From the NCBI GenBank assembly GCA_015057715.1, contig SVDS01000003.1:1-64000 (forward strand): a stretch of 64,000 nt of DNA. Direction: 5' to 3'. Made by a program: the position numbers and the translations under genes. Positions 1 to 64,000 of this stretch are shown one piece after another (within the stretch, counting starts at the first letter, position 1; each line of letters opens with the position of its first letter). Below the pieces are notes generated by a model. The model saw nothing but the letters and a program-made list of their open reading frames with translations, did no database searches and was not told the DNA's origin. The stretch comes from Paenibacillaceae bacterium. Its GTDB lineage: Bacteria; Bacillota; Clostridia; Lachnospirales; Lachnospiraceae.

Positions 1-980
1 TCAATGGATATCCGGCTTGTTGCATAGGGCCAGAGAACCATACAAAATTCTTTATCCTTTTCGCTGATCTTCAGCTCAAAATCATGATACCAGGGAATCT
101 GGCTGGTATTATTAAGATAATGTCTGGCTTTGTTCCCCTCATTGCCAGCGGAAGCAACAAAACAGATTCCCGGATCTTGCGTTTTAGCTGTCATGAAACT
201 GCTGATTGCCCCGTTGCCGTCATGACCGCCCAGGCTGCTTCCCAGGCAGATACATATTACTATGGGTCTTGCCGCTTTCTGGGAAACTGACAGCAGATAA
301 CGAAGCCCCAGATAAATATCTGATTCCTGAAAACAGTAGGTATCTTCAGGAACAAAGAAAATATTTTTCAGATTATTTTTCGCACCCTTTAGTTTTACTA
401 TAACAAGTTCTGATAATGGAGCAACTCCTGAGAAAGAAAGATCTGCTGAAGGTGATCCGGCAGCGATGCTGGCAATGGCAGTTCCATGCCCGTTGTTGTC
501 TGTAGAAGGAACCACAGACAGCGGCTTCGAGGATAATAAAGCTTCATTTATCTGTTCTTTTTTGTATTCGCATCCAAAGGTAAAACTATCTGGAGGAGTT
601 CCTTCCTGTATTGTCTGATCCCAGATGGAATAGATCCGGCTGGTACCGTCCGGATTTTGGAATGCCGGGTGTGTGTATTCAATTCCTGTATCAACTACGC
701 CGACCAGTACGCCTTTCCCCATGAGACCCAGATAAGAGTTTTGCTGAACCAGACCGATGCCTGATTTATCCAGGCTTACCTCAGACTCCAATGCGTATAA
801 GGAAGGAAAGCTGTTATAGGGGTAAGTTCCCAGGTCACAGGGATCCGGGGATGTAATGGGTATATGGAGAAGAGAGTAGCGATCACTGAGCGGGGTTATA
901 TTATCGCCCGTGTCGTAACCCGATATTATGGTATTGCCCATAATAAGGTCGTAATAGTTATTGTCCAGAATTTTATTCAA
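1..980 (-). CDS. S8 (subtilisin-like) peptidase, CspA/B/C-like, partial (C-terminus outside window)
   Basis: Not in ORF track (TTG start, runs off edge). Reverse-strand reading from TTG at 980 after AGGAGGA gives LNKILDNNYYDLIMGNTIISGYDTGDNITPL...VGVVDTGIEYTHPAF...DNNGHGTAIASIAAG...VASAGNEGNKARHY; homologous to the next gene. Confidence 0.88.
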   Translation of the reverse strand, partial: MNKILDNNYYDLIMGNTIISGYDTGDNITPLSDRYSLLHIPITSPDPCDLGTYPYNSFPSLYALESEVSLDKSGIGLVQQNSYLGLMGKGVLVGVVDTGIEYTHPAFQNPDGTSRIYSIWDQTIQEGTPPDSFTFGCEYKKEQINEALLSSKPLSVVPSTDNNGHGTAIASIAAGSPSADLSFSGVAPLSELVIVKLKGAKNNLKNIFFVPEDTYCFQESDIYLGLRYLLSVSQKAARPIVICICLGSSLGGHDGNGAISSFMTAKTQDPGICFVASAGNEGNKARHYLNNTSQIPWYHDFELKISEKDKEFCMVLWPYATSRISI

Positions 981-1081
981 TAAAAGTCCTCCTGTCTTAT
1001 ACTGAGGGCATATATGATAAGTTTATGCAGCAGGAATTCTAATATGAAAGGAGGGAGGAGAATGGAAAAATGTTACATCCT

Positions 1082-2755
1082 CTAAATATTGGTAAGTCTT
1101 TGAAACAGTTCATTCACATCTAACATTCCATAACCCCAGATATTATTGGGATATATAATAGAAGATTCCCGTCGTGCTCCCCGGGTAATCAGACTGTTGA
1201 TTACATTACCTGACAGGGTGGTATAGTTGCCTCTGACAATACCCCACTCTAAAATCATTGCAATGGCACCGGTGGCATATGCGGTTGCAGCGCCTGTTCC
1301 TGTTAAGGTTCCAAATCGGTTTCCAGGAAGTGCACAGGGGATCTGGTGCCCTGGTGCGCTGATATCCGGCTTCACGAAATTATTTCTGGAATAACCTCTG
1401 CTGGCCTCTGTTAAAATGCTGTCACTAAACTGATTATAAGCGGTGACTGTCAGCTGATGAGATCCATTTCCAGGGGAGTTAATAGTTGTGTTGGGATTGG
1501 AATTTAAAAAAAACGTTTCATCGCTGATCATGCCGCCTGCCGGAAGCCAGGAATGAAAAGCAAGCGGTTCTTTTTCCATGCTTTGCACATTAAAACTCCA
1601 GATGCCTGGCATGGCGTTCTGAAAGCGCAGCAGTATCAGCTGATCCCCGCTTTCTTCCTCAAAGCTCATATTATTAACCCATAAAACGGAAGGGGTGAAT
1701 ACAAATTTAAATCTCCTGCATTCCCCCAGTCCCGGACGTATAAGCTTAGTCGATTCCCGGTTGGGCGTGGTAATATCAATGGAAAGCCTGCCAAGAGCAG
1801 ATGGCCATATTTCCATGGAAAACATGCTGTCTTTTCCCCCGATTCTCAATTCTAACTGATTGGTAAATGGTTCCTGCTGTGTAAAATTAAAATAATGTCT
1901 TCGGGCATTACCCTGGTTTCCCGCAGAAACAGCGATTCCATAACCGGGAAGACGCACCAGATAATTCAGATAATTGCTGAATGCACCATTACCATCATGG
2001 GATCCCTGACTGCTTCCCATGGCAATACAGATGGCAAGAGGGCGGTTGGCTTTTTGCGCGATGGAAAGAAGATAAGTGATTCCCAGCATCAGATCAGTCT
2101 CCTGGTAACAGGAAATACCATCTGGAACAAAAAACAAATCCTTTAGATTTTTCTTCGCTTCCTTCAGCTTAACAACTGCCAGTTCGGCGAAAGGAACAAT
2201 TCCAGAAAAATTCTGTTCTTCTTCCGATGCTCCGGCGATGATACTGGCGATTGCGGTTCCATGCCCATCTGTGTCATTGGAAGGAACAATGGATAACGGA
2301 TTGCCAGAGGCCAGAGCCAGATTGATCATGTCTCTTGAATATTCAGTTCCATATGTAAAATGTTCCGGTGGAGTTCCATCCTGAACAGACTGGTCCCATA
2401 AAGACAGGATTCTTGAAGTGCCATCATTAAAAAGAAATGTATGGTGCTGATAATCAATGCCTGTGTCAATAATACCCACGATAATCCCCCGTCCGTTAAG
2501 ATTTAAATATGGGTTACGCTGTACGGCTCCCATTCCGGATTTTTCATGGCTTACGGTGGAGGTAGGAGTATAAAGGGAGGGAAAGCTGTAATAAGGATAT
2601 TTACCCAGATTACATGGATCAGCGTTTCCTACAGGAACATTCAGCACAGAATGTCTGATATTTAGAGGTGTGATATTATCCCCTTCGTCATACAGAGGCA
2701 CAGAGACGTTATTAATAATGAGATCATAGTAATTATTGTCCAGTATTTTTTCCAA
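1082..2755 (-). CDS. S8 (subtilisin-like) family protein, CspC-like; catalytic Ser position is Gly
   Basis: 557 aa; Asp motif VGIIDTGID, His motif DGHGTAIAS, Asn motif SAGNQGN, but LTGTGAATAYATG where canonical is GTSMATPHVAG. Confidence 0.9.
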   Translation of the reverse strand: MEKILDNNYYDLIINNVSVPLYDEGDNITPLNIRHSVLNVPVGNADPCNLGKYPYYSFPSLYTPTSTVSHEKSGMGAVQRNPYLNLNGRGIIVGIIDTGIDYQHHTFLFNDGTSRILSLWDQSVQDGTPPEHFTYGTEYSRDMINLALASGNPLSIVPSNDTDGHGTAIASIIAGASEEEQNFSGIVPFAELAVVKLKEAKKNLKDLFFVPDGISCYQETDLMLGITYLLSIAQKANRPLAICIAMGSSQGSHDGNGAFSNYLNYLVRLPGYGIAVSAGNQGNARRHYFNFTQQEPFTNQLELRIGGKDSMFSMEIWPSALGRLSIDITTPNRESTKLIRPGLGECRRFKFVFTPSVLWVNNMSFEEESGDQLILLRFQNAMPGIWSFNVQSMEKEPLAFHSWLPAGGMISDETFFLNSNPNTTINSPGNGSHQLTVTAYNQFSDSILTEASRGYSRNNFVKPDISAPGHQIPCALPGNRFGTLTGTGAATAYATGAIAMILEWGIVRGNYTTLSGNVINSLITRGARRESSIIYPNNIWGYGMLDVNELFQRLTNI

Positions 2756-2970
2756 AAGGGGCCTCCCTTAAAAAAGGTAGGAGCATTTGTTCTATATTAT
2801 GCTGAAAAAAAGTGAATATGAGAGAGCAGGTTATATGGTGGGGGGAGTTTTTGGTTACGATGAGAAATAATTTATCAAGGTTATTTTGATGCAGTCTGAG
2901 GATTAAATATTGATTGTTTCGAACTGATATATTAATATAATAGGAAATCGTTGAGTAGGAGATAAATAGA

Positions 2971-3495
2971 ATGGATGAAATCAGATTAATAAAGCCAACA
3001 ATGGATTATGCAGACGATATCATGAAGTATCGTCAGGAATTTTTAGATTCCGGTGACAGTCTGGATGGCTGCGGCAATTTAAAGATGTGTTCCTCGGCAG
3101 ATGAATGGATTAGAACCATTGATCTGTTGGAAAATGATGAAACGTGTCCCGAAGACAGGGTGACATCTAATACATTTATTGCGGTCCGGTCAGCCGATAA
3201 TAAGATTATTGGAGTCATTGACTTCAGGCATCACATAAACCATCCTATTTTGAGCGTATGGGGCGGACATATTGGATACTCCGTTCGGTCTGATGAAAGA
3301 AGAAAAGGGTACGCTAAATATATGTTGCGGCTGAATTTGAAAAACTGTAAAGATTTCGGCTTAGATAAAGTCTTAGTTACCTGCGATTATAATAATGTGG
3401 GAAGTGAGAAGACGATTTTGGCAAACGGAGGGCTTTTTGAGAAGGAAGTAGTTGTGGATGGGGACAGGATTAAGCGGTATTGGATTCATCTATAA
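2971..3495 (+). CDS. GNAT family N-acetyltransferase
   Basis: 174 aa; IGYSVRSDERRKGYAKYMLRLNL acetyl-CoA binding-type motif; RBS-like GGAGATAAATAG upstream. Confidence 0.85.
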   Translation: MDEIRLIKPTMDYADDIMKYRQEFLDSGDSLDGCGNLKMCSSADEWIRTIDLLENDETCPEDRVTSNTFIAVRSADNKIIGVIDFRHHINHPILSVWGGHIGYSVRSDERRKGYAKYMLRLNLKNCKDFGLDKVLVTCDYNNVGSEKTILANGGLFEKEVVVDGDRIKRYWIHL

Positions 3496-3508
3496 GAAAA
3501 TAGTTTTT

Positions 3509-3715
3509 TTATTCTTCGCAACAGGTCGCTTTATCTGTTGAAGGAGTGTTGTTTGTACAAGAATTCGTTATTGAACGCCTGACAGCAATTGCACTCAGAG
3601 CATCGCTCAGTAAAAGTATATCTGCTGCTAACAAAGATAATTCATCGTCGTCTAAGCAATCTGCTATTTGACAAGCTAATGTAGAAATTAATAATACATC
3701 ACAACAATAACTCAT
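3509..3715 (-). CDS. small conserved protein with Cys near both ends (resembles DUF6774-type proteins)
   Basis: 68 aa MSYCCDVLLISTLACQIADCLDDDELSLLAADILLLSDALSAIA; AGGTGATAC before ATG. Confidence 0.55.
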   Translation of the reverse strand: MSYCCDVLLISTLACQIADCLDDDELSLLAADILLLSDALSAIAVRRSITNSCTNNTPSTDKATCCEE

Positions 3716-3787
3716 TGTATCACCTCAATTAAGTATCTATAATTAATACTATTTTATGCCGTAAAGCCAGAATTATTTAAAAAAAAG

Positions 3788-3812
3788 GAGTTGCACAGTT
3801 TGCACAACTCCG
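3788..3812 (-). terminator. hairpin GGAGTTG...CAACTCC downstream of the GH18 gene
   Basis: GGAGTTGcacagtttgcaCAACTCC, flanked by A-rich sequence on the + strand (T-run for minus transcripts). Confidence 0.5.
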
Positions 3813-3933
3813 ATTAAAAAATTAGAATGGATATAGCCCATTCCTACTTATATATATTACACCTGCCATATCTCTGGGTCCTTGAAAGTAGTTTCCGCTT
3901 TGCATTGCCGCTTTCAGCTTGGTAATTACGTCA

Positions 3934-5223
3934 TTAAAAGGACAATTTCTGGATGTAGTATTGAGTATTAATAATAAACCACATTTGGGTATCAAATCTC
4001 ATAATAGTCCATAGAGATAAACCTTGAAGATCATATTCTGCTACCAGACCGGCTCTTGATTCAAAACTTCTCGCATCATTAAACCACACTAAGTGAAGAA
4101 TCCCATTACTATCCATATAATAGAAAAAAGGTGACTGTGCTGCTTCGTTAAATTGTATTGGTATATTGTTATCTGCTGCAATCTGTATTGCATTATTGTT
4201 TGCTATAGCAGTTGCTTCTGTTGCACCCGGAACATAGGGGAGTGTCCAATCATAACCGAGTGTAGTGATTCCTAAGAATAATAAATCCAGTGGAATAATA
4301 CTGGTTACGTAGGCTAAAAGTTCTCTTAAAACATTAACTGGGAAAATTGAGCTTGGATAACTATAAAATCTGGCCCAATCATAAGAAGCAAATAGAATTC
4401 CATCTACATATCCAGATAATCGTGAATAATCCAACTTTTCAAAGCTGACAATAGGCCCCTGAATATTCATAATCGGCGTAGTGGTGATTAGTACTCTATA
4501 ACCTTCAGAACGAAATATAGCTGAAGCTTTTTTTATGTATTCTACAATACTATTTATGTTATCCGGTGTAATATCTTCGATATACATATTCACTCCGTAA
4601 TAACCCTTTGTTTTTATCATTTGAAGAATATTATCAATAAGACGATCTTGCACAGAAGAGTTATTTAAAATATTCTGAGTTACTTCACGAATAATAGTTC
4701 CTTCTTCCGTAATCGTAGAAACAAACATCATGGGCGCAACACTATAAGATTTAGCCAACTGAATTACATCAGCATCGTCAGCAATAGTAATAATTTCTCC
4801 TTCACTTGTAGCCCTATAATTGAATATAGTCAAATATGTTAAAAAAGGAAGCGTTTTTATTAATATAGATTTATCTATATAGGAAAAAGTATAACCACTA
4901 GTGGCAATTATTCTTGTTTTATTCGATTGATAGCTAATAACTATGGATTCGCCAATGTACAAAATTTCTCTCTCGGAAAGATAGGGATTGTTTCTTAATA
5001 ATTCCATTGGAGTAGTACCATGCTGCTTTGCAATACTCTCCAAAGTGTCGCCTGCCTGAACAACGTAGAGTGTTTCCGGTTGTACAATTACGATGGTTTG
5101 GCCGACTGCTAAATGATCGGGGTTTGTAATTCCATTTTCCAATATTAATCGGTCAACGGGGATTTTATAATACTCTGATATGGAAACGATGGTTTCACCT
5201 GGTTTGACAACGTGTATGATCAT
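3934..5223 (-). CDS. LysM-repeat glycosyl hydrolase family 18, spore cortex-lytic/SleL-YaaH type
   Basis: Two N-terminal LysM motifs (IIHVVKPGETIVSISEYYKIP; YVVQAGDTLESIAKQHG) plus GH18-like domain. ATG at 5223 follows GAGGG; the track start (5235) is an upstream TTG. Confidence 0.88.
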   Translation of the reverse strand: MIIHVVKPGETIVSISEYYKIPVDRLILENGITNPDHLAVGQTIVIVQPETLYVVQAGDTLESIAKQHGTTPMELLRNNPYLSEREILYIGESIVISYQSNKTRIIATSGYTFSYIDKSILIKTLPFLTYLTIFNYRATSEGEIITIADDADVIQLAKSYSVAPMMFVSTITEEGTIIREVTQNILNNSSVQDRLIDNILQMIKTKGYYGVNMYIEDITPDNINSIVEYIKKASAIFRSEGYRVLITTTPIMNIQGPIVSFEKLDYSRLSGYVDGILFASYDWARFYSYPSSIFPVNVLRELLAYVTSIIPLDLLFLGITTLGYDWTLPYVPGATEATAIANNNAIQIAADNNIPIQFNEAAQSPFFYYMDSNGILHLVWFNDARSFESRAGLVAEYDLQGLSLWTIMRFDTQMWFIINTQYYIQKLSF

Positions 5224-5313
5224 GAATTCCCTCAAATGATCTTATTAATTCTATTATATGCTAATGTGTTGGATTTATTGGTATATCCATGCTTTATTAA
5301 GCAAATTGTTACC

Positions 5314-5406
5314 AAACAAAACCACCGGAATCCCCTGCATACACAAGTGATTCCGGTGTTTTGGCTGTTTATAGAAAAATGGAAGTAATGGGGCTCGAAC
5401 CCATGA
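5314..5406. repeat. attL-like 93-bp direct repeat (duplicated tRNA-Val 3' end + terminator)
   Basis: Identical over 93 bp to 15295-15387; includes the 3' 27 nt of tRNA-Val and a CACCGGAATC...GATTCCGGTG inverted repeat. Confidence 0.93.
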
Positions 5407-5440
5407 AATCTATCATAAAATCCTTATTTTATAAGGGCTA

Positions 5441-6478
5441 TTACTTTTTATGTTGCATTTCGTGTTGCATTGAGTCAAAATACCCGTTAATTGTATTTGT
5501 GAACTTACGCTTCTGATCATCTAATTCATTGCGGTAGACTGATTTCAGTACGTAATCAGATGCCCATCCCCCTCGACCCATAATATACTGATCAGGAACC
5601 CCTATTGCGTGCATGATACTGGCAGCGTAATGCCTAAGGTCGTGAAAACGAAAATGATTAGGTAGCTTAGCCGATTTCACGGCTCTTTCAAATCTATGTG
5701 ATATTTGATCAGGAGTGGCTTTCACTAATCTACCTGTTATGCCATCAATTCGAGAAATAACAAAATCTGGATATTCTATTGTACGGTATCCAGCGTAAGT
5801 TTTGGGCTGCTTTATATCCCAGGTTTTATTTTCACGAAGGACCATACTCTTATTTACAGTAATATTATTTCCTATTACGTCAGTAGATTCGACGGCGCAT
5901 ATTTCCCCTCTTCTCATGGGACCAAACGCTGCGAGATATACGGCTATTTCAAGCTCTTTGCCTTTTATGTGCGATAGTAGGGTATTGATATCTTGACCCG
6001 TAGGAATGTATAGATCTGGTTTCTTTTTTGCAGGAAGTTCAATAGATAACTCTGCTTTAGGATTGTACATTTTAATTGCCGAGATAACTAATCCCCATGC
6101 ATTTCGAACTGTTTTTGGAGATCTATCCTTTATGAGCGAATTGACCCACTTTTGAAGTTCAGTATTGTCTGGATCCCTTACACTTGATTCTGCAATATAA
6201 TCCAGTAGATTATTCGATATAGACTTATATGCTGTTATGGTGGAAGGTGAGAGGACGGGAGTTTTCAATTCTATATATTCAGACACAGCTTGTTTTATAG
6301 TAATATTTTTAGGCCGCTTAACTTGATCTTTATTCAGAGCATATTGCGCAGCAAGATACTCTGATTCCTTTTTTGTATCAGCAGTAAATGACTCATACCG
6401 TCTTTTGCCATCCAAGTCTTTGTGGCTGTATACTAAGGTACGCCATTGACCTGAAGGGAGCTTCTTTGCCTTTGCCAT
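5441..6478 (-). CDS. phage-type tyrosine recombinase/integrase
   Basis: 345 aa; FGPMRRGEICAV (Arg I), HDLRHYAAS (HxxR), GRGGWAS, SVYRN (Tyr); adjacent to attL. Confidence 0.95.
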   Translation of the reverse strand: MAKAKKLPSGQWRTLVYSHKDLDGKRRYESFTADTKKESEYLAAQYALNKDQVKRPKNITIKQAVSEYIELKTPVLSPSTITAYKSISNNLLDYIAESSVRDPDNTELQKWVNSLIKDRSPKTVRNAWGLVISAIKMYNPKAELSIELPAKKKPDLYIPTGQDINTLLSHIKGKELEIAVYLAAFGPMRRGEICAVESTDVIGNNITVNKSMVLRENKTWDIKQPKTYAGYRTIEYPDFVISRIDGITGRLVKATPDQISHRFERAVKSAKLPNHFRFHDLRHYAASIMHAIGVPDQYIMGRGGWASDYVLKSVYRNELDDQKRKFTNTINGYFDSMQHEMQHKK

Positions 6479-6671
6479 TTTTTATCATTTCCTTTCATCG
6501 TTGAAATATTGCAATCAATTTTGAGTATAAAAAATACGTCCCCTTGCCAGAACGTACCAGAAATGATATAATTCCATTGAAGTGATGGATATATCTTTCC
6601 GGAAATCCGGTAAGAGATAATCTATGTTAAGCCGTTCCGATTGCAGTCGGGGCGGTTTTTAAGTTTATTTG

Positions 6672-7175
6672 CTATTTATATTCCATAAAGACTTTAATTA
6701 TTTCGTCTCGATTTTCTGCTTTATCACACAGAAGCATATATTTATCATTAACTGCGCTTGGTTCGATTTTAGTTCCCATTCCCTGTAAAGTCACATATCC
6801 ATTTTCAATCAAACCCTTGTAACTATCTGATTCTTTTTCATATTCGTAAATTGCCACATCACCGTACTTTGCGCCGCTTATTGCACCCAACATTTCAGCT
6901 GGTACACCTTTAGGTTCTCCTTGAATCATATTGTTTTCTTTTAGGTAGCTGGCTAGATCTTCTAATGAATTTGTAGAAGCAGCCGTCGGTGCTGTTTCCA
7001 AATCTTTTACTTTACTTTCTATGCTTTCGCTCAGATTCTCGACATTTTCTTCCAGTTCATGTGTGGTTTCAACCTGTGCCGGTGCTTGGGTAGCAGTTTC
7101 TACGGAATTTGCAGCACATGCAGATAATAGCAATGTGCTAATAACAAATACCGGGATAGATTTAAATACTTTCAT
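6672..7175 (-). CDS. lipoprotein in lysogeny module (possible superinfection-exclusion or surface protein)
   Basis: MKVFKSIPVFVISTLLLSACAANS lipobox; located between int and repressor. Track ORF starts upstream at 7259; ATG 7175 follows GAAGGATGAG. Confidence 0.7.
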   Translation of the reverse strand: MKVFKSIPVFVISTLLLSACAANSVETATQAPAQVETTHELEENVENLSESIESKVKDLETAPTAASTNSLEDLASYLKENNMIQGEPKGVPAEMLGAISGAKYGDVAIYEYEKESDSYKGLIENGYVTLQGMGTKIEPSAVNDKYMLLCDKAENRDEIIKVFMEYK

Positions 7176-7224
7176 ACTCATCCTTCTTTTCTTTAGTTTT
7201 TTATTAAAAAAGCCATTAGCTATT

Positions 7225-7560
7225 TTAATCCTTTTTCTGCATTTTTTCGATTGTATCAATCAGAGTTTCTAAAGCATCTGGATCAATGCCTAAATCCAGT
7301 AACCTCCTAGCATATTCTAAGTATTTTTTTTCAGTGGCAGCAATTTCTAATTCTTCTTTTTCCGGGGATTCTTTACCGGTCATTAAATAATCCACCGACA
7401 CACCTAATACTACAGCAATTTTTTTCAATTTGTCGCCACTAGGTGCATTTTTATTAAATTTATTAATCGAACTTCTGGCGAATCCCAATTCTTGCTCCAA
7501 TCGATTTATTGAATAACCCTTTGTCTTGGCGACATCTCTTATGCGTTCATATAATCCCAT
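7225..7560 (-). CDS. XRE/HTH family repressor (CI-like, no S24 peptidase domain)
   Basis: 111 aa MGLYERIRDVAKTKGYSINRLEQELGFARSSINKFNKNAPSGDKLKKIAVVLGVSVDYLMTG; divergent from the tail-side genes. Confidence 0.9.
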   Translation of the reverse strand: MGLYERIRDVAKTKGYSINRLEQELGFARSSINKFNKNAPSGDKLKKIAVVLGVSVDYLMTGKESPEKEELEIAATEKKYLEYARRLLDLGIDPDALETLIDTIEKMQKKD

Positions 7561-7572
7561 TTATAATACCTC

Positions 7573-7751
7573 AAAATTTTGCGCAATTAAGCATTGACAT
7601 TCGCAAAATTTTATGTATAATAAAATTATGAGTTGCGCAATATTTTGCGAATGTCATACTTAAGGCATATTTTATTTAATTGATTGTTGGCGCTTTCAAT
7701 TGTAGAATATTTTACGCAAAAAGTCAAGTACTAACCTAAAATTTTGCGTAA
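7573..7751. promoter_or_regulatory. repressor operator array, consensus about AAAATTTTGCG(C/T/A)AA, with embedded promoter TTGACA(7594-7599)-N16-TATAAT(7616-7621)
   Basis: Copies at 7573-7586, 7599-7612 (inverted), 7633-7651 (two half-sites), 7707-7720 and 7738-7751. Confidence 0.75.
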
Positions 7752-7776
7752 TTTTAAAATCATAGGAGGTGAGATC

Positions 7777-7869
7777 TTGCTTTATAGCAATATAAAGGCT
7801 TTATGCGACAAGCAAATGGAGAGGAGATTACAACATAATGGCAGTAGAATACGGAACAATCGGGACTAG
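7777..7869 (+). pseudogene. truncated cro-like XRE N-terminus, probable deletion junction
   Basis: AGGAGGTGAGATC then TTG; LLYSNIKALCDKQMERRLQHNGSRIRNNRD*: the first ~13 aa resemble the start of XRE regulators, then run out of frame into the tail gene. Confidence 0.55.
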
Positions 7870-8806
7870 ACCCAGGGGCAGTTGGGATCCTGATACGAAA
7901 TATGATTTATTAAACTTAGTAAGCTACGATGGCAGTAGCTATGTAGCCCATACGGATCCGCCTAAGGGTAGTTTACCTACTGATATCAATTATTGGCAAA
8001 CGTCAGCCCAGGGAACCAGTAAGGCCACAGCAAATAGTGTCGGAACGGTAAAACCAGACGGAACAACAACGGAGGTAAGCGCTGACGGTAGTTTAAGCGC
8101 AAAGACAGCTACACAGAGCTCGCTGGGGTTGGTAAAAGGCAGTAATGGGATCAAGGTGGATACAGATGGCAGTATTGATGTAAATACGCTCTTCACACAG
8201 GCTACAGAGTTGGCTAATATCATAGCGGAGGAAGCGATTTCTTCTGTGCTTGGAAAGATATCCAAGTCCATAGCGGTGACGATGGGATTAAATGAAAATG
8301 CCCTGCTCAAGAATATGTTGACCAATATAGATGCAAATGACAATACTAAGATTAACACAGCAGCGTTTGTACATACTCTTTACGAACGGATCGGCATGGC
8401 TACGGAGCTGACAGCAGGGGAGAATTTAACGGCTGCGGCTAATGCGCTAAATAGCAATTTAACAACTGTAAGCAATAGTGTAAATAATATGTCAACTGGT
8501 CAATGTACCGCATGGAATGGTACAACATTTGAAATTAACTATGCTTATAAAATCGGAAAAATCGCAGTTATAAGTGTACAAGGAAACAATGCACAGTTGT
8601 CTACAAATAATGGTTTTGCTTTATTTACTGTGCCATGGACTCCAAGCCATAATTTAGGGCTGAATGCCATGGTTAGAAATCCGAGCACTGGGAATTACAT
8701 ACCTGCGCCATTTCAGCTAAAAACGGCAGGAATCGCAGTGGAGAACGAAAATGCAAATACTGGATATACTTGGTTTAGGGTAAATTTTGTTTATTTTACG
8801 GCATAA
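7838..8806 (+). CDS. phage tail fibre / tail-side structural protein
   Basis: 322 aa; MAVEYGTIGTRPRGSWDPDTKYDLLNLVSYDGSSYVAHTDPPKG...YW carbohydrate-binding-like start, Ser/Thr/Asn-rich shaft, C-terminal tip domain. Confidence 0.75.
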   Translation: MAVEYGTIGTRPRGSWDPDTKYDLLNLVSYDGSSYVAHTDPPKGSLPTDINYWQTSAQGTSKATANSVGTVKPDGTTTEVSADGSLSAKTATQSSLGLVKGSNGIKVDTDGSIDVNTLFTQATELANIIAEEAISSVLGKISKSIAVTMGLNENALLKNMLTNIDANDNTKINTAAFVHTLYERIGMATELTAGENLTAAANALNSNLTTVSNSVNNMSTGQCTAWNGTTFEINYAYKIGKIAVISVQGNNAQLSTNNGFALFTVPWTPSHNLGLNAMVRNPSTGNYIPAPFQLKTAGIAVENENANTGYTWFRVNFVYFTA

Positions 8807-8809
8807 ATA

Positions 8810-9041
8810 ATCATTTAACATCATTAATCGGTAATGTAAACAATATATCTAGTGGTCAATGCACTGCATGGAATGACACGGTATTGAATCTAATCATGTT
8901 TATAAAATTGGTAAAATAGCAATTGCAACCGTTCAGGGAACAAATTCTCACATATCCAGCACACAAACCTCTATATTTACATTGCCATGGTTACCAAGCA
9001 ATAACTTACTTATAAATGGCATACAACCAATGGAGATCTAA
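8810..9041 (+). pseudogene. decayed duplicate of tail-fibre C-terminal (tip) domain
   Basis: SLIGNVNNISSGQCTAWNDT / frameshift / ESNHVYKIGKIAIATVQGTNSHISSTQTSIFTLPWLPSNNLLINGIQPMEI*, parallel to SNSVNNMSTGQCTAWNGT...YAYKIGKIAVISVQGNNAQLS...FTVPWTPSHNLGLNAM of the upstream CDS. Confidence 0.85.
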
Positions 9042-9086
9042 ATATAACACGGCTCCTATCACACAATATTTTTACCGCCATTATCC

Positions 9087-10184
9087 CTATATCAATTTAT
9101 TTAATAATGGTAGTTTTTTCATAACAAGTGTAATTGATGAACAAATTAAAAGAATACATGACACCCAAATAAGACACGCTAAAATACTAGGTAGGTGCAA
9201 TACTGTTTTAAGAATATCAAGGATTGAGCGTGTTTGTTCTCTGACTATATTTTCAATTAGCATAACTCCTAACGTTGTGTTTCCTACTATAATTATTAGT
9301 TTATTCAGGCACATCGGCACACATAAACTTTCAAAACAATATTTTATTAAATAGAATATTGTTATACTTGGTATCAAAATCAGTGAATTATAAAAGGTTT
9401 GCATCGTTTGTTCTTGCAGAACCCCCGTAATATTGGCTTGGTACTGCGTCATTAAACAGCTAACTATTATACTGATAATACTAAAAAAGATAAGTAGAAA
9501 TGCATTTTTTTTATTATAATACTCAGAACTAATGCGATTTTCAATAAAGTAGCCTACAAGTGGATAGACAATATATCCATTTGTTGCTATTAGGGGTGAA
9601 AAATCAGGAACGAAATAATTTTTACCATTCCAAATCAAAAATTGGGTAATAGGTAATAACCCCAGAAATATAATATTGAGTGACATTAAATACACGTATT
9701 CTTTGTTGCTAGTATTAACAGCGATTTTTCTTAAAAATGGCATCATAAGTATTAGTGCTGCAAATGAATATAAATACCAATAAGTGCCTGCCATACTAGT
9801 TGTAGTAACTGCTTTTATAAAAATTAAAATCGAAAAGGTGTATTTATGATCAAGGATAATTCTATACGCAAACTGTAAAAAAGAAAATAAAAGTATAATG
9901 ACCCAAAATCTCAATTCTCTTTTTTTTAATACTTTTGTCAATGGCTCCTCTTTTGCAAGCAATAAACTTCCAGAAATCATCCAAAATATGGGGACTGCTG
10001 TTTTACATAAGATAGATAGAGACATATAATGCCAATAGAGAGGAGAACTTTGCCTAATAGTAAAGAGGGAAAACCCTTCACTACCAGTGTGGTTAAATAT
10101 GATAAAAAAGATTGCTATAATACGAAGCGCTTCTAAATAAACCTTTTTAGCAACAGGATTTTCAGTTAATTGTTTATCGTTCAT
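9087..10184 (-). CDS. acyltransferase family 3 membrane protein (possible O-acetyltransferase, lysogenic-conversion moron)
   Basis: 365 aa multi-TM; YLEALRIIAIFFIIFNHTG (conserved R...H), FWMISGSLLL. Confidence 0.85.
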   Translation of the reverse strand: MNDKQLTENPVAKKVYLEALRIIAIFFIIFNHTGSEGFSLFTIRQSSPLYWHYMSLSILCKTAVPIFWMISGSLLLAKEEPLTKVLKKRELRFWVIILLFSFLQFAYRIILDHKYTFSILIFIKAVTTTSMAGTYWYLYSFAALILMMPFLRKIAVNTSNKEYVYLMSLNIIFLGLLPITQFLIWNGKNYFVPDFSPLIATNGYIVYPLVGYFIENRISSEYYNKKNAFLLIFFSIISIIVSCLMTQYQANITGVLQEQTMQTFYNSLILIPSITIFYLIKYCFESLCVPMCLNKLIIIVGNTTLGVMLIENIVREQTRSILDILKTVLHLPSILACLIWVSCILLICSSITLVMKKLPLLNKLI

Positions 10185-10527
10185 TTAATAGAGACCCCCC
10201 TAAAAATATTATATGTACAGATTAGTGTTTGTATAATAAAATGTCAACTATAAAATGATTCAGCGGGAAATAATCTCTATATTTTTCTAATTAAATAAGC
10301 AAGTTAATCTCACATGGAGTCGTAAGATTCTTATTCTATATACGAAGAAAGGAGTCGATTTATAGATACAATGATTAAAATAGATGGAACTATTACAAAT
10401 TTTATATTGATTAACCTCTGGGAATATGGTGCGCCCTTTGAGATTATTAGCTATTACGGTAAATCCAACTAAATTGCTATTTAGCGTAGAATCGGAACTG
10501 TCCGTGAAACAGCAGAAAGGAATCAAA

Positions 10528-10827
10528 ATGGCCTTACAGCTTTTTTCAGAATGGCTTTTGAAAGAAAGAATTGCAGAATTAAGTGAGAAAGAAAAGTTAA
10601 ATGATATTGAGGAAATATGGCTCGATCAGTGTCAAAAGGAATTAGCGGTTATTTGGAAAATAAAGATTGAAGTTATAGATATGACCGGAACACTGGAAGA
10701 AGCAAAAGAAAGGTTTGAAGGCCAGTCATTAATTATGATGGATCCGGTTGAATTAAAGCTTTTACAAACTAAAGCAAGAAAATATGATATGGGGTTAATT
10801 GCTGGTGAAGAAAGATATTACCTGTAA
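10528..10827 (+). CDS. phage hypothetical protein upstream of XkdX/holin
   Basis: MALQLFSEWLLKERIAELSEKEKLND...; GAAAGGAATCAAA before ATG 10528 (track ORF starts upstream at 10426). Confidence 0.6.
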   Translation: MALQLFSEWLLKERIAELSEKEKLNDIEEIWLDQCQKELAVIWKIKIEVIDMTGTLEEAKERFEGQSLIMMDPVELKLLQTKARKYDMGLIAGEERYYL

Positions 10828-10893
10828 ACTAATAATCTGGAGCTGAAAGGCTCTTATTTTTATGCCTGAGAATAGGCAGAAAGGAATTATTTT

Positions 10894-11316
10894 ATGAATA
10901 TAGAAAAAATAAAGTTTGGGGATCAGCCTTTTTATCTGGTCCCTGACGGGGTAAAACTGGGAGAAGCTGGGGGTACAATTACCTTCCAGAAAGGAACGGA
11001 TTCCTTTGATCAAATTAAGGCGATTCTAAAAGCGAACCATGAAATCACGCAGATTAATTTATCCGATAAACAGGACTGGTCACGTAACGATTTGGTCTAT
11101 GCGGGAAGGCTGGCAGAGCAATCTGATTATGTGATCGGTAAGGATGAGGACGGAGTAACGGATATCAAAGAGGATGTAATGATTGCCTATTTTAAAACTC
11201 CTGATCTGAATGATCGGGTAGCAGCTCTGGAAGCGGAGAATGCCAATATTAAGAAAGATAATGAATCCTTAAAAGCAACCGTAGACACGCTGGTTTTATC
11301 AAATTTGGAGGTGTAA
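10894..11316 (+). CDS. phage hypothetical protein with C-terminal coiled coil
   Basis: 140 aa MNIEKIKFGDQPFYLVPDGVKLGEAGG...RVAALEAENANIKKDNESLKATVDTL; AGAAAGGAATTATTTT upstream. Confidence 0.65.
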   Translation: MNIEKIKFGDQPFYLVPDGVKLGEAGGTITFQKGTDSFDQIKAILKANHEITQINLSDKQDWSRNDLVYAGRLAEQSDYVIGKDEDGVTDIKEDVMIAYFKTPDLNDRVAALEAENANIKKDNESLKATVDTLVLSNLEV

Positions 11317-11318
11317 GC

Positions 11319-11462
11319 ATGTTTGATACATTAATGAGACTATACGCAGGCGGGAAAGGACCTCTTACGGTTGCTATGCTGGCCAATGCGGTTATAAAGG
11401 GTTGGATCACTGATGTAGAGAAACAAGAGGTCATGGCAACTAAAGAATATGAGAAAGAGTGA
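11319..11462 (+). CDS. XkdX-like small phage protein
   Basis: Not in ORF track; MFDTLMRLYAGGKGPLTVAMLANAVIKGWITDVEKQEVMATKEYEKE*; TTGGAGGTG RBS. Confidence 0.75.
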   Translation: MFDTLMRLYAGGKGPLTVAMLANAVIKGWITDVEKQEVMATKEYEKE

Positions 11463-11467
11463 GGATA

Positions 11468-11902
11468 ATGAAAATGGATAGAATTACAGAACTGCTTGCC
11501 CTGGCATGGGGAAGCCCGATTATTAAACTGGTTATTTTAGCAGTAGTAATGGATACCTGCTTCGGCTGCATCAGAGCGATTAAGGAGCATGAGTTTAACA
11601 GCTGTTTCGGCATTGACGGTGCGATACGGAAGATCTCCATGGTAGCTTCCTTGGCGTTTCTACTGATACTTGATCGAATTGTACATCTAAACCTGATCGG
11701 CTTCATTCCGGAAGCGATCCGGTCATATTTGCCGGTTAATGCCATTGGAGTGGCGGAGTTCTTCGGACTTCTGTACATAGCGTATGAGCTTGTGAGTATT
11801 CTTAAAAACATGACTCTGTGCGGTCTGCCGGTTAAGCGGTTGTGGGAGACTGTGAAGAAATTTCTTACACAGTACACGGACGAGCTGCCGGATAACACTT
11901 AA
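11468..11902 (+). CDS. phage holin family protein (Cph1/toxin-secretion holin type)
   Basis: MKMDRITELLALAWGSPIIKLVILAVVMDTCFGCIRAIKEHEFNSCFGIDGAIRKI...; position between XkdX and endolysin. Confidence 0.88.
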   Translation: MKMDRITELLALAWGSPIIKLVILAVVMDTCFGCIRAIKEHEFNSCFGIDGAIRKISMVASLAFLLILDRIVHLNLIGFIPEAIRSYLPVNAIGVAEFFGLLYIAYELVSILKNMTLCGLPVKRLWETVKKFLTQYTDELPDNT

Positions 11903-11905
11903 TCT

Positions 11906-11972
11906 GTTGCGACCGTCGCAACGGTTGTAATGTCACAACTTTACGGACCTGGGATTATCCTGGGTCCTTTTT
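11906..11972 (+). promoter_or_regulatory. three consecutive RNA hairpins between holin and endolysin; the third resembles a terminator
   Basis: GTTGCGAccgTCGCAAC (11906-11922); GTTGTaatgtcACAAC (11924-11939); GGACCTGGGAttaTCCTGGGTCC (11945-11967) followed by TTTTT. Confidence 0.65.
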
Positions 11973-11990
11973 CGATTGGAGGAAAATAAT

Positions 11991-12755
11991 ATGCAGATCA
12001 ATAAATTGCTTACACCATATAACTACAGTAACGGAGAACTAAGTCGTATTAAGTATATCGTCATTCATTATGTGGGAGCGCTGGGAGGCGCAGAGGCTAA
12101 CTGTAAATACTATGCCTCACAGTATGTTGGCGCCAGCGCCCACTACTACTCAGGATTTGGCGGTGAGACCTGGCAGTCTGTAGAGGATAAAAATATCGCC
12201 TGGCACTGCGGAGCCAAGTCCTATATACACCCGGAATGTCGCAACAGTAACAGCATTGGTGTTGAGCTGTGTGTTAGAAACAAAGGCAGTCAGTCTGACA
12301 CAAGCCGAGATTGGTACTTTGAGGATGCCACAGTGCAGGCAGCCATTGAATTAACCAAAGAACTTATGGCGAAATATAACATTCCTGCAGATCATGTGAT
12401 CCGGCACTATGACGTGACCGGGAAGATCTGTCCGAACCCTTACGTCTATAATCATACACAGCACACATGGGAGGATTTTAAGGCAGCACTGGCGGTTCCA
12501 GCAGAATATACTGTAGGCTGGAATCATGATGATAATGGCTGGTGGTATGCAGATACGAAAACCACTTACCATAAATCTTGTTGGCAGATAATCAATGGCC
12601 ATAAATACCGGTTTAACCCAGATGGTTACGCTCTTACCGGTTGGCAGGAGATTGACGGTAAGTGGTATTACTTCGAGCCTAGAGCTGGGCATGATCTGGA
12701 GTGTGCAATGTATGTAACTGATCAGGAGGGAGTGCAGCACATTGGAGAGTTCTGA
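11991..12755 (+). CDS. endolysin: N-acetylmuramoyl-L-alanine amidase with C-terminal cell-wall-binding repeats
   Basis: IKYIVIHYVGA...HCGA...NSIGVELC...VIRHYDVTGKICPNP amidase_2 motifs; GWW...GHKYRFNPDGYALTGWQEIDGKWYYF repeats; ATG 11991 after TTGGAGGAAAATA. Confidence 0.93.
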   Translation: MQINKLLTPYNYSNGELSRIKYIVIHYVGALGGAEANCKYYASQYVGASAHYYSGFGGETWQSVEDKNIAWHCGAKSYIHPECRNSNSIGVELCVRNKGSQSDTSRDWYFEDATVQAAIELTKELMAKYNIPADHVIRHYDVTGKICPNPYVYNHTQHTWEDFKAALAVPAEYTVGWNHDDNGWWYADTKTTYHKSCWQIINGHKYRFNPDGYALTGWQEIDGKWYYFEPRAGHDLECAMYVTDQEGVQHIGEF

Positions 12756-13001
12756 GATTAGTAAAATAGTGCTAAATTTGTTTGGCAAGGTTGCCGATTG
12801 TCCAGGTTGATATAAGATGATAATATAAATGCATTCTAAAACATAAATCAAGTGCTGAAATCCCAGAATAATATAATCGATTATAATTAAAAATTTATTA
12901 GTCATTTGTTAAATTCAAATGGCTTTCTTTTCTGCACATTATTTATTGGTTTAGATTGATTATAACTAAAAATACAAAAGATAAATTTCGGAGGTATATG
13001 T

Positions 13002-14480
13002 ATGAGTAAGAGAACGGTACAAAGATTGGCAATGAGTATTTGCTTTATTCTTTGTGTAATGACTTGTGGGCATATCACTGTTTTTGCTGATGAAGTAAAA
13101 CCTGTACATGAGTATAATTTCGATAGTGATAAAGATGGGATTGTCTATGATTCAATCAAAGAAGGAGCAATGAACAGTAGTATTAAGAGTGATTATTTTA
13201 TTCCTGGCTATAACGGAGAGGGAAAGGCAAGGCATTTTGATAAGGACAATAAGGAATCTATAGGATTTCCAGGAAGTGTTATTCCAAGAGGTGATAAATC
13301 AATAAGATTTAAATTTAGAAAAGAGGCCTCATCAATTACAACAACTACTTATGACATCATCATGTCTACACACGCCTATAATTCTCGACCATTTTATATA
13401 AGTATTGTTGGAAATAATAGTAGTATTGAAGCAGGGTGTATTAATATTAATATTAATGGTAGTGGTGGACTTAAATCGCCTACAAGTATTTGTGATGGAA
13501 CGTGGCATGATATTTTATTTATTTGGAGTGAAAGTTCAAATTCAATGAAATTATATGTAGATGATATGACAGCACCAGTTGATACTTTTACCTTTAAAAC
13601 AAGAATAGATTTTGCTGCGTCAGGGTTTTATATAGGAGGATGTTATGATTGGTCGTATGGTACAGAACTATTTACAGGAGATTTAGATAATATTCAAATC
13701 TACAATAAAGCAATAATACCAGAGACCTCAATTCCTGTTATATCATCTAATTTAGAAGCATTAGGTGGTGATTCCAAAATAGATTTAACCTGGGACGCAG
13801 TAGATAAAGCTACAAGCTACATCGTAAAGCGCTCCACGACTGCAGGTGGCCCATATGAAACAATATCAACCGATGTAGCAGGTACTACCTGTACCGATAC
13901 TAATGTTACTAATGGAACTACATACTATTATATTGTAACTGCAATCGTTGATGGCAGAGAAAGTGGTAATTCTAATGAAGCCTCGGCTATTCCAGAGGCA
14001 TCTCAAACACCTCCTACAACTGAAGCTAAATTAAAAGTGGTATTAGAGGTTGCCGAATCACTCCGATTAAGTGTAGATGATGATATAAATGTAAATACAC
14101 AAATGTCCTGGACTTCTTCAGAACCAACTGTTGCCACAGTAAATGAAAAAGGAATTGTGACAGCTCTAGCACCCGGTAACACAGTCATAACAGTTAAAAG
14201 TGCGGACGGATCCTATACAGATTATATAAATGTATTAGTTGTAGAGAACGCAGACGATTACAGGCTTGCAATTGATTTAAAAATTGGAGAGACAGCCAGA
14301 TTGACAGCAGATGATTTTACTAACACAGCAAATATCACATGGGCTCCTATGGATTCATCAATTGCCAATGTAACTACAAAAGGAAAAGTCACTGCACTGA
14401 GCAAAGGATTGGTTTTAATCAGTGCAAAGGATGCAGACGGAAATATCATTGGCCGTGTATATGTAAGAGTAAGAGAATAG
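13002..14480 (+). CDS. secreted protein with LamG/concanavalin-like, FN3 and two Big2-like domains
   Basis: Signal peptide MSKRTVQRLAMSICFILCVMTCGHITVFA; FN3 IDLTWDAVDKATSYIVKRSTTAGGPYETI; Big2 WTSSEPTVATVNEKGIVTALAPGNTVITVKSADGS, then a second copy. Confidence 0.85.
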   Translation: MSKRTVQRLAMSICFILCVMTCGHITVFADEVKPVHEYNFDSDKDGIVYDSIKEGAMNSSIKSDYFIPGYNGEGKARHFDKDNKESIGFPGSVIPRGDKSIRFKFRKEASSITTTTYDIIMSTHAYNSRPFYISIVGNNSSIEAGCINININGSGGLKSPTSICDGTWHDILFIWSESSNSMKLYVDDMTAPVDTFTFKTRIDFAASGFYIGGCYDWSYGTELFTGDLDNIQIYNKAIIPETSIPVISSNLEALGGDSKIDLTWDAVDKATSYIVKRSTTAGGPYETISTDVAGTTCTDTNVTNGTTYYYIVTAIVDGRESGNSNEASAIPEASQTPPTTEAKLKVVLEVAESLRLSVDDDINVNTQMSWTSSEPTVATVNEKGIVTALAPGNTVITVKSADGSYTDYINVLVVENADDYRLAIDLKIGETARLTADDFTNTANITWAPMDSSIANVTTKGKVTALSKGLVLISAKDADGNIIGRVYVRVRE

Positions 14481-14490
14481 TTTGATTAAA

Positions 14491-14518
14491 GGCGGGTTTC
14501 CGGAATTCCGGACCCGCC
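14491..14518. terminator. strong bidirectional hairpin between convergent genes
   Basis: GGCGGGTttCCGGAATTCCGGACCCGCC. Confidence 0.75.
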
Positions 14519-14523
14519 TTACA

Positions 14524-14703
14524 TTATCGTTTTTTATAATATTGTTCATACCAGCGTGGCTGCCTAAAATACTGGGGGATACTTTCTGTACTGGGCATTC
14601 TATAAAATCCGCAACAGCTATTATCAGAATTACATTCCTGCTCCACTGGATCAAAGTGGGGACACTTATTTAAAACTGGCTCAAGTTCACATTTCGCTTT
14701 CAT
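14524..14703 (-). CDS. small Cys-rich protein of unknown function with LexA-type box in promoter
   Basis: MKAKCELEPVLNKCPHFDPVEQECNSDNSCCGFYRMPSTESIPQYFRQPRWYEQYYKKR; GGAGGTGATTGCAA before ATG 14703. Confidence 0.7.
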   Translation of the reverse strand: MKAKCELEPVLNKCPHFDPVEQECNSDNSCCGFYRMPSTESIPQYFRQPRWYEQYYKKR

Positions 14704-14725
14704 TTGCAATCACCTCCTGGAAATG

Positions 14726-14754
14726 ATTATAGGAACGCTTGTTCGAACGGTCAA
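14726..14754 (-). promoter_or_regulatory. sigma-A-like promoter TTGACC-N17-TATAAT with LexA/DinR box CGAACAAGCGTTCC in the spacer
   Basis: Minus strand reads TTGACC gttcgaacaagcgttcc TATAAT; box fits recalled B. subtilis consensus CGAACRNRYGTTYC at all 14 positions. Confidence 0.78.
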
Positions 14755-14838
14755 GTATTTCCATATAATACCGAGTTAAAGAAATCTATTGTTATGTCAA
14801 ATTTGTGTAATAATTTGTAGAATATTTGTCAACAAAAC

Positions 14839-14867
14839 TTGAGAAAACAAACATGTGTTCGTATAAT
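14839..14867 (+). promoter_or_regulatory. sigma-A-like promoter TTGAGA-N17-TATAAT with near-consensus LexA/DinR box in the spacer
   Basis: Spacer contains CAAACATGTGTTCG (14848-14861); its reverse complement CGAACACATGTTTG differs from consensus only at the last base. Confidence 0.72.
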
Positions 14868-14950
14868 TGATAAAGGATTCTTACAAAATATTATACTTAA
14901 AATTAAATTGTATTATTTCACATAATGAATATCGAGGAGGGCGTAAGCAT

Positions 14951-15205
14951 TTGTATGAGAAAGGGTTAGTGAATATAGATGGTGAAAGGATTGTTGTAAT
15001 GGGTAGCATAAAGTATTCAGGAGCAAACAGAGAAAATGTAGTAGAGACAAGAAGTAAAAAAGAAACTAAAATGTTTAATCAGGTCAAAAGAATGTTTGAT
15101 TTGCCAGATGTAATTTTTGAGAAAATTGCCAAAGCATTAAAAGAAAAGGAAGGGGTAAAAATAGAAAATGTTCTGGACCAGATACATAAAGAGAGGGAGT
15201 CGTGA
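14951..15205 (+). CDS. small phage-element protein of unknown function, downstream of putative SOS promoter
   Basis: TTG start after GAGGAGGGCGTAAGCAT; 84 aa: MYEKGLVNIDGERIVVMGSIKYSGANRENVVETRSKKETKMFNQVKRMFDLPDVIFEKIAKALKEKEGVKIENVLDQIHKERES (track ORF starts at 14867). Confidence 0.62.
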   Translation: MYEKGLVNIDGERIVVMGSIKYSGANRENVVETRSKKETKMFNQVKRMFDLPDVIFEKIAKALKEKEGVKIENVLDQIHKERES

Positions 15206-15294
15206 GCTCTCTCTTTTTTTATAAGTAAAACATTTCGTGTTGCATAGTTATGAAAAAATGCAACACGAGAAGAAAAATAATGATATTTAGCGAA

Positions 15295-15387
15295 AAACAA
15301 AACCACCGGAATCCCCTGCATACACAAGTGATTCCGGTGTTTTGGCTGTTTATAGAAAAATGGAAGTAATGGGGCTCGAACCCATGA
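15295..15387. repeat. attR-like 93-bp direct repeat overlapping the tRNA-Val 3' end
   Basis: Identical to 5314-5406. Confidence 0.93.
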
Positions 15388-15434
15388 CCTTTCGCGTGTG
15401 AGGCGAACGCTCATCCCGGCTGAGCTATACTTCC
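15361..15434 (-). tRNA. tRNA-Val (anticodon CAC)
   Basis: GGAAGTA...TACTTCC acceptor stem; anticodon arm TTCGC-CTCACAC-GCGAA; GGGTTCGAGCCCC T-arm. Confidence 0.93.
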
Positions 15435-15440
15435 ATTTCG

Positions 15441-15513
15441 TGGAGATAGCGAGACTCGAACTCGTGGCCTATGCGTTGCGAACGCATCGCTCTCCCAGCT
15501 GAGCTATATCCCC
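15441..15513 (-). tRNA. tRNA-Ala (anticodon CGC)
   Basis: GGGGATA acceptor; anticodon arm ATGCG-TTCGCAA-CGCAT; GAGTTCGAGTCTC T-arm. Confidence 0.9.
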
Positions 15514-15666
15514 TTGTCTAAATTATAGCATGAAGATTCTGAATTACAAGTATTATTTGCACAAATAGAAAAATATTTTTGGTTCTTTTCTGTGGATTTT
15601 GTTGTAAAAAACTTCCAGAAATAAAATAGAAAAGAGGCATCATTGAGATGCCTCTCTGGCTCCTAA

Positions 15667-16617
15667 TTATAAAATTTTATTAATCTGGTCGCCTTCCATC
15701 CATTTCATCAGGTTTTCAAATACGATCTGAGCTCTTAACTTCATCGATTCAGCAGAAGCAAAAGCAATGTGTGGAGTTACAATAGTATTTTTACAGTTTA
15801 GAAGTGGGTGGGAAGTATCAATCGGCGGCTCGTTCTCAAACACATCGATTCCGGCACCTGCCAGATATCCGCTATTTAAAGCTTCCGCAAGGGCTTCAGA
15901 ATCAACTACCGGACCTCTTGCAGCGTTAATAATATAAGCTCCCTGTTTCATTTTGGCGATTGTTTCCCTATTTATTAAATGGCGGGAATCTTCGTTTAAC
16001 GGGCAGTGGAGGCTCACGATATCAGAGCTGGAAAGAAGTTCATCCAAAGATACAAATTCCATGAAATCCGGTTCGTTTCCAGAGATGGTACGCTTGTACC
16101 CAAGAACGCGGCAGCCAAAGGCTTTGCAAAGCTCTGCAGTTCTTGTTCCAATTGCACCAGCGCCGATAATACCGATAGTTTTTCCCCTCAGCTCGCAACC
16201 GACCAGACCATCCTTTGTCTTTCCTTCCCGGCAGCGGGCATCTGTCTGCATTACATTGCGTAAAAGAGAGAGCATAAGACATAAAGAAAGCTCGGCAACC
16301 GCTTCGGTTGAGTAACCGGCGGCATTGCTGATGGAAATATTATTTTTTCTTGCTGCTGCCATATCTACATGGTCCACACCTGTAAAAGCAACATCTATAA
16401 ATTTCAAGTTCTTACAGGCGTCGATGACTTCACCGTTTAGTGGCATGTTGGCAATCATAATGACATCGGCATTTTGAGCTTGTTCAATCTGAACTTTGGT
16501 ATCTGCGTTTTTTTCAAAAGCTGTAAAACTATGACCTGAATCGATCAATGGTTTCGCACATTCATTTAACAGGCTGTCAGGAATTCCAAGAGATTCTAAT
16601 AATACGATATTCATATG
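15667..16617 (-). CDS. D-isomer-specific 2-hydroxyacid dehydrogenase (PGDH/hydroxypyruvate reductase-like)
   Basis: GKTIGIIGAGAIGTRTAELCKAFGC NAD motif; NAARGPVVDSEALAEALNSG; GIDVFENEPP...NTIVTPHIAFAS. Confidence 0.9.
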   Translation of the reverse strand, partial: HMNIVLLESLGIPDSLLNECAKPLIDSGHSFTAFEKNADTKVQIEQAQNADVIMIANMPLNGEVIDACKNLKFIDVAFTGVDHVDMAAARKNNISISNAAGYSTEAVAELSLCLMLSLLRNVMQTDARCREGKTKDGLVGCELRGKTIGIIGAGAIGTRTAELCKAFGCRVLGYKRTISGNEPDFMEFVSLDELLSSSDIVSLHCPLNEDSRHLINRETIAKMKQGAYIINAARGPVVDSEALAEALNSGYLAGAGIDVFENEPPIDTSHPLLNCKNTIVTPHIAFASAESMKLRAQIVFENLMKWMEGDQINKIL

Positions 16618-16856
16618 TATCACTCCGATCAATCATAAAATTACAGGGACTGAAAACCATAGCCCTGTAAAAACAATTATAACACCATATGACAGAATGA
16701 AAAGGGATAGTTATGAATTTGTTAAAATGTATGGGAGTTTCCGAATTTTTTCGATTAAGTATTTCCATTGTCCTGTTTCTATACTATAATCTCATAGATA
16801 GTGTGTCAGATGACTAACAGTGACAAAAATAATATTTGACAACAGAAAGGCACAGG

Positions 16857-17875
16857 CAATGGATAAATTGGATCATTTTATTAACGGAGAACTGGCGAAA
16901 AAAATAATCAGTATCATTCTTTTGGCAGTTTTTCTTTATTTCTTAAGAGGAATGCTTAATCAGTTTTTGCTGATATTTATGGTGACTTTCATCTTTGGTC
17001 AGCTTCAGAAATTTATATATGATAAGGTGAATAAGTATATAAAGATCAGCCGGAAGCTTATAACCATTTTAATGTATCTTATATTTTTGCTTATTTTTAT
17101 CATTACCATGATTGCTTATATTCCTAAAGTTACCCAGCAGCTGATTGATGTAATCAATCTGATTTCCACCTTTAACTTAAATCAGTTACAGAATTATGAC
17201 CGGTTTAATCTGTTAAGCAGCATTCCGGAGGATCAAATCAGTGACTACATTCGTATGGCGGAAAGCCGTTTGCTGGACTTTGTAACGACTGCAGGAACTT
17301 TCAGCATCAACATTCTGCTGTCTCTGTTGATCAGCTTTCTCTTTCTTCTGGAAAAGGAAGAGATTATAGCATTTTTTAAACATATGGAGCACAGTAAAGT
17401 GTCATTTCTCTATAAATACTTTACATTTTACGGAAAGAAGTTTTTAAATTCCTTTGGAAAAGTCATTGAATTGCAAATCGTCATTGCATTTATTAATTCG
17501 TTCTTGTCCGTAGTAGCATTAACAATTATGGGATTTCCCCAGACTTTGGGACTTGGAGCCATGATTTTCATACTTGGACTGGTTCCGGTTGCAGGAGTGA
17601 TTATATCTCTTATACCTCTTTGCATTATAGCATTTAACATCGGAGGTGCGTTTAAAATTATAGAGGTTATGATCATGATATTTGTGCTTCATTCGTTGGA
17701 GACCTATGTGCTCAATCCTAAATTAATGTCGGCTAAAACCAAATTGCCTGTATTTCTGGTTTTTCTTATTCTTTTAGTCAGTGAGCATTATATCGGAGTG
17801 TGGGGACTGCTTTTGGGTATTCCCATGTTTATGTTCTTATTGGATGTTTTAGATATCAAAGTGAAAAATGAATAA
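16857..17875 (+). CDS. AI-2E family transporter (YtvI/TqsA-like)
   Basis: Multi-TM; ...GFPQTLGLGAMIFILGLVPVAGVIISLIPL...HSLETYVLNPKLMSAKTKLPVF. Confidence 0.85.
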
Positions 17876-17950
17876 GTATTCTGACCATTAAAAGTGGGGC
17901 TGCATTAAATAGAAGATTCTATTAGGGCAGCCCCTTACTGTTTAATGATA

Positions 17951-19636
17951 CTACATTGGCTGACTGTAAATAGAATAGGCCAGCTGATTAGCAGCTTCCT
18001 TACCTGTATACAGCGCTCCCTGCATCCAGCCGTGCTTTGTGGATACGTGCTCGCCGGCAAAGAAAACCCTCTGATTAAATTCAGGCTTCAGCATCTCATA
18101 AGAAAACAATTGTTTCTGTCCTGGAAGTGACTCAGCAAAAGCCCCCCGGCTGTAAGGCTCATTATCCCAGACCACAGTCTTATGGTCTGCTACAATGGGA
18201 TCTAAGAATCCCCTTGGCAGTCCGTGAACTTCCTCCACGCTTTCTTTTATATATTCAAACCGAAGGGGCTCTGGCATATTCCCCACTCTTGTTGAATTTA
18301 AATGATAATTATAGGAAGCGATCAATACACCTGGTTCATTTGGTGAGCAGAAAGAAGGATCCGGACACAGAAGATGATCTCCGGGATAGAAAATGTACTG
18401 AATCGGCAGATCTGTCTGGGAAAACCCTCCTACCATACGACCATAATCCGTATCCTGTTCCCAAAAACGTTTCCTGCATAAAAAAAAGGTTTTTTGAGAA
18501 TTAGTATAATTATATTCTAAGATGGCCTGCATCTTTGGATTGGTGAAACTTGGTTTAATGTCCACTTCCCGCAGAGTGGAGTAGGGGATTGCACATATAA
18601 CATAATCGAAAGTATCAGAAGTTCTGCTCAAATCCCGTACATTGCGATGGGCAAGAACAATCTGATCACTGTTTTCCTGTTGGTATATACCTGTGACTGT
18701 CTGACCGGGTAAATAAGTGACGGTGCCCAGCTGAGAGGGTGGAATATTTTGATATTGGGGTAAATTGTCTGTGTAGAAAGATTGAATAAAGGCGTAAGGC
18801 AGGTTTACAATCCCGTCTTCAATGGTATAGGTATTGCGATAGTCAAGGGTATACTCCTCCTGTACGGTTTCGGCGTAACTGGCATCAATCAAAGACCCGG
18901 TCCCAGGATCGACCCCCGAAATCAGGCTGATGGCCCCCTGGCTAAGACCCAGATTTTCAAGCATCTGCCGGACAGAATAGTTCATAAAAGGCAGAATTTC
19001 CGGGGAATACCCGGGTAAGATCTGTATCAGCTCTGAGCGGATATCAGGTGGAAGCTGCATCATTGGATAGGTAAAGGCGTAGTCATTTAGCTCTGACCAG
19101 GGAGTGTTTCGTTCCTGTGGAGTTAAGTCGTACAGTGGATAAAGATTCTGCTCGATGGAATCTGTTGTTCTTAAGCGGGTGTTATGTACATACAAAAAAT
19201 TATTGCGCTGCCTAACAGAGAGAGGACGGGTGTTGAGACCAAACAAATTAATATAGTGCCAGGTGGTTTCATGGGTGACAGGGATCCTGTGGGCACCGAA
19301 TTCGTTATAATATTCTGTGCTAAAATAGTAGGTATAAACTCTTCCTCCGATTCTGCTGTCATTGGCATCAAGAATAGTAATGTCAGCCCCCAGCTTTCGA
19401 AGCTCAAATGCAGCGGACAGACCGGCAAGGCCTCCTCCGATCACGCCGATTTTTACACCCTTTAGTTCTCCTGGCTGTGCATAATTTGTGATGTCGGGAG
19501 GCGGGCTCAGCAAACGGACAATATTTTCGTAATCTTCCGGGCGGCCTGCCATCTCCAATGTATTCCTGGTCATTTCCTGCCGCTGCTCATTGGTGGGATT
19601 AAGTATTTGAGTGAATGGAGCATTCATTAATTTCAC
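17951..19636 (-). CDS. flavin monoamine oxidase / L-amino-acid oxidase family FAD-dependent oxidoreductase
   Basis: VKIGVIGGGLAGLSAAFELRKLGADITILDANDSRIGGRVYTYYF; C-terminal FFAGEHVSTKHGWMQGALYTGKEAA. Confidence 0.88.
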   Translation of the reverse strand: MKLMNAPFTQILNPTNEQRQEMTRNTLEMAGRPEDYENIVRLLSPPPDITNYAQPGELKGVKIGVIGGGLAGLSAAFELRKLGADITILDANDSRIGGRVYTYYFSTEYYNEFGAHRIPVTHETTWHYINLFGLNTRPLSVRQRNNFLYVHNTRLRTTDSIEQNLYPLYDLTPQERNTPWSELNDYAFTYPMMQLPPDIRSELIQILPGYSPEILPFMNYSVRQMLENLGLSQGAISLISGVDPGTGSLIDASYAETVQEEYTLDYRNTYTIEDGIVNLPYAFIQSFYTDNLPQYQNIPPSQLGTVTYLPGQTVTGIYQQENSDQIVLAHRNVRDLSRTSDTFDYVICAIPYSTLREVDIKPSFTNPKMQAILEYNYTNSQKTFFLCRKRFWEQDTDYGRMVGGFSQTDLPIQYIFYPGDHLLCPDPSFCSPNEPGVLIASYNYHLNSTRVGNMPEPLRFEYIKESVEEVHGLPRGFLDPIVADHKTVVWDNEPYSRGAFAESLPGQKQLFSYEMLKPEFNQRVFFAGEHVSTKHGWMQGALYTGKEAANQLAYSIYSQPM

Positions 19637-19655
19637 CTCATAATGTCATTATTAT

Positions 19656-19690
19656 AAGGGGACAATTGCCTGTGCAATGTCCCCTTTGTT
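19656..19690. terminator. hairpin between FAD oxidase and solute-binding protein genes
   Basis: AAGGGGACAattgcctgtgcaaTGTCCCCTTTG. Confidence 0.65.
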
Positions 19691-19700
19691 GTTGAGATAA

Positions 19701-20708
19701 TTATTTAGCAGCCTTCTCGGAATACTCAGTCGTCACAAGATTTTCATAAGGAACCCGCTCTTTTAACTGACCAGCCTCCTCCAGAATATTCTCTAAAAGC
19801 TCAAAGCTGTCTTTGTTAAATACAGTATCCTTTTTCCAGGTATCCTGTGCTTTATAACGGTCTACAATGGTAGCAATGGTTTTTACGTCGGTTTCCTTAA
19901 ACTGGGGCTGGATTACTTTTGCAATTTCTTCCGAGGAATTAGAATTTACATATTCCAGGCCTTTTTGAATGGCATTGGTAAATTTCTGTATTGTTGCCGG
20001 ATTCTTTTCCAGGTAACTTTTTTTGGCGCTGTAGGCGGTATAGGGAATATAACCTGAGTCTACGCCCAAAGAAGCGACTACGAAGCCATTGCCTTCCTTT
20101 TCCAGTCCTGTTGCAAACGGTTCAAATTCAACGGTATAATTTGCATCATTGCTGGTAAAGGCTGCTGCCGTCAGTCCAAAATTAATGCTCTGATCGATTG
20201 CCAGATCTGTGGCAGGATTAATTCCGTTCTTTTTCAGGATATATTCAAATACCATTTCCGGCATACCACCGGCTCTGCCGCCCAATACTTTCTTCCCTTT
20301 TAAGTCGGTCCATTTAAAATCAGGCTGTTCACTTCTTCCAACAAGGAAATTACCTGCACGCTGAGTCAGCTGTGCAAAATTAACTGCGTAATCCTTAGAG
20401 CCGTTAGCATAAGTATAGATTGAGGCCTCAGAGCCCATAAAACCAATATCTGCATCACCGGATATAAGGGCGGTCATAACCTTGTCAGCGCCGGCTCCGT
20501 TTACTAAGGTTAAATTAATACCCTCATCCTCAAAGTATCCCAGCTCTATGGCTGCATACTGAGGGGCATAAAAGATGGAATGGGCAACTTCATTTAATTT
20601 GACCGGGGTTAAGTCCGATGACTTTGTCTTTGAACCACAGGCAGTTAAGCTTAGTAAAGACGCTCCGGTGAGAACGGCCATGATAAATGTACGATAGGCT
20701 TTTCTCAT
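19701..20708 (-). CDS. ABC transporter substrate-binding lipoprotein (NMT1/SsuA-like)
   Basis: MRKAYRTFIMAVLTGASLLSLTACGSKTK lipobox; LNEVAHSIFYAPQYAAIELGYFEDEGINLTLVNGAGADKVMTALISGDADIGFMG; AAGGAGG before ATG 20708. Confidence 0.9.
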   Translation of the reverse strand: MRKAYRTFIMAVLTGASLLSLTACGSKTKSSDLTPVKLNEVAHSIFYAPQYAAIELGYFEDEGINLTLVNGAGADKVMTALISGDADIGFMGSEASIYTYANGSKDYAVNFAQLTQRAGNFLVGRSEQPDFKWTDLKGKKVLGGRAGGMPEMVFEYILKKNGINPATDLAIDQSINFGLTAAAFTSNDANYTVEFEPFATGLEKEGNGFVVASLGVDSGYIPYTAYSAKKSYLEKNPATIQKFTNAIQKGLEYVNSNSSEEIAKVIQPQFKETDVKTIATIVDRYKAQDTWKKDTVFNKDSFELLENILEEAGQLKERVPYENLVTTEYSEKAAK

Positions 20709-20783
20709 AAAATCCTCCTTTTTCATATCTTAATACTACATTGTATTGTTATAATACGGGAAAGTACCTTGTCTTAAAAAATT

Positions 20784-20915
20784 TTAAATGATAAAGATCT
20801 GGGCGGATACATTGGAAAAAAGGGGTTTGATCTGTTTTCTGGATGTTGTTCTGCAGCTGGTTAGTAAGCTGGCGACTACAATTACAGCCAGAAAGATTGC
20901 AATTGCTTTCTTCAT
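20784..20915 (-). CDS. 43-aa small lipoprotein
   Basis: Not in ORF track; MKKAIAIFLAVIVVASLLTSCRTTSRKQIKPLFSNVSAQIFII*; lipobox LTSC; GGAGGAG RBS. Confidence 0.55.
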   Translation of the reverse strand: MKKAIAIFLAVIVVASLLTSCRTTSRKQIKPLFSNVSAQIFII

Positions 20916-21069
20916 TTGGTTCTCCTCCATTCATCCTCCTGTTAAAATTCTATGTAGTCTGACAGGCAGAGTTTACGAACTATTCCATATTTTCTTATTT
21001 AAAGATGGTATATAGGTTAAAACTGTGCTATACTGCTATAGTAAAATTTACAAAAGCAGGTGAAGTACA

Positions 21070-21879
21070 ATGAAATATCGTATTATAGTGCTTGATTTGG
21101 ATGGGACGCTGACGAACCGGGATAAAGAAATCACGCCCAGAACAAAAGAAGCACTTTTTGAGTTGCAGCGCCAGGGCGGAGTGATTGTGCTGGCTTCCGG
21201 TCGTCCGACTTATGGAATCATGCCCGTTGCAAAAGAATTAAAGCTTCATGAAACAGGCGGTTATATTTTATCCTTTAACGGAGGACGTATTATAGACTGT
21301 AAATCAGGAGAAACCATCTTTGCAAAGGAGCTGCCGGTATCTTCCAACCAGAAGATTATCCGAATGGCCAAGGAGCACGGGGTTAATATCTTAACTTATG
21401 AGGATGACTTAATCATAACCGGGAATGCCAAAGATGAATATGTAGGCAAGGAATCTGCCATTAATAAACTGGAAGTCAGAGAAGTGGAAGATATGGAAGG
21501 CTATGTACAGTTTCCCGTAGTCAAATATCTGATGCTGGAAGAGGGGGACTATCTTGCCATGGTAGAGCCCAGGGTCAAGGCTGCACTGGGACGTGATTAC
21601 AGCGTGTACCGCTCAGAACCTTACTTTCTGGAGATACTTCCTAAAGGAATTGATAAAGCGGCAAGCCTGGAACGGCTTCTTACTCATCTTAACATGAGCC
21701 GGGAAGAGATGATTGCCTGCGGTGACGGTTACAATGATTTGTCTATGATTGAGTATGCCGGGCTTGGAGTGGCAATGGAAAATGCAGTACTTCCTGTCAG
21801 AAAGGCGGCTGATTATGTGACTGCTTCCAACAATGATGACGGAATTGCTCTGGTAGTAGAAAAATTTATGCTTTCCTGA
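21070..21879 (+). CDS. Cof-type HAD-IIB family hydrolase
   Basis: YRIIVLDLDGTLTNRDKEITPRTKEAL...GYNDLSMIEYAGLGVAMENA. Confidence 0.93.
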   Translation: MKYRIIVLDLDGTLTNRDKEITPRTKEALFELQRQGGVIVLASGRPTYGIMPVAKELKLHETGGYILSFNGGRIIDCKSGETIFAKELPVSSNQKIIRMAKEHGVNILTYEDDLIITGNAKDEYVGKESAINKLEVREVEDMEGYVQFPVVKYLMLEEGDYLAMVEPRVKAALGRDYSVYRSEPYFLEILPKGIDKAASLERLLTHLNMSREEMIACGDGYNDLSMIEYAGLGVAMENAVLPVRKAADYVTASNNDDGIALVVEKFMLS

Positions 21880-21960
21880 TGCCACAAGGGGTGGATTTTA
21901 TAACGTTAATATGTTAAAATACAGATAGACCATAAGGAATAAAAAGGGGATAGATCTCAT

Positions 21961-22260
21961 ATGAATAAAAAAATTAAGACAGATGCAGTTGATCATCTGT
22001 TTGAAGCAATTCTAACCTTAAAAACACCGGAGGAGTGCTATACGTTTTTTGAGGATGTATGTACGGTGAATGAACTGTTAAGCTTATCCCAGAGATACGA
22101 GGTGGCAAAGATGCTGCGCGAGGGCAGAACCTATCTGGAGATAGCAGAGAAGACCGGTGCGTCCACAGCTACCATCAGCCGTGTGAACCGTTCCTTAAAT
22201 TACGGGAATGACGGTTATGATATGGTATTTAAGCGTCTGGAAGAGAAGAAAGAGATATAG
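21961..22260 (+). CDS. YerC/YecD family TrpR-related protein
   Basis: 99 aa; VNELLSLSQRYEVAKMLREGRTYLEIAEKTGASTATISRVNRSLNYGNDGYDMVF. Confidence 0.9.
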   Translation: MNKKIKTDAVDHLFEAILTLKTPEECYTFFEDVCTVNELLSLSQRYEVAKMLREGRTYLEIAEKTGASTATISRVNRSLNYGNDGYDMVFKRLEEKKEI

Positions 22261-22262
22261 AA

Positions 22263-22300
22263 AACAGGGGACAAGCCCATACCGGTTCTTGTCCCCTGTT
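22263..22300. terminator. bidirectional terminator between convergent genes
   Basis: AACAGGGGACAAG...CTTGTCCCCTGTT. Confidence 0.75.
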
Positions 22301-22302
22301 CG

Positions 22303-22917
22303 TTATTTCTTCTTTTTTAAAGAAGGGTCTTCTCTTAAATCGTCAATCAACTGTTCGATCACCTGTTTTTTTACGTATACATCCAGTGAGAGCTCGCAGA
22401 TCCAGGAAAAGAGGCGTAAGTATTCCAGATCATCACCCTCAATTCCTTTTTCTTCAAAGGTCTTGCTGGAATGCTGGTACTTTTCCAGTATGTCGGTTTT
22501 AATACGTTCTAAATCAGAATCTTCCTGGGAAAATACTTCCTTATAGATTGCTTCTAATGGCATGCCGTCAGAAGGGTTAAAGTGCTTATCGGTAATTGGT
22601 CTGAAAAGCTGTTCAATATCATTAAAGGATAATACATTTTTAAAATAGTAGATGAATATAAGCAGAAGAATATGTTCTTTGGTGTATTTCTTTTTATTAG
22701 GAGCGGGAAGAAGATTATTCTTGGCATAATTGTTGATCATAGTCTTGGTTAAGACTTTATCATCTGGATAACGCTTTGTTTCACTTAAATGCTTATCCAT
22801 AAAAGTAGTGACCTGATCCATATATAAATCAATGTTTGGAATGGTTTCCGGCGAAATATAGCCGAGCTCATCCAAATGCTCTAAAATTTTTTGTAATCGT
22901 TCCTCGTTGGTTTTCAT
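22303..22917 (-). CDS. DUF1836-type protein
   Basis: MKTNEERLQKILEHLDELGYISPETIPNIDLYMDQVTTFMDKHL...LTKTMINNYAKNNLLPAPNKKKYTKEHILLLIFIYYFKNVLS. Confidence 0.82.
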   Translation of the reverse strand: MKTNEERLQKILEHLDELGYISPETIPNIDLYMDQVTTFMDKHLSETKRYPDDKVLTKTMINNYAKNNLLPAPNKKKYTKEHILLLIFIYYFKNVLSFNDIEQLFRPITDKHFNPSDGMPLEAIYKEVFSQEDSDLERIKTDILEKYQHSSKTFEEKGIEGDDLEYLRLFSWICELSLDVYVKKQVIEQLIDDLREDPSLKKKK

Positions 22918-23122
22918 ATGTCCTCCGTTCTGCACGGGAAAGCTCCGCACATGTGATAATCCCCTTAGTCATATTATATAGTATTCAATACCAGATGACA
23001 AGGGGTAAAAACTTCACTTAAACTAAATATTTTTGAGCATACCAAAATAATTTTCTTGACTTTTGAAGAATGTGTGTTAATCTAGAAATATCATTGTAGT
23101 GAACGAAAGGAGATACATAATT

Positions 23123-23509
23123 ATGAAAAAAGTTTTGGCGACAGAAAAGGCTCCGGCAGCTATTGGTCCTTATTCTCAGGGTGTTCGCGGGGGCGATTAT
23201 GTGTTCGTGTCCGGTCAGCTTCCCATTGATCCGGCAACCGGTGCATTTGCAGGTGAGGATATTGCATCTCAGACAAGACAGTCTTTAACCAATATAAAGG
23301 CCATACTGGAGAGTGGTGGTTTATCCATGGATCAGGTGGTTAAAACAACGGTATTATTAAAGAATATCAATGATTTTGCAGCTATGAATGAAGTTTATGC
23401 TACCTTTTTTAAAGGAGAATGTCCTGCCAGAGCAGCATTTGGAGTGGCAGCTCTTCCAAAAGACGCATTAGTGGAAATTGAAGCCATTGCATATTGCGGA
23501 GAATCATAA
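23123..23509 (+). CDS. ridA: RidA family enamine/imine deaminase
   Basis: [40 protein letters not shown]...[25 protein letters not shown]. Confidence 0.93.
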
Positions 23510-23718
23510 GCTGTATCAGATAAGCAGAAAGGGAATGCCGGTTAACGGGCATTCCCTATTTTAGATTCAGGCAATTTCCCCCTTTCCGGGAATGTAGGGG
23601 GACAAGATGTAGAAATAAAGGACTTTTTGCGAAAGAAATGGGTTGCATATTGGCAGACTTATATTATAATTAATTGAGGAAGTCGGATCAGTCCGTTTTT
23701 TTAACCTTAATAAAGTAA

Positions 23719-25083
23719 TTGATCTATGAATTTAAGCAGGAAGTTGGTACTTTAAGGATGAGATTTGAAGAAACGGCAGAGGAATATCTAAGCCGTATCC
23801 CAATGTGGGCGAAAAAGAAGAATTCACTGGAAGTGATCAGGACGTTTTTAAAAGAGATGGGTGAGCCTGATGAAACCATGAGAATCATTCATGTTGCAGG
23901 GACCAATGGAAAAGGTTCTGTATGTGCTTTTTTGCAGTCTGTGTTCTTAAGTGCTGGATATAAAGTGGGTACATTTACATCCCCTCATCTGATTGATATA
24001 AGAGAACGTTTTTGTGTAAATGGAGAGATGGCATCGGAATCAGCTTTTACAGACAGCTACCGGGCAGTGAGATTGCTTTCTGAACGGATGATAGAACAAG
24101 GATACTGCCATCCGTCTTATTTTGAATTTTTATTTTATATGGCTATGGATTTATTTCAGAAATCCGGGGTTAATCTTGTTATACTGGAAGTTGGCTTAGG
24201 CGGAAGGCTTGACACAACCAATGTCATCCGGCATCCCCTGGTATCTGTTATCACCTCAGTCAGTCTGGATCATACGGAATACTTAGGTGATACGATAGAA
24301 AAGATCGCTTCTGAAAAGGCTGGTATTATTAAGAAGAATGTTCCCGTGGTGTTTGACGCAAATGACCAGAATGTTTCGGACGTGATCCGAAAAAGAGCAT
24401 TGGATCAGGACGCACCTTATTTTGATACGGACAGGCAGTGTTACCGGATCACAGGATCAGTAAACAACGGCTTCCAGGCAGAACTAAAAGGGATAAAAGG
24501 GGATCTATATCAGGTAATGATTCCTTCTAAAGCCAGGTATCAGGTTATGAATGCCCTTCTCGCTTTGCGGGCAGTGGAAGTATCCGGATTACTGGGAGAT
24601 ATGAGACTTAAAAAAGCAAGGGAACAGATCCGGACAGGCTTTTTGAAAATGAGCTGGCCTGCCAGAATGGAAGAAGTTGAGCCAGACGTCTTTTTGGATG
24701 GGGCACATAATCCAGGGGGAATGGAAGAATTTGTAAAGACTGGGTCTGAACTATGTGCAGACAGGAAAAAAAGAGCGAATCTTTTGTTTTCTGCCGTTTC
24801 CGATAAGAATTATCACGAAATGATAAGATTGATTGCAACCAGTCTGCCACTGGATGAAGTTGTAGTGACCCATATAGATTCCGATAGAGGAATTAAGCCA
24901 GAGACAGCCTTACATGAGTTTGAAGAAGTGGTTCATTGCGAAATAACAGGATTTCAAAACACAGAGGATGCATTGCTTTATATGCTTCATAAACAGGATA
25001 AGGATCATCTGCTGTTTTGTGTAGGTTCACTCTATTTAATGGGTGAGATAAAAGCCGTTTTAAGGAGGATTAAACATGATTGA
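23719..25083 (+). CDS. folC: folylpolyglutamate/dihydrofolate synthase (start codon uncertain)
   Basis: IHVAGTNGKGSVCAFLQSVFLSAGYKVGTFTSPHL; ITSVSLDHTEYLGDTIEKIASEKAGIIKK; VFLDGAHNPGG. Confidence 0.93.
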   Translation: MIYEFKQEVGTLRMRFEETAEEYLSRIPMWAKKKNSLEVIRTFLKEMGEPDETMRIIHVAGTNGKGSVCAFLQSVFLSAGYKVGTFTSPHLIDIRERFCVNGEMASESAFTDSYRAVRLLSERMIEQGYCHPSYFEFLFYMAMDLFQKSGVNLVILEVGLGGRLDTTNVIRHPLVSVITSVSLDHTEYLGDTIEKIASEKAGIIKKNVPVVFDANDQNVSDVIRKRALDQDAPYFDTDRQCYRITGSVNNGFQAELKGIKGDLYQVMIPSKARYQVMNALLALRAVEVSGLLGDMRLKKAREQIRTGFLKMSWPARMEEVEPDVFLDGAHNPGGMEEFVKTGSELCADRKKRANLLFSAVSDKNYHEMIRLIATSLPLDEVVVTHIDSDRGIKPETALHEFEEVVHCEITGFQNTEDALLYMLHKQDKDHLLFCVGSLYLMGEIKAVLRRIKHD

Positions 25084-25216
25084 TTTTGATTCTGAGATTA
25101 AGGACTACAGGCCAAGCCTGGAGGTCGATGCAGTTGAAGATGCCATTGTAAGAAGTGATTTAACCGATATGAATGATCTTATGATGAATCTGATTAAAGA
25201 AGTCAGCAAGGAATAG
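25076..25216 (+). CDS. 46-aa acidic hypothetical protein overlapping folC stop
   Basis: Not in ORF track; MIDFDSEIKDYRPSLEVDAVEDAIVRSDLTDMNDLMMNLIKEVSKE*; AAGGAGGATTAAAC RBS. Confidence 0.6.
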   Translation: MIDFDSEIKDYRPSLEVDAVEDAIVRSDLTDMNDLMMNLIKEVSKE

Positions 25217-25227
25217 GCGGATAAAAT

Positions 25228-26544
25228 ATGGATTATGAACGAAGAATCCGGGTGATTGCAAACAGCTATTATAATATGGGACTGGAGAAGGCTAAGCTAA
25301 GAGATTTAACCGGATCGGCTGATTGTTTAAAAAAGTGTCTTCATTTTAATAAATATATGACAGATGCAAGGAATCTTCTTGGTCTCATCTACTATGAGGT
25401 AGGAGAGGTCGGCGATGCACTGGTTCAATGGGTTATCAGTAAGAATTTACAGTCTGAGGATAACCGGGCCGATTACTACCTGGAAGTGATTCAGAAGAAA
25501 AAGGGCACCATGGATCTGGAGCGGAGGGCAGTGCGCCGGTTTAATCAGGCACTGGCCTACGTCAAAAGCGAAAGTGAGGATCTGGCCATACTGCAGCTTA
25601 ATAAAGCAGTGGAGGACAAGCCCAATTATGTAAAAGCCCAGCTTTTATTTGCACTCCTGTATATCGTACGGGAGGATTACCAGAAAGCAGGGAAAGCAGT
25701 AAATAAGGTGCTTCAAATTGATCATAATCATCCGAAAGCGCTTTATTATAAATCAATTATGAAAGAGACCGGTACCAGGGTTAAGCCAGAACGGGAACCG
25801 GAAAAAAGAAAACTAAAGAACGTGGTTTCCCACAGGCAGATGCAGGATGATGATGTGATTATCCCGCCAAGCTATAAGGAAAACACCAGGGATCAGGCGG
25901 TCTTAAACATACTGGCAGGACTTTTGCTGGGAGCCGCGGTGGTGTTCTTTATGGTTATGCCTGCGAACACCAAAGCCATTAACGATAACCATAACAAAGA
26001 GATGTTAAAATACAGCGAGCAATTAAGCCAGGCCAATCAAAAGGCGGATCTTTTAACTGGGCAGCTTAATTCTCTGGAATCAGAAAAGAAGACAGCAGAG
26101 GATTCCCTGGCCTCCTTAACCAATAACTCTGACAGCGTTCTGGCTCAGTATCAGTCGGTTATCGGTATTTTACAGGCATATAAAAAGGATGATTTTCCAT
26201 CTGCAGTCAAAATCTATGCAGATCTCAATCCTGGGCTCATTGCTTCAGCAGATGTTCAGGCGATTATTGTTGAGATAAAAAAGGATATGGCACAGAAGGG
26301 ATGCCCCATTTTAGAGAGTCTGGGTGATAAAGCCATGGAAGCAGGGGATAGTCAGTCCGCCCTTAATTATTATGCAAAATGTATTGAGTTAAAACCAGAC
26401 AGCTGGCAGGCGAAGTTTAAGACTGCCGTTATCTACAAGGGAATGGATCAGAAGGATCAGGCCAATGGTTTGTTTTCTGATATCATAAATAACAGCAAAG
26501 ACGAAACGTTATCTGCTAAGGCGAAAACAGAACGAGGTTTTTAA
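25228..26544 (+). CDS. membrane-anchored TPR protein
   Basis: 438 aa; TPR repeats flanking one TM segment (AVLNILAGLLLGAAVVFFMVM) and a coiled coil. Confidence 0.82.
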   Translation: MDYERRIRVIANSYYNMGLEKAKLRDLTGSADCLKKCLHFNKYMTDARNLLGLIYYEVGEVGDALVQWVISKNLQSEDNRADYYLEVIQKKKGTMDLERRAVRRFNQALAYVKSESEDLAILQLNKAVEDKPNYVKAQLLFALLYIVREDYQKAGKAVNKVLQIDHNHPKALYYKSIMKETGTRVKPEREPEKRKLKNVVSHRQMQDDDVIIPPSYKENTRDQAVLNILAGLLLGAAVVFFMVMPANTKAINDNHNKEMLKYSEQLSQANQKADLLTGQLNSLESEKKTAEDSLASLTNNSDSVLAQYQSVIGILQAYKKDDFPSAVKIYADLNPGLIASADVQAIIVEIKKDMAQKGCPILESLGDKAMEAGDSQSALNYYAKCIELKPDSWQAKFKTAVIYKGMDQKDQANGLFSDIINNSKDETLSAKAKTERGF

Positions 26545-26683
26545 TGGCAGAATTCGAAAAGACACTACAGAAGAAACATATTTTTGTGGTGTCTTTTTTT
26601 ATTCACCCGGATTATTTTTCGGTATAAAAAACACTCTTCTCTGGTATTACGGACAGACAATAAGAAATGGAGGAGTATTGCAT

Positions 26684-27025
26684 ATGAATCAACCACACTT
26701 TACGTATGAGGCAGAAGGTCACACATTAATCGTTCATCTGCCGGAGGAACTGGATCATCATAACTGTTCCGGGTTAAAATATGAAACAGATTTAATCCTT
26801 TCCGAGAATTATATCCGCCGTATTATATTCGATTTTTCCAGTACAAGATTTATGGATTCCTCCGGGATCGGAATCCTGCTTAATCGTTACAAGCAGATGG
26901 CATTAAGCGGAGGAAGTGTAGCCATTTACGGTGCGGGATCTCAGGCTCTCCGCATACTGAAAATGGGAGGAATTTTAAAATTAATGAAATTATATGACTC
27001 TAAGGAAGCAGCAGTCACAGGTTGA
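26684..27025 (+). CDS. spoIIAA: anti-sigma F factor antagonist SpoIIAA
   Basis: STAS domain IIFDFSSTRFMDSSGIGILLNRYKQM; followed by spoIIAB and sigF. Confidence 0.95.
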   Translation: MNQPHFTYEAEGHTLIVHLPEELDHHNCSGLKYETDLILSENYIRRIIFDFSSTRFMDSSGIGILLNRYKQMALSGGSVAIYGAGSQALRILKMGGILKLMKLYDSKEAAVTG

Positions 27026-27035
27026 GGAGGAACAT

Positions 27036-27470
27036 ATGTCAGAACAAAACAAACCAGAAATTCTGAAAATGGAATTGGAAGCCCTGTCCCAAAATGAAGA
27101 ATTTGCCAGAGTAGCAGTCGCCGTTTTTATGGCCAGGCTGGATCCTACCCTGGAGGAGGTGGAAGATGTGAAAACGGCTGTCTCAGAGGCAGTCACCAAC
27201 GCAGTCATCCATGGATATCAGGGGAAGGGAGGAATCATCTACATAGAAGTGACGGTTGAGGGACAGGAACTGACTGTTTCCATCAGGGATACAGGAATCG
27301 GGATCACAGATATTAAACAGGCGATGGAACCCATGTTTACCACGGATCCTGACGGAGTCCGGTCTGGTATGGGATTCTCTTTTATGGAAGCATTTATGGA
27401 TCAGGTGGAAGTCAAGTCGGAACCAGATAAGGGAACTGCGGTGATTATGAAAAAGAAGATTAGCAGGTGA
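27036..27470 (+). CDS. spoIIAB: anti-sigma F factor SpoIIAB
   Basis: VKTAVSEAVTNAVIHGY; SIRDTGIGITDIKQAMEPMFTTDPDGVRSGMGFSFMEAFMDQVEVKS. Confidence 0.96.
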   Translation: MSEQNKPEILKMELEALSQNEEFARVAVAVFMARLDPTLEEVEDVKTAVSEAVTNAVIHGYQGKGGIIYIEVTVEGQELTVSIRDTGIGITDIKQAMEPMFTTDPDGVRSGMGFSFMEAFMDQVEVKSEPDKGTAVIMKKKISR

Positions 27471-27475
27471 GCCCT

Positions 27476-28189
27476 ATGGATGAGACCATGAGATTGATAC
27501 AAATGGCTCACGATGGTGATAAAGCGGCAAGAGACCGGCTTGTGACCGAGAATTTCGGTTTGATCTGGAGTATTGTGCGCAGATTTACGGGGCGTGGTTA
27601 TGAGCCTGAGGATTTATTTCAGATTGGAAGCATTGGTTTAATGAAAGCCATTGATAAATTTGATTTATCCTATGAAGTTAAGTTTTCAACTTATGCAGTT
27701 CCAATGATAACCGGAGAGATCAAGCGTTTTTTAAGAGATGATGGAATCATAAAAGTCAGCCGGTCCATTAAGGAAATGGGAATGAAGGTAAAAAATGTGC
27801 GGGAGGAACTGGTTTACCGCTTTGGAAGAGAGCCTACGGTAGAAGAGATTGCAAGAGAAATCGGGGCCAGTAAAGAAGAAGTGGCAGCTTCTATAGAAGC
27901 TGGAGCTGAGGTGGAATCGTTATATCGTTCTGTCAATAAAAATGACGAAAACAGTCTGCTTCTGATTGATAAAATAGAAGAAGAAAGCTCTGCACAGGAA
28001 GAATTGTTAAACCGCATGGTACTTCGGGAATTGTTAACCGATTTATCGGATAAGGACAGGGAAATTATTATACGCCGGTATTATTACAATGAGACTCAGA
28101 GTCAGATTGCTGATAAGCTTGGCATTTCCCAGGTTCAGGTTTCCCGGCTGGAAAAAAAGATTTTAAAACAGATGCGCGAAAAATTATAG
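27476..28189 (+). CDS. sigF: RNA polymerase sporulation sigma factor SigF
   Basis: YEPEDLFQIGSIGLMKAIDKFDLSYEVKFSTYAVPMITGEIKRFLRDDGIIKVSRS. Confidence 0.97.
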   Translation: MDETMRLIQMAHDGDKAARDRLVTENFGLIWSIVRRFTGRGYEPEDLFQIGSIGLMKAIDKFDLSYEVKFSTYAVPMITGEIKRFLRDDGIIKVSRSIKEMGMKVKNVREELVYRFGREPTVEEIAREIGASKEEVAASIEAGAEVESLYRSVNKNDENSLLLIDKIEEESSAQEELLNRMVLRELLTDLSDKDREIIIRRYYYNETQSQIADKLGISQVQVSRLEKKILKQMREKL

Positions 28190-28251
28190 AATAAAAAATT
28201 TCATACGGCTCATACTAATTTTGAAAACCAGAGAAAAGGATGTGAGCATGT

Positions 28252-28410
28252 ATGGAATCCATGAAACATAAGCTAGTCATGACACTACTGGTCATATGCT
28301 TAATTGCAATTGCAGCTGCAATCTGGTATATGATCGCTGTTATGCCTGATGGTACACAGAAGGAGGGAACACTTGTTGAGGCCGCTCCCAGATGGGAGAT
28401 GGTTGCATGA
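28252..28410 (+). CDS. 52-aa single-TM protein between sigF and spoVAA
   Basis: Not in ORF track; MESMKHKLVMTLLVICLIAIAAAIWYMIAVMPDGTQKEGTLVEAAPRWEMVA*; stop overlaps spoVAA start. Confidence 0.65.
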   Translation: MESMKHKLVMTLLVICLIAIAAAIWYMIAVMPDGTQKEGTLVEAAPRWEMVA

Positions 28411-29033
28411 GTAAGACCGTATATCTAAACATCAGTGAAATTACAGAGGTACACCACAAGGAAGTGCAGCTGAAAGATGTAGCTGATGTCTATTGCGACG
28501 ATTCTGCCGTTTTAAATAAGTGTAATGCGCTGCGGATTAAAACCATTCATTCAGATCGTAACAAGCGTTATATTGAGAGTACACTTGATGTGATAAAAAA
28601 GCTGGTGGAAATGGATCCGGCTATTTCTGTCAATAACGTGGGTAAGGTTGATTATATCATTGATTATCACAGACCTAAATCTCCGAACTGGGTGTGGCAG
28701 TGGATAAAAACAATTTTTGTCTGCGTGATCTGTTATTGCGGTGCTGCTTTTGCAATTATGACATTTAATAACGATGTAAGTGTTACCGATGTATTCAAAG
28801 AAATTTATAAGATTATTATGAAAGAGGAATCCAATGGTTTTACGATTCTGGAAGTCAGTTATTCCGTTGGACTGGCAGTTGGAATTGTTGGATTTTTTAA
28901 TCATTTTGCAAAAATTAAGATCAATACCGATCCGACCCCACTGGAGGTGGAAATGCGTCTTTATGAAGATAATATCAGCAAAACCCTGATCCAGAATGAA
29001 GGGAGAAAGGAGTCTGATATCGATGCTTCTTAA
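28407..29033 (+). CDS. spoVAA: stage V sporulation protein AA
   Basis: MSKTVYLNISEITEVHHKEVQLKDVADVYCDD...; first of the spoVA genes here. Confidence 0.9.
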   Translation: MSKTVYLNISEITEVHHKEVQLKDVADVYCDDSAVLNKCNALRIKTIHSDRNKRYIESTLDVIKKLVEMDPAISVNNVGKVDYIIDYHRPKSPNWVWQWIKTIFVCVICYCGAAFAIMTFNNDVSVTDVFKEIYKIIMKEESNGFTILEVSYSVGLAVGIVGFFNHFAKIKINTDPTPLEVEMRLYEDNISKTLIQNEGRKESDIDAS

Positions 29034-29448
29034 AGAGGTGTTGCTATGCTTTGTCGGATTAAGCGCTGGCGGCATCATAGCAGCCGGCGTTTTTGCCTTT
29101 CTGGCAATCATTGGAGTGTTTCCCCGCCTGATTGGATTTACTCATACAAAGAAACACATTATGCTGTATGAGTCATGTATTATTCTTGGAGGTGTGCTTG
29201 GAAATATCGGTGACATTTATGAAACACCCATTGGCTTTGGAGGTAATATTTTTTTAGGCGTCTTTGGACTTGCTGTGGGAATATTTGTGGGCTGTCTGGT
29301 AATGTCTCTGGCAGAAACATTAAAAGCCCTACCTGTTTTTTGCAGAAGAGTTAATCTGGGGGTTGGGCTGCAATATATCATTCTGTCCATCGCCCTTGGA
29401 AAACTGACCGGTTCCCTGGTATTTTTCGCAGAACGCCTTGGACAATAA
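29023..29448 (+). CDS. spoVAB: stage V sporulation protein AB
   Basis: LLCFVGLSAGGIIAAGVFAFLAIIGVFPRLIGFTHTKKHIMLYE; synteny. Confidence 0.92.
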   Translation: MLLKEVLLCFVGLSAGGIIAAGVFAFLAIIGVFPRLIGFTHTKKHIMLYESCIILGGVLGNIGDIYETPIGFGGNIFLGVFGLAVGIFVGCLVMSLAETLKALPVFCRRVNLGVGLQYIILSIALGKLTGSLVFFAERLGQ

Positions 29449-29477
29449 AAGCAATTTTTGCAGAATGGAGGAAAAGA

Positions 29478-29930
29478 ATGGAAGTTAATAAAAAAGCATA
29501 TGAAGCATATGTAAAGGAAGTAACTCCGGTAAATAAAAAATTCCCTAATATTATCAAAGCTTTTCTAGTAGGAGGAATTATTTGTACGATAGGCCAGATT
29601 TGTACCACGCTGATTATGAACCAGGGAGTGGAAAAGGATACTGCGTCTGCCTGGACGACTCTGATTTTAATTGCAGCCAGCGTGATTCTTACTGGTTTAA
29701 ATATCTATCCCAAAATAACGAAATTTGGGGGTGCCGGAGCTTTGGTACCCATAACCGGCTTCGCAAACTCCGTAGTGGCGCCTGCGGTAGAATTTAAAGC
29801 AGAGGGACAGGTATTTGGAATTGGCTGTAAGATTTTTACCATTGCCGGTCCGGTTATTCTTTACGGCATATTAAGTTCGTGGATACTGGGAGTGATCGCC
29901 TATGTCCTGAAAGCCTTCGGCATAGTGTAG
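29478..29930 (+). CDS. spoVAC: stage V sporulation protein AC
   Basis: YVKEVTPVNKKFPNIIKAFLVGGIICTIGQ...GGAGALVPITGFANSVVAPAVEFKAEG. Confidence 0.95.
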   Translation: MEVNKKAYEAYVKEVTPVNKKFPNIIKAFLVGGIICTIGQICTTLIMNQGVEKDTASAWTTLILIAASVILTGLNIYPKITKFGGAGALVPITGFANSVVAPAVEFKAEGQVFGIGCKIFTIAGPVILYGILSSWILGVIAYVLKAFGIV

Positions 29931-29961
29931 ACCAGACTGAAAGAGAAATGGAGTGAATAAA

Positions 29962-30978
29962 ATGCAGGTTGGAAAAGCAAGCATAAAATTTGAAGAACCT
30001 CCGGTGATTGAGAGCATGGCTTCCATTGTCGGAAAAAAAGAGGGTGAAGGACCCCTTGGCAAGCTTTTTGATGTAGTGGAGCAGGATGATATGTTTGGGG
30101 CAGATACTTGGGAGAAGGCAGAAAGTGCACTGCAAAAGCAAACCGCGGACCTGGCAATTGAAAAAGGAGATATCCGTAAAAAAGACCTCCGTTATTTGTT
30201 TGCCGGGGATTTACTGGGGCAGCTGATTGCAACATCATTTGGTACGGTAGATTTGGAAATACCTTTATTTGGACTTTTTGGTGCCTGCTCCACCATGGGA
30301 GAGGCCTTAAATCTTGGCTCTATGACAGTGGCTGCAGGTTATGCAGACAAAGTAATGGCAATGGCCTCCAGCCATTTTGCAACAGCTGAAAAACAGTTTC
30401 GGTTTCCTCTGGGTTATGGAAATCAACGCCCGTTTTCTTCTTCCTGGACAGTGACCGGCTGCGGAGCTGTTATTCTTACCAAAAACAGAAAAGAAGGAAT
30501 TGCGGCAATTACCGGTATAACTACCGGCCGTATGGTGGATATGGGGATCAAGGATTCCATGAATATGGGAGCGGCTATGGCACCTGCCGCATTTCATACC
30601 ATACAGCAGAACTTTGACGATTTTAATGTAGATGAAAATTATTATGATAAAATCATAACTGGAGATCTTGGCCGGGTTGGCCGCACCATTCTCCTGGACT
30701 TCATGAGAAACAAAGGGCATGATCTGGAGAACATCCATACAGACTGCGGGATAGAAATCTTCGATCCTGATTCCCAGGATACCCATGCGGGAGGAAGCGG
30801 CTGTGGCTGTGCTGCATCAACGCTCTGTTCTTATATATTACCAAAAATCAAGGATGGAACGTGGAAGAGAGTTCTTTTTGTACCAACTGGTGCGCTGCTG
30901 TCCACGGTAAGCTTTAACGAAGGAGAAACCATTCCTGCCATTGCCCATGGAGTTATGATCGAGCATATAGACAACTAA
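29962..30978 (+). CDS. spoVAD: stage V sporulation protein AD
   Basis: FAGDLLGQLIATSFGTVDLEIPLFGLFGACSTMGEAL; HAGGSGCGCAASTL. Confidence 0.96.
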   Translation: MQVGKASIKFEEPPVIESMASIVGKKEGEGPLGKLFDVVEQDDMFGADTWEKAESALQKQTADLAIEKGDIRKKDLRYLFAGDLLGQLIATSFGTVDLEIPLFGLFGACSTMGEALNLGSMTVAAGYADKVMAMASSHFATAEKQFRFPLGYGNQRPFSSSWTVTGCGAVILTKNRKEGIAAITGITTGRMVDMGIKDSMNMGAAMAPAAFHTIQQNFDDFNVDENYYDKIITGDLGRVGRTILLDFMRNKGHDLENIHTDCGIEIFDPDSQDTHAGGSGCGCAASTLCSYILPKIKDGTWKRVLFVPTGALLSTVSFNEGETIPAIAHGVMIEHIDN

Positions 30979-30996
30979 TCTGGAAAGGAGAATTCT

Positions 30997-31353
30997 ATGG
31001 AATTTGTAAAAGCATTTTTGGTAGGCGGAGCAATCTGTGCAGTGGTTCAGGTTGTGATGGATAATACCAAGTTGATGCCCGGGCGGATTATGGTGCTTTT
31101 AGTAGTAATCGGAAGCATTCTTGGAGCCCTTGGAATCTATCAGCCCTTTAGTGACTGGGCAGGAGCTGGAGCAACGGTTCCTCTTCTGGGATTTGGAAAT
31201 TCTCTGTGGAAAGGCGTCTTAAAGAGCATGGGAGAAGACGGTTTTCTGGGAGTATTTAAAGGTGGATTTACTGCAAGCGCAGTGGGGATATCCGGTGCTT
31301 TGATTTTTGGATATCTGGGATCCATTATATTCAAGCCGAAAATGAAAAGCTGA
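30997..31353 (+). CDS. spoVAE: stage V sporulation protein AE
   Basis: MEFVKAFLVGGAICAVVQVVMDNTKLMPGRIMV...GAGATVPLLGFGNSLWKGV. Confidence 0.93.
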   Translation: MEFVKAFLVGGAICAVVQVVMDNTKLMPGRIMVLLVVIGSILGALGIYQPFSDWAGAGATVPLLGFGNSLWKGVLKSMGEDGFLGVFKGGFTASAVGISGALIFGYLGSIIFKPKMKS

Positions 31354-31366
31354 TTTTATATAAGAA

Positions 31367-31402
31367 AAGGGCATCAGACCTGTTTTAAGGTTTGATGCCC
31401 TT
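31367..31402. terminator. bidirectional terminator between spoVAE and PBP
   Basis: AAGGGCATCAGACC...GGTTTGATGCCCTT with T-rich flank. Confidence 0.78.
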
Positions 31403-31409
31403 CTTTTGA

Positions 31410-34061
31410 TCAATAATCTTCCCAGGGATAAATGGGTTTGTTTGCGCCGGGATTTTGTGGAATGTAGCCCGGTGCGTATTGCTGGGGAGATGTTTCATCC
31501 TCGTAAGGATAACTGCCTGGAGGTATGGTAATGGAATTTGCTGAATGAATGGTGCAATATCCAGGCATTGCGTATTTGGAATCATCTGTCTGACCTGTCT
31601 CGCCGTTTGGAAGTACCATAAATACGGCAGTTGTCCGTTCCGGACAATAAGGAGTGGGTAGCTGATGAGATACGGAACATACGGTTGCTCTTACGTGATT
31701 GTTACATACGTCTGTAGGTACCGTTCCCTTTGCAAAGTATTCTGTATAAACAGCATTGCCTCTTGGATCTTCCGTACAGACACCGGTCACTGCCAGTTTG
31801 CCGGATTTTCGGCAGATCTGAGCAGTTTCTACACTGTCAGGCATAGGAAAACCGGGATCTGGCTTTCCTTCATGGATTCTGGTCATGATCTTACGCCAGA
31901 TTGCCTTGTGGAAGGAGGCACCTCCGTTTTGCTTCGTCAGTTTCTGGTTATCGTCGCATCCAGCCCAGATACCGGCCGTATAGTAGGGGGTATAACCTAC
32001 AAACCAGATATCGTTGTTGGCTGAGGTGGTACCGCTTTTTCCAGCAGCGGACATTCCCGGTATTTTAGCAGCAGGGCTGGTGGAACTGGGTCCTGAGCTG
32101 GAAAATTTCCGGCTGCTTTCCATGGAAGCTGCCATTGCATCGGTTAAGAGAAATGCAGTGGAGTCTTTTAAAACACGATGGGTCTCGGGTGTATTATCAA
32201 TTAATACCTTGCCGTCGTGATCCAGGATCTTGGTGAAAAAGACCGGTTTTGTATAGACTCCGCCATTGGCAATGGTGGCAAAAGCGCCGGTAAGCTCTAA
32301 GTTTGAAACTCCCTTGGTGATTCCTCCCAGTGCAAGAGCCGGATTGTAATCGGTGTCAGTCAGGGAAGTAATTCCAAAGTTTCTTGCATACTCCACTCCC
32401 AGCTGGGGCTTCACTGTTTCAACCAGACATCGCACAGCAACGATATTCATGGAATAAACAATACCTTCACGGATGCTTGAGTATCCCTGATATCCGGAGC
32501 TGTACCAGTTTGAAAATGTTTTATTGCCAATCGTATAAACAGAATCATAATAAACGGATCCCAGGGTAGCACCGCAGGTGTCCAGAGCCGGAGAGAATGC
32601 GGTGAGGATTTTAAAGGTAGAACCTGGCTGACGATAGGTATTGCTGGCACGGTTTAATGTCAGGCTGGCCAGTTTCTGTCCCCGTCCTCCGTTAATTGCT
32701 TTTACTTCTCCTGTTTTCTGATCCATAATAACAAAGGATGCCTGAGGCTGCAGGGTTTTATGAAGGCTTTCTCCAATTATGGTATCTCCTTCTTTCAGCT
32801 GATAGCTTTTATAGCCCTGTATATCTGCCTCCGCCGCTTCTTCGCTATTGTATAGCCCATCATAGCCGTTGTCCCCCATCTCTTTGTGATAGCGCTTGAC
32901 ATTTTCTTCGGAGTAGTGGGTGGTTGTTCCATCCTTGTGAGAGACAGACAGCCTGTATTCGATGGAATAGCGTGCTGCAGTATAATTTTCCGGATTATTG
33001 ATTTCCTCATCTACAATGGTCTGGATTCCAGGATCCTGGGTTGTGTAGATGGAGAGACCTCCGCTGTATAGCATATTATGAGCCTGAGTGTCGGTATAGC
33101 CTAATCGTTCTTTCATGGAAGTGATAACTTCTTCCACCAGTTTGTCTGTAAAATAACTGTATGGAGATGCAGTTTCCTTAGTTACAGTGTCAACATTCTG
33201 GATTCGGGAATAGACGTCATCTGCAAGAGCCTGGTCTTCCTCTTCCTTTGTAATATATCCCTGATCATGCATGTATTGAAGAATGACCTTCTGCTTTTCT
33301 GCGTTATTCTTCTGACCGGATATTGGGTTAAATTTAGAAGGGTTTTGGGTGATTCCTGCTAAAACAGCACATTCAGATAAAGTCAGTTCCGATACATTTT
33401 TGTTGAAATATCTCTTGGCAGCCACTTTGACGCCCAGAGTATTGTTGCCTAAGTTAATGGTGTTTAAGTAGTTGGTAATGATCTGCTCCTTTGACATAAC
33501 ACCGTCAAGTTTAATGGCCAGAAACCATTCCTGAAATTTTCGTTCCAGACGTTCTCCAAAACTTTTTTCCATACCTCCGCCAAACACACTGTTTTTAATC
33601 AGCTGCTGTGTAATGGTGCTTCCGCCTCCGGCTGTGGAATCGCCGGTCAGTACTCCTCTTACCGCTCTCATAATGGAGCGCAGATCGATTCCGTTATGTT
33701 CCCAGAATCTGGAATCCTCATAAGAAACAAAAGCATTGACCAGATTTTTAGGAAGTTCCTCGTAAGTGGCTTCCTCTCTGTTTGAACCTGCAGTTACCAG
33801 GGTCTCGGTGACATTGCCCGCACTGTCGTAAACGGTAGTGGCATATTCGTTGGGGACAATGGTTGAGATGTCCACATCAGGAGCATTGTCTATGATTCCT
33901 TTTACCATGCCAAATAAGACGCTTGCAGCCACAATGCTTCCAAACAGGCATAGGATAAACAGACTTTTTAAAAAGGCAAGAAAAACCTTTGTGGTGTATT
34001 TCCTCGCTTTTGAATTGGCAGATTTGATCTTTCTCTCTGTCGCTTGCTTGCCGTAATTCAT
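31410..34061 (-). CDS. class A penicillin-binding protein (PBP1A family)
   Basis: GT51: EDSRFWEHNGIDLRSIMRAVRGVLTGDSTAGGGSTITQQLIKN; transpeptidase: RQPGSTFKILTAFSPAL (SxxK), SMN, KSGTT. Confidence 0.95.
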   Translation of the reverse strand: MNYGKQATERKIKSANSKARKYTTKVFLAFLKSLFILCLFGSIVAASVLFGMVKGIIDNAPDVDISTIVPNEYATTVYDSAGNVTETLVTAGSNREEATYEELPKNLVNAFVSYEDSRFWEHNGIDLRSIMRAVRGVLTGDSTAGGGSTITQQLIKNSVFGGGMEKSFGERLERKFQEWFLAIKLDGVMSKEQIITNYLNTINLGNNTLGVKVAAKRYFNKNVSELTLSECAVLAGITQNPSKFNPISGQKNNAEKQKVILQYMHDQGYITKEEEDQALADDVYSRIQNVDTVTKETASPYSYFTDKLVEEVITSMKERLGYTDTQAHNMLYSGGLSIYTTQDPGIQTIVDEEINNPENYTAARYSIEYRLSVSHKDGTTTHYSEENVKRYHKEMGDNGYDGLYNSEEAAEADIQGYKSYQLKEGDTIIGESLHKTLQPQASFVIMDQKTGEVKAINGGRGQKLASLTLNRASNTYRQPGSTFKILTAFSPALDTCGATLGSVYYDSVYTIGNKTFSNWYSSGYQGYSSIREGIVYSMNIVAVRCLVETVKPQLGVEYARNFGITSLTDTDYNPALALGGITKGVSNLELTGAFATIANGGVYTKPVFFTKILDHDGKVLIDNTPETHRVLKDSTAFLLTDAMAASMESSRKFSSSGPSSTSPAAKIPGMSAAGKSGTTSANNDIWFVGYTPYYTAGIWAGCDDNQKLTKQNGGASFHKAIWRKIMTRIHEGKPDPGFPMPDSVETAQICRKSGKLAVTGVCTEDPRGNAVYTEYFAKGTVPTDVCNNHVRATVCSVSHQLPTPYCPERTTAVFMVLPNGETGQTDDSKYAMPGYCTIHSANSITIPPGSYPYEDETSPQQYAPGYIPQNPGANKPIYPWEDY

Positions 34062-34224
34062 GGGAAACCTCCTTTACCGGTTCATTATACCAAAAATTGT
34101 CGTGCAATTCAACACTTACCATTTTTGGAAGAAATTTATCCATTTATACATGGAACCTTGATCCTGCACCTTATTTTGGATATAATGGGAGAGGATTGTT
34201 TATATAGAAGAAATGAGGACGCGT

Positions 34225-34887
34225 ATGAGAAAAGCCTATAAAATATTATACAAAGAAGGTACGGGAGAAATTATTGAAAAGAAATCCCGTTTTATAGCCA
34301 GCTTTCGGCCTGTTAAAACAGAAGAAGAGGCTCAGGCGTTTATAGAAGAAATAAGAAAAAAATACTGGGATGCCAGTCATAACTGTTATGCCTGGATTCT
34401 GGGAGAGAATGGGGAAGGGAAGCGATGCAGTGACGACGGAGAACCCAGTCAGACAGCCGGAAAGCCCATGCTTGATGTTCTGGAAGGGGAGGAAATTGTG
34501 AATCTCTGTGTGGTAGTTACCCGCTATTTTGGCGGAACCCTTCTTGGTACTGGAGGTCTTGTAAGAGCTTATTCCGGGGCAGTAAAGGAAGGCCTTAAGT
34601 CCTGTACGGTTCTGACTCTGCTACCGGCAAAAAAACTTATCATTGATACAGATTATAATGGAGTGGGAAAAATACAGTATCTTTTGGGCCAGTCAGATAT
34701 TATAACGTTAAACAGTGAATATACGGATCATGTGGTGCTCACGGTGCTGGTACCTGATGAGGAAGTTTTAAAGCTTCAGGCAGACATTACGGAAGCCACA
34801 GGAGGAAAAGCAAATCTTGTGACAGGGGATTCCGTATTTTTTGGCATACACGAAAAAGAAGTATTATTGTTTCCAGAAGGGGAATAG
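34225..34887 (+). CDS. YigZ family protein (IMPACT-like)
   Basis: KKSRFIASFRPVKTEEEAQAFIEEIRKKYWDASHNCYAW...SDDGEPSQTAGKPMLDVL...VTRYFGGTLLGTGGLVRAYS. Confidence 0.95.
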   Translation: MRKAYKILYKEGTGEIIEKKSRFIASFRPVKTEEEAQAFIEEIRKKYWDASHNCYAWILGENGEGKRCSDDGEPSQTAGKPMLDVLEGEEIVNLCVVVTRYFGGTLLGTGGLVRAYSGAVKEGLKSCTVLTLLPAKKLIIDTDYNGVGKIQYLLGQSDIITLNSEYTDHVVLTVLVPDEEVLKLQADITEATGGKANLVTGDSVFFGIHEKEVLLFPEGE

Positions 34888-34910
34888 TTTTCAGAAAATA
34901 TAAAAAAATC

Positions 34911-34994
34911 TTGCAATATTATATTTCAGGTGTTATACTAATAAATCGTGATAATGTAGATGAAACTAAGGGCATAGCAGGTCCTTAGTTTTTT
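34911..34994 (+). promoter_or_regulatory. promoter TTGCAA-N17-TATACT followed by an intrinsic-terminator-like hairpin in the typA leader
   Basis: -35 34911-34916, -10 34934-34939; hairpin AACTAAGG(34964-34971)...CCTTAGTT(34983-34990)TTTTA. Confidence 0.6.
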
Positions 34995-35052
34995 ATGATA
35001 TGGGAATGAATTACCTGTATTATGCTTGAATAACAGAAAGAAGAGTACATTT

Positions 35053-36894
35053 ATGAAGATGAAAAGAGAAGACGTCAGGAATGTGGCAATCATTGCCCAC
35101 GTCGATCATGGTAAAACTACGCTTGTGGATGCCCTGTTAAAGCAGAGCGGTGTGTTCCGTGAGAATCAGGAAGTGGTAGAACGCGTTATGGATTCCAATG
35201 ATATTGAAAGAGAGCGCGGAATCACCATCTTATCCAAGAATACAGCAGTTCATTTCAGAGATACAAAGATTAATATTATTGATACGCCTGGACATGCGGA
35301 TTTCGGCGGAGAAGTAGAGCGTGTATTAAAGATGGTTAACGGAGTTATTCTGGTAGTAGACGCTTATGAAGGTGTTATGCCCCAGACCAAGTTCGTATTA
35401 AGAAAAGCACTTGAATTAGGACTTTCTGTCGTAGCCTGTATCAATAAGATTGACAGACCGGAAGCAAGACCGGAGGAAGTAGAAGAAGAAGTGTTAGAGC
35501 TTCTTATGGACCTTGACGCAAGTGAAGAGCAGCTGGATTGTCCGTTCCTCTATGCTTCAGCAAAAGCTGGATTTGCAAAAAAACAGCTTGATGATGAAGG
35601 CGTTGACATGGCTCCTTTATTCCAGACTGTCCTTGATCATATCCCTGCACCAGAAGGAGATCCGGAAGCTTCTACCCAGCTTTTAATCAGTACCATCGAT
35701 TATAATGAGTATGTTGGACGAATCGGAGTTGGTAAAGTAGATAACGGCAAAATCAAAGTTAATCAGGAATGCGTCATAGTCAATCATCATGATCCTGACA
35801 AATTCCGCAAGGTTAAGGTTGGTAAGCTTTATGAATATGAAGGCCTTAATAAGGTAGAAGTACAGGAAGCAGGAATTGGTGCCATTGTAGCCATCTCAGG
35901 TATTGCAGATATCCATATTGGTGATACCCTCTGTTCTGTGGAAAACCCGGAAGCCATTCCGTTCCAGAAGATTTCTGAACCAACAATCGCCATGAATTTC
36001 ATGGTAAATGACAGCCCTCTCGCAGGACAGGAAGGTAAATTTATCACTTCCCGTCATTTAAGAGAACGTTTATTCCGCGAATTAAATACAGATGTCAGCC
36101 TTCGTGTGGAGGAGACAGAATCACCCGACTGCTTTAAGGTTTCCGGCAGAGGAGAACTTCATTTATCTGTACTGATTGAGAATATGAGACGAGAAGGCTT
36201 TGAATTTGCAGTAAGTAAAGCAGAAGTTTTGTATCATTATGACGAAAGAAACAGAAAACTGGAACCAATGGAAATCGCTTATATCGATGTACCGGAAGAG
36301 TTTACCGGAGCTGTTATTCAAAAGCTGACAGGCCGTAAAGGTGAACTTCAGGGTATGAGCCCGGCTAACGGCGGATATACAAGACTTGAATTTTCCATTC
36401 CATCCAGAGGATTAATCGGTTACCGCGGTGAATTTATGACAGACACCAAGGGAAACGGAATTATGAACACTACATTTGATGATTATGCACCGTTTAAGGG
36501 TGAATTGTCTTATAGAAAGTCCGGATCCTTAATTGCTTATGAATCAGGAGAATCCATAACCTATGGTCTTTACAACGCCCAGGAGAGAGGAATTCTGTTT
36601 ATCGGAGCTGGAGTTAAGGTATATTCCGGTATGGTAATCGGACAGAACCCCAAGGCAGAAGATATTGAAATTAATATCTGTAAAGCAAAGAAACTGACCA
36701 ATACCCGTTCTTCCGGTGCAGATGACGCTTTGAAACTCAGTACTCCGAAGGAGATGAGCTTAGAGCAGTCTCTTGACTTTATTGATGTTGATGAGCTGTT
36801 GGAGATCACCCCTGTCAGTCTTCGAATCAGAAAGAAAATTTTGGATCCAACAATTAGAAAACGTACTTCTCAGAATAAAAAATCATCCGTATAA
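35053..36894 (+). CDS. typA: translational GTPase TypA/BipA
   Basis: [42 protein letters not shown]-terminal TypA domain [25 protein letters not shown]. Confidence 0.97.
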
Positions 36895-37096
36895 ATTGTT
36901 ATAAACAGGAGAATGCTGACGCAGATCGCCGAAATATCGCCGATCAGTCAGCATTCTCTGTTATTTTTTGTGCATTCTGCCTCCTTCTGTCGATATTTTT
37001 GGTATGCTTTTTATCATTTTCATGTATTCTGCCACATAAATTTAATATTAGCTGTGAAGCATATTAGCAAATTAGTGAAAGAAGAGGAGAAATACT

Positions 37097-37723
37097 ATGT
37101 CAGAAAAAATGATTGAAAACAACAAAGTAAGCGTTATCGGAGAGATTGTCTCCGGCTTCACCTTCAGCCATGAGGTATTTGGAGAAGGATTCTATATGGT
37201 GGACATTGCGGTAAACCGTCTCAGTGATCAGGCAGACGTGATCCCGCTGATGATCTCCGAACGTCTCATCGACGTGGAAGGAAATTACGAAAGTTGTACC
37301 ATAGAAGCGGTTGGTCAGTTCCGTTCCTATAATCGTCATGAGGGAACAAAGAACCGCCTTGTACTTTCCGTATTTGTTCGTGAGATCCACTTTATGGAAG
37401 AGTTTACAGATTACACAAAAACCAATCAAATTTTTCTGGATGGATATATCTGCAAAGCGCCCATTTACAGAAAAACCCCGTTAGGCAGGGAAATTGCAGA
37501 TTTACTCCTTGCAGTCAACCGCCCTTATGGAAAGTCCGATTACATACCCTGTATCGCATGGGGAAGAAATGCAAGATATGCTTCTGGTTTTACAGTAGGC
37601 ACCAGAGTGAAAGTCTGGGGAAGAGTCCAGAGCAGAGAGTATACCAAAAAGCTCACGGATACGGAATGTGAAAAGAGAGTGGCTTACGAGGTATCGGTCA
37701 GCAAGCTGGAGTGCTCTGAATAA
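37097..37723 (+). CDS. single-stranded DNA-binding protein-like (two OB-like segments)
   Basis: VSVIGEIVSGFTFSHEVFGEGFYMVDIAVNRLSDQ...NQIFLDGYICKAPIYRKTPLGREIADLLLAVNRPYGKSDYIPCIAWGRNAR. Confidence 0.82.
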   Translation: MSEKMIENNKVSVIGEIVSGFTFSHEVFGEGFYMVDIAVNRLSDQADVIPLMISERLIDVEGNYESCTIEAVGQFRSYNRHEGTKNRLVLSVFVREIHFMEEFTDYTKTNQIFLDGYICKAPIYRKTPLGREIADLLLAVNRPYGKSDYIPCIAWGRNARYASGFTVGTRVKVWGRVQSREYTKKLTDTECEKRVAYEVSVSKLECSE

Positions 37724-37848
37724 AATATTATTAATATGTTAAGGAAATAATAAGAAAACTTGAAAAAATATTAATTATATGATACGATAAGCAGGTTCTA
37801 ACATAATAAGTAAATAATTGCTTTTTAGCTGTTATGAGGTGCTGAAAG

Positions 37849-38352
37849 ATGAATCGAGGTACGATACAGGTTATATGCGGGGAAGGAAAAGGCAAGACGT
37901 CTTCTGCACTCGGCATGGGAATCGAGGCTCTGACAAAGAACAGAACTGTCATCATGATCCAGTTTTTGAAAGGCTGTCAGGGACGGGGATCTCTGGAGAT
38001 TATGAAAAGACTGGAACCGGAGATGAAGATCTTCCGGTTTGAAAAGTGCGATGGATTATTTGAGAATCTGTCCATGGAACGGCAGGAAGAGGAACGTATG
38101 AATATCCGCAATGGTCTTAATTTTGCCAGAAAAGTAGTGTCTACGGGAGAATGCGATATGCTGATCCTGGATGAAATTCTTGGACTTTTGGACCAGGGCA
38201 TTGTAGAAGCGGGAGAACTCATAAAACTTCTTCAGTCTAAAGTGGATGAGATGGAGGTCGTATTAACCGGTAAGGTATTTTCAAAAGAGATAGAACCTTA
38301 TGTAGACAGTATTCTGGAAATCAATCATGTAAAAGTTGACAATACAAAATAA
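37849..38352 (+). CDS. cob(I)yrinic acid a,c-diamide adenosyltransferase (CobO/CobA/BtuR family)
   Basis: GTIQVICGEGKGKTSSALGMGIEAL P-loop; MLILDEILGLLDQGIV; VVLTGK. Confidence 0.9.
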   Translation: MNRGTIQVICGEGKGKTSSALGMGIEALTKNRTVIMIQFLKGCQGRGSLEIMKRLEPEMKIFRFEKCDGLFENLSMERQEEERMNIRNGLNFARKVVSTGECDMLILDEILGLLDQGIVEAGELIKLLQSKVDEMEVVLTGKVFSKEIEPYVDSILEINHVKVDNTK

Positions 38353-38383
38353 TAATGTTAGTATGGTAACATACATAATATAG

Positions 38384-38609
38384 TAGAGGTTGCGTTGCTT
38401 ATCAGTATATTGTCCGATGTATCAGGTACAGAGGAGGACAGTGGAAAGGAAGAGACGCCGAAGAACGGTATGGCCTGAACATATCTGTTCTGGGCATATG
38501 GTTAAGAGCCATATGACTGTCATCCGTATGGATGGGGAGCTACTTAAAGAAAGATGAGATTACCAGATTCTGGACTTTAAGAGCTGACCCTGTTGTCAGC
38601 TCTGTTTTT
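38384..38609 (+). ncRNA. lysine riboswitch (L box) with terminator, upstream of dapA
   Basis: AGAGGTTGCG, GTGGAAAGGAAGAGACGCCGAAG, CTGGGCATATGG, ACTGTCATCCGTATGGATGGGGAGCTA; terminator AGAGCTGAC...GTCAGCTCT-GTTTTTT (38580-38609). Confidence 0.9.
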
Positions 38610-38692
38610 TCGTTTTGACAGGAAGAACAGAGTGCCAAAGGGCCCTTAGAAGTTTACTATGTATAACGATAAAGAATCAGGAGGATAAGACC

Positions 38693-39577
38693 ATGGCAAT
38701 TTTTGAAGGCGCAGGAGTAGCGCTTGTAACACCATTTCAGGAAAACGGACTAGTCAATTATGAGGTACTTGAAAAATTAGTAGAGGAGCAGATTGCGGAA
38801 GGAACCGATGCGATTGTTGCATGTGGAACCACTGGCGAAGCATCTACCATGTCTCATGAGGAACATCTGGATGTAATCAGATACGTATGTGAGGTAACGA
38901 AGAAAAGAATTCCAGTCATAGCCGGAACTGGTTCTAATTGTACGGAAACAGCTGTTTATCTGTCTGTGGAAGCACAAAAACTGGGAGCAGATGGTCTTCT
39001 TCTGGTATCTCCATATTACAATAAAGCGACACAGAACGGATTAAAGGCTCATTTTAAAGCTGTGGCAGATGCTGTGAATATTCCGATTCTTCTATATAAT
39101 ATCCCAGGCAGAACCGGTGTAACCATAAAAGCTGAGACCATTGCAGATCTCTGCCTTACTGTTCCTAATATTTTAGGCGTGAAAGAGGCCAGCGGTGACT
39201 TTTCTGCCATTGCTGATTTAATGAGTCTGACAGATGGAAAAGCCGATGTTTATTCCGGCAATGATAATCAGATTGTTCCCATGATGTCTTTAGGCGGAAA
39301 AGGTGTTATTTCTGTTTTATCCAACGTTGCTCCTGCAAAGACACATGAGATCTGCCAGGCGTATTTTGACGGTGATGGTAAGCGCAGCGCAAAGCTTCAG
39401 TTGGAAGCAATCCCATTAATTAATGCCTTATTCAGTGAAGTCAATCCCATCCCTGTAAAAGCGGCGTTAAATCTCATGGGAAGACAGGCGGGACCAATGC
39501 GTCTTCCGTTAACTGAAATGGAAGAGAAAAATCAGGAAAATTTAAAAATTGCCATGAAAGAGTATGGAATTTTATAA
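38693..39577 (+). CDS. dapA: 4-hydroxy-tetrahydrodipicolinate synthase
   Basis: MAIFEGAGVALVTPFQENGLVNYEVLEKLVEEQIAEGTDAIVACGTTGEASTM...LLYNIPGRTGV. Confidence 0.97.
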   Translation: MAIFEGAGVALVTPFQENGLVNYEVLEKLVEEQIAEGTDAIVACGTTGEASTMSHEEHLDVIRYVCEVTKKRIPVIAGTGSNCTETAVYLSVEAQKLGADGLLLVSPYYNKATQNGLKAHFKAVADAVNIPILLYNIPGRTGVTIKAETIADLCLTVPNILGVKEASGDFSAIADLMSLTDGKADVYSGNDNQIVPMMSLGGKGVISVLSNVAPAKTHEICQAYFDGDGKRSAKLQLEAIPLINALFSEVNPIPVKAALNLMGRQAGPMRLPLTEMEEKNQENLKIAMKEYGIL

Positions 39578-39607
39578 GAAGTATATGCTATACATATGGA
39601 GGAAATC

Positions 39608-40366
39608 ATGATTAAGATGATAATGCACGGCTGTAACGGGGCCATGGGACAGGTCATTTCCGGTATTGCAGCGGAAGAGAATAATATAGAAATTGTTGCC
39701 GGTATCGATCCCAACATGACGAAAGAAAATCCGTATCCGGTATTTTCTTCTTTAGAGTCCTGTGATGTAGAAGCGGATGTTATTGTTGATTTCACTTCTG
39801 CAAAAGCTGTGGAGGGTCTCCTTCATTACAGCATTGAAAAGCAGATTCCGGTAGTTTTATGTACAACGGGACTTTCTGAGGATCAGGTAAAGCTGGTTGA
39901 AGAGGCATCCAGACAGGTAGCGGTGCTTCGGTCTGCCAATATGTCTCTGGGCGTTAATCTGTTAATGAAGCTGATAAAGGATGCTGCGCTTGTTCTTGCA
40001 GGGGCTGGTTTTGATATTGAAATTTTAGAAAAACATCACAATAAGAAACTGGATGCCCCCAGTGGAACTGCCCTTGCCCTTGCAGATTCCATTAATGAGG
40101 CGATGGATCAGGAATTCCATTACATTTATGACAGAAGCCAGGTAAGAAAAGCAAGAGATAAAAAAGAAATTGGAATTTCTGCAGTCCGCGGCGGCACCAT
40201 TGTAGGAGAACATGACGTGATTTTTGCCGGAACAGATGAAGTTGTTACCTTCCAGCATACCGCATATTCCAAAGCTATTTTTGCAAGAGGAGCAGTTTCT
40301 GCTGCCAAATTTTTAGCAGGGAAAAAGCCGGGCCTTTATACAATGAAAGATGTGATAGAAAACTAA
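39608..40366 (+). CDS. dapB: 4-hydroxy-tetrahydrodipicolinate reductase
   Basis: MIKMIMHGCNGAMGQVISGIAAEENNIEIVAGID...ILEKHHNKKLDAPSGTALALADSI. Confidence 0.97.
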   Translation: MIKMIMHGCNGAMGQVISGIAAEENNIEIVAGIDPNMTKENPYPVFSSLESCDVEADVIVDFTSAKAVEGLLHYSIEKQIPVVLCTTGLSEDQVKLVEEASRQVAVLRSANMSLGVNLLMKLIKDAALVLAGAGFDIEILEKHHNKKLDAPSGTALALADSINEAMDQEFHYIYDRSQVRKARDKKEIGISAVRGGTIVGEHDVIFAGTDEVVTFQHTAYSKAIFARGAVSAAKFLAGKKPGLYTMKDVIEN

Positions 40367-40440
40367 TTTTACAAAATTTTCCACTATAATTCATTTCTCC
40401 TTGACACATACTAAGCATAGAACACGAAAGGAGAAGTATT

Positions 40441-40752
40441 ATGAAGAAGATAAAACCATATGTATTTGCGATTCTTGTTATTATGTCAGTTATGTGCCTG
40501 ACTGCATGCGGCACAACAAAGGGAACTACCGGCACAAAAGGTGGAACAGGAACAACTACAGCAGCACAGACAACTGCAGGTGCCACAAAAGAATCTACAA
40601 CAACCACAACTGGTACGACAAAAGCTGATGAGGGCAAGGAAAGTACAGGCGCTATCAATGGTGCTGTAAAAGACGTGGAAAAAGGCGTTGATAAAATTAC
40701 CGGTGAAAGTAATGGTCAGCCTACCACAGAAAGTACAACAGCAGCAAAATAA
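40441..40752 (+). CDS. Thr/Gly-rich small lipoprotein
   Basis: MKKIKPYVFAILVIMSVMCLTACGTTKGTTGTKGGTGTTTAAQTTAG; lipobox LTAC. Confidence 0.7.
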   Translation: MKKIKPYVFAILVIMSVMCLTACGTTKGTTGTKGGTGTTTAAQTTAGATKESTTTTTGTTKADEGKESTGAINGAVKDVEKGVDKITGESNGQPTTESTTAAK

Positions 40753-40910
40753 TCTTTCATAAAAAGCTTCGGCATAAAATTATGCTTGAAGCTTTTTTTA
40801 CTTTCGTATATAATTAAATCAGACACACATCTTAAATTCTTTTCATCTGTTATCCCGTTTTTCTTCCTTTCCCCTTTATGTTATGCCTTATATCAGTCAG
40901 GAGCTTGTTT

Positions 40911-41273
40911 ATGAATTATATTTTAAAAAATTATCGCGTATTGAGATATAATAAAAGAAAGAAGCCATGGAGAGATCTGAAATGGGCATTTAACCGCGAG
41001 AAAAGTCAAAGCAGATTGCGTTATTTTTTGTATTGCTGCCTGTTTATAGAAGCTGCATTGATCTTTCCCAGTGAAAGAGAACGAATTTGCAGAGAGCTGG
41101 TAAAAATATATACAGTGAAAGACGAGATCATGGAAGAAGCAATTTCTAAAATATCATCATTTGAAGGAACGGAGGGAGAATTAAGAGAACGTGGCGTTTT
41201 GCTGGATTTAAAAGAAGGTGAATTAAAATTCTGGCAGAAAGTGGAGCGGAAGATCCTAAGCGAATCACATTGA
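40911..41273 (+). CDS. hypothetical protein
   Basis: MNYILKNYRVLRYNKRKKPWRDLKWAFNREKSQSRLRYFLYCCLFIEAAL...; CAGGAGCTTGTTT upstream. Confidence 0.55.
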   Translation: MNYILKNYRVLRYNKRKKPWRDLKWAFNREKSQSRLRYFLYCCLFIEAALIFPSERERICRELVKIYTVKDEIMEEAISKISSFEGTEGELRERGVLLDLKEGELKFWQKVERKILSESH

Positions 41274-41321
41274 GAAACAGACATGTATATTGGTCATTAG
41301 TATTTATAATAATAAAACCAG

Positions 41322-41350
41322 TTGCAATCCAATTTTCACTGTATTATAAT
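41322..41350 (+). promoter_or_regulatory. sigma-A-like promoter of purine genes, TTGCAA-N17-TATAAT
   Basis: TTGCAA 41322-41327, TATAAT 41345-41350, upstream of purC. Confidence 0.6.
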
Positions 41351-41419
41351 TTCTACTGAAACACCAGAGTTTTATTTGAAAAACTTATAAATTAATTCAG
41401 AAAAGGACAGGTGGATACC

Positions 41420-42127
41420 GTGGAGAAAAAAGAAATGCTGTATGAGGGAAAAGCAAAGAAGGTCTATACTACTGAAGATCCGGACGTGTTAATTGTTTCT
41501 TATAAAGATGATGCCACAGCTTTCAATGGTCTTAAAAAAGGTACCATTGTTGGAAAAGGTGCAATCAATAACCGTATGACTAATTTCGTTTTCAAAAAAT
41601 TAGAAGCCAAAGGTGTTCCGACTCATCTGGTTGAAGAGTTAAACGACCGTGAGACTGCAGTTAAAAAAGTAGAGATCGTTCCTCTTGAGGTAATCATCAG
41701 AAACTATTCTGCAGGAAGTTTTGCAAAAAAGATGGGTATGGAAGAGGGAATTATGTTTGCCTGTCCGACACTTGAATTCAGCTATAAAAATGATGACTTA
41801 GGAGATCCGTTTATTAACGATTATTACGCTCTGGCTCTTAATCTTGCTACAAAGGAAGAGATCGAAGCTATCACAAAGTATGCGTTTTTAGTAAACGAGG
41901 TTCTCATTGAGTATTTTGACACCTTAAACATTGATCTTATTGACTTTAAAATCGAGTTTGGCCGTTACCACGGACAGATTATTCTTGCCGACGAGATTTC
42001 TCCTGATACATGCAGACTGTGGGATAAAGACACTCACGAAAAACTGGATAAGGATCGCTTCCGCAGAGATTTAGGCGGTGTGGAAGACGCATATGAGGAG
42101 ATATTCCGCCGTCTTGGAATTCAGTAA
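41420..42127 (+). CDS. purC: phosphoribosylaminoimidazole-succinocarboxamide synthase
   Basis: [31 protein letters not shown]...[19 protein letters not shown] (GTG 41420 or 41411 possible). Confidence 0.97.
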
Positions 42128-42152
42128 ACAGCACAGAGAGGGTAGATATTTC

Positions 42153-43595
42153 ATGAGTAACGAATTGAACTTCAATATAGAAGAAGAGTTACATGAGGAG
42201 TGCGGTGTCCTCGGCATCTATGATTTTGACGGCGGCGACGTTGCTTCCACCATTTATTACGGTTTGTTTGCATTACAGCACAGAGGACAGGAGAGCTGCG
42301 GAATAGCTGTCAGTGATACCGAAGGTCCGAAAGGAAAAGTAAGTGCGCATAAGGGGATGGGATTATGTAACGAAGTTTTTACTCCCGAGGTTTTGGAAGG
42401 TCTTCATGGAAATATCGGAGTAGGCCATGTTCGTTATTCAACGGCAGGCAGCAGTACACGGGAAAATGCCCAGCCTCTTGTTCTTAATTATGTAAAAGGT
42501 ACTCTTGCCATGGCTCATAACGGAAATCTGGTGAATGCGCCGGAGCTTCGCAGAGAGCTGGAGTACAGCGGTGCTATTTTTCAAACTACAATCGATTCAG
42601 AAGTAATCGCGTATCATGTTGCCAGAGAGCGGGTTAAGACCCCTTCCGTCGAGGCGGCAGTTGCCAATGCCATGAAAAAAATCGTGGGAGCCTACTCCCT
42701 GGTTGTCATGAGTCCCCGTAAGCTGATCGGAGCCAGGGATCCATACGGATTTAAACCCTTGTGCATTGGAAAACGGGATAATTCTTACATCATTGTATCA
42801 GAAAGCTGCGCCCTTGATACCATAGGTGCGGAATTTGTCCGTGATGTTCTGCCTGGTGAAATTGTAACTATAACAAAAGACGGAATTGCTTCAGATACAA
42901 GCCTCTGCTTTAAAGAAAGAGCCAAAGAGGCCAGGTGTGTATTCGAATATATTTATTTTGCAAGGCCGGACAGCGTATTTGACGGAGTGAGTGTCTATCA
43001 TTCCAGGCTTTGTGCTGGCAGGGCTCTGGCTGTGGATTCACCGGTAGAGGCAGATGTGGTTGTAGGAGTCCCGGAATCAGGAAATGCAGCTGCCCTTGGG
43101 TATTCCCTTCAGTCGGGAATTCCTTATGGAACTGCATTTGTAAAAAACTCCTATGTAGGCCGGACTTTCATTAAGCCAAAGCAGAGCTATCGGGAATCAT
43201 CGGTGAGAATCAAGTTAAATGTACTTAGAGAAGCAGTTGTGGGGAAACGGGTAATCATGATTGATGATTCCATAGTCAGGGGAACTACCAGCGCCCTGAT
43301 TGTAAACATGCTTCGGGAGGCCGGTGCCAAAGAGGTTCATGTACGGATTAGTGCGCCGCCCTTTTTACACCCCTGTTATTTCGGAACGGATATTCCCGAT
43401 GAAGATCAGCTGATTGCCCATAACAGAAGCATTGACGAGATACGGGATCTTCTTGGAGCAGACTCCCTGTCTTATTTAAATATAGAACGTCTGAATGAAA
43501 TGGCGGAAGGACTGCCTATTTGTACAGCATGCTTTAGCGGAAACTATCCCATTGAACCGCCAAAAGAAGACATACGCGGGGAATACAGCAGATAA
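42153..43595 (+). CDS. purF: amidophosphoribosyltransferase
   Basis: HEECGVLGIYDFDGGDVASTIYYGLFALQHRGQESCGIAV...VIMIDDSIVRGTTS. Confidence 0.97.
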   Translation: MSNELNFNIEEELHEECGVLGIYDFDGGDVASTIYYGLFALQHRGQESCGIAVSDTEGPKGKVSAHKGMGLCNEVFTPEVLEGLHGNIGVGHVRYSTAGSSTRENAQPLVLNYVKGTLAMAHNGNLVNAPELRRELEYSGAIFQTTIDSEVIAYHVARERVKTPSVEAAVANAMKKIVGAYSLVVMSPRKLIGARDPYGFKPLCIGKRDNSYIIVSESCALDTIGAEFVRDVLPGEIVTITKDGIASDTSLCFKERAKEARCVFEYIYFARPDSVFDGVSVYHSRLCAGRALAVDSPVEADVVVGVPESGNAAALGYSLQSGIPYGTAFVKNSYVGRTFIKPKQSYRESSVRIKLNVLREAVVGKRVIMIDDSIVRGTTSALIVNMLREAGAKEVHVRISAPPFLHPCYFGTDIPDEDQLIAHNRSIDEIRDLLGADSLSYLNIERLNEMAEGLPICTACFSGNYPIEPPKEDIRGEYSR

Positions 43596-43731
43596 TAGGA
43601 CTTAAAAAACAGGGGCTGTCAGGCCGGTTTGCGCTGCATAACCGGAAGACGGTCCCTGACTGCTCTTCCCATAAGAAAGAAACTATGATAAAATAGCTCT
43701 ACAACGAAACCCAAGGAGGAATGAAAATAAC

Positions 43732-45162
43732 ATGACAGATCGTTACCAAAGCCCGCTGTCTGAGCGTTATGCCAGCAAGGAGATGCAGTACATTTTTTCT
43801 CCTGATAAAAAATTTAAGACCTGGAGAAAACTGTGGATTGCTCTGGCAGAAGTAGAAAAGGAACTTGGACTTCCCATTACGGAAGAACAGATAGAGGAAC
43901 TGAAGGCGTTTCAGGATGATGTAAATTACGAGGTAGCCATACAGCGGGAAAAAGAAGTCCGCCACGATGTAATGTCTCACGTATATGCATATGGAGTCCA
44001 GTGCCCCAAGGCAAAAGGCATTATTCATCTGGGAGCCACCTCCTGTTATGTTGGTGATAATACAGATATTATAGTTATGACAGAAGCACTTGTGCTGGTG
44101 CGTAAAAAACTGATTAATGTAATTTCGGAGCTGGCAAAGTTTGCAGACAGCTATAAGGAGTTACCAACCCTTGCATTTACCCATTTTCAGCCTGCCCAGC
44201 CTACGACTGTAGGTAAGAGAGCTACGTTATGGCTCCATGATCTTACCATGGATCTGGAGGATCTGGATTATCTTCTTGATTCCATCCGCCTTCTTGGTTC
44301 CAAGGGAACAACCGGAACTCAGGCCAGCTTTTTAGAGCTGTTTGACGGTGACATGGACAGAGTGAGAAAAGTGGATGCCATGATTGCAGAGAAGATGGGA
44401 TATAAGGGGTGTTACCCGGTATCTGGTCAGACCTACTCCCGGAAAGTGGACAGCCGTGTGGTCAACGTTCTGGCAGGAATTGCACAGAGTGCTCATAAGT
44501 TCTCCAATGATATCCGCCTTCTCCAGCATTTAAAAGAGGTGGAAGAGCCATTTGAAAAGAGCCAGATCGGTTCTTCAGCCATGGCTTACAAGAGAAACCC
44601 CATGAGAAGCGAGAGAATCGCCTCCCTGTCCAATTACGTTATGGCAGATGTGATGAATCCCATGCTTGTTTCTTCCACTCAGTGGTTTGAACGGACACTG
44701 GATGACTCTGCTAACAAACGTCTGAGTGTGCCGGAAGGCTTTCTTGCAATTGATGGAATTCTGGATCTCTATCTGAATGTGGTTGATGGTCTTGTGGTTT
44801 ATCCCAAGGTCATTGAAAAGCATATGATGGCGGAACTTCCTTTCATGGCGACAGAAAACATCATGATGGATGCGGTGAAAGCAGGCGGCGACAGGCAGGA
44901 ACTCCATGAGCGGATCAGGGAGCTTTCCATGGAAGCCGGAAAGAATGTGAAAGTAAACGGACTTGATAACAATCTGCTGGAACTCATTGCAGCAGACCCA
45001 TCTTTTAATCTTTCATTAGAAGAACTGAAAAAAAGTATGGATCCTAAAAAATATGTTGGCTGCGCCCCGGCTCAGGTTACCATATACCTTGATGAGGTGA
45101 TTCGTCCTCTTCTTAAGGACAACCAGGAACTTCTTGGTATGACAGCAGAAATTAATGTATAA
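43732..45162 (+). CDS. purB: adenylosuccinate lyase
   Basis: MTDRYQSPLSERYASKEMQYIFSPDKKFKTWRKLW...QIGSSAMAYKRNPMRSERIASLSNYV. Confidence 0.96.
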   Translation: MTDRYQSPLSERYASKEMQYIFSPDKKFKTWRKLWIALAEVEKELGLPITEEQIEELKAFQDDVNYEVAIQREKEVRHDVMSHVYAYGVQCPKAKGIIHLGATSCYVGDNTDIIVMTEALVLVRKKLINVISELAKFADSYKELPTLAFTHFQPAQPTTVGKRATLWLHDLTMDLEDLDYLLDSIRLLGSKGTTGTQASFLELFDGDMDRVRKVDAMIAEKMGYKGCYPVSGQTYSRKVDSRVVNVLAGIAQSAHKFSNDIRLLQHLKEVEEPFEKSQIGSSAMAYKRNPMRSERIASLSNYVMADVMNPMLVSSTQWFERTLDDSANKRLSVPEGFLAIDGILDLYLNVVDGLVVYPKVIEKHMMAELPFMATENIMMDAVKAGGDRQELHERIRELSMEAGKNVKVNGLDNNLLELIAADPSFNLSLEELKKSMDPKKYVGCAPAQVTIYLDEVIRPLLKDNQELLGMTAEINV

Positions 45163-45227
45163 GAAAGCTGCGGACAGACTGATCTTTAACAATGAGTCTG
45201 TCTGCAGTTTTTTGTGTGCAAGGAGGA

Positions 45228-46124
45228 ATGATGAGCAGTAGTCTGGAATATTATAAAGTTTTTTATTATGTGGCAACGTTAGGCAGCATTACACTGGCAT
45301 CTGAAAAACTCTGTATCTCCCAGCCAGCAGTCAGCCAGGCAGTCCGGCAGCTGGAACAGTCACTGGACTGCCAGCTTTTTATGCGGATGTCAAAAGGAGT
45401 AAAGCTGACCAGAGAAGGAGAATTTTTATTCGATTATGTAAAATCCGGTTTAGAGAGCATCTGGCACGGGGAAAATATGTTAAGACGGGTACGGGATTTA
45501 GAGACCGGTGAAGTGCGCATAGGAGCAAGTGATATGACACTTCAGTTTTATTTACTTCCTTATCTGGAAAAATTTCATGAACTTTATCCGGGAATTAAAG
45601 TAACGGTTTCCAATGGTCCCACACCAGAAACACTTCGCTTCTTATATGAAGGGAAGATTGATTTCGGTGTGGTCAGCACTCCCTTTGAAGCAAGGAACGA
45701 GGTAAAAAGTACTCCTGTAAAGGAAGTACACAATGTTTTTATTGCAGGTGAGAAGTTTAAGCATCTGGAAGGGAAAAAACTGAGTTATGATATCCTGAAG
45801 GAACTTCCCTGTATCTTTTTGGAAAAGAATACCAGCACCCGGACATTTATGGACGAGTTCTTAAAAGAGAGGGAAGTGGAGGTGGAGCCGGAATTCGAGC
45901 TTTCCACCAGCGATATGATCGTTCAGTTTGCCATGCGGAATTTAGGAATTGGCTGTGTGATGTCTGGATTTGCCCAAATGGAGCTTGAGAAAGGTAACCT
46001 GATAGAACTGCAGTTTAAGGAGTCCATGCCGGGGCGGCAGTTTGCAATTATAACGGACAGTAAGACTCCGATCTCTCCTGCGGGGAAGAAGATTCTGAAA
46101 CTGATGACCGATGATATAAGTTAA
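45228..46124 (+). CDS. LysR family transcriptional regulator
   Basis: SLEYYKVFYYVATLGSITLASEKLCISQPAVSQAVRQLEQSLDCQLFMRMSKGVKLTREG. Confidence 0.94.
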   Translation: MMSSSLEYYKVFYYVATLGSITLASEKLCISQPAVSQAVRQLEQSLDCQLFMRMSKGVKLTREGEFLFDYVKSGLESIWHGENMLRRVRDLETGEVRIGASDMTLQFYLLPYLEKFHELYPGIKVTVSNGPTPETLRFLYEGKIDFGVVSTPFEARNEVKSTPVKEVHNVFIAGEKFKHLEGKKLSYDILKELPCIFLEKNTSTRTFMDEFLKEREVEVEPEFELSTSDMIVQFAMRNLGIGCVMSGFAQMELEKGNLIELQFKESMPGRQFAIITDSKTPISPAGKKILKLMTDDIS

Positions 46125-46225
46125 ACTTATGTCAAATATAAATAATATTGACTTTACTTATGTGAATCTTTGCGCTATCATAGGGAAGTAAAAGGTATTT
46201 TTTCACTCATAGGAGGATTAATCGA

Positions 46226-47500
46226 ATGGTAAGAGCAATCGTAGGCGCCAACTGGGGCGATGAAGGAAAAGGTAAAATCACAGATATGCTGGCAAAGGAG
46301 TCCGATATCATTATCCGTTATCAGGGCGGAAGCAATGCCGGGCATACCATTATCAACAATTATGGCAAGTTTGCCCTTCACCTTCTGCCGTCAGGTGTTT
46401 TCTACAACCACACAACCAGCATTATCGGCAATGGCGTGGCATTAAACATCCCTTATTTAATTAAGGAAGTGAATGATCTTGTGAGCAAAGGAGTTCCAAA
46501 GCCGGCTATTCTGGTTTCTGACCGTGCACAGATTCTGATGCCATATCACATTCTGTTTGATCAGTATGAAGAAGAGCGTCTGGGAAAACGGTCCTTTGGT
46601 TCCACAAAATCAGGGATTGCACCATTTTATTCAGATAAATACGCTAAAATCGGTTTTCAGGTATGCGAACTTTTTGATGAAGAGTCATTAAAGGAAAAGG
46701 TGGAACGCGTTTGTGAGATGAAGAATGTTTTAATGGAACATTTATATCACAAACCAGCCATTGATCCGGAAGAATTATTTAAGACTTTACTTGAGTATCG
46801 CGAGATGGTAAAACCGTTTGTCTGCGATGTTTCCAATTATCTTCATAATGCAATTAAGGAAGGTAAAAATATTTTGCTGGAAGGACAGCTGGGATCTTTA
46901 AAGGATACCGATCACGGAATCTATCCTATGGTTACCTCTTCCTCCACTCTGGCAGCATACGGTGCAATTGGAGCAGGCATTCCTCCATATGAAATCAAGA
47001 ACATTACCACTGTTGTAAAGGCATATTCCAGTGCAGTTGGTGCCGGCGCATTTGTCAGCGAGATCTTCGGAGACGAGGCAGACGAGTTAAGACGCCGTGG
47101 CGGTGATGGCGGCGAATTTGGCGCAACGACTGGAAGACCAAGACGTATGGGATGGTTTGATGCAGTGGCTTCCAGATATGGCTGCAGAATTCAGGGAGCT
47201 ACCGAAGCAGCACTTACTGTTTTGGATGTACTAGGTTATCTGGATGAGCTTCCTGTTTGTATCGGATATGAGATTGATGGAAAGGTCACAAAAGATTTCC
47301 CAAATACGGTTGAGCTTAATAAGGCAAAACCAGTTTATACCACACTTCCAGGCTGGAAATGTGAGATCAGAGAAATTAAAAAATATGAGGATCTGCCAGA
47401 AAACTGCAGAAACTATATTGAATTTATTGAGAAAGAGCTTGAAACTCCCGTTACCATGGTTTCCAATGGACCGGGAAGAGATGATATTATTTATCGCTAG
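46226..47500 (+). CDS. purA: adenylosuccinate synthase
   Basis: MVRAIVGANWGDEGKGKITDMLAKESDIIIRYQGGSNAGHTI...TTGRPRRMGWFDAVASRYG. Confidence 0.97.
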   Translation: MVRAIVGANWGDEGKGKITDMLAKESDIIIRYQGGSNAGHTIINNYGKFALHLLPSGVFYNHTTSIIGNGVALNIPYLIKEVNDLVSKGVPKPAILVSDRAQILMPYHILFDQYEEERLGKRSFGSTKSGIAPFYSDKYAKIGFQVCELFDEESLKEKVERVCEMKNVLMEHLYHKPAIDPEELFKTLLEYREMVKPFVCDVSNYLHNAIKEGKNILLEGQLGSLKDTDHGIYPMVTSSSTLAAYGAIGAGIPPYEIKNITTVVKAYSSAVGAGAFVSEIFGDEADELRRRGGDGGEFGATTGRPRRMGWFDAVASRYGCRIQGATEAALTVLDVLGYLDELPVCIGYEIDGKVTKDFPNTVELNKAKPVYTTLPGWKCEIREIKKYEDLPENCRNYIEFIEKELETPVTMVSNGPGRDDIIYR

Positions 47501-47576
47501 GGTTTAAAAAAATTAAGCAGAGCATTAGGATTATTTCCTATTGTCTCTGCTTATTTTTGTTTTCTATTTTAGTCAA

Positions 47577-47807
47577 TTATTCTTTTTTTGTGGTATCAGT
47601 ATGGTTGTTATTATCATTGGGTTTAATTACCCGGACAACCAGCTGTGCAGCATATATAAATGCAGGAATAACTACTGTGGAATAGATAGCCGCCATCAGC
47701 CATTTCTTTGATTCCGCGCTATGAGAAAATGCGGATACCAGTGCAATAAGATAAAGGGAACAGATTAGTACCAGACCAACAATAGCCAGGGCGCGTTTCC
47801 ATTTCAT
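47577..47807 (-). CDS. small two-TM membrane protein
   Basis: 76 aa MKWKRALAIVGLVLICSLYLIALVSAFSHSAESKKWLMAAIYSTVVIPAFIYAAQLVVRVIK; RBS AAAGAGAGG. Confidence 0.7.
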   Translation of the reverse strand: MKWKRALAIVGLVLICSLYLIALVSAFSHSAESKKWLMAAIYSTVVIPAFIYAAQLVVRVIKPNDNNNHTDTTKKE

Positions 47808-47980
47808 GGGGAAACCTCTCTTTCTGAAAAAATTATACTGGGTTTATTATATCCCAAAACAGTACATTTGGAAAGAAATGTTTGGAAAATGTTCACAAAA
47901 TCTTCAGATATTGGAAACTGTACATTTCTCTCAATCTATAGTACACTTCTAATAGATTACAGACAACGGGGAAGGAGTGC

Positions 47981-49069
47981 TTGGTACCCTTGAGGAAACA
48001 ATGGTTGGTAGTAATTTCAGCAGGGATCCTTCTGAGCATGGGAGGGATGATGAGTTCCCTTGCTTCAGAAGATAATGGGCAGGAACAAAGCACCCCCATT
48101 AATCTTATGGAAGCCACGAAGGAATGGCAGTGGAAGGAAGATTCCGGTGGCTGGAGATACATAAAAAAGGATGAAACCTATAAAAAGAACTGCTGGGAGA
48201 AGATTGACGGAAACTGGTATTATTTTGGCTATGATGGTTATATGAGCACAGACTGGACAACGATCCGCGGTATGGATTATCTCTTTTCCGAGACCGGGGA
48301 GCTGCAGCTTGGATGGTGCTATAACGACGAAGAGGAAAAATGGCATTATTACAAGGAAGATGGTACTCCGCAAAAAGGCTGGTTTCAGGACCGGGATGGA
48401 AGCTGGTACTGGTTTTCTGCAAAGGGGGAGATGACTTCTTCCGGATATAAGTATGTAACCGGAGGAAAGTATTATTTCTTTGACAACGGACAGATGGCCG
48501 CTAACCAGTATGTCGGTCTCTTTTATATGGATGAAACCGGGAACAGAAACAAAAATTTTGATATCATAATTGAAAGTAAGAAAAAGAATACTGCCATCTC
48601 TGCTGAAGTAAAGGAAGGATTTACAGAAGCCTCCAAGAATCTGCCCCGGGAATGGGTGAAGCGTTTTACGGATCAGGGCTGGGAAATTCTCTATTATCCG
48701 GAAAAGCAGTATTTTTCTGCGCCCAATACCGGGAGTGGTGTTTATTACGTAGGTCATTCGCTGGATACCACTTATAAGAAAATAAAGATATGCAATCCTT
48801 CTGAACTAACAGAAGCATTTTGCGAATATATCGGATATGAATACGGTTTATATAAGGGAACGCTTCAGGAGGCGACGGATTTATCCATGGATAAATCTTT
48901 GATGGACGAATATGTTTTTATACCGGATTACTATGCGGATGATATGAAATTTTATTTTGGAAAGCTGGCAGCAGCATATTTGGGAAGTACATCAACCAGG
49001 TCAGAGATGGAGGCAGAAGCCCCGGACGTGACCAGGATATTAAAAAAGATATTATACGGGCAGAGTTGA
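47981..49069 (+). CDS. secreted protein with choline/cell-wall-binding-type repeats and uncharacterised C-terminal domain
   Basis: Signal-like N-terminus; repeats GGWRYIKKDETYKKNCWEKIDGNWYYFGYDGYMSTDW, GWFQDRDGSWYWFSAKGEMTSSG. Confidence 0.82.
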   Translation: MVPLRKQWLVVISAGILLSMGGMMSSLASEDNGQEQSTPINLMEATKEWQWKEDSGGWRYIKKDETYKKNCWEKIDGNWYYFGYDGYMSTDWTTIRGMDYLFSETGELQLGWCYNDEEEKWHYYKEDGTPQKGWFQDRDGSWYWFSAKGEMTSSGYKYVTGGKYYFFDNGQMAANQYVGLFYMDETGNRNKNFDIIIESKKKNTAISAEVKEGFTEASKNLPREWVKRFTDQGWEILYYPEKQYFSAPNTGSGVYYVGHSLDTTYKKIKICNPSELTEAFCEYIGYEYGLYKGTLQEATDLSMDKSLMDEYVFIPDYYADDMKFYFGKLAAAYLGSTSTRSEMEAEAPDVTRILKKILYGQS

Positions 49070-49229
49070 ATTACGAATAATTCTTATAGCAGGCAATAGT
49101 CTGATATAGATTATACTGATTCAGCGCTGCTTTTTTAATTTAAAATCTGGTTGACAAATCAACGAATATATAATATTATAAAATTATATTTAATAAAATT
49201 GAATTTAGCAATATAAAAGGAGAATGGGA

Positions 49230-49592
49230 ATGGATTTAATACCCCGTATTGTTGTTCTATTGATTGCGGCAGAACATTTATACATTTTATGGATGGAGAT
49301 GTTTGCCTGGAAGACAGCTGGAAAAAAGATGTTACCCGGTTTTGAATCGTCGTTTTTTGAGGAAACAAGAGTAATGGCGGCGAACCAGGGGTTGTATAAT
49401 GGGTTTCTTTCCGCAGGTCTTATATGGTCCTTGTTTGTGGGAGAAGGGATATGGGCAGACAGAATATCCATCTTTTTTCTTTCCTGCGTAATTATCGCAG
49501 GGGTATATGGAGCTTTGACTTCATCGAAAACTATTTTTTTTAAACAGGCGATGCCTGCGATTGCGGCACTTTTCATTGTGATAATTTTTTAA
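49230..49592 (+). CDS. DUF1304-like membrane protein
   Basis: ALIAAEHLYILWMEMFAW-type pattern (VLLIAAEHLYILWMEMFAWKTAGKKMLPGFESSFFEETRVMAANQGLYNGFLSAGLIW). Confidence 0.85.
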   Translation: MDLIPRIVVLLIAAEHLYILWMEMFAWKTAGKKMLPGFESSFFEETRVMAANQGLYNGFLSAGLIWSLFVGEGIWADRISIFFLSCVIIAGVYGALTSSKTIFFKQAMPAIAALFIVIIF

Positions 49593-49610
49593 ATTAAAGG
49601 AGTGATATAT

Positions 49611-50351
49611 ATGAATGAGACAATAAGAACAATTCAGAATCACAGATCAATCAGAAGCTTTCTTGATAAAGAGGTTGATGACGTTATCATCGACGAGATC
49701 CTAAGGGCTGCACAGTCCATGCCCAATTCGATTAATGGCCAGCAGAGTTCGGTCATAGTAATTAAGGATAAAGAAACAAAAGCAAAAATAGCCCAGCTGG
49801 CCGGTGGCCAGAAATGGGTGGAAGATGCACCGGTATTTCTTCTGTTCGTACTGGATTTTTATAAAACCAGTCTTGCGGCTGAGAAAAACGGGTTGACACA
49901 GGTGATACATGAGAGTGTGGAAGGAACCATGGCAGGAACCTTTGATGCAGGACTTTCCATGGGCGCTGCAATTATAGCCGCAGAGTCGCTGAATCTTGGG
50001 ATTGTACCAATCGGCGGAGTCCGTAAAAATCCAGGTGAAATCATAAAGCTTTTAAATCTTCCTCCTTATACCTATCCGGCAGTTGGCCTGGCAGTGGGAT
50101 ATCCAAAAGACGAATCACACAAGAAACCAAGACTACCATTTTCTACATTTCGTCACAATGAAGTTTACCACACAGAGGAAATGAAAGAAGCCATCGACCG
50201 GTACGATATGGAGATGGAAGAATATTTAAAAGAAGTGGGGCGTCAGCAGGAAGGAAACTGGAGTAAATACACCTCGGGAATTTATCAGAATGTTTATTAC
50301 CCCGATGTCTATCCCACCATGAAAGACCAGAAGTTTTTAAACGACAAATAA
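49611..50351 (+). CDS. NADPH-dependent oxidoreductase, nitroreductase family (NfrA-like)
   Basis: IRTIQNHRSIRSFLDKEVDDVIIDEILRAAQSMPNSINGQQSSVIVIKDKETK...IVPIGGVRKNPGEI. Confidence 0.92.
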   Translation: MNETIRTIQNHRSIRSFLDKEVDDVIIDEILRAAQSMPNSINGQQSSVIVIKDKETKAKIAQLAGGQKWVEDAPVFLLFVLDFYKTSLAAEKNGLTQVIHESVEGTMAGTFDAGLSMGAAIIAAESLNLGIVPIGGVRKNPGEIIKLLNLPPYTYPAVGLAVGYPKDESHKKPRLPFSTFRHNEVYHTEEMKEAIDRYDMEMEEYLKEVGRQQEGNWSKYTSGIYQNVYYPDVYPTMKDQKFLNDK

Positions 50352-50393
50352 AAGAAAGGGAAAGCTGCAAAAAACAGCTTTCCCTTTCTTTAT
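50352..50393. terminator. bidirectional terminator between convergent genes
   Basis: AAAGAAAGGGAAAGCTG caaaaaa CAGCTTTCCCTTTCTTT. Confidence 0.8.
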
Positions 50394-52303
50394 TCTGCCA
50401 GCTCACCCCAAAGCTCATACAGCTCTTCCAGACGTTTGCTGATCATCTCTTTTTCCTGGTTTAATTCCATAAGTTTTGGTACATCTGTGAAAATCTCTTC
50501 TTTTATAAGAAGTTCATCGATTTCCCCGTCTCTGGTTTCCAGTTTATGAATTTCTTCTTCTGTTTTTTTCAGTTCGTTCTGGCGTTTGCGGATCTTTGCC
50601 TGTTCTTCCTTTTGGGCTTTCCAGTCAAGCTTTATTCCGGAAGTGTCTTCGCTGGTTACAACAGCGGCTTCGGGCACCGGGGTCAGAAGACCAGTCATAA
50701 TATCCTTCTTTTCCAGATAATAATCGTAATTTCCGATATAGTTAATAAGGGTCTGGTTAGTCAGGTCCAGAATTCGTGTGGCAGTTTTATTAATAAAATA
50801 ACGGTCATGGGATACGTAAAGCACGGTGCCGGTGTAATTAACCAGGGCGCCTTCCAGTATCTCTTTTGAGGTGATATCCAAATGGTTGGTCGGCTCGTCA
50901 AGGATCAGGAAATTGGCTTCAGAAAGCATAAGCTTTGCCAGAGAAACACGTCCCCGTTCCCCACCGCTTAAGTCCTTGATCCGTTTATATACGTCATCGC
51001 CTGTAAAGAGAAAGGCGGCCAGGATATTGCGGATCTGGGTATTGTTCATATATGGATAGGTATCCTGAAGTTCATCGAATAAAGTTTTGTCCATATGAAG
51101 AACCTGATGCTCCTGGTCATAATATCCGATATGTACCTTGGAGCCTAAGGAAACTTCTCCCTGATCGGGCGCCAGTATGCCGTTTAATATTTTTAAAATT
51201 GTGGTTTTCCCGGTACCGTTGCCGCCGATAATGGCAACCCGTTCTCCACGCTTGACTTCAAATCCGATGTGTTCAAATAGGAGATTGTCTCCAAATGATT
51301 TTTTTAGATCTTTAACAGTCAGAACGTCATTTCCACTGATTACGTTTGGTTCCAGCTGGATACGCATCTCGTCGTTAACCTCGGCAGGCTTTTCCAACAA
51401 CTCGATCTTGTCCAACATCTTTTCTCTGCTTTCTGCCCGTCGTATGGATTTTTCCCTGTTAAACGATTTTAATTTTGTAATTACTTCTTCCTGATGCCTG
51501 ATTTCCTGCTGCTGGTTTAGATAGGCCTTCATCTTGGCTTCCCGAATCATGGCTCTTTTGCTGCTGTACTCCGTATAGTTACCCTGATATACGGACAAAA
51601 TGCCATTATCCAGCTCAATGATCTTTGTCACCACACGGTTTAAAAAGTATCGGTCATGGGCTACGATGATTACGCTGCCGTCATAATTAATCAGATAACC
51701 CTCCAGCCAGGCAATGGAATCCATATCCAGATGGTTGGTAGGCTCATCAAGCAGGATGATGTCTGGTTTTGTAAGGAGAAGGCGTCCTAAAGCTACCCGG
51801 GTTTTCTGTCCGCCGGAAAGAGCAGATACCGGCTTTTGAAAATCATCTTCTGTAAAACCAAGACCCTTTAATACGCCGGTAACCTCACTTCGGTAAGCGT
51901 AGCCGTTTTGCAGCTCAAATTCATGGTTTAAGCGGCTGTAAACGGTAAGCATCTCATCCAGTTCCTCACCAGTGGCATGCTTCATATCCAGCTCAAGTTT
52001 GCGGATTTTTCCTTCCATATCCATAAGGGGGCGTTTCACTTCCAGAACCTCTTCATAGACCGTGCGGTCTCCGGATAAATCCTGATGCTGTGATAAATAG
52101 CCTAAGGTTTTCCCCTTGGATATGACCACCTCTCCTTCATCCGATGCCAGTTCGCCGATAATCATTTTTAACAAAGTGGATTTACCGGCTCCGTTAATTC
52201 CTACAATGGCGGCTTTCTCATGGTCTTCTATATGGAAGGAAGCGTGTTTAATCACTTCGTTGGTGCCAAATGCTTTACTGATATTGCTGCATGAGAGAAT
52301 CAT
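50390..52303 (-). CDS. ABC-F family ATP-binding cassette protein
   Basis: Two ABC domains (GINGAGKSTLLKMI; GGNGTGKTTILKIL), LSGGQKTR and LSGGERGR signatures, no TM segments. Confidence 0.94.
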   Translation of the reverse strand: MILSCSNISKAFGTNEVIKHASFHIEDHEKAAIVGINGAGKSTLLKMIIGELASDEGEVVISKGKTLGYLSQHQDLSGDRTVYEEVLEVKRPLMDMEGKIRKLELDMKHATGEELDEMLTVYSRLNHEFELQNGYAYRSEVTGVLKGLGFTEDDFQKPVSALSGGQKTRVALGRLLLTKPDIILLDEPTNHLDMDSIAWLEGYLINYDGSVIIVAHDRYFLNRVVTKIIELDNGILSVYQGNYTEYSSKRAMIREAKMKAYLNQQQEIRHQEEVITKLKSFNREKSIRRAESREKMLDKIELLEKPAEVNDEMRIQLEPNVISGNDVLTVKDLKKSFGDNLLFEHIGFEVKRGERVAIIGGNGTGKTTILKILNGILAPDQGEVSLGSKVHIGYYDQEHQVLHMDKTLFDELQDTYPYMNNTQIRNILAAFLFTGDDVYKRIKDLSGGERGRVSLAKLMLSEANFLILDEPTNHLDITSKEILEGALVNYTGTVLYVSHDRYFINKTATRILDLTNQTLINYIGNYDYYLEKKDIMTGLLTPVPEAAVVTSEDTSGIKLDWKAQKEEQAKIRKRQNELKKTEEEIHKLETRDGEIDELLIKEEIFTDVPKLMELNQEKEMISKRLEELYELWGELAE

Positions 52304-52457
52304 GGTTTCTTTCCTCCTGAATAAATTGGGACAATAGTACCAGTATAATATAGGTCCATTTATTTTTCAAGGATACAATCGTAAAACTCGTTTGACATTA
52401 TTTTATCACCCAGTTATAATGGTGATAGTTAAATTCTAAGTTAAAGAAGGTGAAGAT

Positions 52458-53132
52458 GTGGCAGATAAAGAAATTTCAAAAGCAGTGATTGCCAGGCTTC
52501 CCAGGTATTATCGTCATCTGGGAGAGCTTATGGAGGATGGAGTGGAACGGATATCTTCCAATGAGCTGAGTTTGCGTATGAAAGTGACCGCTTCTCAGAT
52601 ACGCCAGGATCTTAATAATTTCGGCGGATTCGGACAGCAGGGTTATGGATATAATGTGAAATACTTATATACAGAGATAGCGAAGATATTAGGAATTGAC
52701 AGACAGCACAATTTAGTGATTATTGGTGCGGGCAATTTAGGACAGGCGATTGCAAATTATGCAAATTTCGAAAAGCGTGGTTTTTTAATCAAAGGAATGT
52801 TTGATATCAATCCACGTCTGATCGGTCTGGTTGTTCGCGGAATTGAGATCCGAAGTGTAGATGATCTGGAACAGTTTGTAAAAGATAATGATGTTCAGAT
52901 TGCAGCCCTGACCATACCAAAGACCAAGGCACCGGAAATTGCAGACCGTCTTGTAAGGGCAGGCATCAAGGCTATCTGGAATTTCGCTCATACAGACTTA
53001 ACTGTGCCGGATGATGTTGTGGTAGAGAATGTACACTTATCAGAGAGTCTGATGAGACTGTCTTACCGGGTCTGCAGTATGCAGGATAACTCGGTTGATG
53101 AAAAGCAAAGACAATCAGCAAAGAACAGATAA
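52458..53132 (+). CDS. rex: redox-sensing transcriptional repressor Rex
   Basis: VIARLPRYYRHLGELMEDGVERISSNELSLRMKVTASQIRQDLNNFGGFGQQGYGYNV...IIGAGNLGQAIANY. Confidence 0.97.
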   Translation: MADKEISKAVIARLPRYYRHLGELMEDGVERISSNELSLRMKVTASQIRQDLNNFGGFGQQGYGYNVKYLYTEIAKILGIDRQHNLVIIGAGNLGQAIANYANFEKRGFLIKGMFDINPRLIGLVVRGIEIRSVDDLEQFVKDNDVQIAALTIPKTKAPEIADRLVRAGIKAIWNFAHTDLTVPDDVVVENVHLSESLMRLSYRVCSMQDNSVDEKQRQSAKNR

Positions 53133-53208
53133 TATGCCTGCCGGCAGCCAAAGAGGAGTTTCTCCTCTTTGCTGCCGGTAGTTTGCTATGGAGAAAGGCG
53201 GGTGCAGT

Positions 53209-54735
53209 ATGAGATATCTGGTAACGGGAGAACAGATGAAGCAGGTTGACCAATATACCATCGAACAAATTGGTATCCCATCACTGGTACTGATGGAGCG
53301 GGCAGCCCTGGCCGTTTTTAAAGAAACAGTAAATCATGTGAAACAGACGGAACCGGTGTGGGTGCTGTGCGGGAGCGGTAATAACGGTGCTGACGGAATT
53401 GCTGTTGCCAGAATGCTTCATATAAGCGGTTATCATGTTCTGGTTATTCTTGCTGGAAAAAAGGACAAAGGAAGCAGTGAATATTTAACCCAGCTCTCTA
53501 TTGCAGAGAAAACAGGAGTAAAAGTATTGGAGGGCATGGATGGAAACCCGGGAACCTGCAGTCTGCTCATTGACGCGCTGTTTGGCGTAGGGCTTGACAG
53601 GGAGATACTTGGTACCCATCTGGAGATTATGAAATCCGTAGCCAGGTGTAAGCCGGGATTTACAATAGCTGTGGATATTCCCTCCGGCATTCACTCCAAT
53701 ACCGGACAGATTCTGGGAACTGCAATCCCCGCAGATGTAACGGTTACATTCGGATATGAAAAACTTGGCACCATGCTGTACCCTGGAAAAGAATACAGCG
53801 GCAGGGTGATTGTAGAGGATATTGGTTTTCCTCCTGAAAGTATGAATGATGTGAAAACGGAATATTTTACATTTCAAGAGACAGACATGACGCTGATCCC
53901 CAGCCGGCCGGCTTATTCCAATAAAGGCAGCTTTGGTAAAGTTCTACTGGTTGCTGGTTCCAAAAACATGAGCGGGGCTGCATATTTAAGTGCGCTTTCC
54001 GCTTATCGGACTGGTGCTGGTCTGGTTCGGATCTTTACTGTAGAGGAAAACAGGGAGATTTTGCAGACCTTACTTCCTGAAGCTGTGATTGTTTCCTACC
54101 GGTCATCAGATGCTGAACGAAAAACGGAGAACTTTGAACAGCTTTTGATTGAACAGTGTGAGTGGGCCAGTGTGATTGTTCTGGGACCGGGACTGGGGCA
54201 GGGTGTTTATGTGAAAAATCTGGTGGAATCCATTCTTGTAAATGCCTATGTTCCGGTAATTGTAGATGCTGATGGGCTGAATACCATTGCCAATAATCCG
54301 GAGCTTACCAGTTATTACACGGAGAACATTATCATTACCCCTCATCTGGGAGAGATGGCAAGACTTACCGGAAGCTCGGTAGAACTAATAAAAAAACATC
54401 TCATTCAGACAGCCAGAGAGTATGCAGACCGGTTTGGTATAACCTGTATATTAAAAGATGCAGTTACCATTGCTGCCCTTAATGATCAGAGAACCTATGT
54501 AAACAGCAGCGGGAACAGTTCCATGGCAAAGGCTGGAGCAGGAGATGTACTGACCGGAATTCTGGCCGGGTTACTGGCAATGGGAATGGAAGGACCAGAT
54601 GCAGCGGCTCTGGGTGTATGGCTTCACGGTCTTGCGGGGGATATGAGAAAGAAGAAATATGGAGATTACGGTCTTCTTGCCAGAGAACTGGCAGATGAGA
54701 CTGGTATAATATTGCAGGAGCGAACGAGGGAATAA
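53209..54735 (+). CDS. nnr: bifunctional NAD(P)H-hydrate epimerase/dehydratase
   Basis: YjeF_N: VLCGSGNNGADGIAVARMLHISGYHV; carbohydrate kinase: NKGSFGKVLLVAGSKNMSGAAYLSALSAYRTGAGLV...MAKAGAGDVLTGILAGLLA. Confidence 0.96.
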   Translation: MRYLVTGEQMKQVDQYTIEQIGIPSLVLMERAALAVFKETVNHVKQTEPVWVLCGSGNNGADGIAVARMLHISGYHVLVILAGKKDKGSSEYLTQLSIAEKTGVKVLEGMDGNPGTCSLLIDALFGVGLDREILGTHLEIMKSVARCKPGFTIAVDIPSGIHSNTGQILGTAIPADVTVTFGYEKLGTMLYPGKEYSGRVIVEDIGFPPESMNDVKTEYFTFQETDMTLIPSRPAYSNKGSFGKVLLVAGSKNMSGAAYLSALSAYRTGAGLVRIFTVEENREILQTLLPEAVIVSYRSSDAERKTENFEQLLIEQCEWASVIVLGPGLGQGVYVKNLVESILVNAYVPVIVDADGLNTIANNPELTSYYTENIIITPHLGEMARLTGSSVELIKKHLIQTAREYADRFGITCILKDAVTIAALNDQRTYVNSSGNSSMAKAGAGDVLTGILAGLLAMGMEGPDAAALGVWLHGLAGDMRKKKYGDYGLLARELADETGIILQERTRE

Positions 54736-54738
54736 AAA

Positions 54739-55926
54739 ATGAAAACATATGGAAGGGTATATGAAGCAGTAGATTTAGATGCAATCCGGTACAACATGGA
54801 AGAGATGAAAGCAAACTTAAAGCCGGAGACAAAGATGATCGGGGTTGTAAAATCCGATGGATATGGTCATGGTTCTGTCCCTGTGGCTCTGGCAATTGAT
54901 CCTTATGTGTGGGGATATGCAGTGGCAACAGTGGAAGAAGGCGTGATACTTAGAAAACATGGAATCACAAAGCCCATTCTGGTTCTGGGAGTGGTTCCCT
55001 GTGATGGCTATCAGCTTCTGGTGGATTATGAGATCAGCTCTGCCGTATTTCAGCTGAAGAAAGCCATGCGCCTTTCTGAACTGGCGGAAAAAGCAGGAAA
55101 GAAAGCGGTGGTTCATCTGGCTCTTGATACCGGTATGAGCCGTATTGGGTATCCGGTGACCGAAGAAGCAGCAGAGGAAGCGGCAAAGATCTGCAGACTG
55201 CCGGGAATTTATGCGGAAGGGCTCTTTACTCATTTCGCAAAAGCAGATGAAACGGATAAAAAAGCAACGGGATCACAGATTGAGAAATTTCAGGCATTTG
55301 TAGATATGCTGGGCGAAAGAGGAATTACTATCCCTGTCCTTCACTGTTCTAACAGTGCAGGAATTATTGATTTGCAGGAGGCTAATTTTCATCTGGTTCG
55401 TGCAGGAATTTCTATCTATGGGTTGTATCCTTCCGCAGAGGTAAAAAAAGAACCCGTAAAATTAAAACCTGCCATGGAATTAAAAAGTACCATTACCTAC
55501 ATAAAAAAAATCGGACCTGGAACTTCTGTCAGCTATGGTGGAACGTTTACTGCCGAACAGGAAATGACAGTGGCTACAATCCCTGTGGGATATGGAGATG
55601 GCTATCCCAGAAATTTATCTGGAAAAGGCGAGGTCTTAATCAGGGGACAGCGGGCTAAAATTCTTGGCAGGGTATGTATGGATCAGTTTATGGTTGATAT
55701 CACATCCATTCAGGGAGCACAAGAAGAGGATGAGGTTGTTTTAGTAGGAAGACAGGGAAAGGAACAGATTACAGTGGAAGAATTGGCCGAGCGTTGCGGC
55801 GGCTTTCATTACGAGATTCTCTGTGATATCAGCAAACGGGTTCCCAGGGTCTATGTGGAACACGGTGAAGTAGTGGGAACCAAAGATTATTTTAACGATT
55901 GTTACAGCTCCTTTTTAAAGGTGTGA
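54739..55926 (+). CDS. alr: alanine racemase
   Basis: AVDLDAIRYNMEEMKANLKPETKMIGVVKSDGYGHG...VCMDQFMVDIT. Confidence 0.96.
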   Translation: MKTYGRVYEAVDLDAIRYNMEEMKANLKPETKMIGVVKSDGYGHGSVPVALAIDPYVWGYAVATVEEGVILRKHGITKPILVLGVVPCDGYQLLVDYEISSAVFQLKKAMRLSELAEKAGKKAVVHLALDTGMSRIGYPVTEEAAEEAAKICRLPGIYAEGLFTHFAKADETDKKATGSQIEKFQAFVDMLGERGITIPVLHCSNSAGIIDLQEANFHLVRAGISIYGLYPSAEVKKEPVKLKPAMELKSTITYIKKIGPGTSVSYGGTFTAEQEMTVATIPVGYGDGYPRNLSGKGEVLIRGQRAKILGRVCMDQFMVDITSIQGAQEEDEVVLVGRQGKEQITVEELAERCGGFHYEILCDISKRVPRVYVEHGEVVGTKDYFNDCYSSFLKV

Positions 55927-56040
55927 TAACCAACTCCATGTCCATATCATATGATAAGGTATGCGGCGGAAAAACTTAAGTGAATACACGAGTCAAAGTA
56001 GGTCAATAATAGACTTAAATAAATTGACGGAGTGTGAGAA

Positions 56041-56389
56041 TGTGATAATCAGACGTGGAGACATTTATTATGCCGATCTAAGACCGGTAGTAGGCTCTGA
56101 ACAGGGCGGGATTCGCCCGGTTCTTATTATACAAAATGACATCGGTAATAAGCACAGCCCCACTGTGATCTGTGCAGCGATTACCTCAAGAATGAATAAG
56201 GCAAAGCTGCCTACCCATGTGGAACTGGATACAAAAAAGTGCGATATGATCAAGGATTCAGTTATACTTTTGGAACAGCTGCGGACCATTGACAAGCAGA
56301 GACTGAAAGAGAAAATTTGTCATATTGATGAAAAACTGCAGCAGGAAGTGGACTGTGCATTAAGAATCAGCTTAGAACTGAATACATAG
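56041..56389 (+). CDS. MazF/PemK family toxin (EndoA-like)
   Basis: GTG start; [62 protein letters not shown]. Track ORF begins at 55961 with a probably untranslated extension; start codon approximate. Confidence 0.88.
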
Positions 56390-56484
56390 TTCACCATTGA
56401 CGGAATGCTGATAAAATGGTATATTCTTAAATAGTTGTGAGAAAAAATACGAAAGAAAATCAACAAAAGGAGTAGAATTTTCAG

Positions 56485-57891
56485 ATGGACGATGGCAATC
56501 CGCTTATACGCGTGATTATTTTTATTGCTTTTATCGTATTGGATGCAATTTTTTATGGATTTGGTGCAGCAATTCAGAATGTGAATACGACAGAATTGGA
56601 ACATCAGATGGAAGAAGGCAGCGAGAAGGCTGCAAAACTGCTGCATATTGTTAACAGACCAACCAGATTTGTGAACACCATTCAGATTACCACCAACTTA
56701 ATTGGTATGGTGACGGGAGCGTTTGTATTAGGACAGTTTAAGATCTGGCTGGAGGCAATCTTAAGCCGGGGGAGCGATGGCCCCAACCGGTGGATTTCTC
56801 TTTTCAGTCTTTTCCTTGTAGGTGCCTGCCTGATTATTCTGCTGATCAGCTTCGGTATTATTATTCCAAAGCGCTGTGCAGCTGAGAATCCGGAAAAGTG
56901 GGGATACCGTATGCTTCCCGCAGTAACTTTTATTATGATTCCCCTGATTCCCTTTGCGTGGGTTGCAAACCTGATTGCTTTCATCGTTCTTAAGGTCATG
57001 GGCATAGATATGGCATCAGACATTGAGAACGTAACCGAAGAAGACATTATGTCCATGGTTAATGAGGGGCATGAACAGGGTGTGTTAGAAGCCAGGGAAG
57101 CGGAGATGATCACCAATATCTTTGAGCTCAATGACAAGGAAGCTGCGGATATCATGACTCACAGAAAGAATCTGGTTTCCTTAGACGGAGAGATGATGTT
57201 AAAAGAAGCGGTGACATTTATCCTGACAGAGGGGTATAATTCCCGGTATCCAGTCTATAAAAAAGATGTGGATGACATCATTGGTATTCTTCATATGAAG
57301 GATGCACTGATTGCCGCTGAAATAGAAGAGAATGGCAGCCGGCAGCTCTGGGAGATTGAAGGACTTTTAAGAGAGGCTCATTTCATTCCCGAAACCAGGA
57401 ATCTTGATACGCTGTTTAAAGAGATGCAGTCCAGAAAGATCCACATGGTAATTGTGGTAGATGAATATGGTCAGACTTCCGGTATTGTTACCATGGAAGA
57501 TATTCTGGAAGAGATTGTAGGCAATATTCTTGACGAGTATGATATGGATGAAGAATTTATCGTACCATCGGATGACGGTACTTACGTTATGAATGGTATG
57601 ACTACGCTGGAAGACGTGGAACGGGCATTAGACATTGAATTTGATGAGGAGGATTATGACTCCTATGACACAATAAATGGTCTGCTGATTTCCAGACTGG
57701 ACCGGATTCCCCAGGAAGGGGAAGAATCAGAAGTATCCATTATGGGTTATAATTTTAAGATTCTTCAGGTGGAGAACAAGATGATTCAGACAGTCCGTGT
57801 ATGGAAGGAAGAGCCAGAGGTGCTTTCTGAGGAAGAAAAAACCGTCAGAAAAACGGAATCCGAGTTAAAAGACTCTGAAAAAGAATCATAA
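56485..57891 (+). CDS. HlyC/CorC family CNNM-CBS transporter/hemolysin-like protein
   Basis: CNNM-type membrane domain, CBS pair (IMTHRKNLVSLDG...YNSRYPVYKKDVDDIIGILHMKD; VVDEYGQTSGIVTMEDILEEIVGNILDEYD), CorC_HlyC C-terminus. Confidence 0.93.
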   Translation: MDDGNPLIRVIIFIAFIVLDAIFYGFGAAIQNVNTTELEHQMEEGSEKAAKLLHIVNRPTRFVNTIQITTNLIGMVTGAFVLGQFKIWLEAILSRGSDGPNRWISLFSLFLVGACLIILLISFGIIIPKRCAAENPEKWGYRMLPAVTFIMIPLIPFAWVANLIAFIVLKVMGIDMASDIENVTEEDIMSMVNEGHEQGVLEAREAEMITNIFELNDKEAADIMTHRKNLVSLDGEMMLKEAVTFILTEGYNSRYPVYKKDVDDIIGILHMKDALIAAEIEENGSRQLWEIEGLLREAHFIPETRNLDTLFKEMQSRKIHMVIVVDEYGQTSGIVTMEDILEEIVGNILDEYDMDEEFIVPSDDGTYVMNGMTTLEDVERALDIEFDEEDYDSYDTINGLLISRLDRIPQEGEESEVSIMGYNFKILQVENKMIQTVRVWKEEPEVLSEEEKTVRKTESELKDSEKES

Positions 57892-58052
57892 GCGCACAGC
57901 TGCCAGAACTTTCCTGCATCAGACAGGAAGGATATGGCAGCTGTGTATTGTTTTTTTCTTGCAAGATGAAATAAATAGTGATAGAATAGAAAAGATGTTA
58001 TTTTTCGATATAAAGAGGACGAAATAGAGAAAGAAAAGGAGTGTTGGAAGCG

Positions 58053-58781
58053 ATGTCAGGACATTCAAAGTTCGCAAATATTAAGCACAAAAAAGAAAGA
58101 AACGATTCCGCAAAAGGTAAAGTATTTACTGTAATCGGAAGAGAAATTGCAGTAGCGGTAAAAGAAGGCGGATCAGACCCTGCGAACAACAGTAGGCTCC
58201 GTGATGTAATAGCGAAAGCAAAAGCCAACAACATGCCCAATGACACCATTGACAGGGGCATTAAAAAAGCTGCCGGAGATGCCAATTCTGTTAACTATGA
58301 GACAATTACATACGAAGGATACGGCCCCAATGGAGTGGCGATCATCGTAGATACACTGACAGACAATAAAAACCGGACTGCTGCCAACGTAAAGAACGCA
58401 TTTACAAAAGGCGGCGGAAATGTGGGTACTCCAGGCTGTGTATCTTTTATGTTTGACAAAAAGGGACAGATCATTATAGATAAAGAAGAATGTGATATGG
58501 ATGCGGATGAGCTTATGATGATCGCTCTGGATGCAGGTGCAGAAGATTTTTCAGAAGAAGAGGACAGCTATGAAGTACTGATTGCGCCAGAAGAGTTCAG
58601 CGCAGTACGTGAAGCATTGGAAGCAGCAAAAATCCCCATGATTCAGGCTGAAGTTACCATGATCCCACAGACATGGGTGGAGCTGACTGATGAGGATTCA
58701 TTAAAGAAGATGAATCGGATTCTGGATCTGTTAGATGCAGAAGATGATGTACAGGCGACCTATCATAACTGGGACGAATAA
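58053..58781 (+). CDS. YebC/PmpR family transcriptional regulator
   Basis: [40 protein letters not shown]...[39 protein letters not shown]. Confidence 0.96.
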
Positions 58782-58791
58782 AATAAAAACG

Positions 58792-58822
58792 GGCATGCAC
58801 GGGAATAAGTGCATGCCTTTTT
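58792..58822. terminator. terminator downstream of yebC-like gene
   Basis: GGCATGCACgggaataaGTGCATGCCTTTTTATT. Confidence 0.78.
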
Positions 58823-58834
58823 ATTATAGATACT

Positions 58835-59614
58835 TTACACAATCTCAGTTAAGTTTCTAACCGACTTCTGAATATCTGCCACCAGTTCATGAATTCGTTC
58901 GTAGACCTCACCAGAGCTTTTGGAGATTTCACCGAATTCTCTTGCTACTACTGCAAAGCCAACCCCTGCCTCACCGGCTCTGGCCGCTTCAATAGAGGCG
59001 TTAATGGAAAGAATATTTTCCATGGAAGCCACTTTCTGCAGGTCATGGGTTTTTGCTGTTACTTCATTCAATGAGATTTTGATGCTGTCAATTTCTTTAT
59101 CCAGTACGCTGTCTCTTTTGCCGGAGATTGCCTGTATGTATTCCATATTAACCAGCTGGTTCACTATGCTGCCAAGCATCTGTGCAGCTGCCTTGATGGT
59201 GGCTTCCGATCGCACCGGTACTTTTCTCAGTGCACGGATATATTCCTCTTCGTTAATTCCCAGCTCTCTGGCAATGGTACGAAACTTTTCTTCATCTGGC
59301 TGAGAGGGCAAAACCTGTCCTCCGATGATTGCTCCCACCTTTTCACCTTTCACAACGATGTCAGAGGAAAAATCCATAAGCCCCGCATGGCAGAAATAAG
59401 CTCCGCTTCCTTCTTTGTCGCAGGCTTCACAGCGCTTTAAGCCTTCTTCACTGTTTCTGGTGTATTTCATGCAAAACTCAGTGAAATTGCTTCCTTTTGT
59501 AATATAATTACCCTCTGCATCCACCGCGATTGCTGCTAACCCTGTCGCTTCCGAAAACTGGTCCTGAATCGACTGCAATGCCTTTAAATCAATAAACTTT
59601 TTAATATCGATCAT
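58835..59614 (-). CDS. soluble PocR-type sensory domain protein with short methyl-accepting chemotaxis signalling segment
   Basis: LKALQSIQDQFSEATGLAAIAVDAEGNYITKGSNFTEFCMKYTRNSEEGLKRCEACDKEG...FCHAGLMDFSSDIVVKGEKVGAIIGGQVLPS; NILSINASIEAARAGEAGVGFAVVAREFGEISKSS. No TM segment. Confidence 0.85.
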   Translation of the reverse strand: MIDIKKFIDLKALQSIQDQFSEATGLAAIAVDAEGNYITKGSNFTEFCMKYTRNSEEGLKRCEACDKEGSGAYFCHAGLMDFSSDIVVKGEKVGAIIGGQVLPSQPDEEKFRTIARELGINEEEYIRALRKVPVRSEATIKAAAQMLGSIVNQLVNMEYIQAISGKRDSVLDKEIDSIKISLNEVTAKTHDLQKVASMENILSINASIEAARAGEAGVGFAVVAREFGEISKSSGEVYERIHELVADIQKSVRNLTEIV

Positions 59615-59791
59615 AGTATGCATGCCCCTCTCTTGTAATTAGCGGTACCTTTTTATCATTCTTATTATATAATAATGGTAGGATAAATACAAGCAAGGAA
59701 GTAAGCAGTAATATCTGCGAAATCCATTGAAGCTTGATGATTATTGTGCTACAATCACCGTGAAAAAGATTAAAAAAAGAGGCTCAGGATT

Positions 59792-60427
59792 ATGGAAAGT
59801 GACCGATTGTACCGGGTGCAAAAAAAGGATATTGAGAAATTAAAGCAACTGCTGACAGAGTGTTTTGAGGGGGACCCACTTTATTGCAATCTGATCCCGG
59901 ACGCAGATACAAGGAAACGTCTTCTCCCCGAACTGTTTGAATGTGACATGGAAGAATTTTTTGAGACTTGTGAGATTTATGCGGACAGTCCCGATATTAA
60001 CGGAATAATGGTTGTAGATGATGAATCGGAAGTTTACAATCCTGTTCATTATTATCTGGCAGAAGCAGCAGCGACTTTGAAAACGGATAGTTATTTAATC
60101 AAGGAAGACAGGTCGCTAAAGACATTCTGGAATTTTTTTCAGGGAAGGGATTATTTAAATTCCAGATGGACTGACCAGCTTCATCAGGAAGAACGGCTTC
60201 ACATCATCTATCTGGCAGTGAGACCCAGTATGCAGCATCATGGGATTTCTGCCTGCCTTCTAAAAGAAGCCATACAATTTGCAGACAGAAATCATCTCAT
60301 GATATCACTGGAAACCCACAAACACAGCAATGTAAGCTTTTATGAACATTTTGGTTTCAGACTTTTCGGCGTGGTAGAAAAGCATTTTGAGTTAAAACAG
60401 TACTGTATGATAAGAGAGACGTACTAG
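59792..60427 (+). CDS. GNAT family N-acetyltransferase
   Basis: IIYLAVRPSMQHHGISACLLKEAIQFADRNHLMISLETHKHSNVSFYEHFGFRLFG. Confidence 0.87.
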   Translation: MESDRLYRVQKKDIEKLKQLLTECFEGDPLYCNLIPDADTRKRLLPELFECDMEEFFETCEIYADSPDINGIMVVDDESEVYNPVHYYLAEAAATLKTDSYLIKEDRSLKTFWNFFQGRDYLNSRWTDQLHQEERLHIIYLAVRPSMQHHGISACLLKEAIQFADRNHLMISLETHKHSNVSFYEHFGFRLFGVVEKHFELKQYCMIRETY

Positions 60428-60430
60428 AGC

Positions 60431-61195
60431 TTAGTATAAATAGTAGGACAGGCTTTCCCGAATCTTAAAACCGGCTTTCTTATACAGAGCCACGGCCGGA
60501 AGATTGTCGCCGGATACCTGTAAATAAATGGTTTTCGTTCTTTGATCTGCGGGAAGAGAAGTAAAAGTCTTTAAAAATAAACCCAGGCAGGCAGTTCCAA
60601 GACCCTGCCCCCGCAGTGGTTCGGATATTTCAAATCCATATAAATAAGCGCTTTTTTCCTGAATATCAAGACTGCACATCCCGACTGCTTCTTTATCCTT
60701 AAAAAACTCATAGCAGATTTGATCATCAGAATTTTTATATGATGAGATGGTTAAATTATTCCTATCTTCATTTCCTTCCTCCAAACCGGATTTTGCTGAA
60801 ACAGGAACGGAACGTTCCATAAAATGTTCCGTGTAACAGAAAGAAGCCTCCATAGCCTGTAACGTTTTTATCCCATCCCTGCAGTTATCGTACACTGGGA
60901 ATAAAAAATCGCAGTCAGGATAATCTTTTGCCAGCTCTTTTAGGAGAGATGTAAAATGTCCTTTCTGCCGATCATCAGGAAGAGTACAGCCGTAGCATTC
61001 CATGGTGTCAGAATCAGTAAAAAAAGCGATAAGAGCGGATAAGAGGCGTTCATTTTCATATAATAAACAGCAGATGCACTCTTCCTCCAAAGGAAATGAG
61101 AAAGAGATATGATCGTATTTATTGCAGGTTTCCTGTAAAAGACGGAGGTCTTTTGTCAAACGGGCATCTGGTGCATTTGTTCGGATAAGATTCAT
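60431..61195 (-). CDS. GNAT family N-acetyltransferase
   Basis: GFEISEPLRGQGLGTACLGLFLKTFTSLPADQRTKTIYLQVSGDNLPAVALYKKAGFKI. Confidence 0.87.
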   Translation of the reverse strand: MNLIRTNAPDARLTKDLRLLQETCNKYDHISFSFPLEEECICCLLYENERLLSALIAFFTDSDTMECYGCTLPDDRQKGHFTSLLKELAKDYPDCDFLFPVYDNCRDGIKTLQAMEASFCYTEHFMERSVPVSAKSGLEEGNEDRNNLTISSYKNSDDQICYEFFKDKEAVGMCSLDIQEKSAYLYGFEISEPLRGQGLGTACLGLFLKTFTSLPADQRTKTIYLQVSGDNLPAVALYKKAGFKIRESLSYYLY

Positions 61196-61335
61196 GGTTT
61201 TACTCCTGGTTTGTTTTCGTATAGTATAATACAATAAAATAGTAAAATTCAATCAAATATTTTCCATATTGCTGATTGTCTCTTTGAAATATGGGTGATA
61301 GAATAAACACATGTAAAGCAGTTGGAGGGATCAAA

Positions 61336-63120
61336 TTGAAAAAGAGAGAAGAAATACCAGTTTGCGACACCTGGAACCTGGCGGATATACTGCCGTCTGA
61401 GGAGGCCTGGGAGAAGTTATTCCACGAAACAGAACGCTCGCTTTCAGGTTATAAAAATTTTGAAGGACATCTGGCCCAGTCTGGCGAGATGCTTTTTTCC
61501 TGTCTCAAATTTGATGAAGAGGTGTCATTAAAGATTGAGACTTTGTTCGTATATGGAAAACAAAAATCTGACGAAGACACGGGGAATGCCAGATATCAGG
61601 GGCTGTCATCAAAAGCCAGGGCATTGTCCTATCAGGCAGCAGGTTTATCATCCTATATTGTACCTGAGATCTTAACCATATCCGAAGAACTGTTAAAGGA
61701 ATACCGTGAAGCAGTTCCTGAGCTGAACCGCTATAACCGCACCTTTGAAGTTATATTAAAAAAGAAAGCACACACACTTCCGGCAGCCATGGAAGCGCTG
61801 CTTGCCGGTTCTATGGAAGCGACCTCCGGCTCATCGGAAATTTTCAATATGTTTAATAATGCAGATGTAAAATTCCCTGAAATCAAGGATGAGAACGGAA
61901 ACACTGTAAAAATCAGTCATGGCAATTACGTTGCCCTTATGGAAAAACAGGATAGAGAAGTTCGAAAATCCGCATTTTATGGTCTTTATGGAGTATATAA
62001 GCAGTTTGGTAATACTCTGGCAGCTACTTTTTCTTCTAATGTAAAAAAGTCTGCATTTTACGCTACAGCAAGAAATTATCCCTCTGCCAGAGCCCATTCG
62101 CTGGCAGAAAATGAAGTTTCAGAAGAGGTTTATGATAATCTCATCAAGGCTGTCCATGACGGTCTTCCATACCTTCATGAGTATGTGGCATTGAGAAAGA
62201 AGGCACTGGGAGTGGAGACACTTCATATGTATGACCTCTATGTGCCCATGGTATCCAGAGAAGAACGGAATATTTCCTTTGAAGAGGCAAAGAATATGGT
62301 GCTTGAAGGATTAAAGCCTTTGGGAGATCATTATCTGTCTCTGCTAAAAGAAGGTTTCGATCACCGGTGGATCGATGTGTATGAGAACGAAGGAAAACGA
62401 AGCGGTGCTTATTCCTGGGGAGTATATGGAGTTCACCCCTACGTACTTTTGAATTTCAATGGAACCCTTGACAGTGTCTTTACCCTGGCTCACGAGATGG
62501 GTCATGCGCTCCACAGCTGGTTTTCTGATAAAAACCAGACTTATGTAGATGCAGGTTATAAGATTTTTGTTGCTGAAGTGGCCAGTACCTGCAATGAGGC
62601 TCTCTTAATCAGACATCTTCTTGAGATTACAGAGGATAAAAAGGAACGAGCCTATTTATTAAATCATTTTATGGACAGTTTCCGTGGCACCCTGTATCGG
62701 CAGGCGATGTTTGCGGAATTTGAAGACAAGGCTCACCGCCTTGCAGCCCAGGGAGAGGTTTTGACATCAGAGACGCTGTGCCAGATGTATCATCAGCTGA
62801 ATGCAGATTATTTTGGCCCTGAGATGGTGATTGATCCTGAAATCGACTGCGAATGGTCCAGGATACCCCATTTTTATACGCCGTTTTACGTTTACCAGTA
62901 TGCTACCGGATTTTCCGCTGCAGTGGCGATCAGCAGCCGGATTTTAGCAGGAGATGAGACCGTTATTAAGGGGTATTATGAATTTTTAAGCGGAGGAAGT
63001 TCCATGCCTCCTGTTGAGCTCTTAAAGCTGTGCGGCGTTGATATGTCCACAGCAGAGCCGGTGAAAGACGCCCTTTTGGTATTTTCAGGCCTTTTGGAAG
63101 AGATGAGAAGGCTTATATAA
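61336..63120 (+). CDS. pepF: oligoendopeptidase F
   Basis: FTLAHEMGHALHSWFSDKNQTYVDAGYKIFVAEVASTCNEALL (HExxH); TTG start after GGAGGG. Confidence 0.95.
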   Translation: MKKREEIPVCDTWNLADILPSEEAWEKLFHETERSLSGYKNFEGHLAQSGEMLFSCLKFDEEVSLKIETLFVYGKQKSDEDTGNARYQGLSSKARALSYQAAGLSSYIVPEILTISEELLKEYREAVPELNRYNRTFEVILKKKAHTLPAAMEALLAGSMEATSGSSEIFNMFNNADVKFPEIKDENGNTVKISHGNYVALMEKQDREVRKSAFYGLYGVYKQFGNTLAATFSSNVKKSAFYATARNYPSARAHSLAENEVSEEVYDNLIKAVHDGLPYLHEYVALRKKALGVETLHMYDLYVPMVSREERNISFEEAKNMVLEGLKPLGDHYLSLLKEGFDHRWIDVYENEGKRSGAYSWGVYGVHPYVLLNFNGTLDSVFTLAHEMGHALHSWFSDKNQTYVDAGYKIFVAEVASTCNEALLIRHLLEITEDKKERAYLLNHFMDSFRGTLYRQAMFAEFEDKAHRLAAQGEVLTSETLCQMYHQLNADYFGPEMVIDPEIDCEWSRIPHFYTPFYVYQYATGFSAAVAISSRILAGDETVIKGYYEFLSGGSSMPPVELLKLCGVDMSTAEPVKDALLVFSGLLEEMRRLI

Positions 63121-63155
63121 AACTGATTTCCAGATAGAGGAGAGGGGGAGCAGGT

Positions 63156-63929
63156 ATGAATCTGTATCAGATGATATTTAAGAGAAGATCCATTAAAAAA
63201 TATAAGAAAGAACCGGTTCCGGAGCAATTAAAAAGGGATATTCTTTATTTTGGGGATTGTGTTTCAAGGTTATACGGCGATATTCAGGTAAAGATGGAGA
63301 TCTGTGACAGTACGGAGGATGAACCTCCGTCAAAAGGTCTGTGGAAGGTAGATGCTCCTTATTATCTGATCTTTTATTCGGAGGAGAAAGAAGGATACCT
63401 TGTAAATGCTGGTTATGTGGCGGAACCTGTTTTATTATATATGACTGGAAAAGGTCTTGGTACCTGTTATCTTGCCAATGCAAAGAGCTCAAAACCGGCA
63501 CCGGCTGGTTTTAAACATGTCATAACCATTGCCTTCGGATATCCGAAGACGCTGCTTTACCGTGATCCGGCAACTGCCAGGCGGATGCCCCTTAAGGAGC
63601 TGTGCGTGTTTAAGGAAGAAGCAGGGGAGTCCGTAAAAAATATATTAAAAGCGGTACGGCTTTCTCCATCAATTATGAATACCCAGCCATGGAGGTTTAT
63701 TGTTTATCACGATAAAATATATGTATTTTCCTGCAGGGAGTTTTTGCCCTATCCTTATCTGGTCTCACTTCGGGAGATCAGTGTGGGGATCATGCTTTCC
63801 CATCTGGCCATTGCGGCGGAAGAGATGTGGATCAATGTCAGCCTGGAAGCGGATAAGGCCATGGAAAAGAAATCATACAAAAGCGGCGCATACGTAGCCA
63901 CTGCATATCTGAAGGAATATAAACTATAA
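63156..63929 (+). CDS. nitroreductase family protein
   Basis: MNLYQMIFKRRSIKKYKKEPVPEQL...VKNILKAVRLSPSIMNTQPWRFIVYHDKIYVF. Confidence 0.85.
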   Translation: MNLYQMIFKRRSIKKYKKEPVPEQLKRDILYFGDCVSRLYGDIQVKMEICDSTEDEPPSKGLWKVDAPYYLIFYSEEKEGYLVNAGYVAEPVLLYMTGKGLGTCYLANAKSSKPAPAGFKHVITIAFGYPKTLLYRDPATARRMPLKELCVFKEEAGESVKNILKAVRLSPSIMNTQPWRFIVYHDKIYVFSCREFLPYPYLVSLREISVGIMLSHLAIAAEEMWINVSLEADKAMEKKSYKSGAYVATAYLKEYKL

Positions 63930-64000
63930 GTAAGCTTCATGACAGTGGAAAGAGAAGATGTGTAATAAAATCTTCTCTTTTTTCACATTTAGACTTTCTT

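Follow-up and report, generated by a model that had tools for sequence, protein, structure and literature searches.

A cro stub joined to a tail fibre gene: probable scar of one large deletion in an integrated prophage

In the window, by which we mean the whole 64,000-nucleotide stretch of DNA that was analysed, a lysogeny repressor and its promoters stand directly before a phage tail fibre gene, and between them lies an open reading frame of 30 residues. What brought an early regulatory region up against a structural gene? The original prediction was that a deletion had removed everything from inside cro to just upstream of the tail gene, and the coordinates that it gave prove exact when checked against the sequence, which has the ribosome-binding site (AGGAGGTGA) at 7764-7772, the TTG start codon at 7777-7779 and the 30-residue frame at 7777-7869.

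A truncated cro gene and the end of a tail gene meet at one base

The features at and around the junction are the following.

7225-7560, minus strand: CI-like XRE repressor, 111 residues, without a peptidase domain (Pfam HTH_19, 1e-7, and HTH_3, 2e-7; PHROG 8, 1e-17)
7594-7621, plus strand: early (PR-like) promoter, TTGACA-16-TATAAT, 12/12 positions of the consensus
7699-7727, minus strand: repressor promoter, TTGACT-17-TACAAT, face to face with the early promoter
7777-7815, plus strand: first 13 codons of cro (LLYSNIKALCDKQ), preceded by its ribosome-binding site
7777-7869, plus strand: 30-residue frame, LLYSNIKALCDKQMERRLQHNGSRIRNNRD*, out of frame with the tail gene and almost certainly a chimera from the fusion
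7816, no strand: putative deletion junction, at which homology to the left stops and homology to the right starts
7817-7838, plus strand: last codons (GEEITT*) of an otherwise deleted tail gene, by alignment with relatives; also the fibre ribosome-binding site
7838-8806, plus strand: tail fibre gene, 322 residues (PHROG tail fiber, 7e-5)

To the left of the junction, the prophage in the complete genome G306 aligns with window positions 7560-7816 at 82% (E = 2e-65), and the repressor-operator-cro DNA of two further relatives, L012 and L013, is 82% and 79% identical, respectively. Both boxes of the early promoter are identical in eight relatives, and operator repeats lie over the two opposed promoters. 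At the same place, all of the relatives aligned (8/8) have a Cro-type gene of full length, about 60-75 codons. The G306 phage encodes a full Cro of 65 residues (LLYDNIKALCDKQNIPISQLERRLEFP...); this protein and that of L013 open with LLYDNIKALCDKQ, identical to the window at 12 of 13 residues, and then continue NIPISQLERRLEFPRSSICKWDENEPSVWRV..., which bears out the earlier reading of the short frame as the N-terminus of a Cro-like regulator. The stub has the same position relative to the same promoters and operators as cro in the relatives, with the same spacing from the ribosome-binding site, and the window departs from their cro after CAA (codon 13) and one further A.

To the right, window DNA from 7816 is 78% identical to G322 and 74% identical to both G308 and G309, and the first 187 residues of the fibre protein are 77-81% identical to those of intact prophages. 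In the relatives examined, a tail gene of 371-373 residues stands directly before the fibre gene and ends FYGEEIT.* or in a close variant; in six congeneric prophages this upstream gene is intact right before the fibre. The window retains GGA GAG GAG ATT ACA ACA TAA, its last six codons and stop, and in the window and the aligned relatives alike the stop overlaps the fibre start as TAATG. The fibre ATG at 7838 is preceded by GGAGAGGAG, and the ribosome-binding site of the fibre gene is the 3' end of the lost tail gene. Both genes at the junction are thus cut, cro to 13 of 65 codons and the tail gene to the last six of its 371-373. Just past the fibre stop, at 8810-9085 on the plus strand, the fibre tip occurs once more with a frameshift (..SSGQCTAWND.. 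versus STGQCTAWNG..), a copy that we read as a decayed alternative tip.

The breakpoint, predicted near 7812-7825, is placed at A7816 by alignment with these relatives. Homology on the left runs to 7816 in G306, to 7815 in L013 and to 7807 in L012, and homology on the right begins at 7816 in G322, G308 and G309 and at 7815 in the viral contig L010. The two halves, each intact in relatives, abut at a single base, as expected of a deletion that runs from inside cro to just before the tail gene. Moreover, A7816 fits both parental sides, giving one nucleotide of shared sequence at a join where no repeat is visible, which would suggest end-joining or another form of illegitimate recombination rather than homologous or site-specific exchange. 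An in-frame 18-nt deletion inside cro was considered as well, comparing QMERRLQ in the stub with QLERRLE in the L013 Cro, and was ruled out; DNA from 7816 on fits the 3' end of the tail gene far better than cro, with 26/29 bases matching that of L010 by eye.

The original prediction had named two observations as evidence against a deletion, a full-length homologue of the 30-residue frame and an intact phage with the repressor next to the fibre gene. No such homologue was found, the junction pattern having 0 matches in IMG/VR viral contigs and in the genome contigs of the GTDB species set, in which each species is represented by one genome. No such phage was found either, and the repressor-bearing viral loci do not have this fibre gene in their flanks. 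Both sides of the junction occur together in 0/24 congeners, the order from repressor to fibre has no second copy in these 24 or in 298 genomes of the family, and GenBank phages gave no match at the DNA level.

Limits of the element and the DNA that is missing

The junction lies inside a prophage remnant of 9,981 bp, bounded by two perfect 93-bp direct att repeats at tRNA-Val, whose other features are given here.

5314-5406, no strand: left att repeat, 93 bp, 100% identical to the right copy
5441-6478, minus strand: tyrosine integrase, 345 residues, reading frame intact (Pfam Phage_integrase, 8e-11)
6573-6664, plus strand: candidate structured small RNA, roughly 90 nt, between the integrase and the lysogeny genes (promoter 6544-6572, terminator 6629-6658)
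6672-7181, minus strand: small lipoprotein gene of the lysogeny arm (listed frame 6672-7259; ATG at 7181; lipobox LLLSAC)
9087-10184, minus strand: cargo gene of the acyltransferase 3 family (Pfam, 6e-20)
10894-11316, plus strand: conserved right-arm gene, 140 residues, 78-80% identical to G322, G319 and G311
11459-11902, plus strand: holin-like gene for a membrane protein, so called from sequence character and position before the endolysin; 95% identical in L008
11991-12755, plus strand: endolysin, amidase_2 with choline-binding repeats (Pfam, 5e-27; PHROG, 1e-40)
13002-14480, plus strand: LamG/Big2 secreted protein, cargo that the G308 prophage also carries at this position
15295-15387, no strand: right att repeat, 93 bp, overlapping the 3' part of tRNA-Val (15360-15435, minus strand)

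Every gene that remains has an open frame. G312 and G319 have nothing inserted at this chromosomal site, their flanks being joined across one uninterrupted att copy. In the close relative G313 the tRNA-Val site holds another phage (L130, G313:C185, 3607-9718), whose integrase is 55% identical and which also has the small RNA. Among named genomes the relatives are mostly Lacrimispora, and the host genome therefore belongs to this genus or is very close to it. A LysM-GH18 gene lies beside the left att copy (3934-5235, minus strand). The idea that it is cargo of a second phage in tandem was ruled out; it belongs to a multi-copy family of the genus and directly adjoins this tRNA-Val in G312 and G319, where the site is empty. 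The G322 and G306 prophages directly adjoin other LysM-GH18 copies, 90-93% identical (L055, L060), and genes of this kind may mark favoured insertion regions.

Within the element, the lipoprotein gene matches no family in Pfam or PHROGs; G308 has a lipoprotein-like frame at the equivalent position, between repressor and integrase, and from its place the protein may serve in superinfection exclusion. For the holin-like gene, no match to a holin family was obtained. Between it and the endolysin gene, a 10-bp terminator-like hairpin with a T-run (11945-11967, plus strand) could attenuate endolysin expression, and the endolysin frame of L008, whose start matches at the protein level, suggests that the DNA of this hairpin is conserved there.

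What the remnant lacks can be read from intact relatives. In the G306 prophage, genes for SSB, terminase, portal, major head and tape-measure proteins lie between cro and the right arm, and in the window packaging, head, tape-measure and replication genes are absent between 7816 and the fibre. In G308 the distance from cro (contig position 79,446) to the fibre (about 111,025) is about 31 kb, and by analogy we estimate a loss of about 31 kb that would have included replication, packaging and head genes and most of the tail. The size is an analogy because no single prophage with both exact parental arms was found, the left arm fitting one set of relatives and the right arm another. Arms that match different relatives are usual in mosaic phages.

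Taken together, these data make it almost certain that one large deletion inside an integrated siphovirus-type prophage left this feature as its scar. The endpoints lie after codon 13 of cro and within the final codons of the tail gene just upstream of the fibre, and they were joined with one shared base, as in illegitimate recombination. The loss would have followed integration, fusing the lysogeny arm (integrase, small RNA, lipoprotein, CI-like repressor, operators and promoters) to a right arm that keeps the fibre, cargo, holin-like gene, endolysin and LamG protein, with the att sites intact; it is possible that the arms came from two different phages. The locus has the marks of a deletion-derived remnant, namely att bounds around a site that is empty in relatives, missing essential modules, and truncated genes on both sides of the join. 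From its gene content the element is predicted to be unable to make phage particles.

Three other origins have to be weighed. An assembly artefact, with the left arm of one prophage joined to the right arm of another, might be suspected in a 5.4-Mb assembly of 283 contigs with 4.4% estimated contamination, in which the two arms match different relatives. The window, however, opens a contig of 93.5 kb and the join lies inside it; assemblers seldom bridge a join with a one-base overlap and no repeat, and the two identical att copies at the ends of the element fit one integration event. Moreover, a misjoin of two prophages should have left tail genes elsewhere in the assembly, but a search of the whole assembly finds neither the upstream tail gene nor another conserved tail gene anywhere else, although the former as query has matches in 10 of the 24 congeners. 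We therefore consider an artefact very improbable.

A naturally compact element that has lost nothing and has this gene order as its normal one, be it a satellite or a module of fibre and lysis genes under repressor control, would account for the open frames and for the intact integrase and att sites. It is equally hard to credit, given that each of the two genes at the junction is visibly shorter than its full-length homologues, that the order is unseen again in the congeners, family genomes and (as the junction pattern) viral and genome collections described above, and that the Pfam and PHROG families searched revealed no gene for replication or packaging interference. The 30-residue frame is short enough to be an ordinary leader whose 13-codon likeness to Cro is coincidental, but agreement at 12 of 13 residues with the same ribosome-binding site spacing as Cro, and nucleotide homology that runs across the whole regulatory region, through promoters and operators and into the frame up to 7816, leave this reading with next to no probability, and chance likeness was ruled out on that ground.

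Regulation of the remnant and the RNA beside its integrase

With the repressor present, the early promoter of the deletion-derived remnant should still be held off. Were repression lifted, the fibre gene would be read from that promoter, and no terminator-like site was found between the two. The original prediction had placed the tail and lysis genes together under the former early promoter. For the fibre this stands by position, but the lysis genes are 3.6 kb farther downstream, beyond the acyltransferase gene on the opposite strand, and their control by this promoter is for that reason less certain. It is plausible that the old early promoter would drive the fibre and lysis genes.

An ImmA-type protease gene, which most relatives carry, G306, G308, L011 and L013 among them, is absent beside the repressor. 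A second loss need not be assumed to explain this; L015, whose repressor has the same C-terminus, is also without it. With neither Cro, which would oppose the repressor, nor an ImmA-type protease gene present, the repressed state is probably locked and induction of the remnant probably rare. If the element has a present role, this is most likely immunity to phages with the same repressor and operators. It is improbable that the fusion was kept because it was useful in itself, as a repressor-controlled operon that expresses fibre and lysis genes from the early promoter and combines immunity with a regulated lysis or cell-wall module. The locus documents the disabling of a prophage at single-base resolution, one deletion having taken the repressor antagonist and nearly all virion genes, and with the immunity, integration and lysis genes left in place it offers a clean test case for the retention of remnants through immunity.

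The RNA may matter more than the scar. It is encoded immediately before the integrase gene and in divergent orientation to it, in a region (6519-6670, the 150 bp upstream of the integrase) that is more conserved than the surrounding genes, with 88% identity to G306, and that folds well (z = -4.3). An alignment of 33 relatives has three helices, in which 14 pairs are changed on both sides, and gives a covariation score of 0.349, whereas shuffles give 0.173 and slid partners no more than 0.104; because the structure guided the fitting of the alignment, these counts lean towards it. Within the genus the RNA is present in 18 of 25 genomes, and elsewhere in the family in 6 of the 249 genomes drawn; in nearly all loci examined it adjoins a tyrosine integrase or a frame read by eye as a serine recombinase. 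Its own genome has three copies, the further two in other integrated elements (C55:15844-15944 and C256:37745-37848; L142, L144); in the C256 element a CI/Cro-like pair lies about 1.7 kb from the RNA. Rfam gave no match at E ≤ 1, and we regard the sequence as a candidate for a new structured small RNA. In Streptococcus pyogenes, small RNAs upstream of prophage integrases have been reported and proposed to silence the integrase during lysogeny (PMC6431027), and by likeness of position the RNA at 6573-6664 possibly works in the same way.

Comparison with known systems

In the literature searched, we found no paper on these prophages. Intact Lacrimispora prophages have a homologous lysogeny arm (G306) or right arm (G308, G311 and G322, the last being L. 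xylanisolvens ASCUSBR21) in the same order, but they retain cro together with the early genes and those for packaging, head and tail, and exceed the remnant by roughly 31-33 kb. The control region resembles the divergent CI/Cro switches of Gram-positive temperate phages in its short HTH repressor, divergent cro, operator repeats and face-to-face promoters, and differs from them in that cro ends at codon 13, so that the repressor has lost its antagonist and no functional divergent cro stands beside it. Phage satellites of the PICI type carry their own replication module and helper-packaging genes, neither of which was recognised among the main frames with Pfam and PHROGs, and in place of the complete tail gene set that accompanies lysis genes in a tailocin the element has the fibre gene and six codons of another tail gene.

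The closest parallel is provided by cryptic or 'grounded' prophages and by remnants that arose through deletion, for which immunity to related phages has been reviewed as the most likely benefit to the host (PMC6379469). Like them, the remnant is integrated, non-productive as judged from its genes, stripped of internal modules and still in possession of its repressor. Unlike them, it appears to have an intact integrase and both att sites, having been disabled by loss of genes and not by loss of excision. Its fate is an ordinary one for a prophage, with the difference that the scar between cro and the tail gene is here resolved to a single base.
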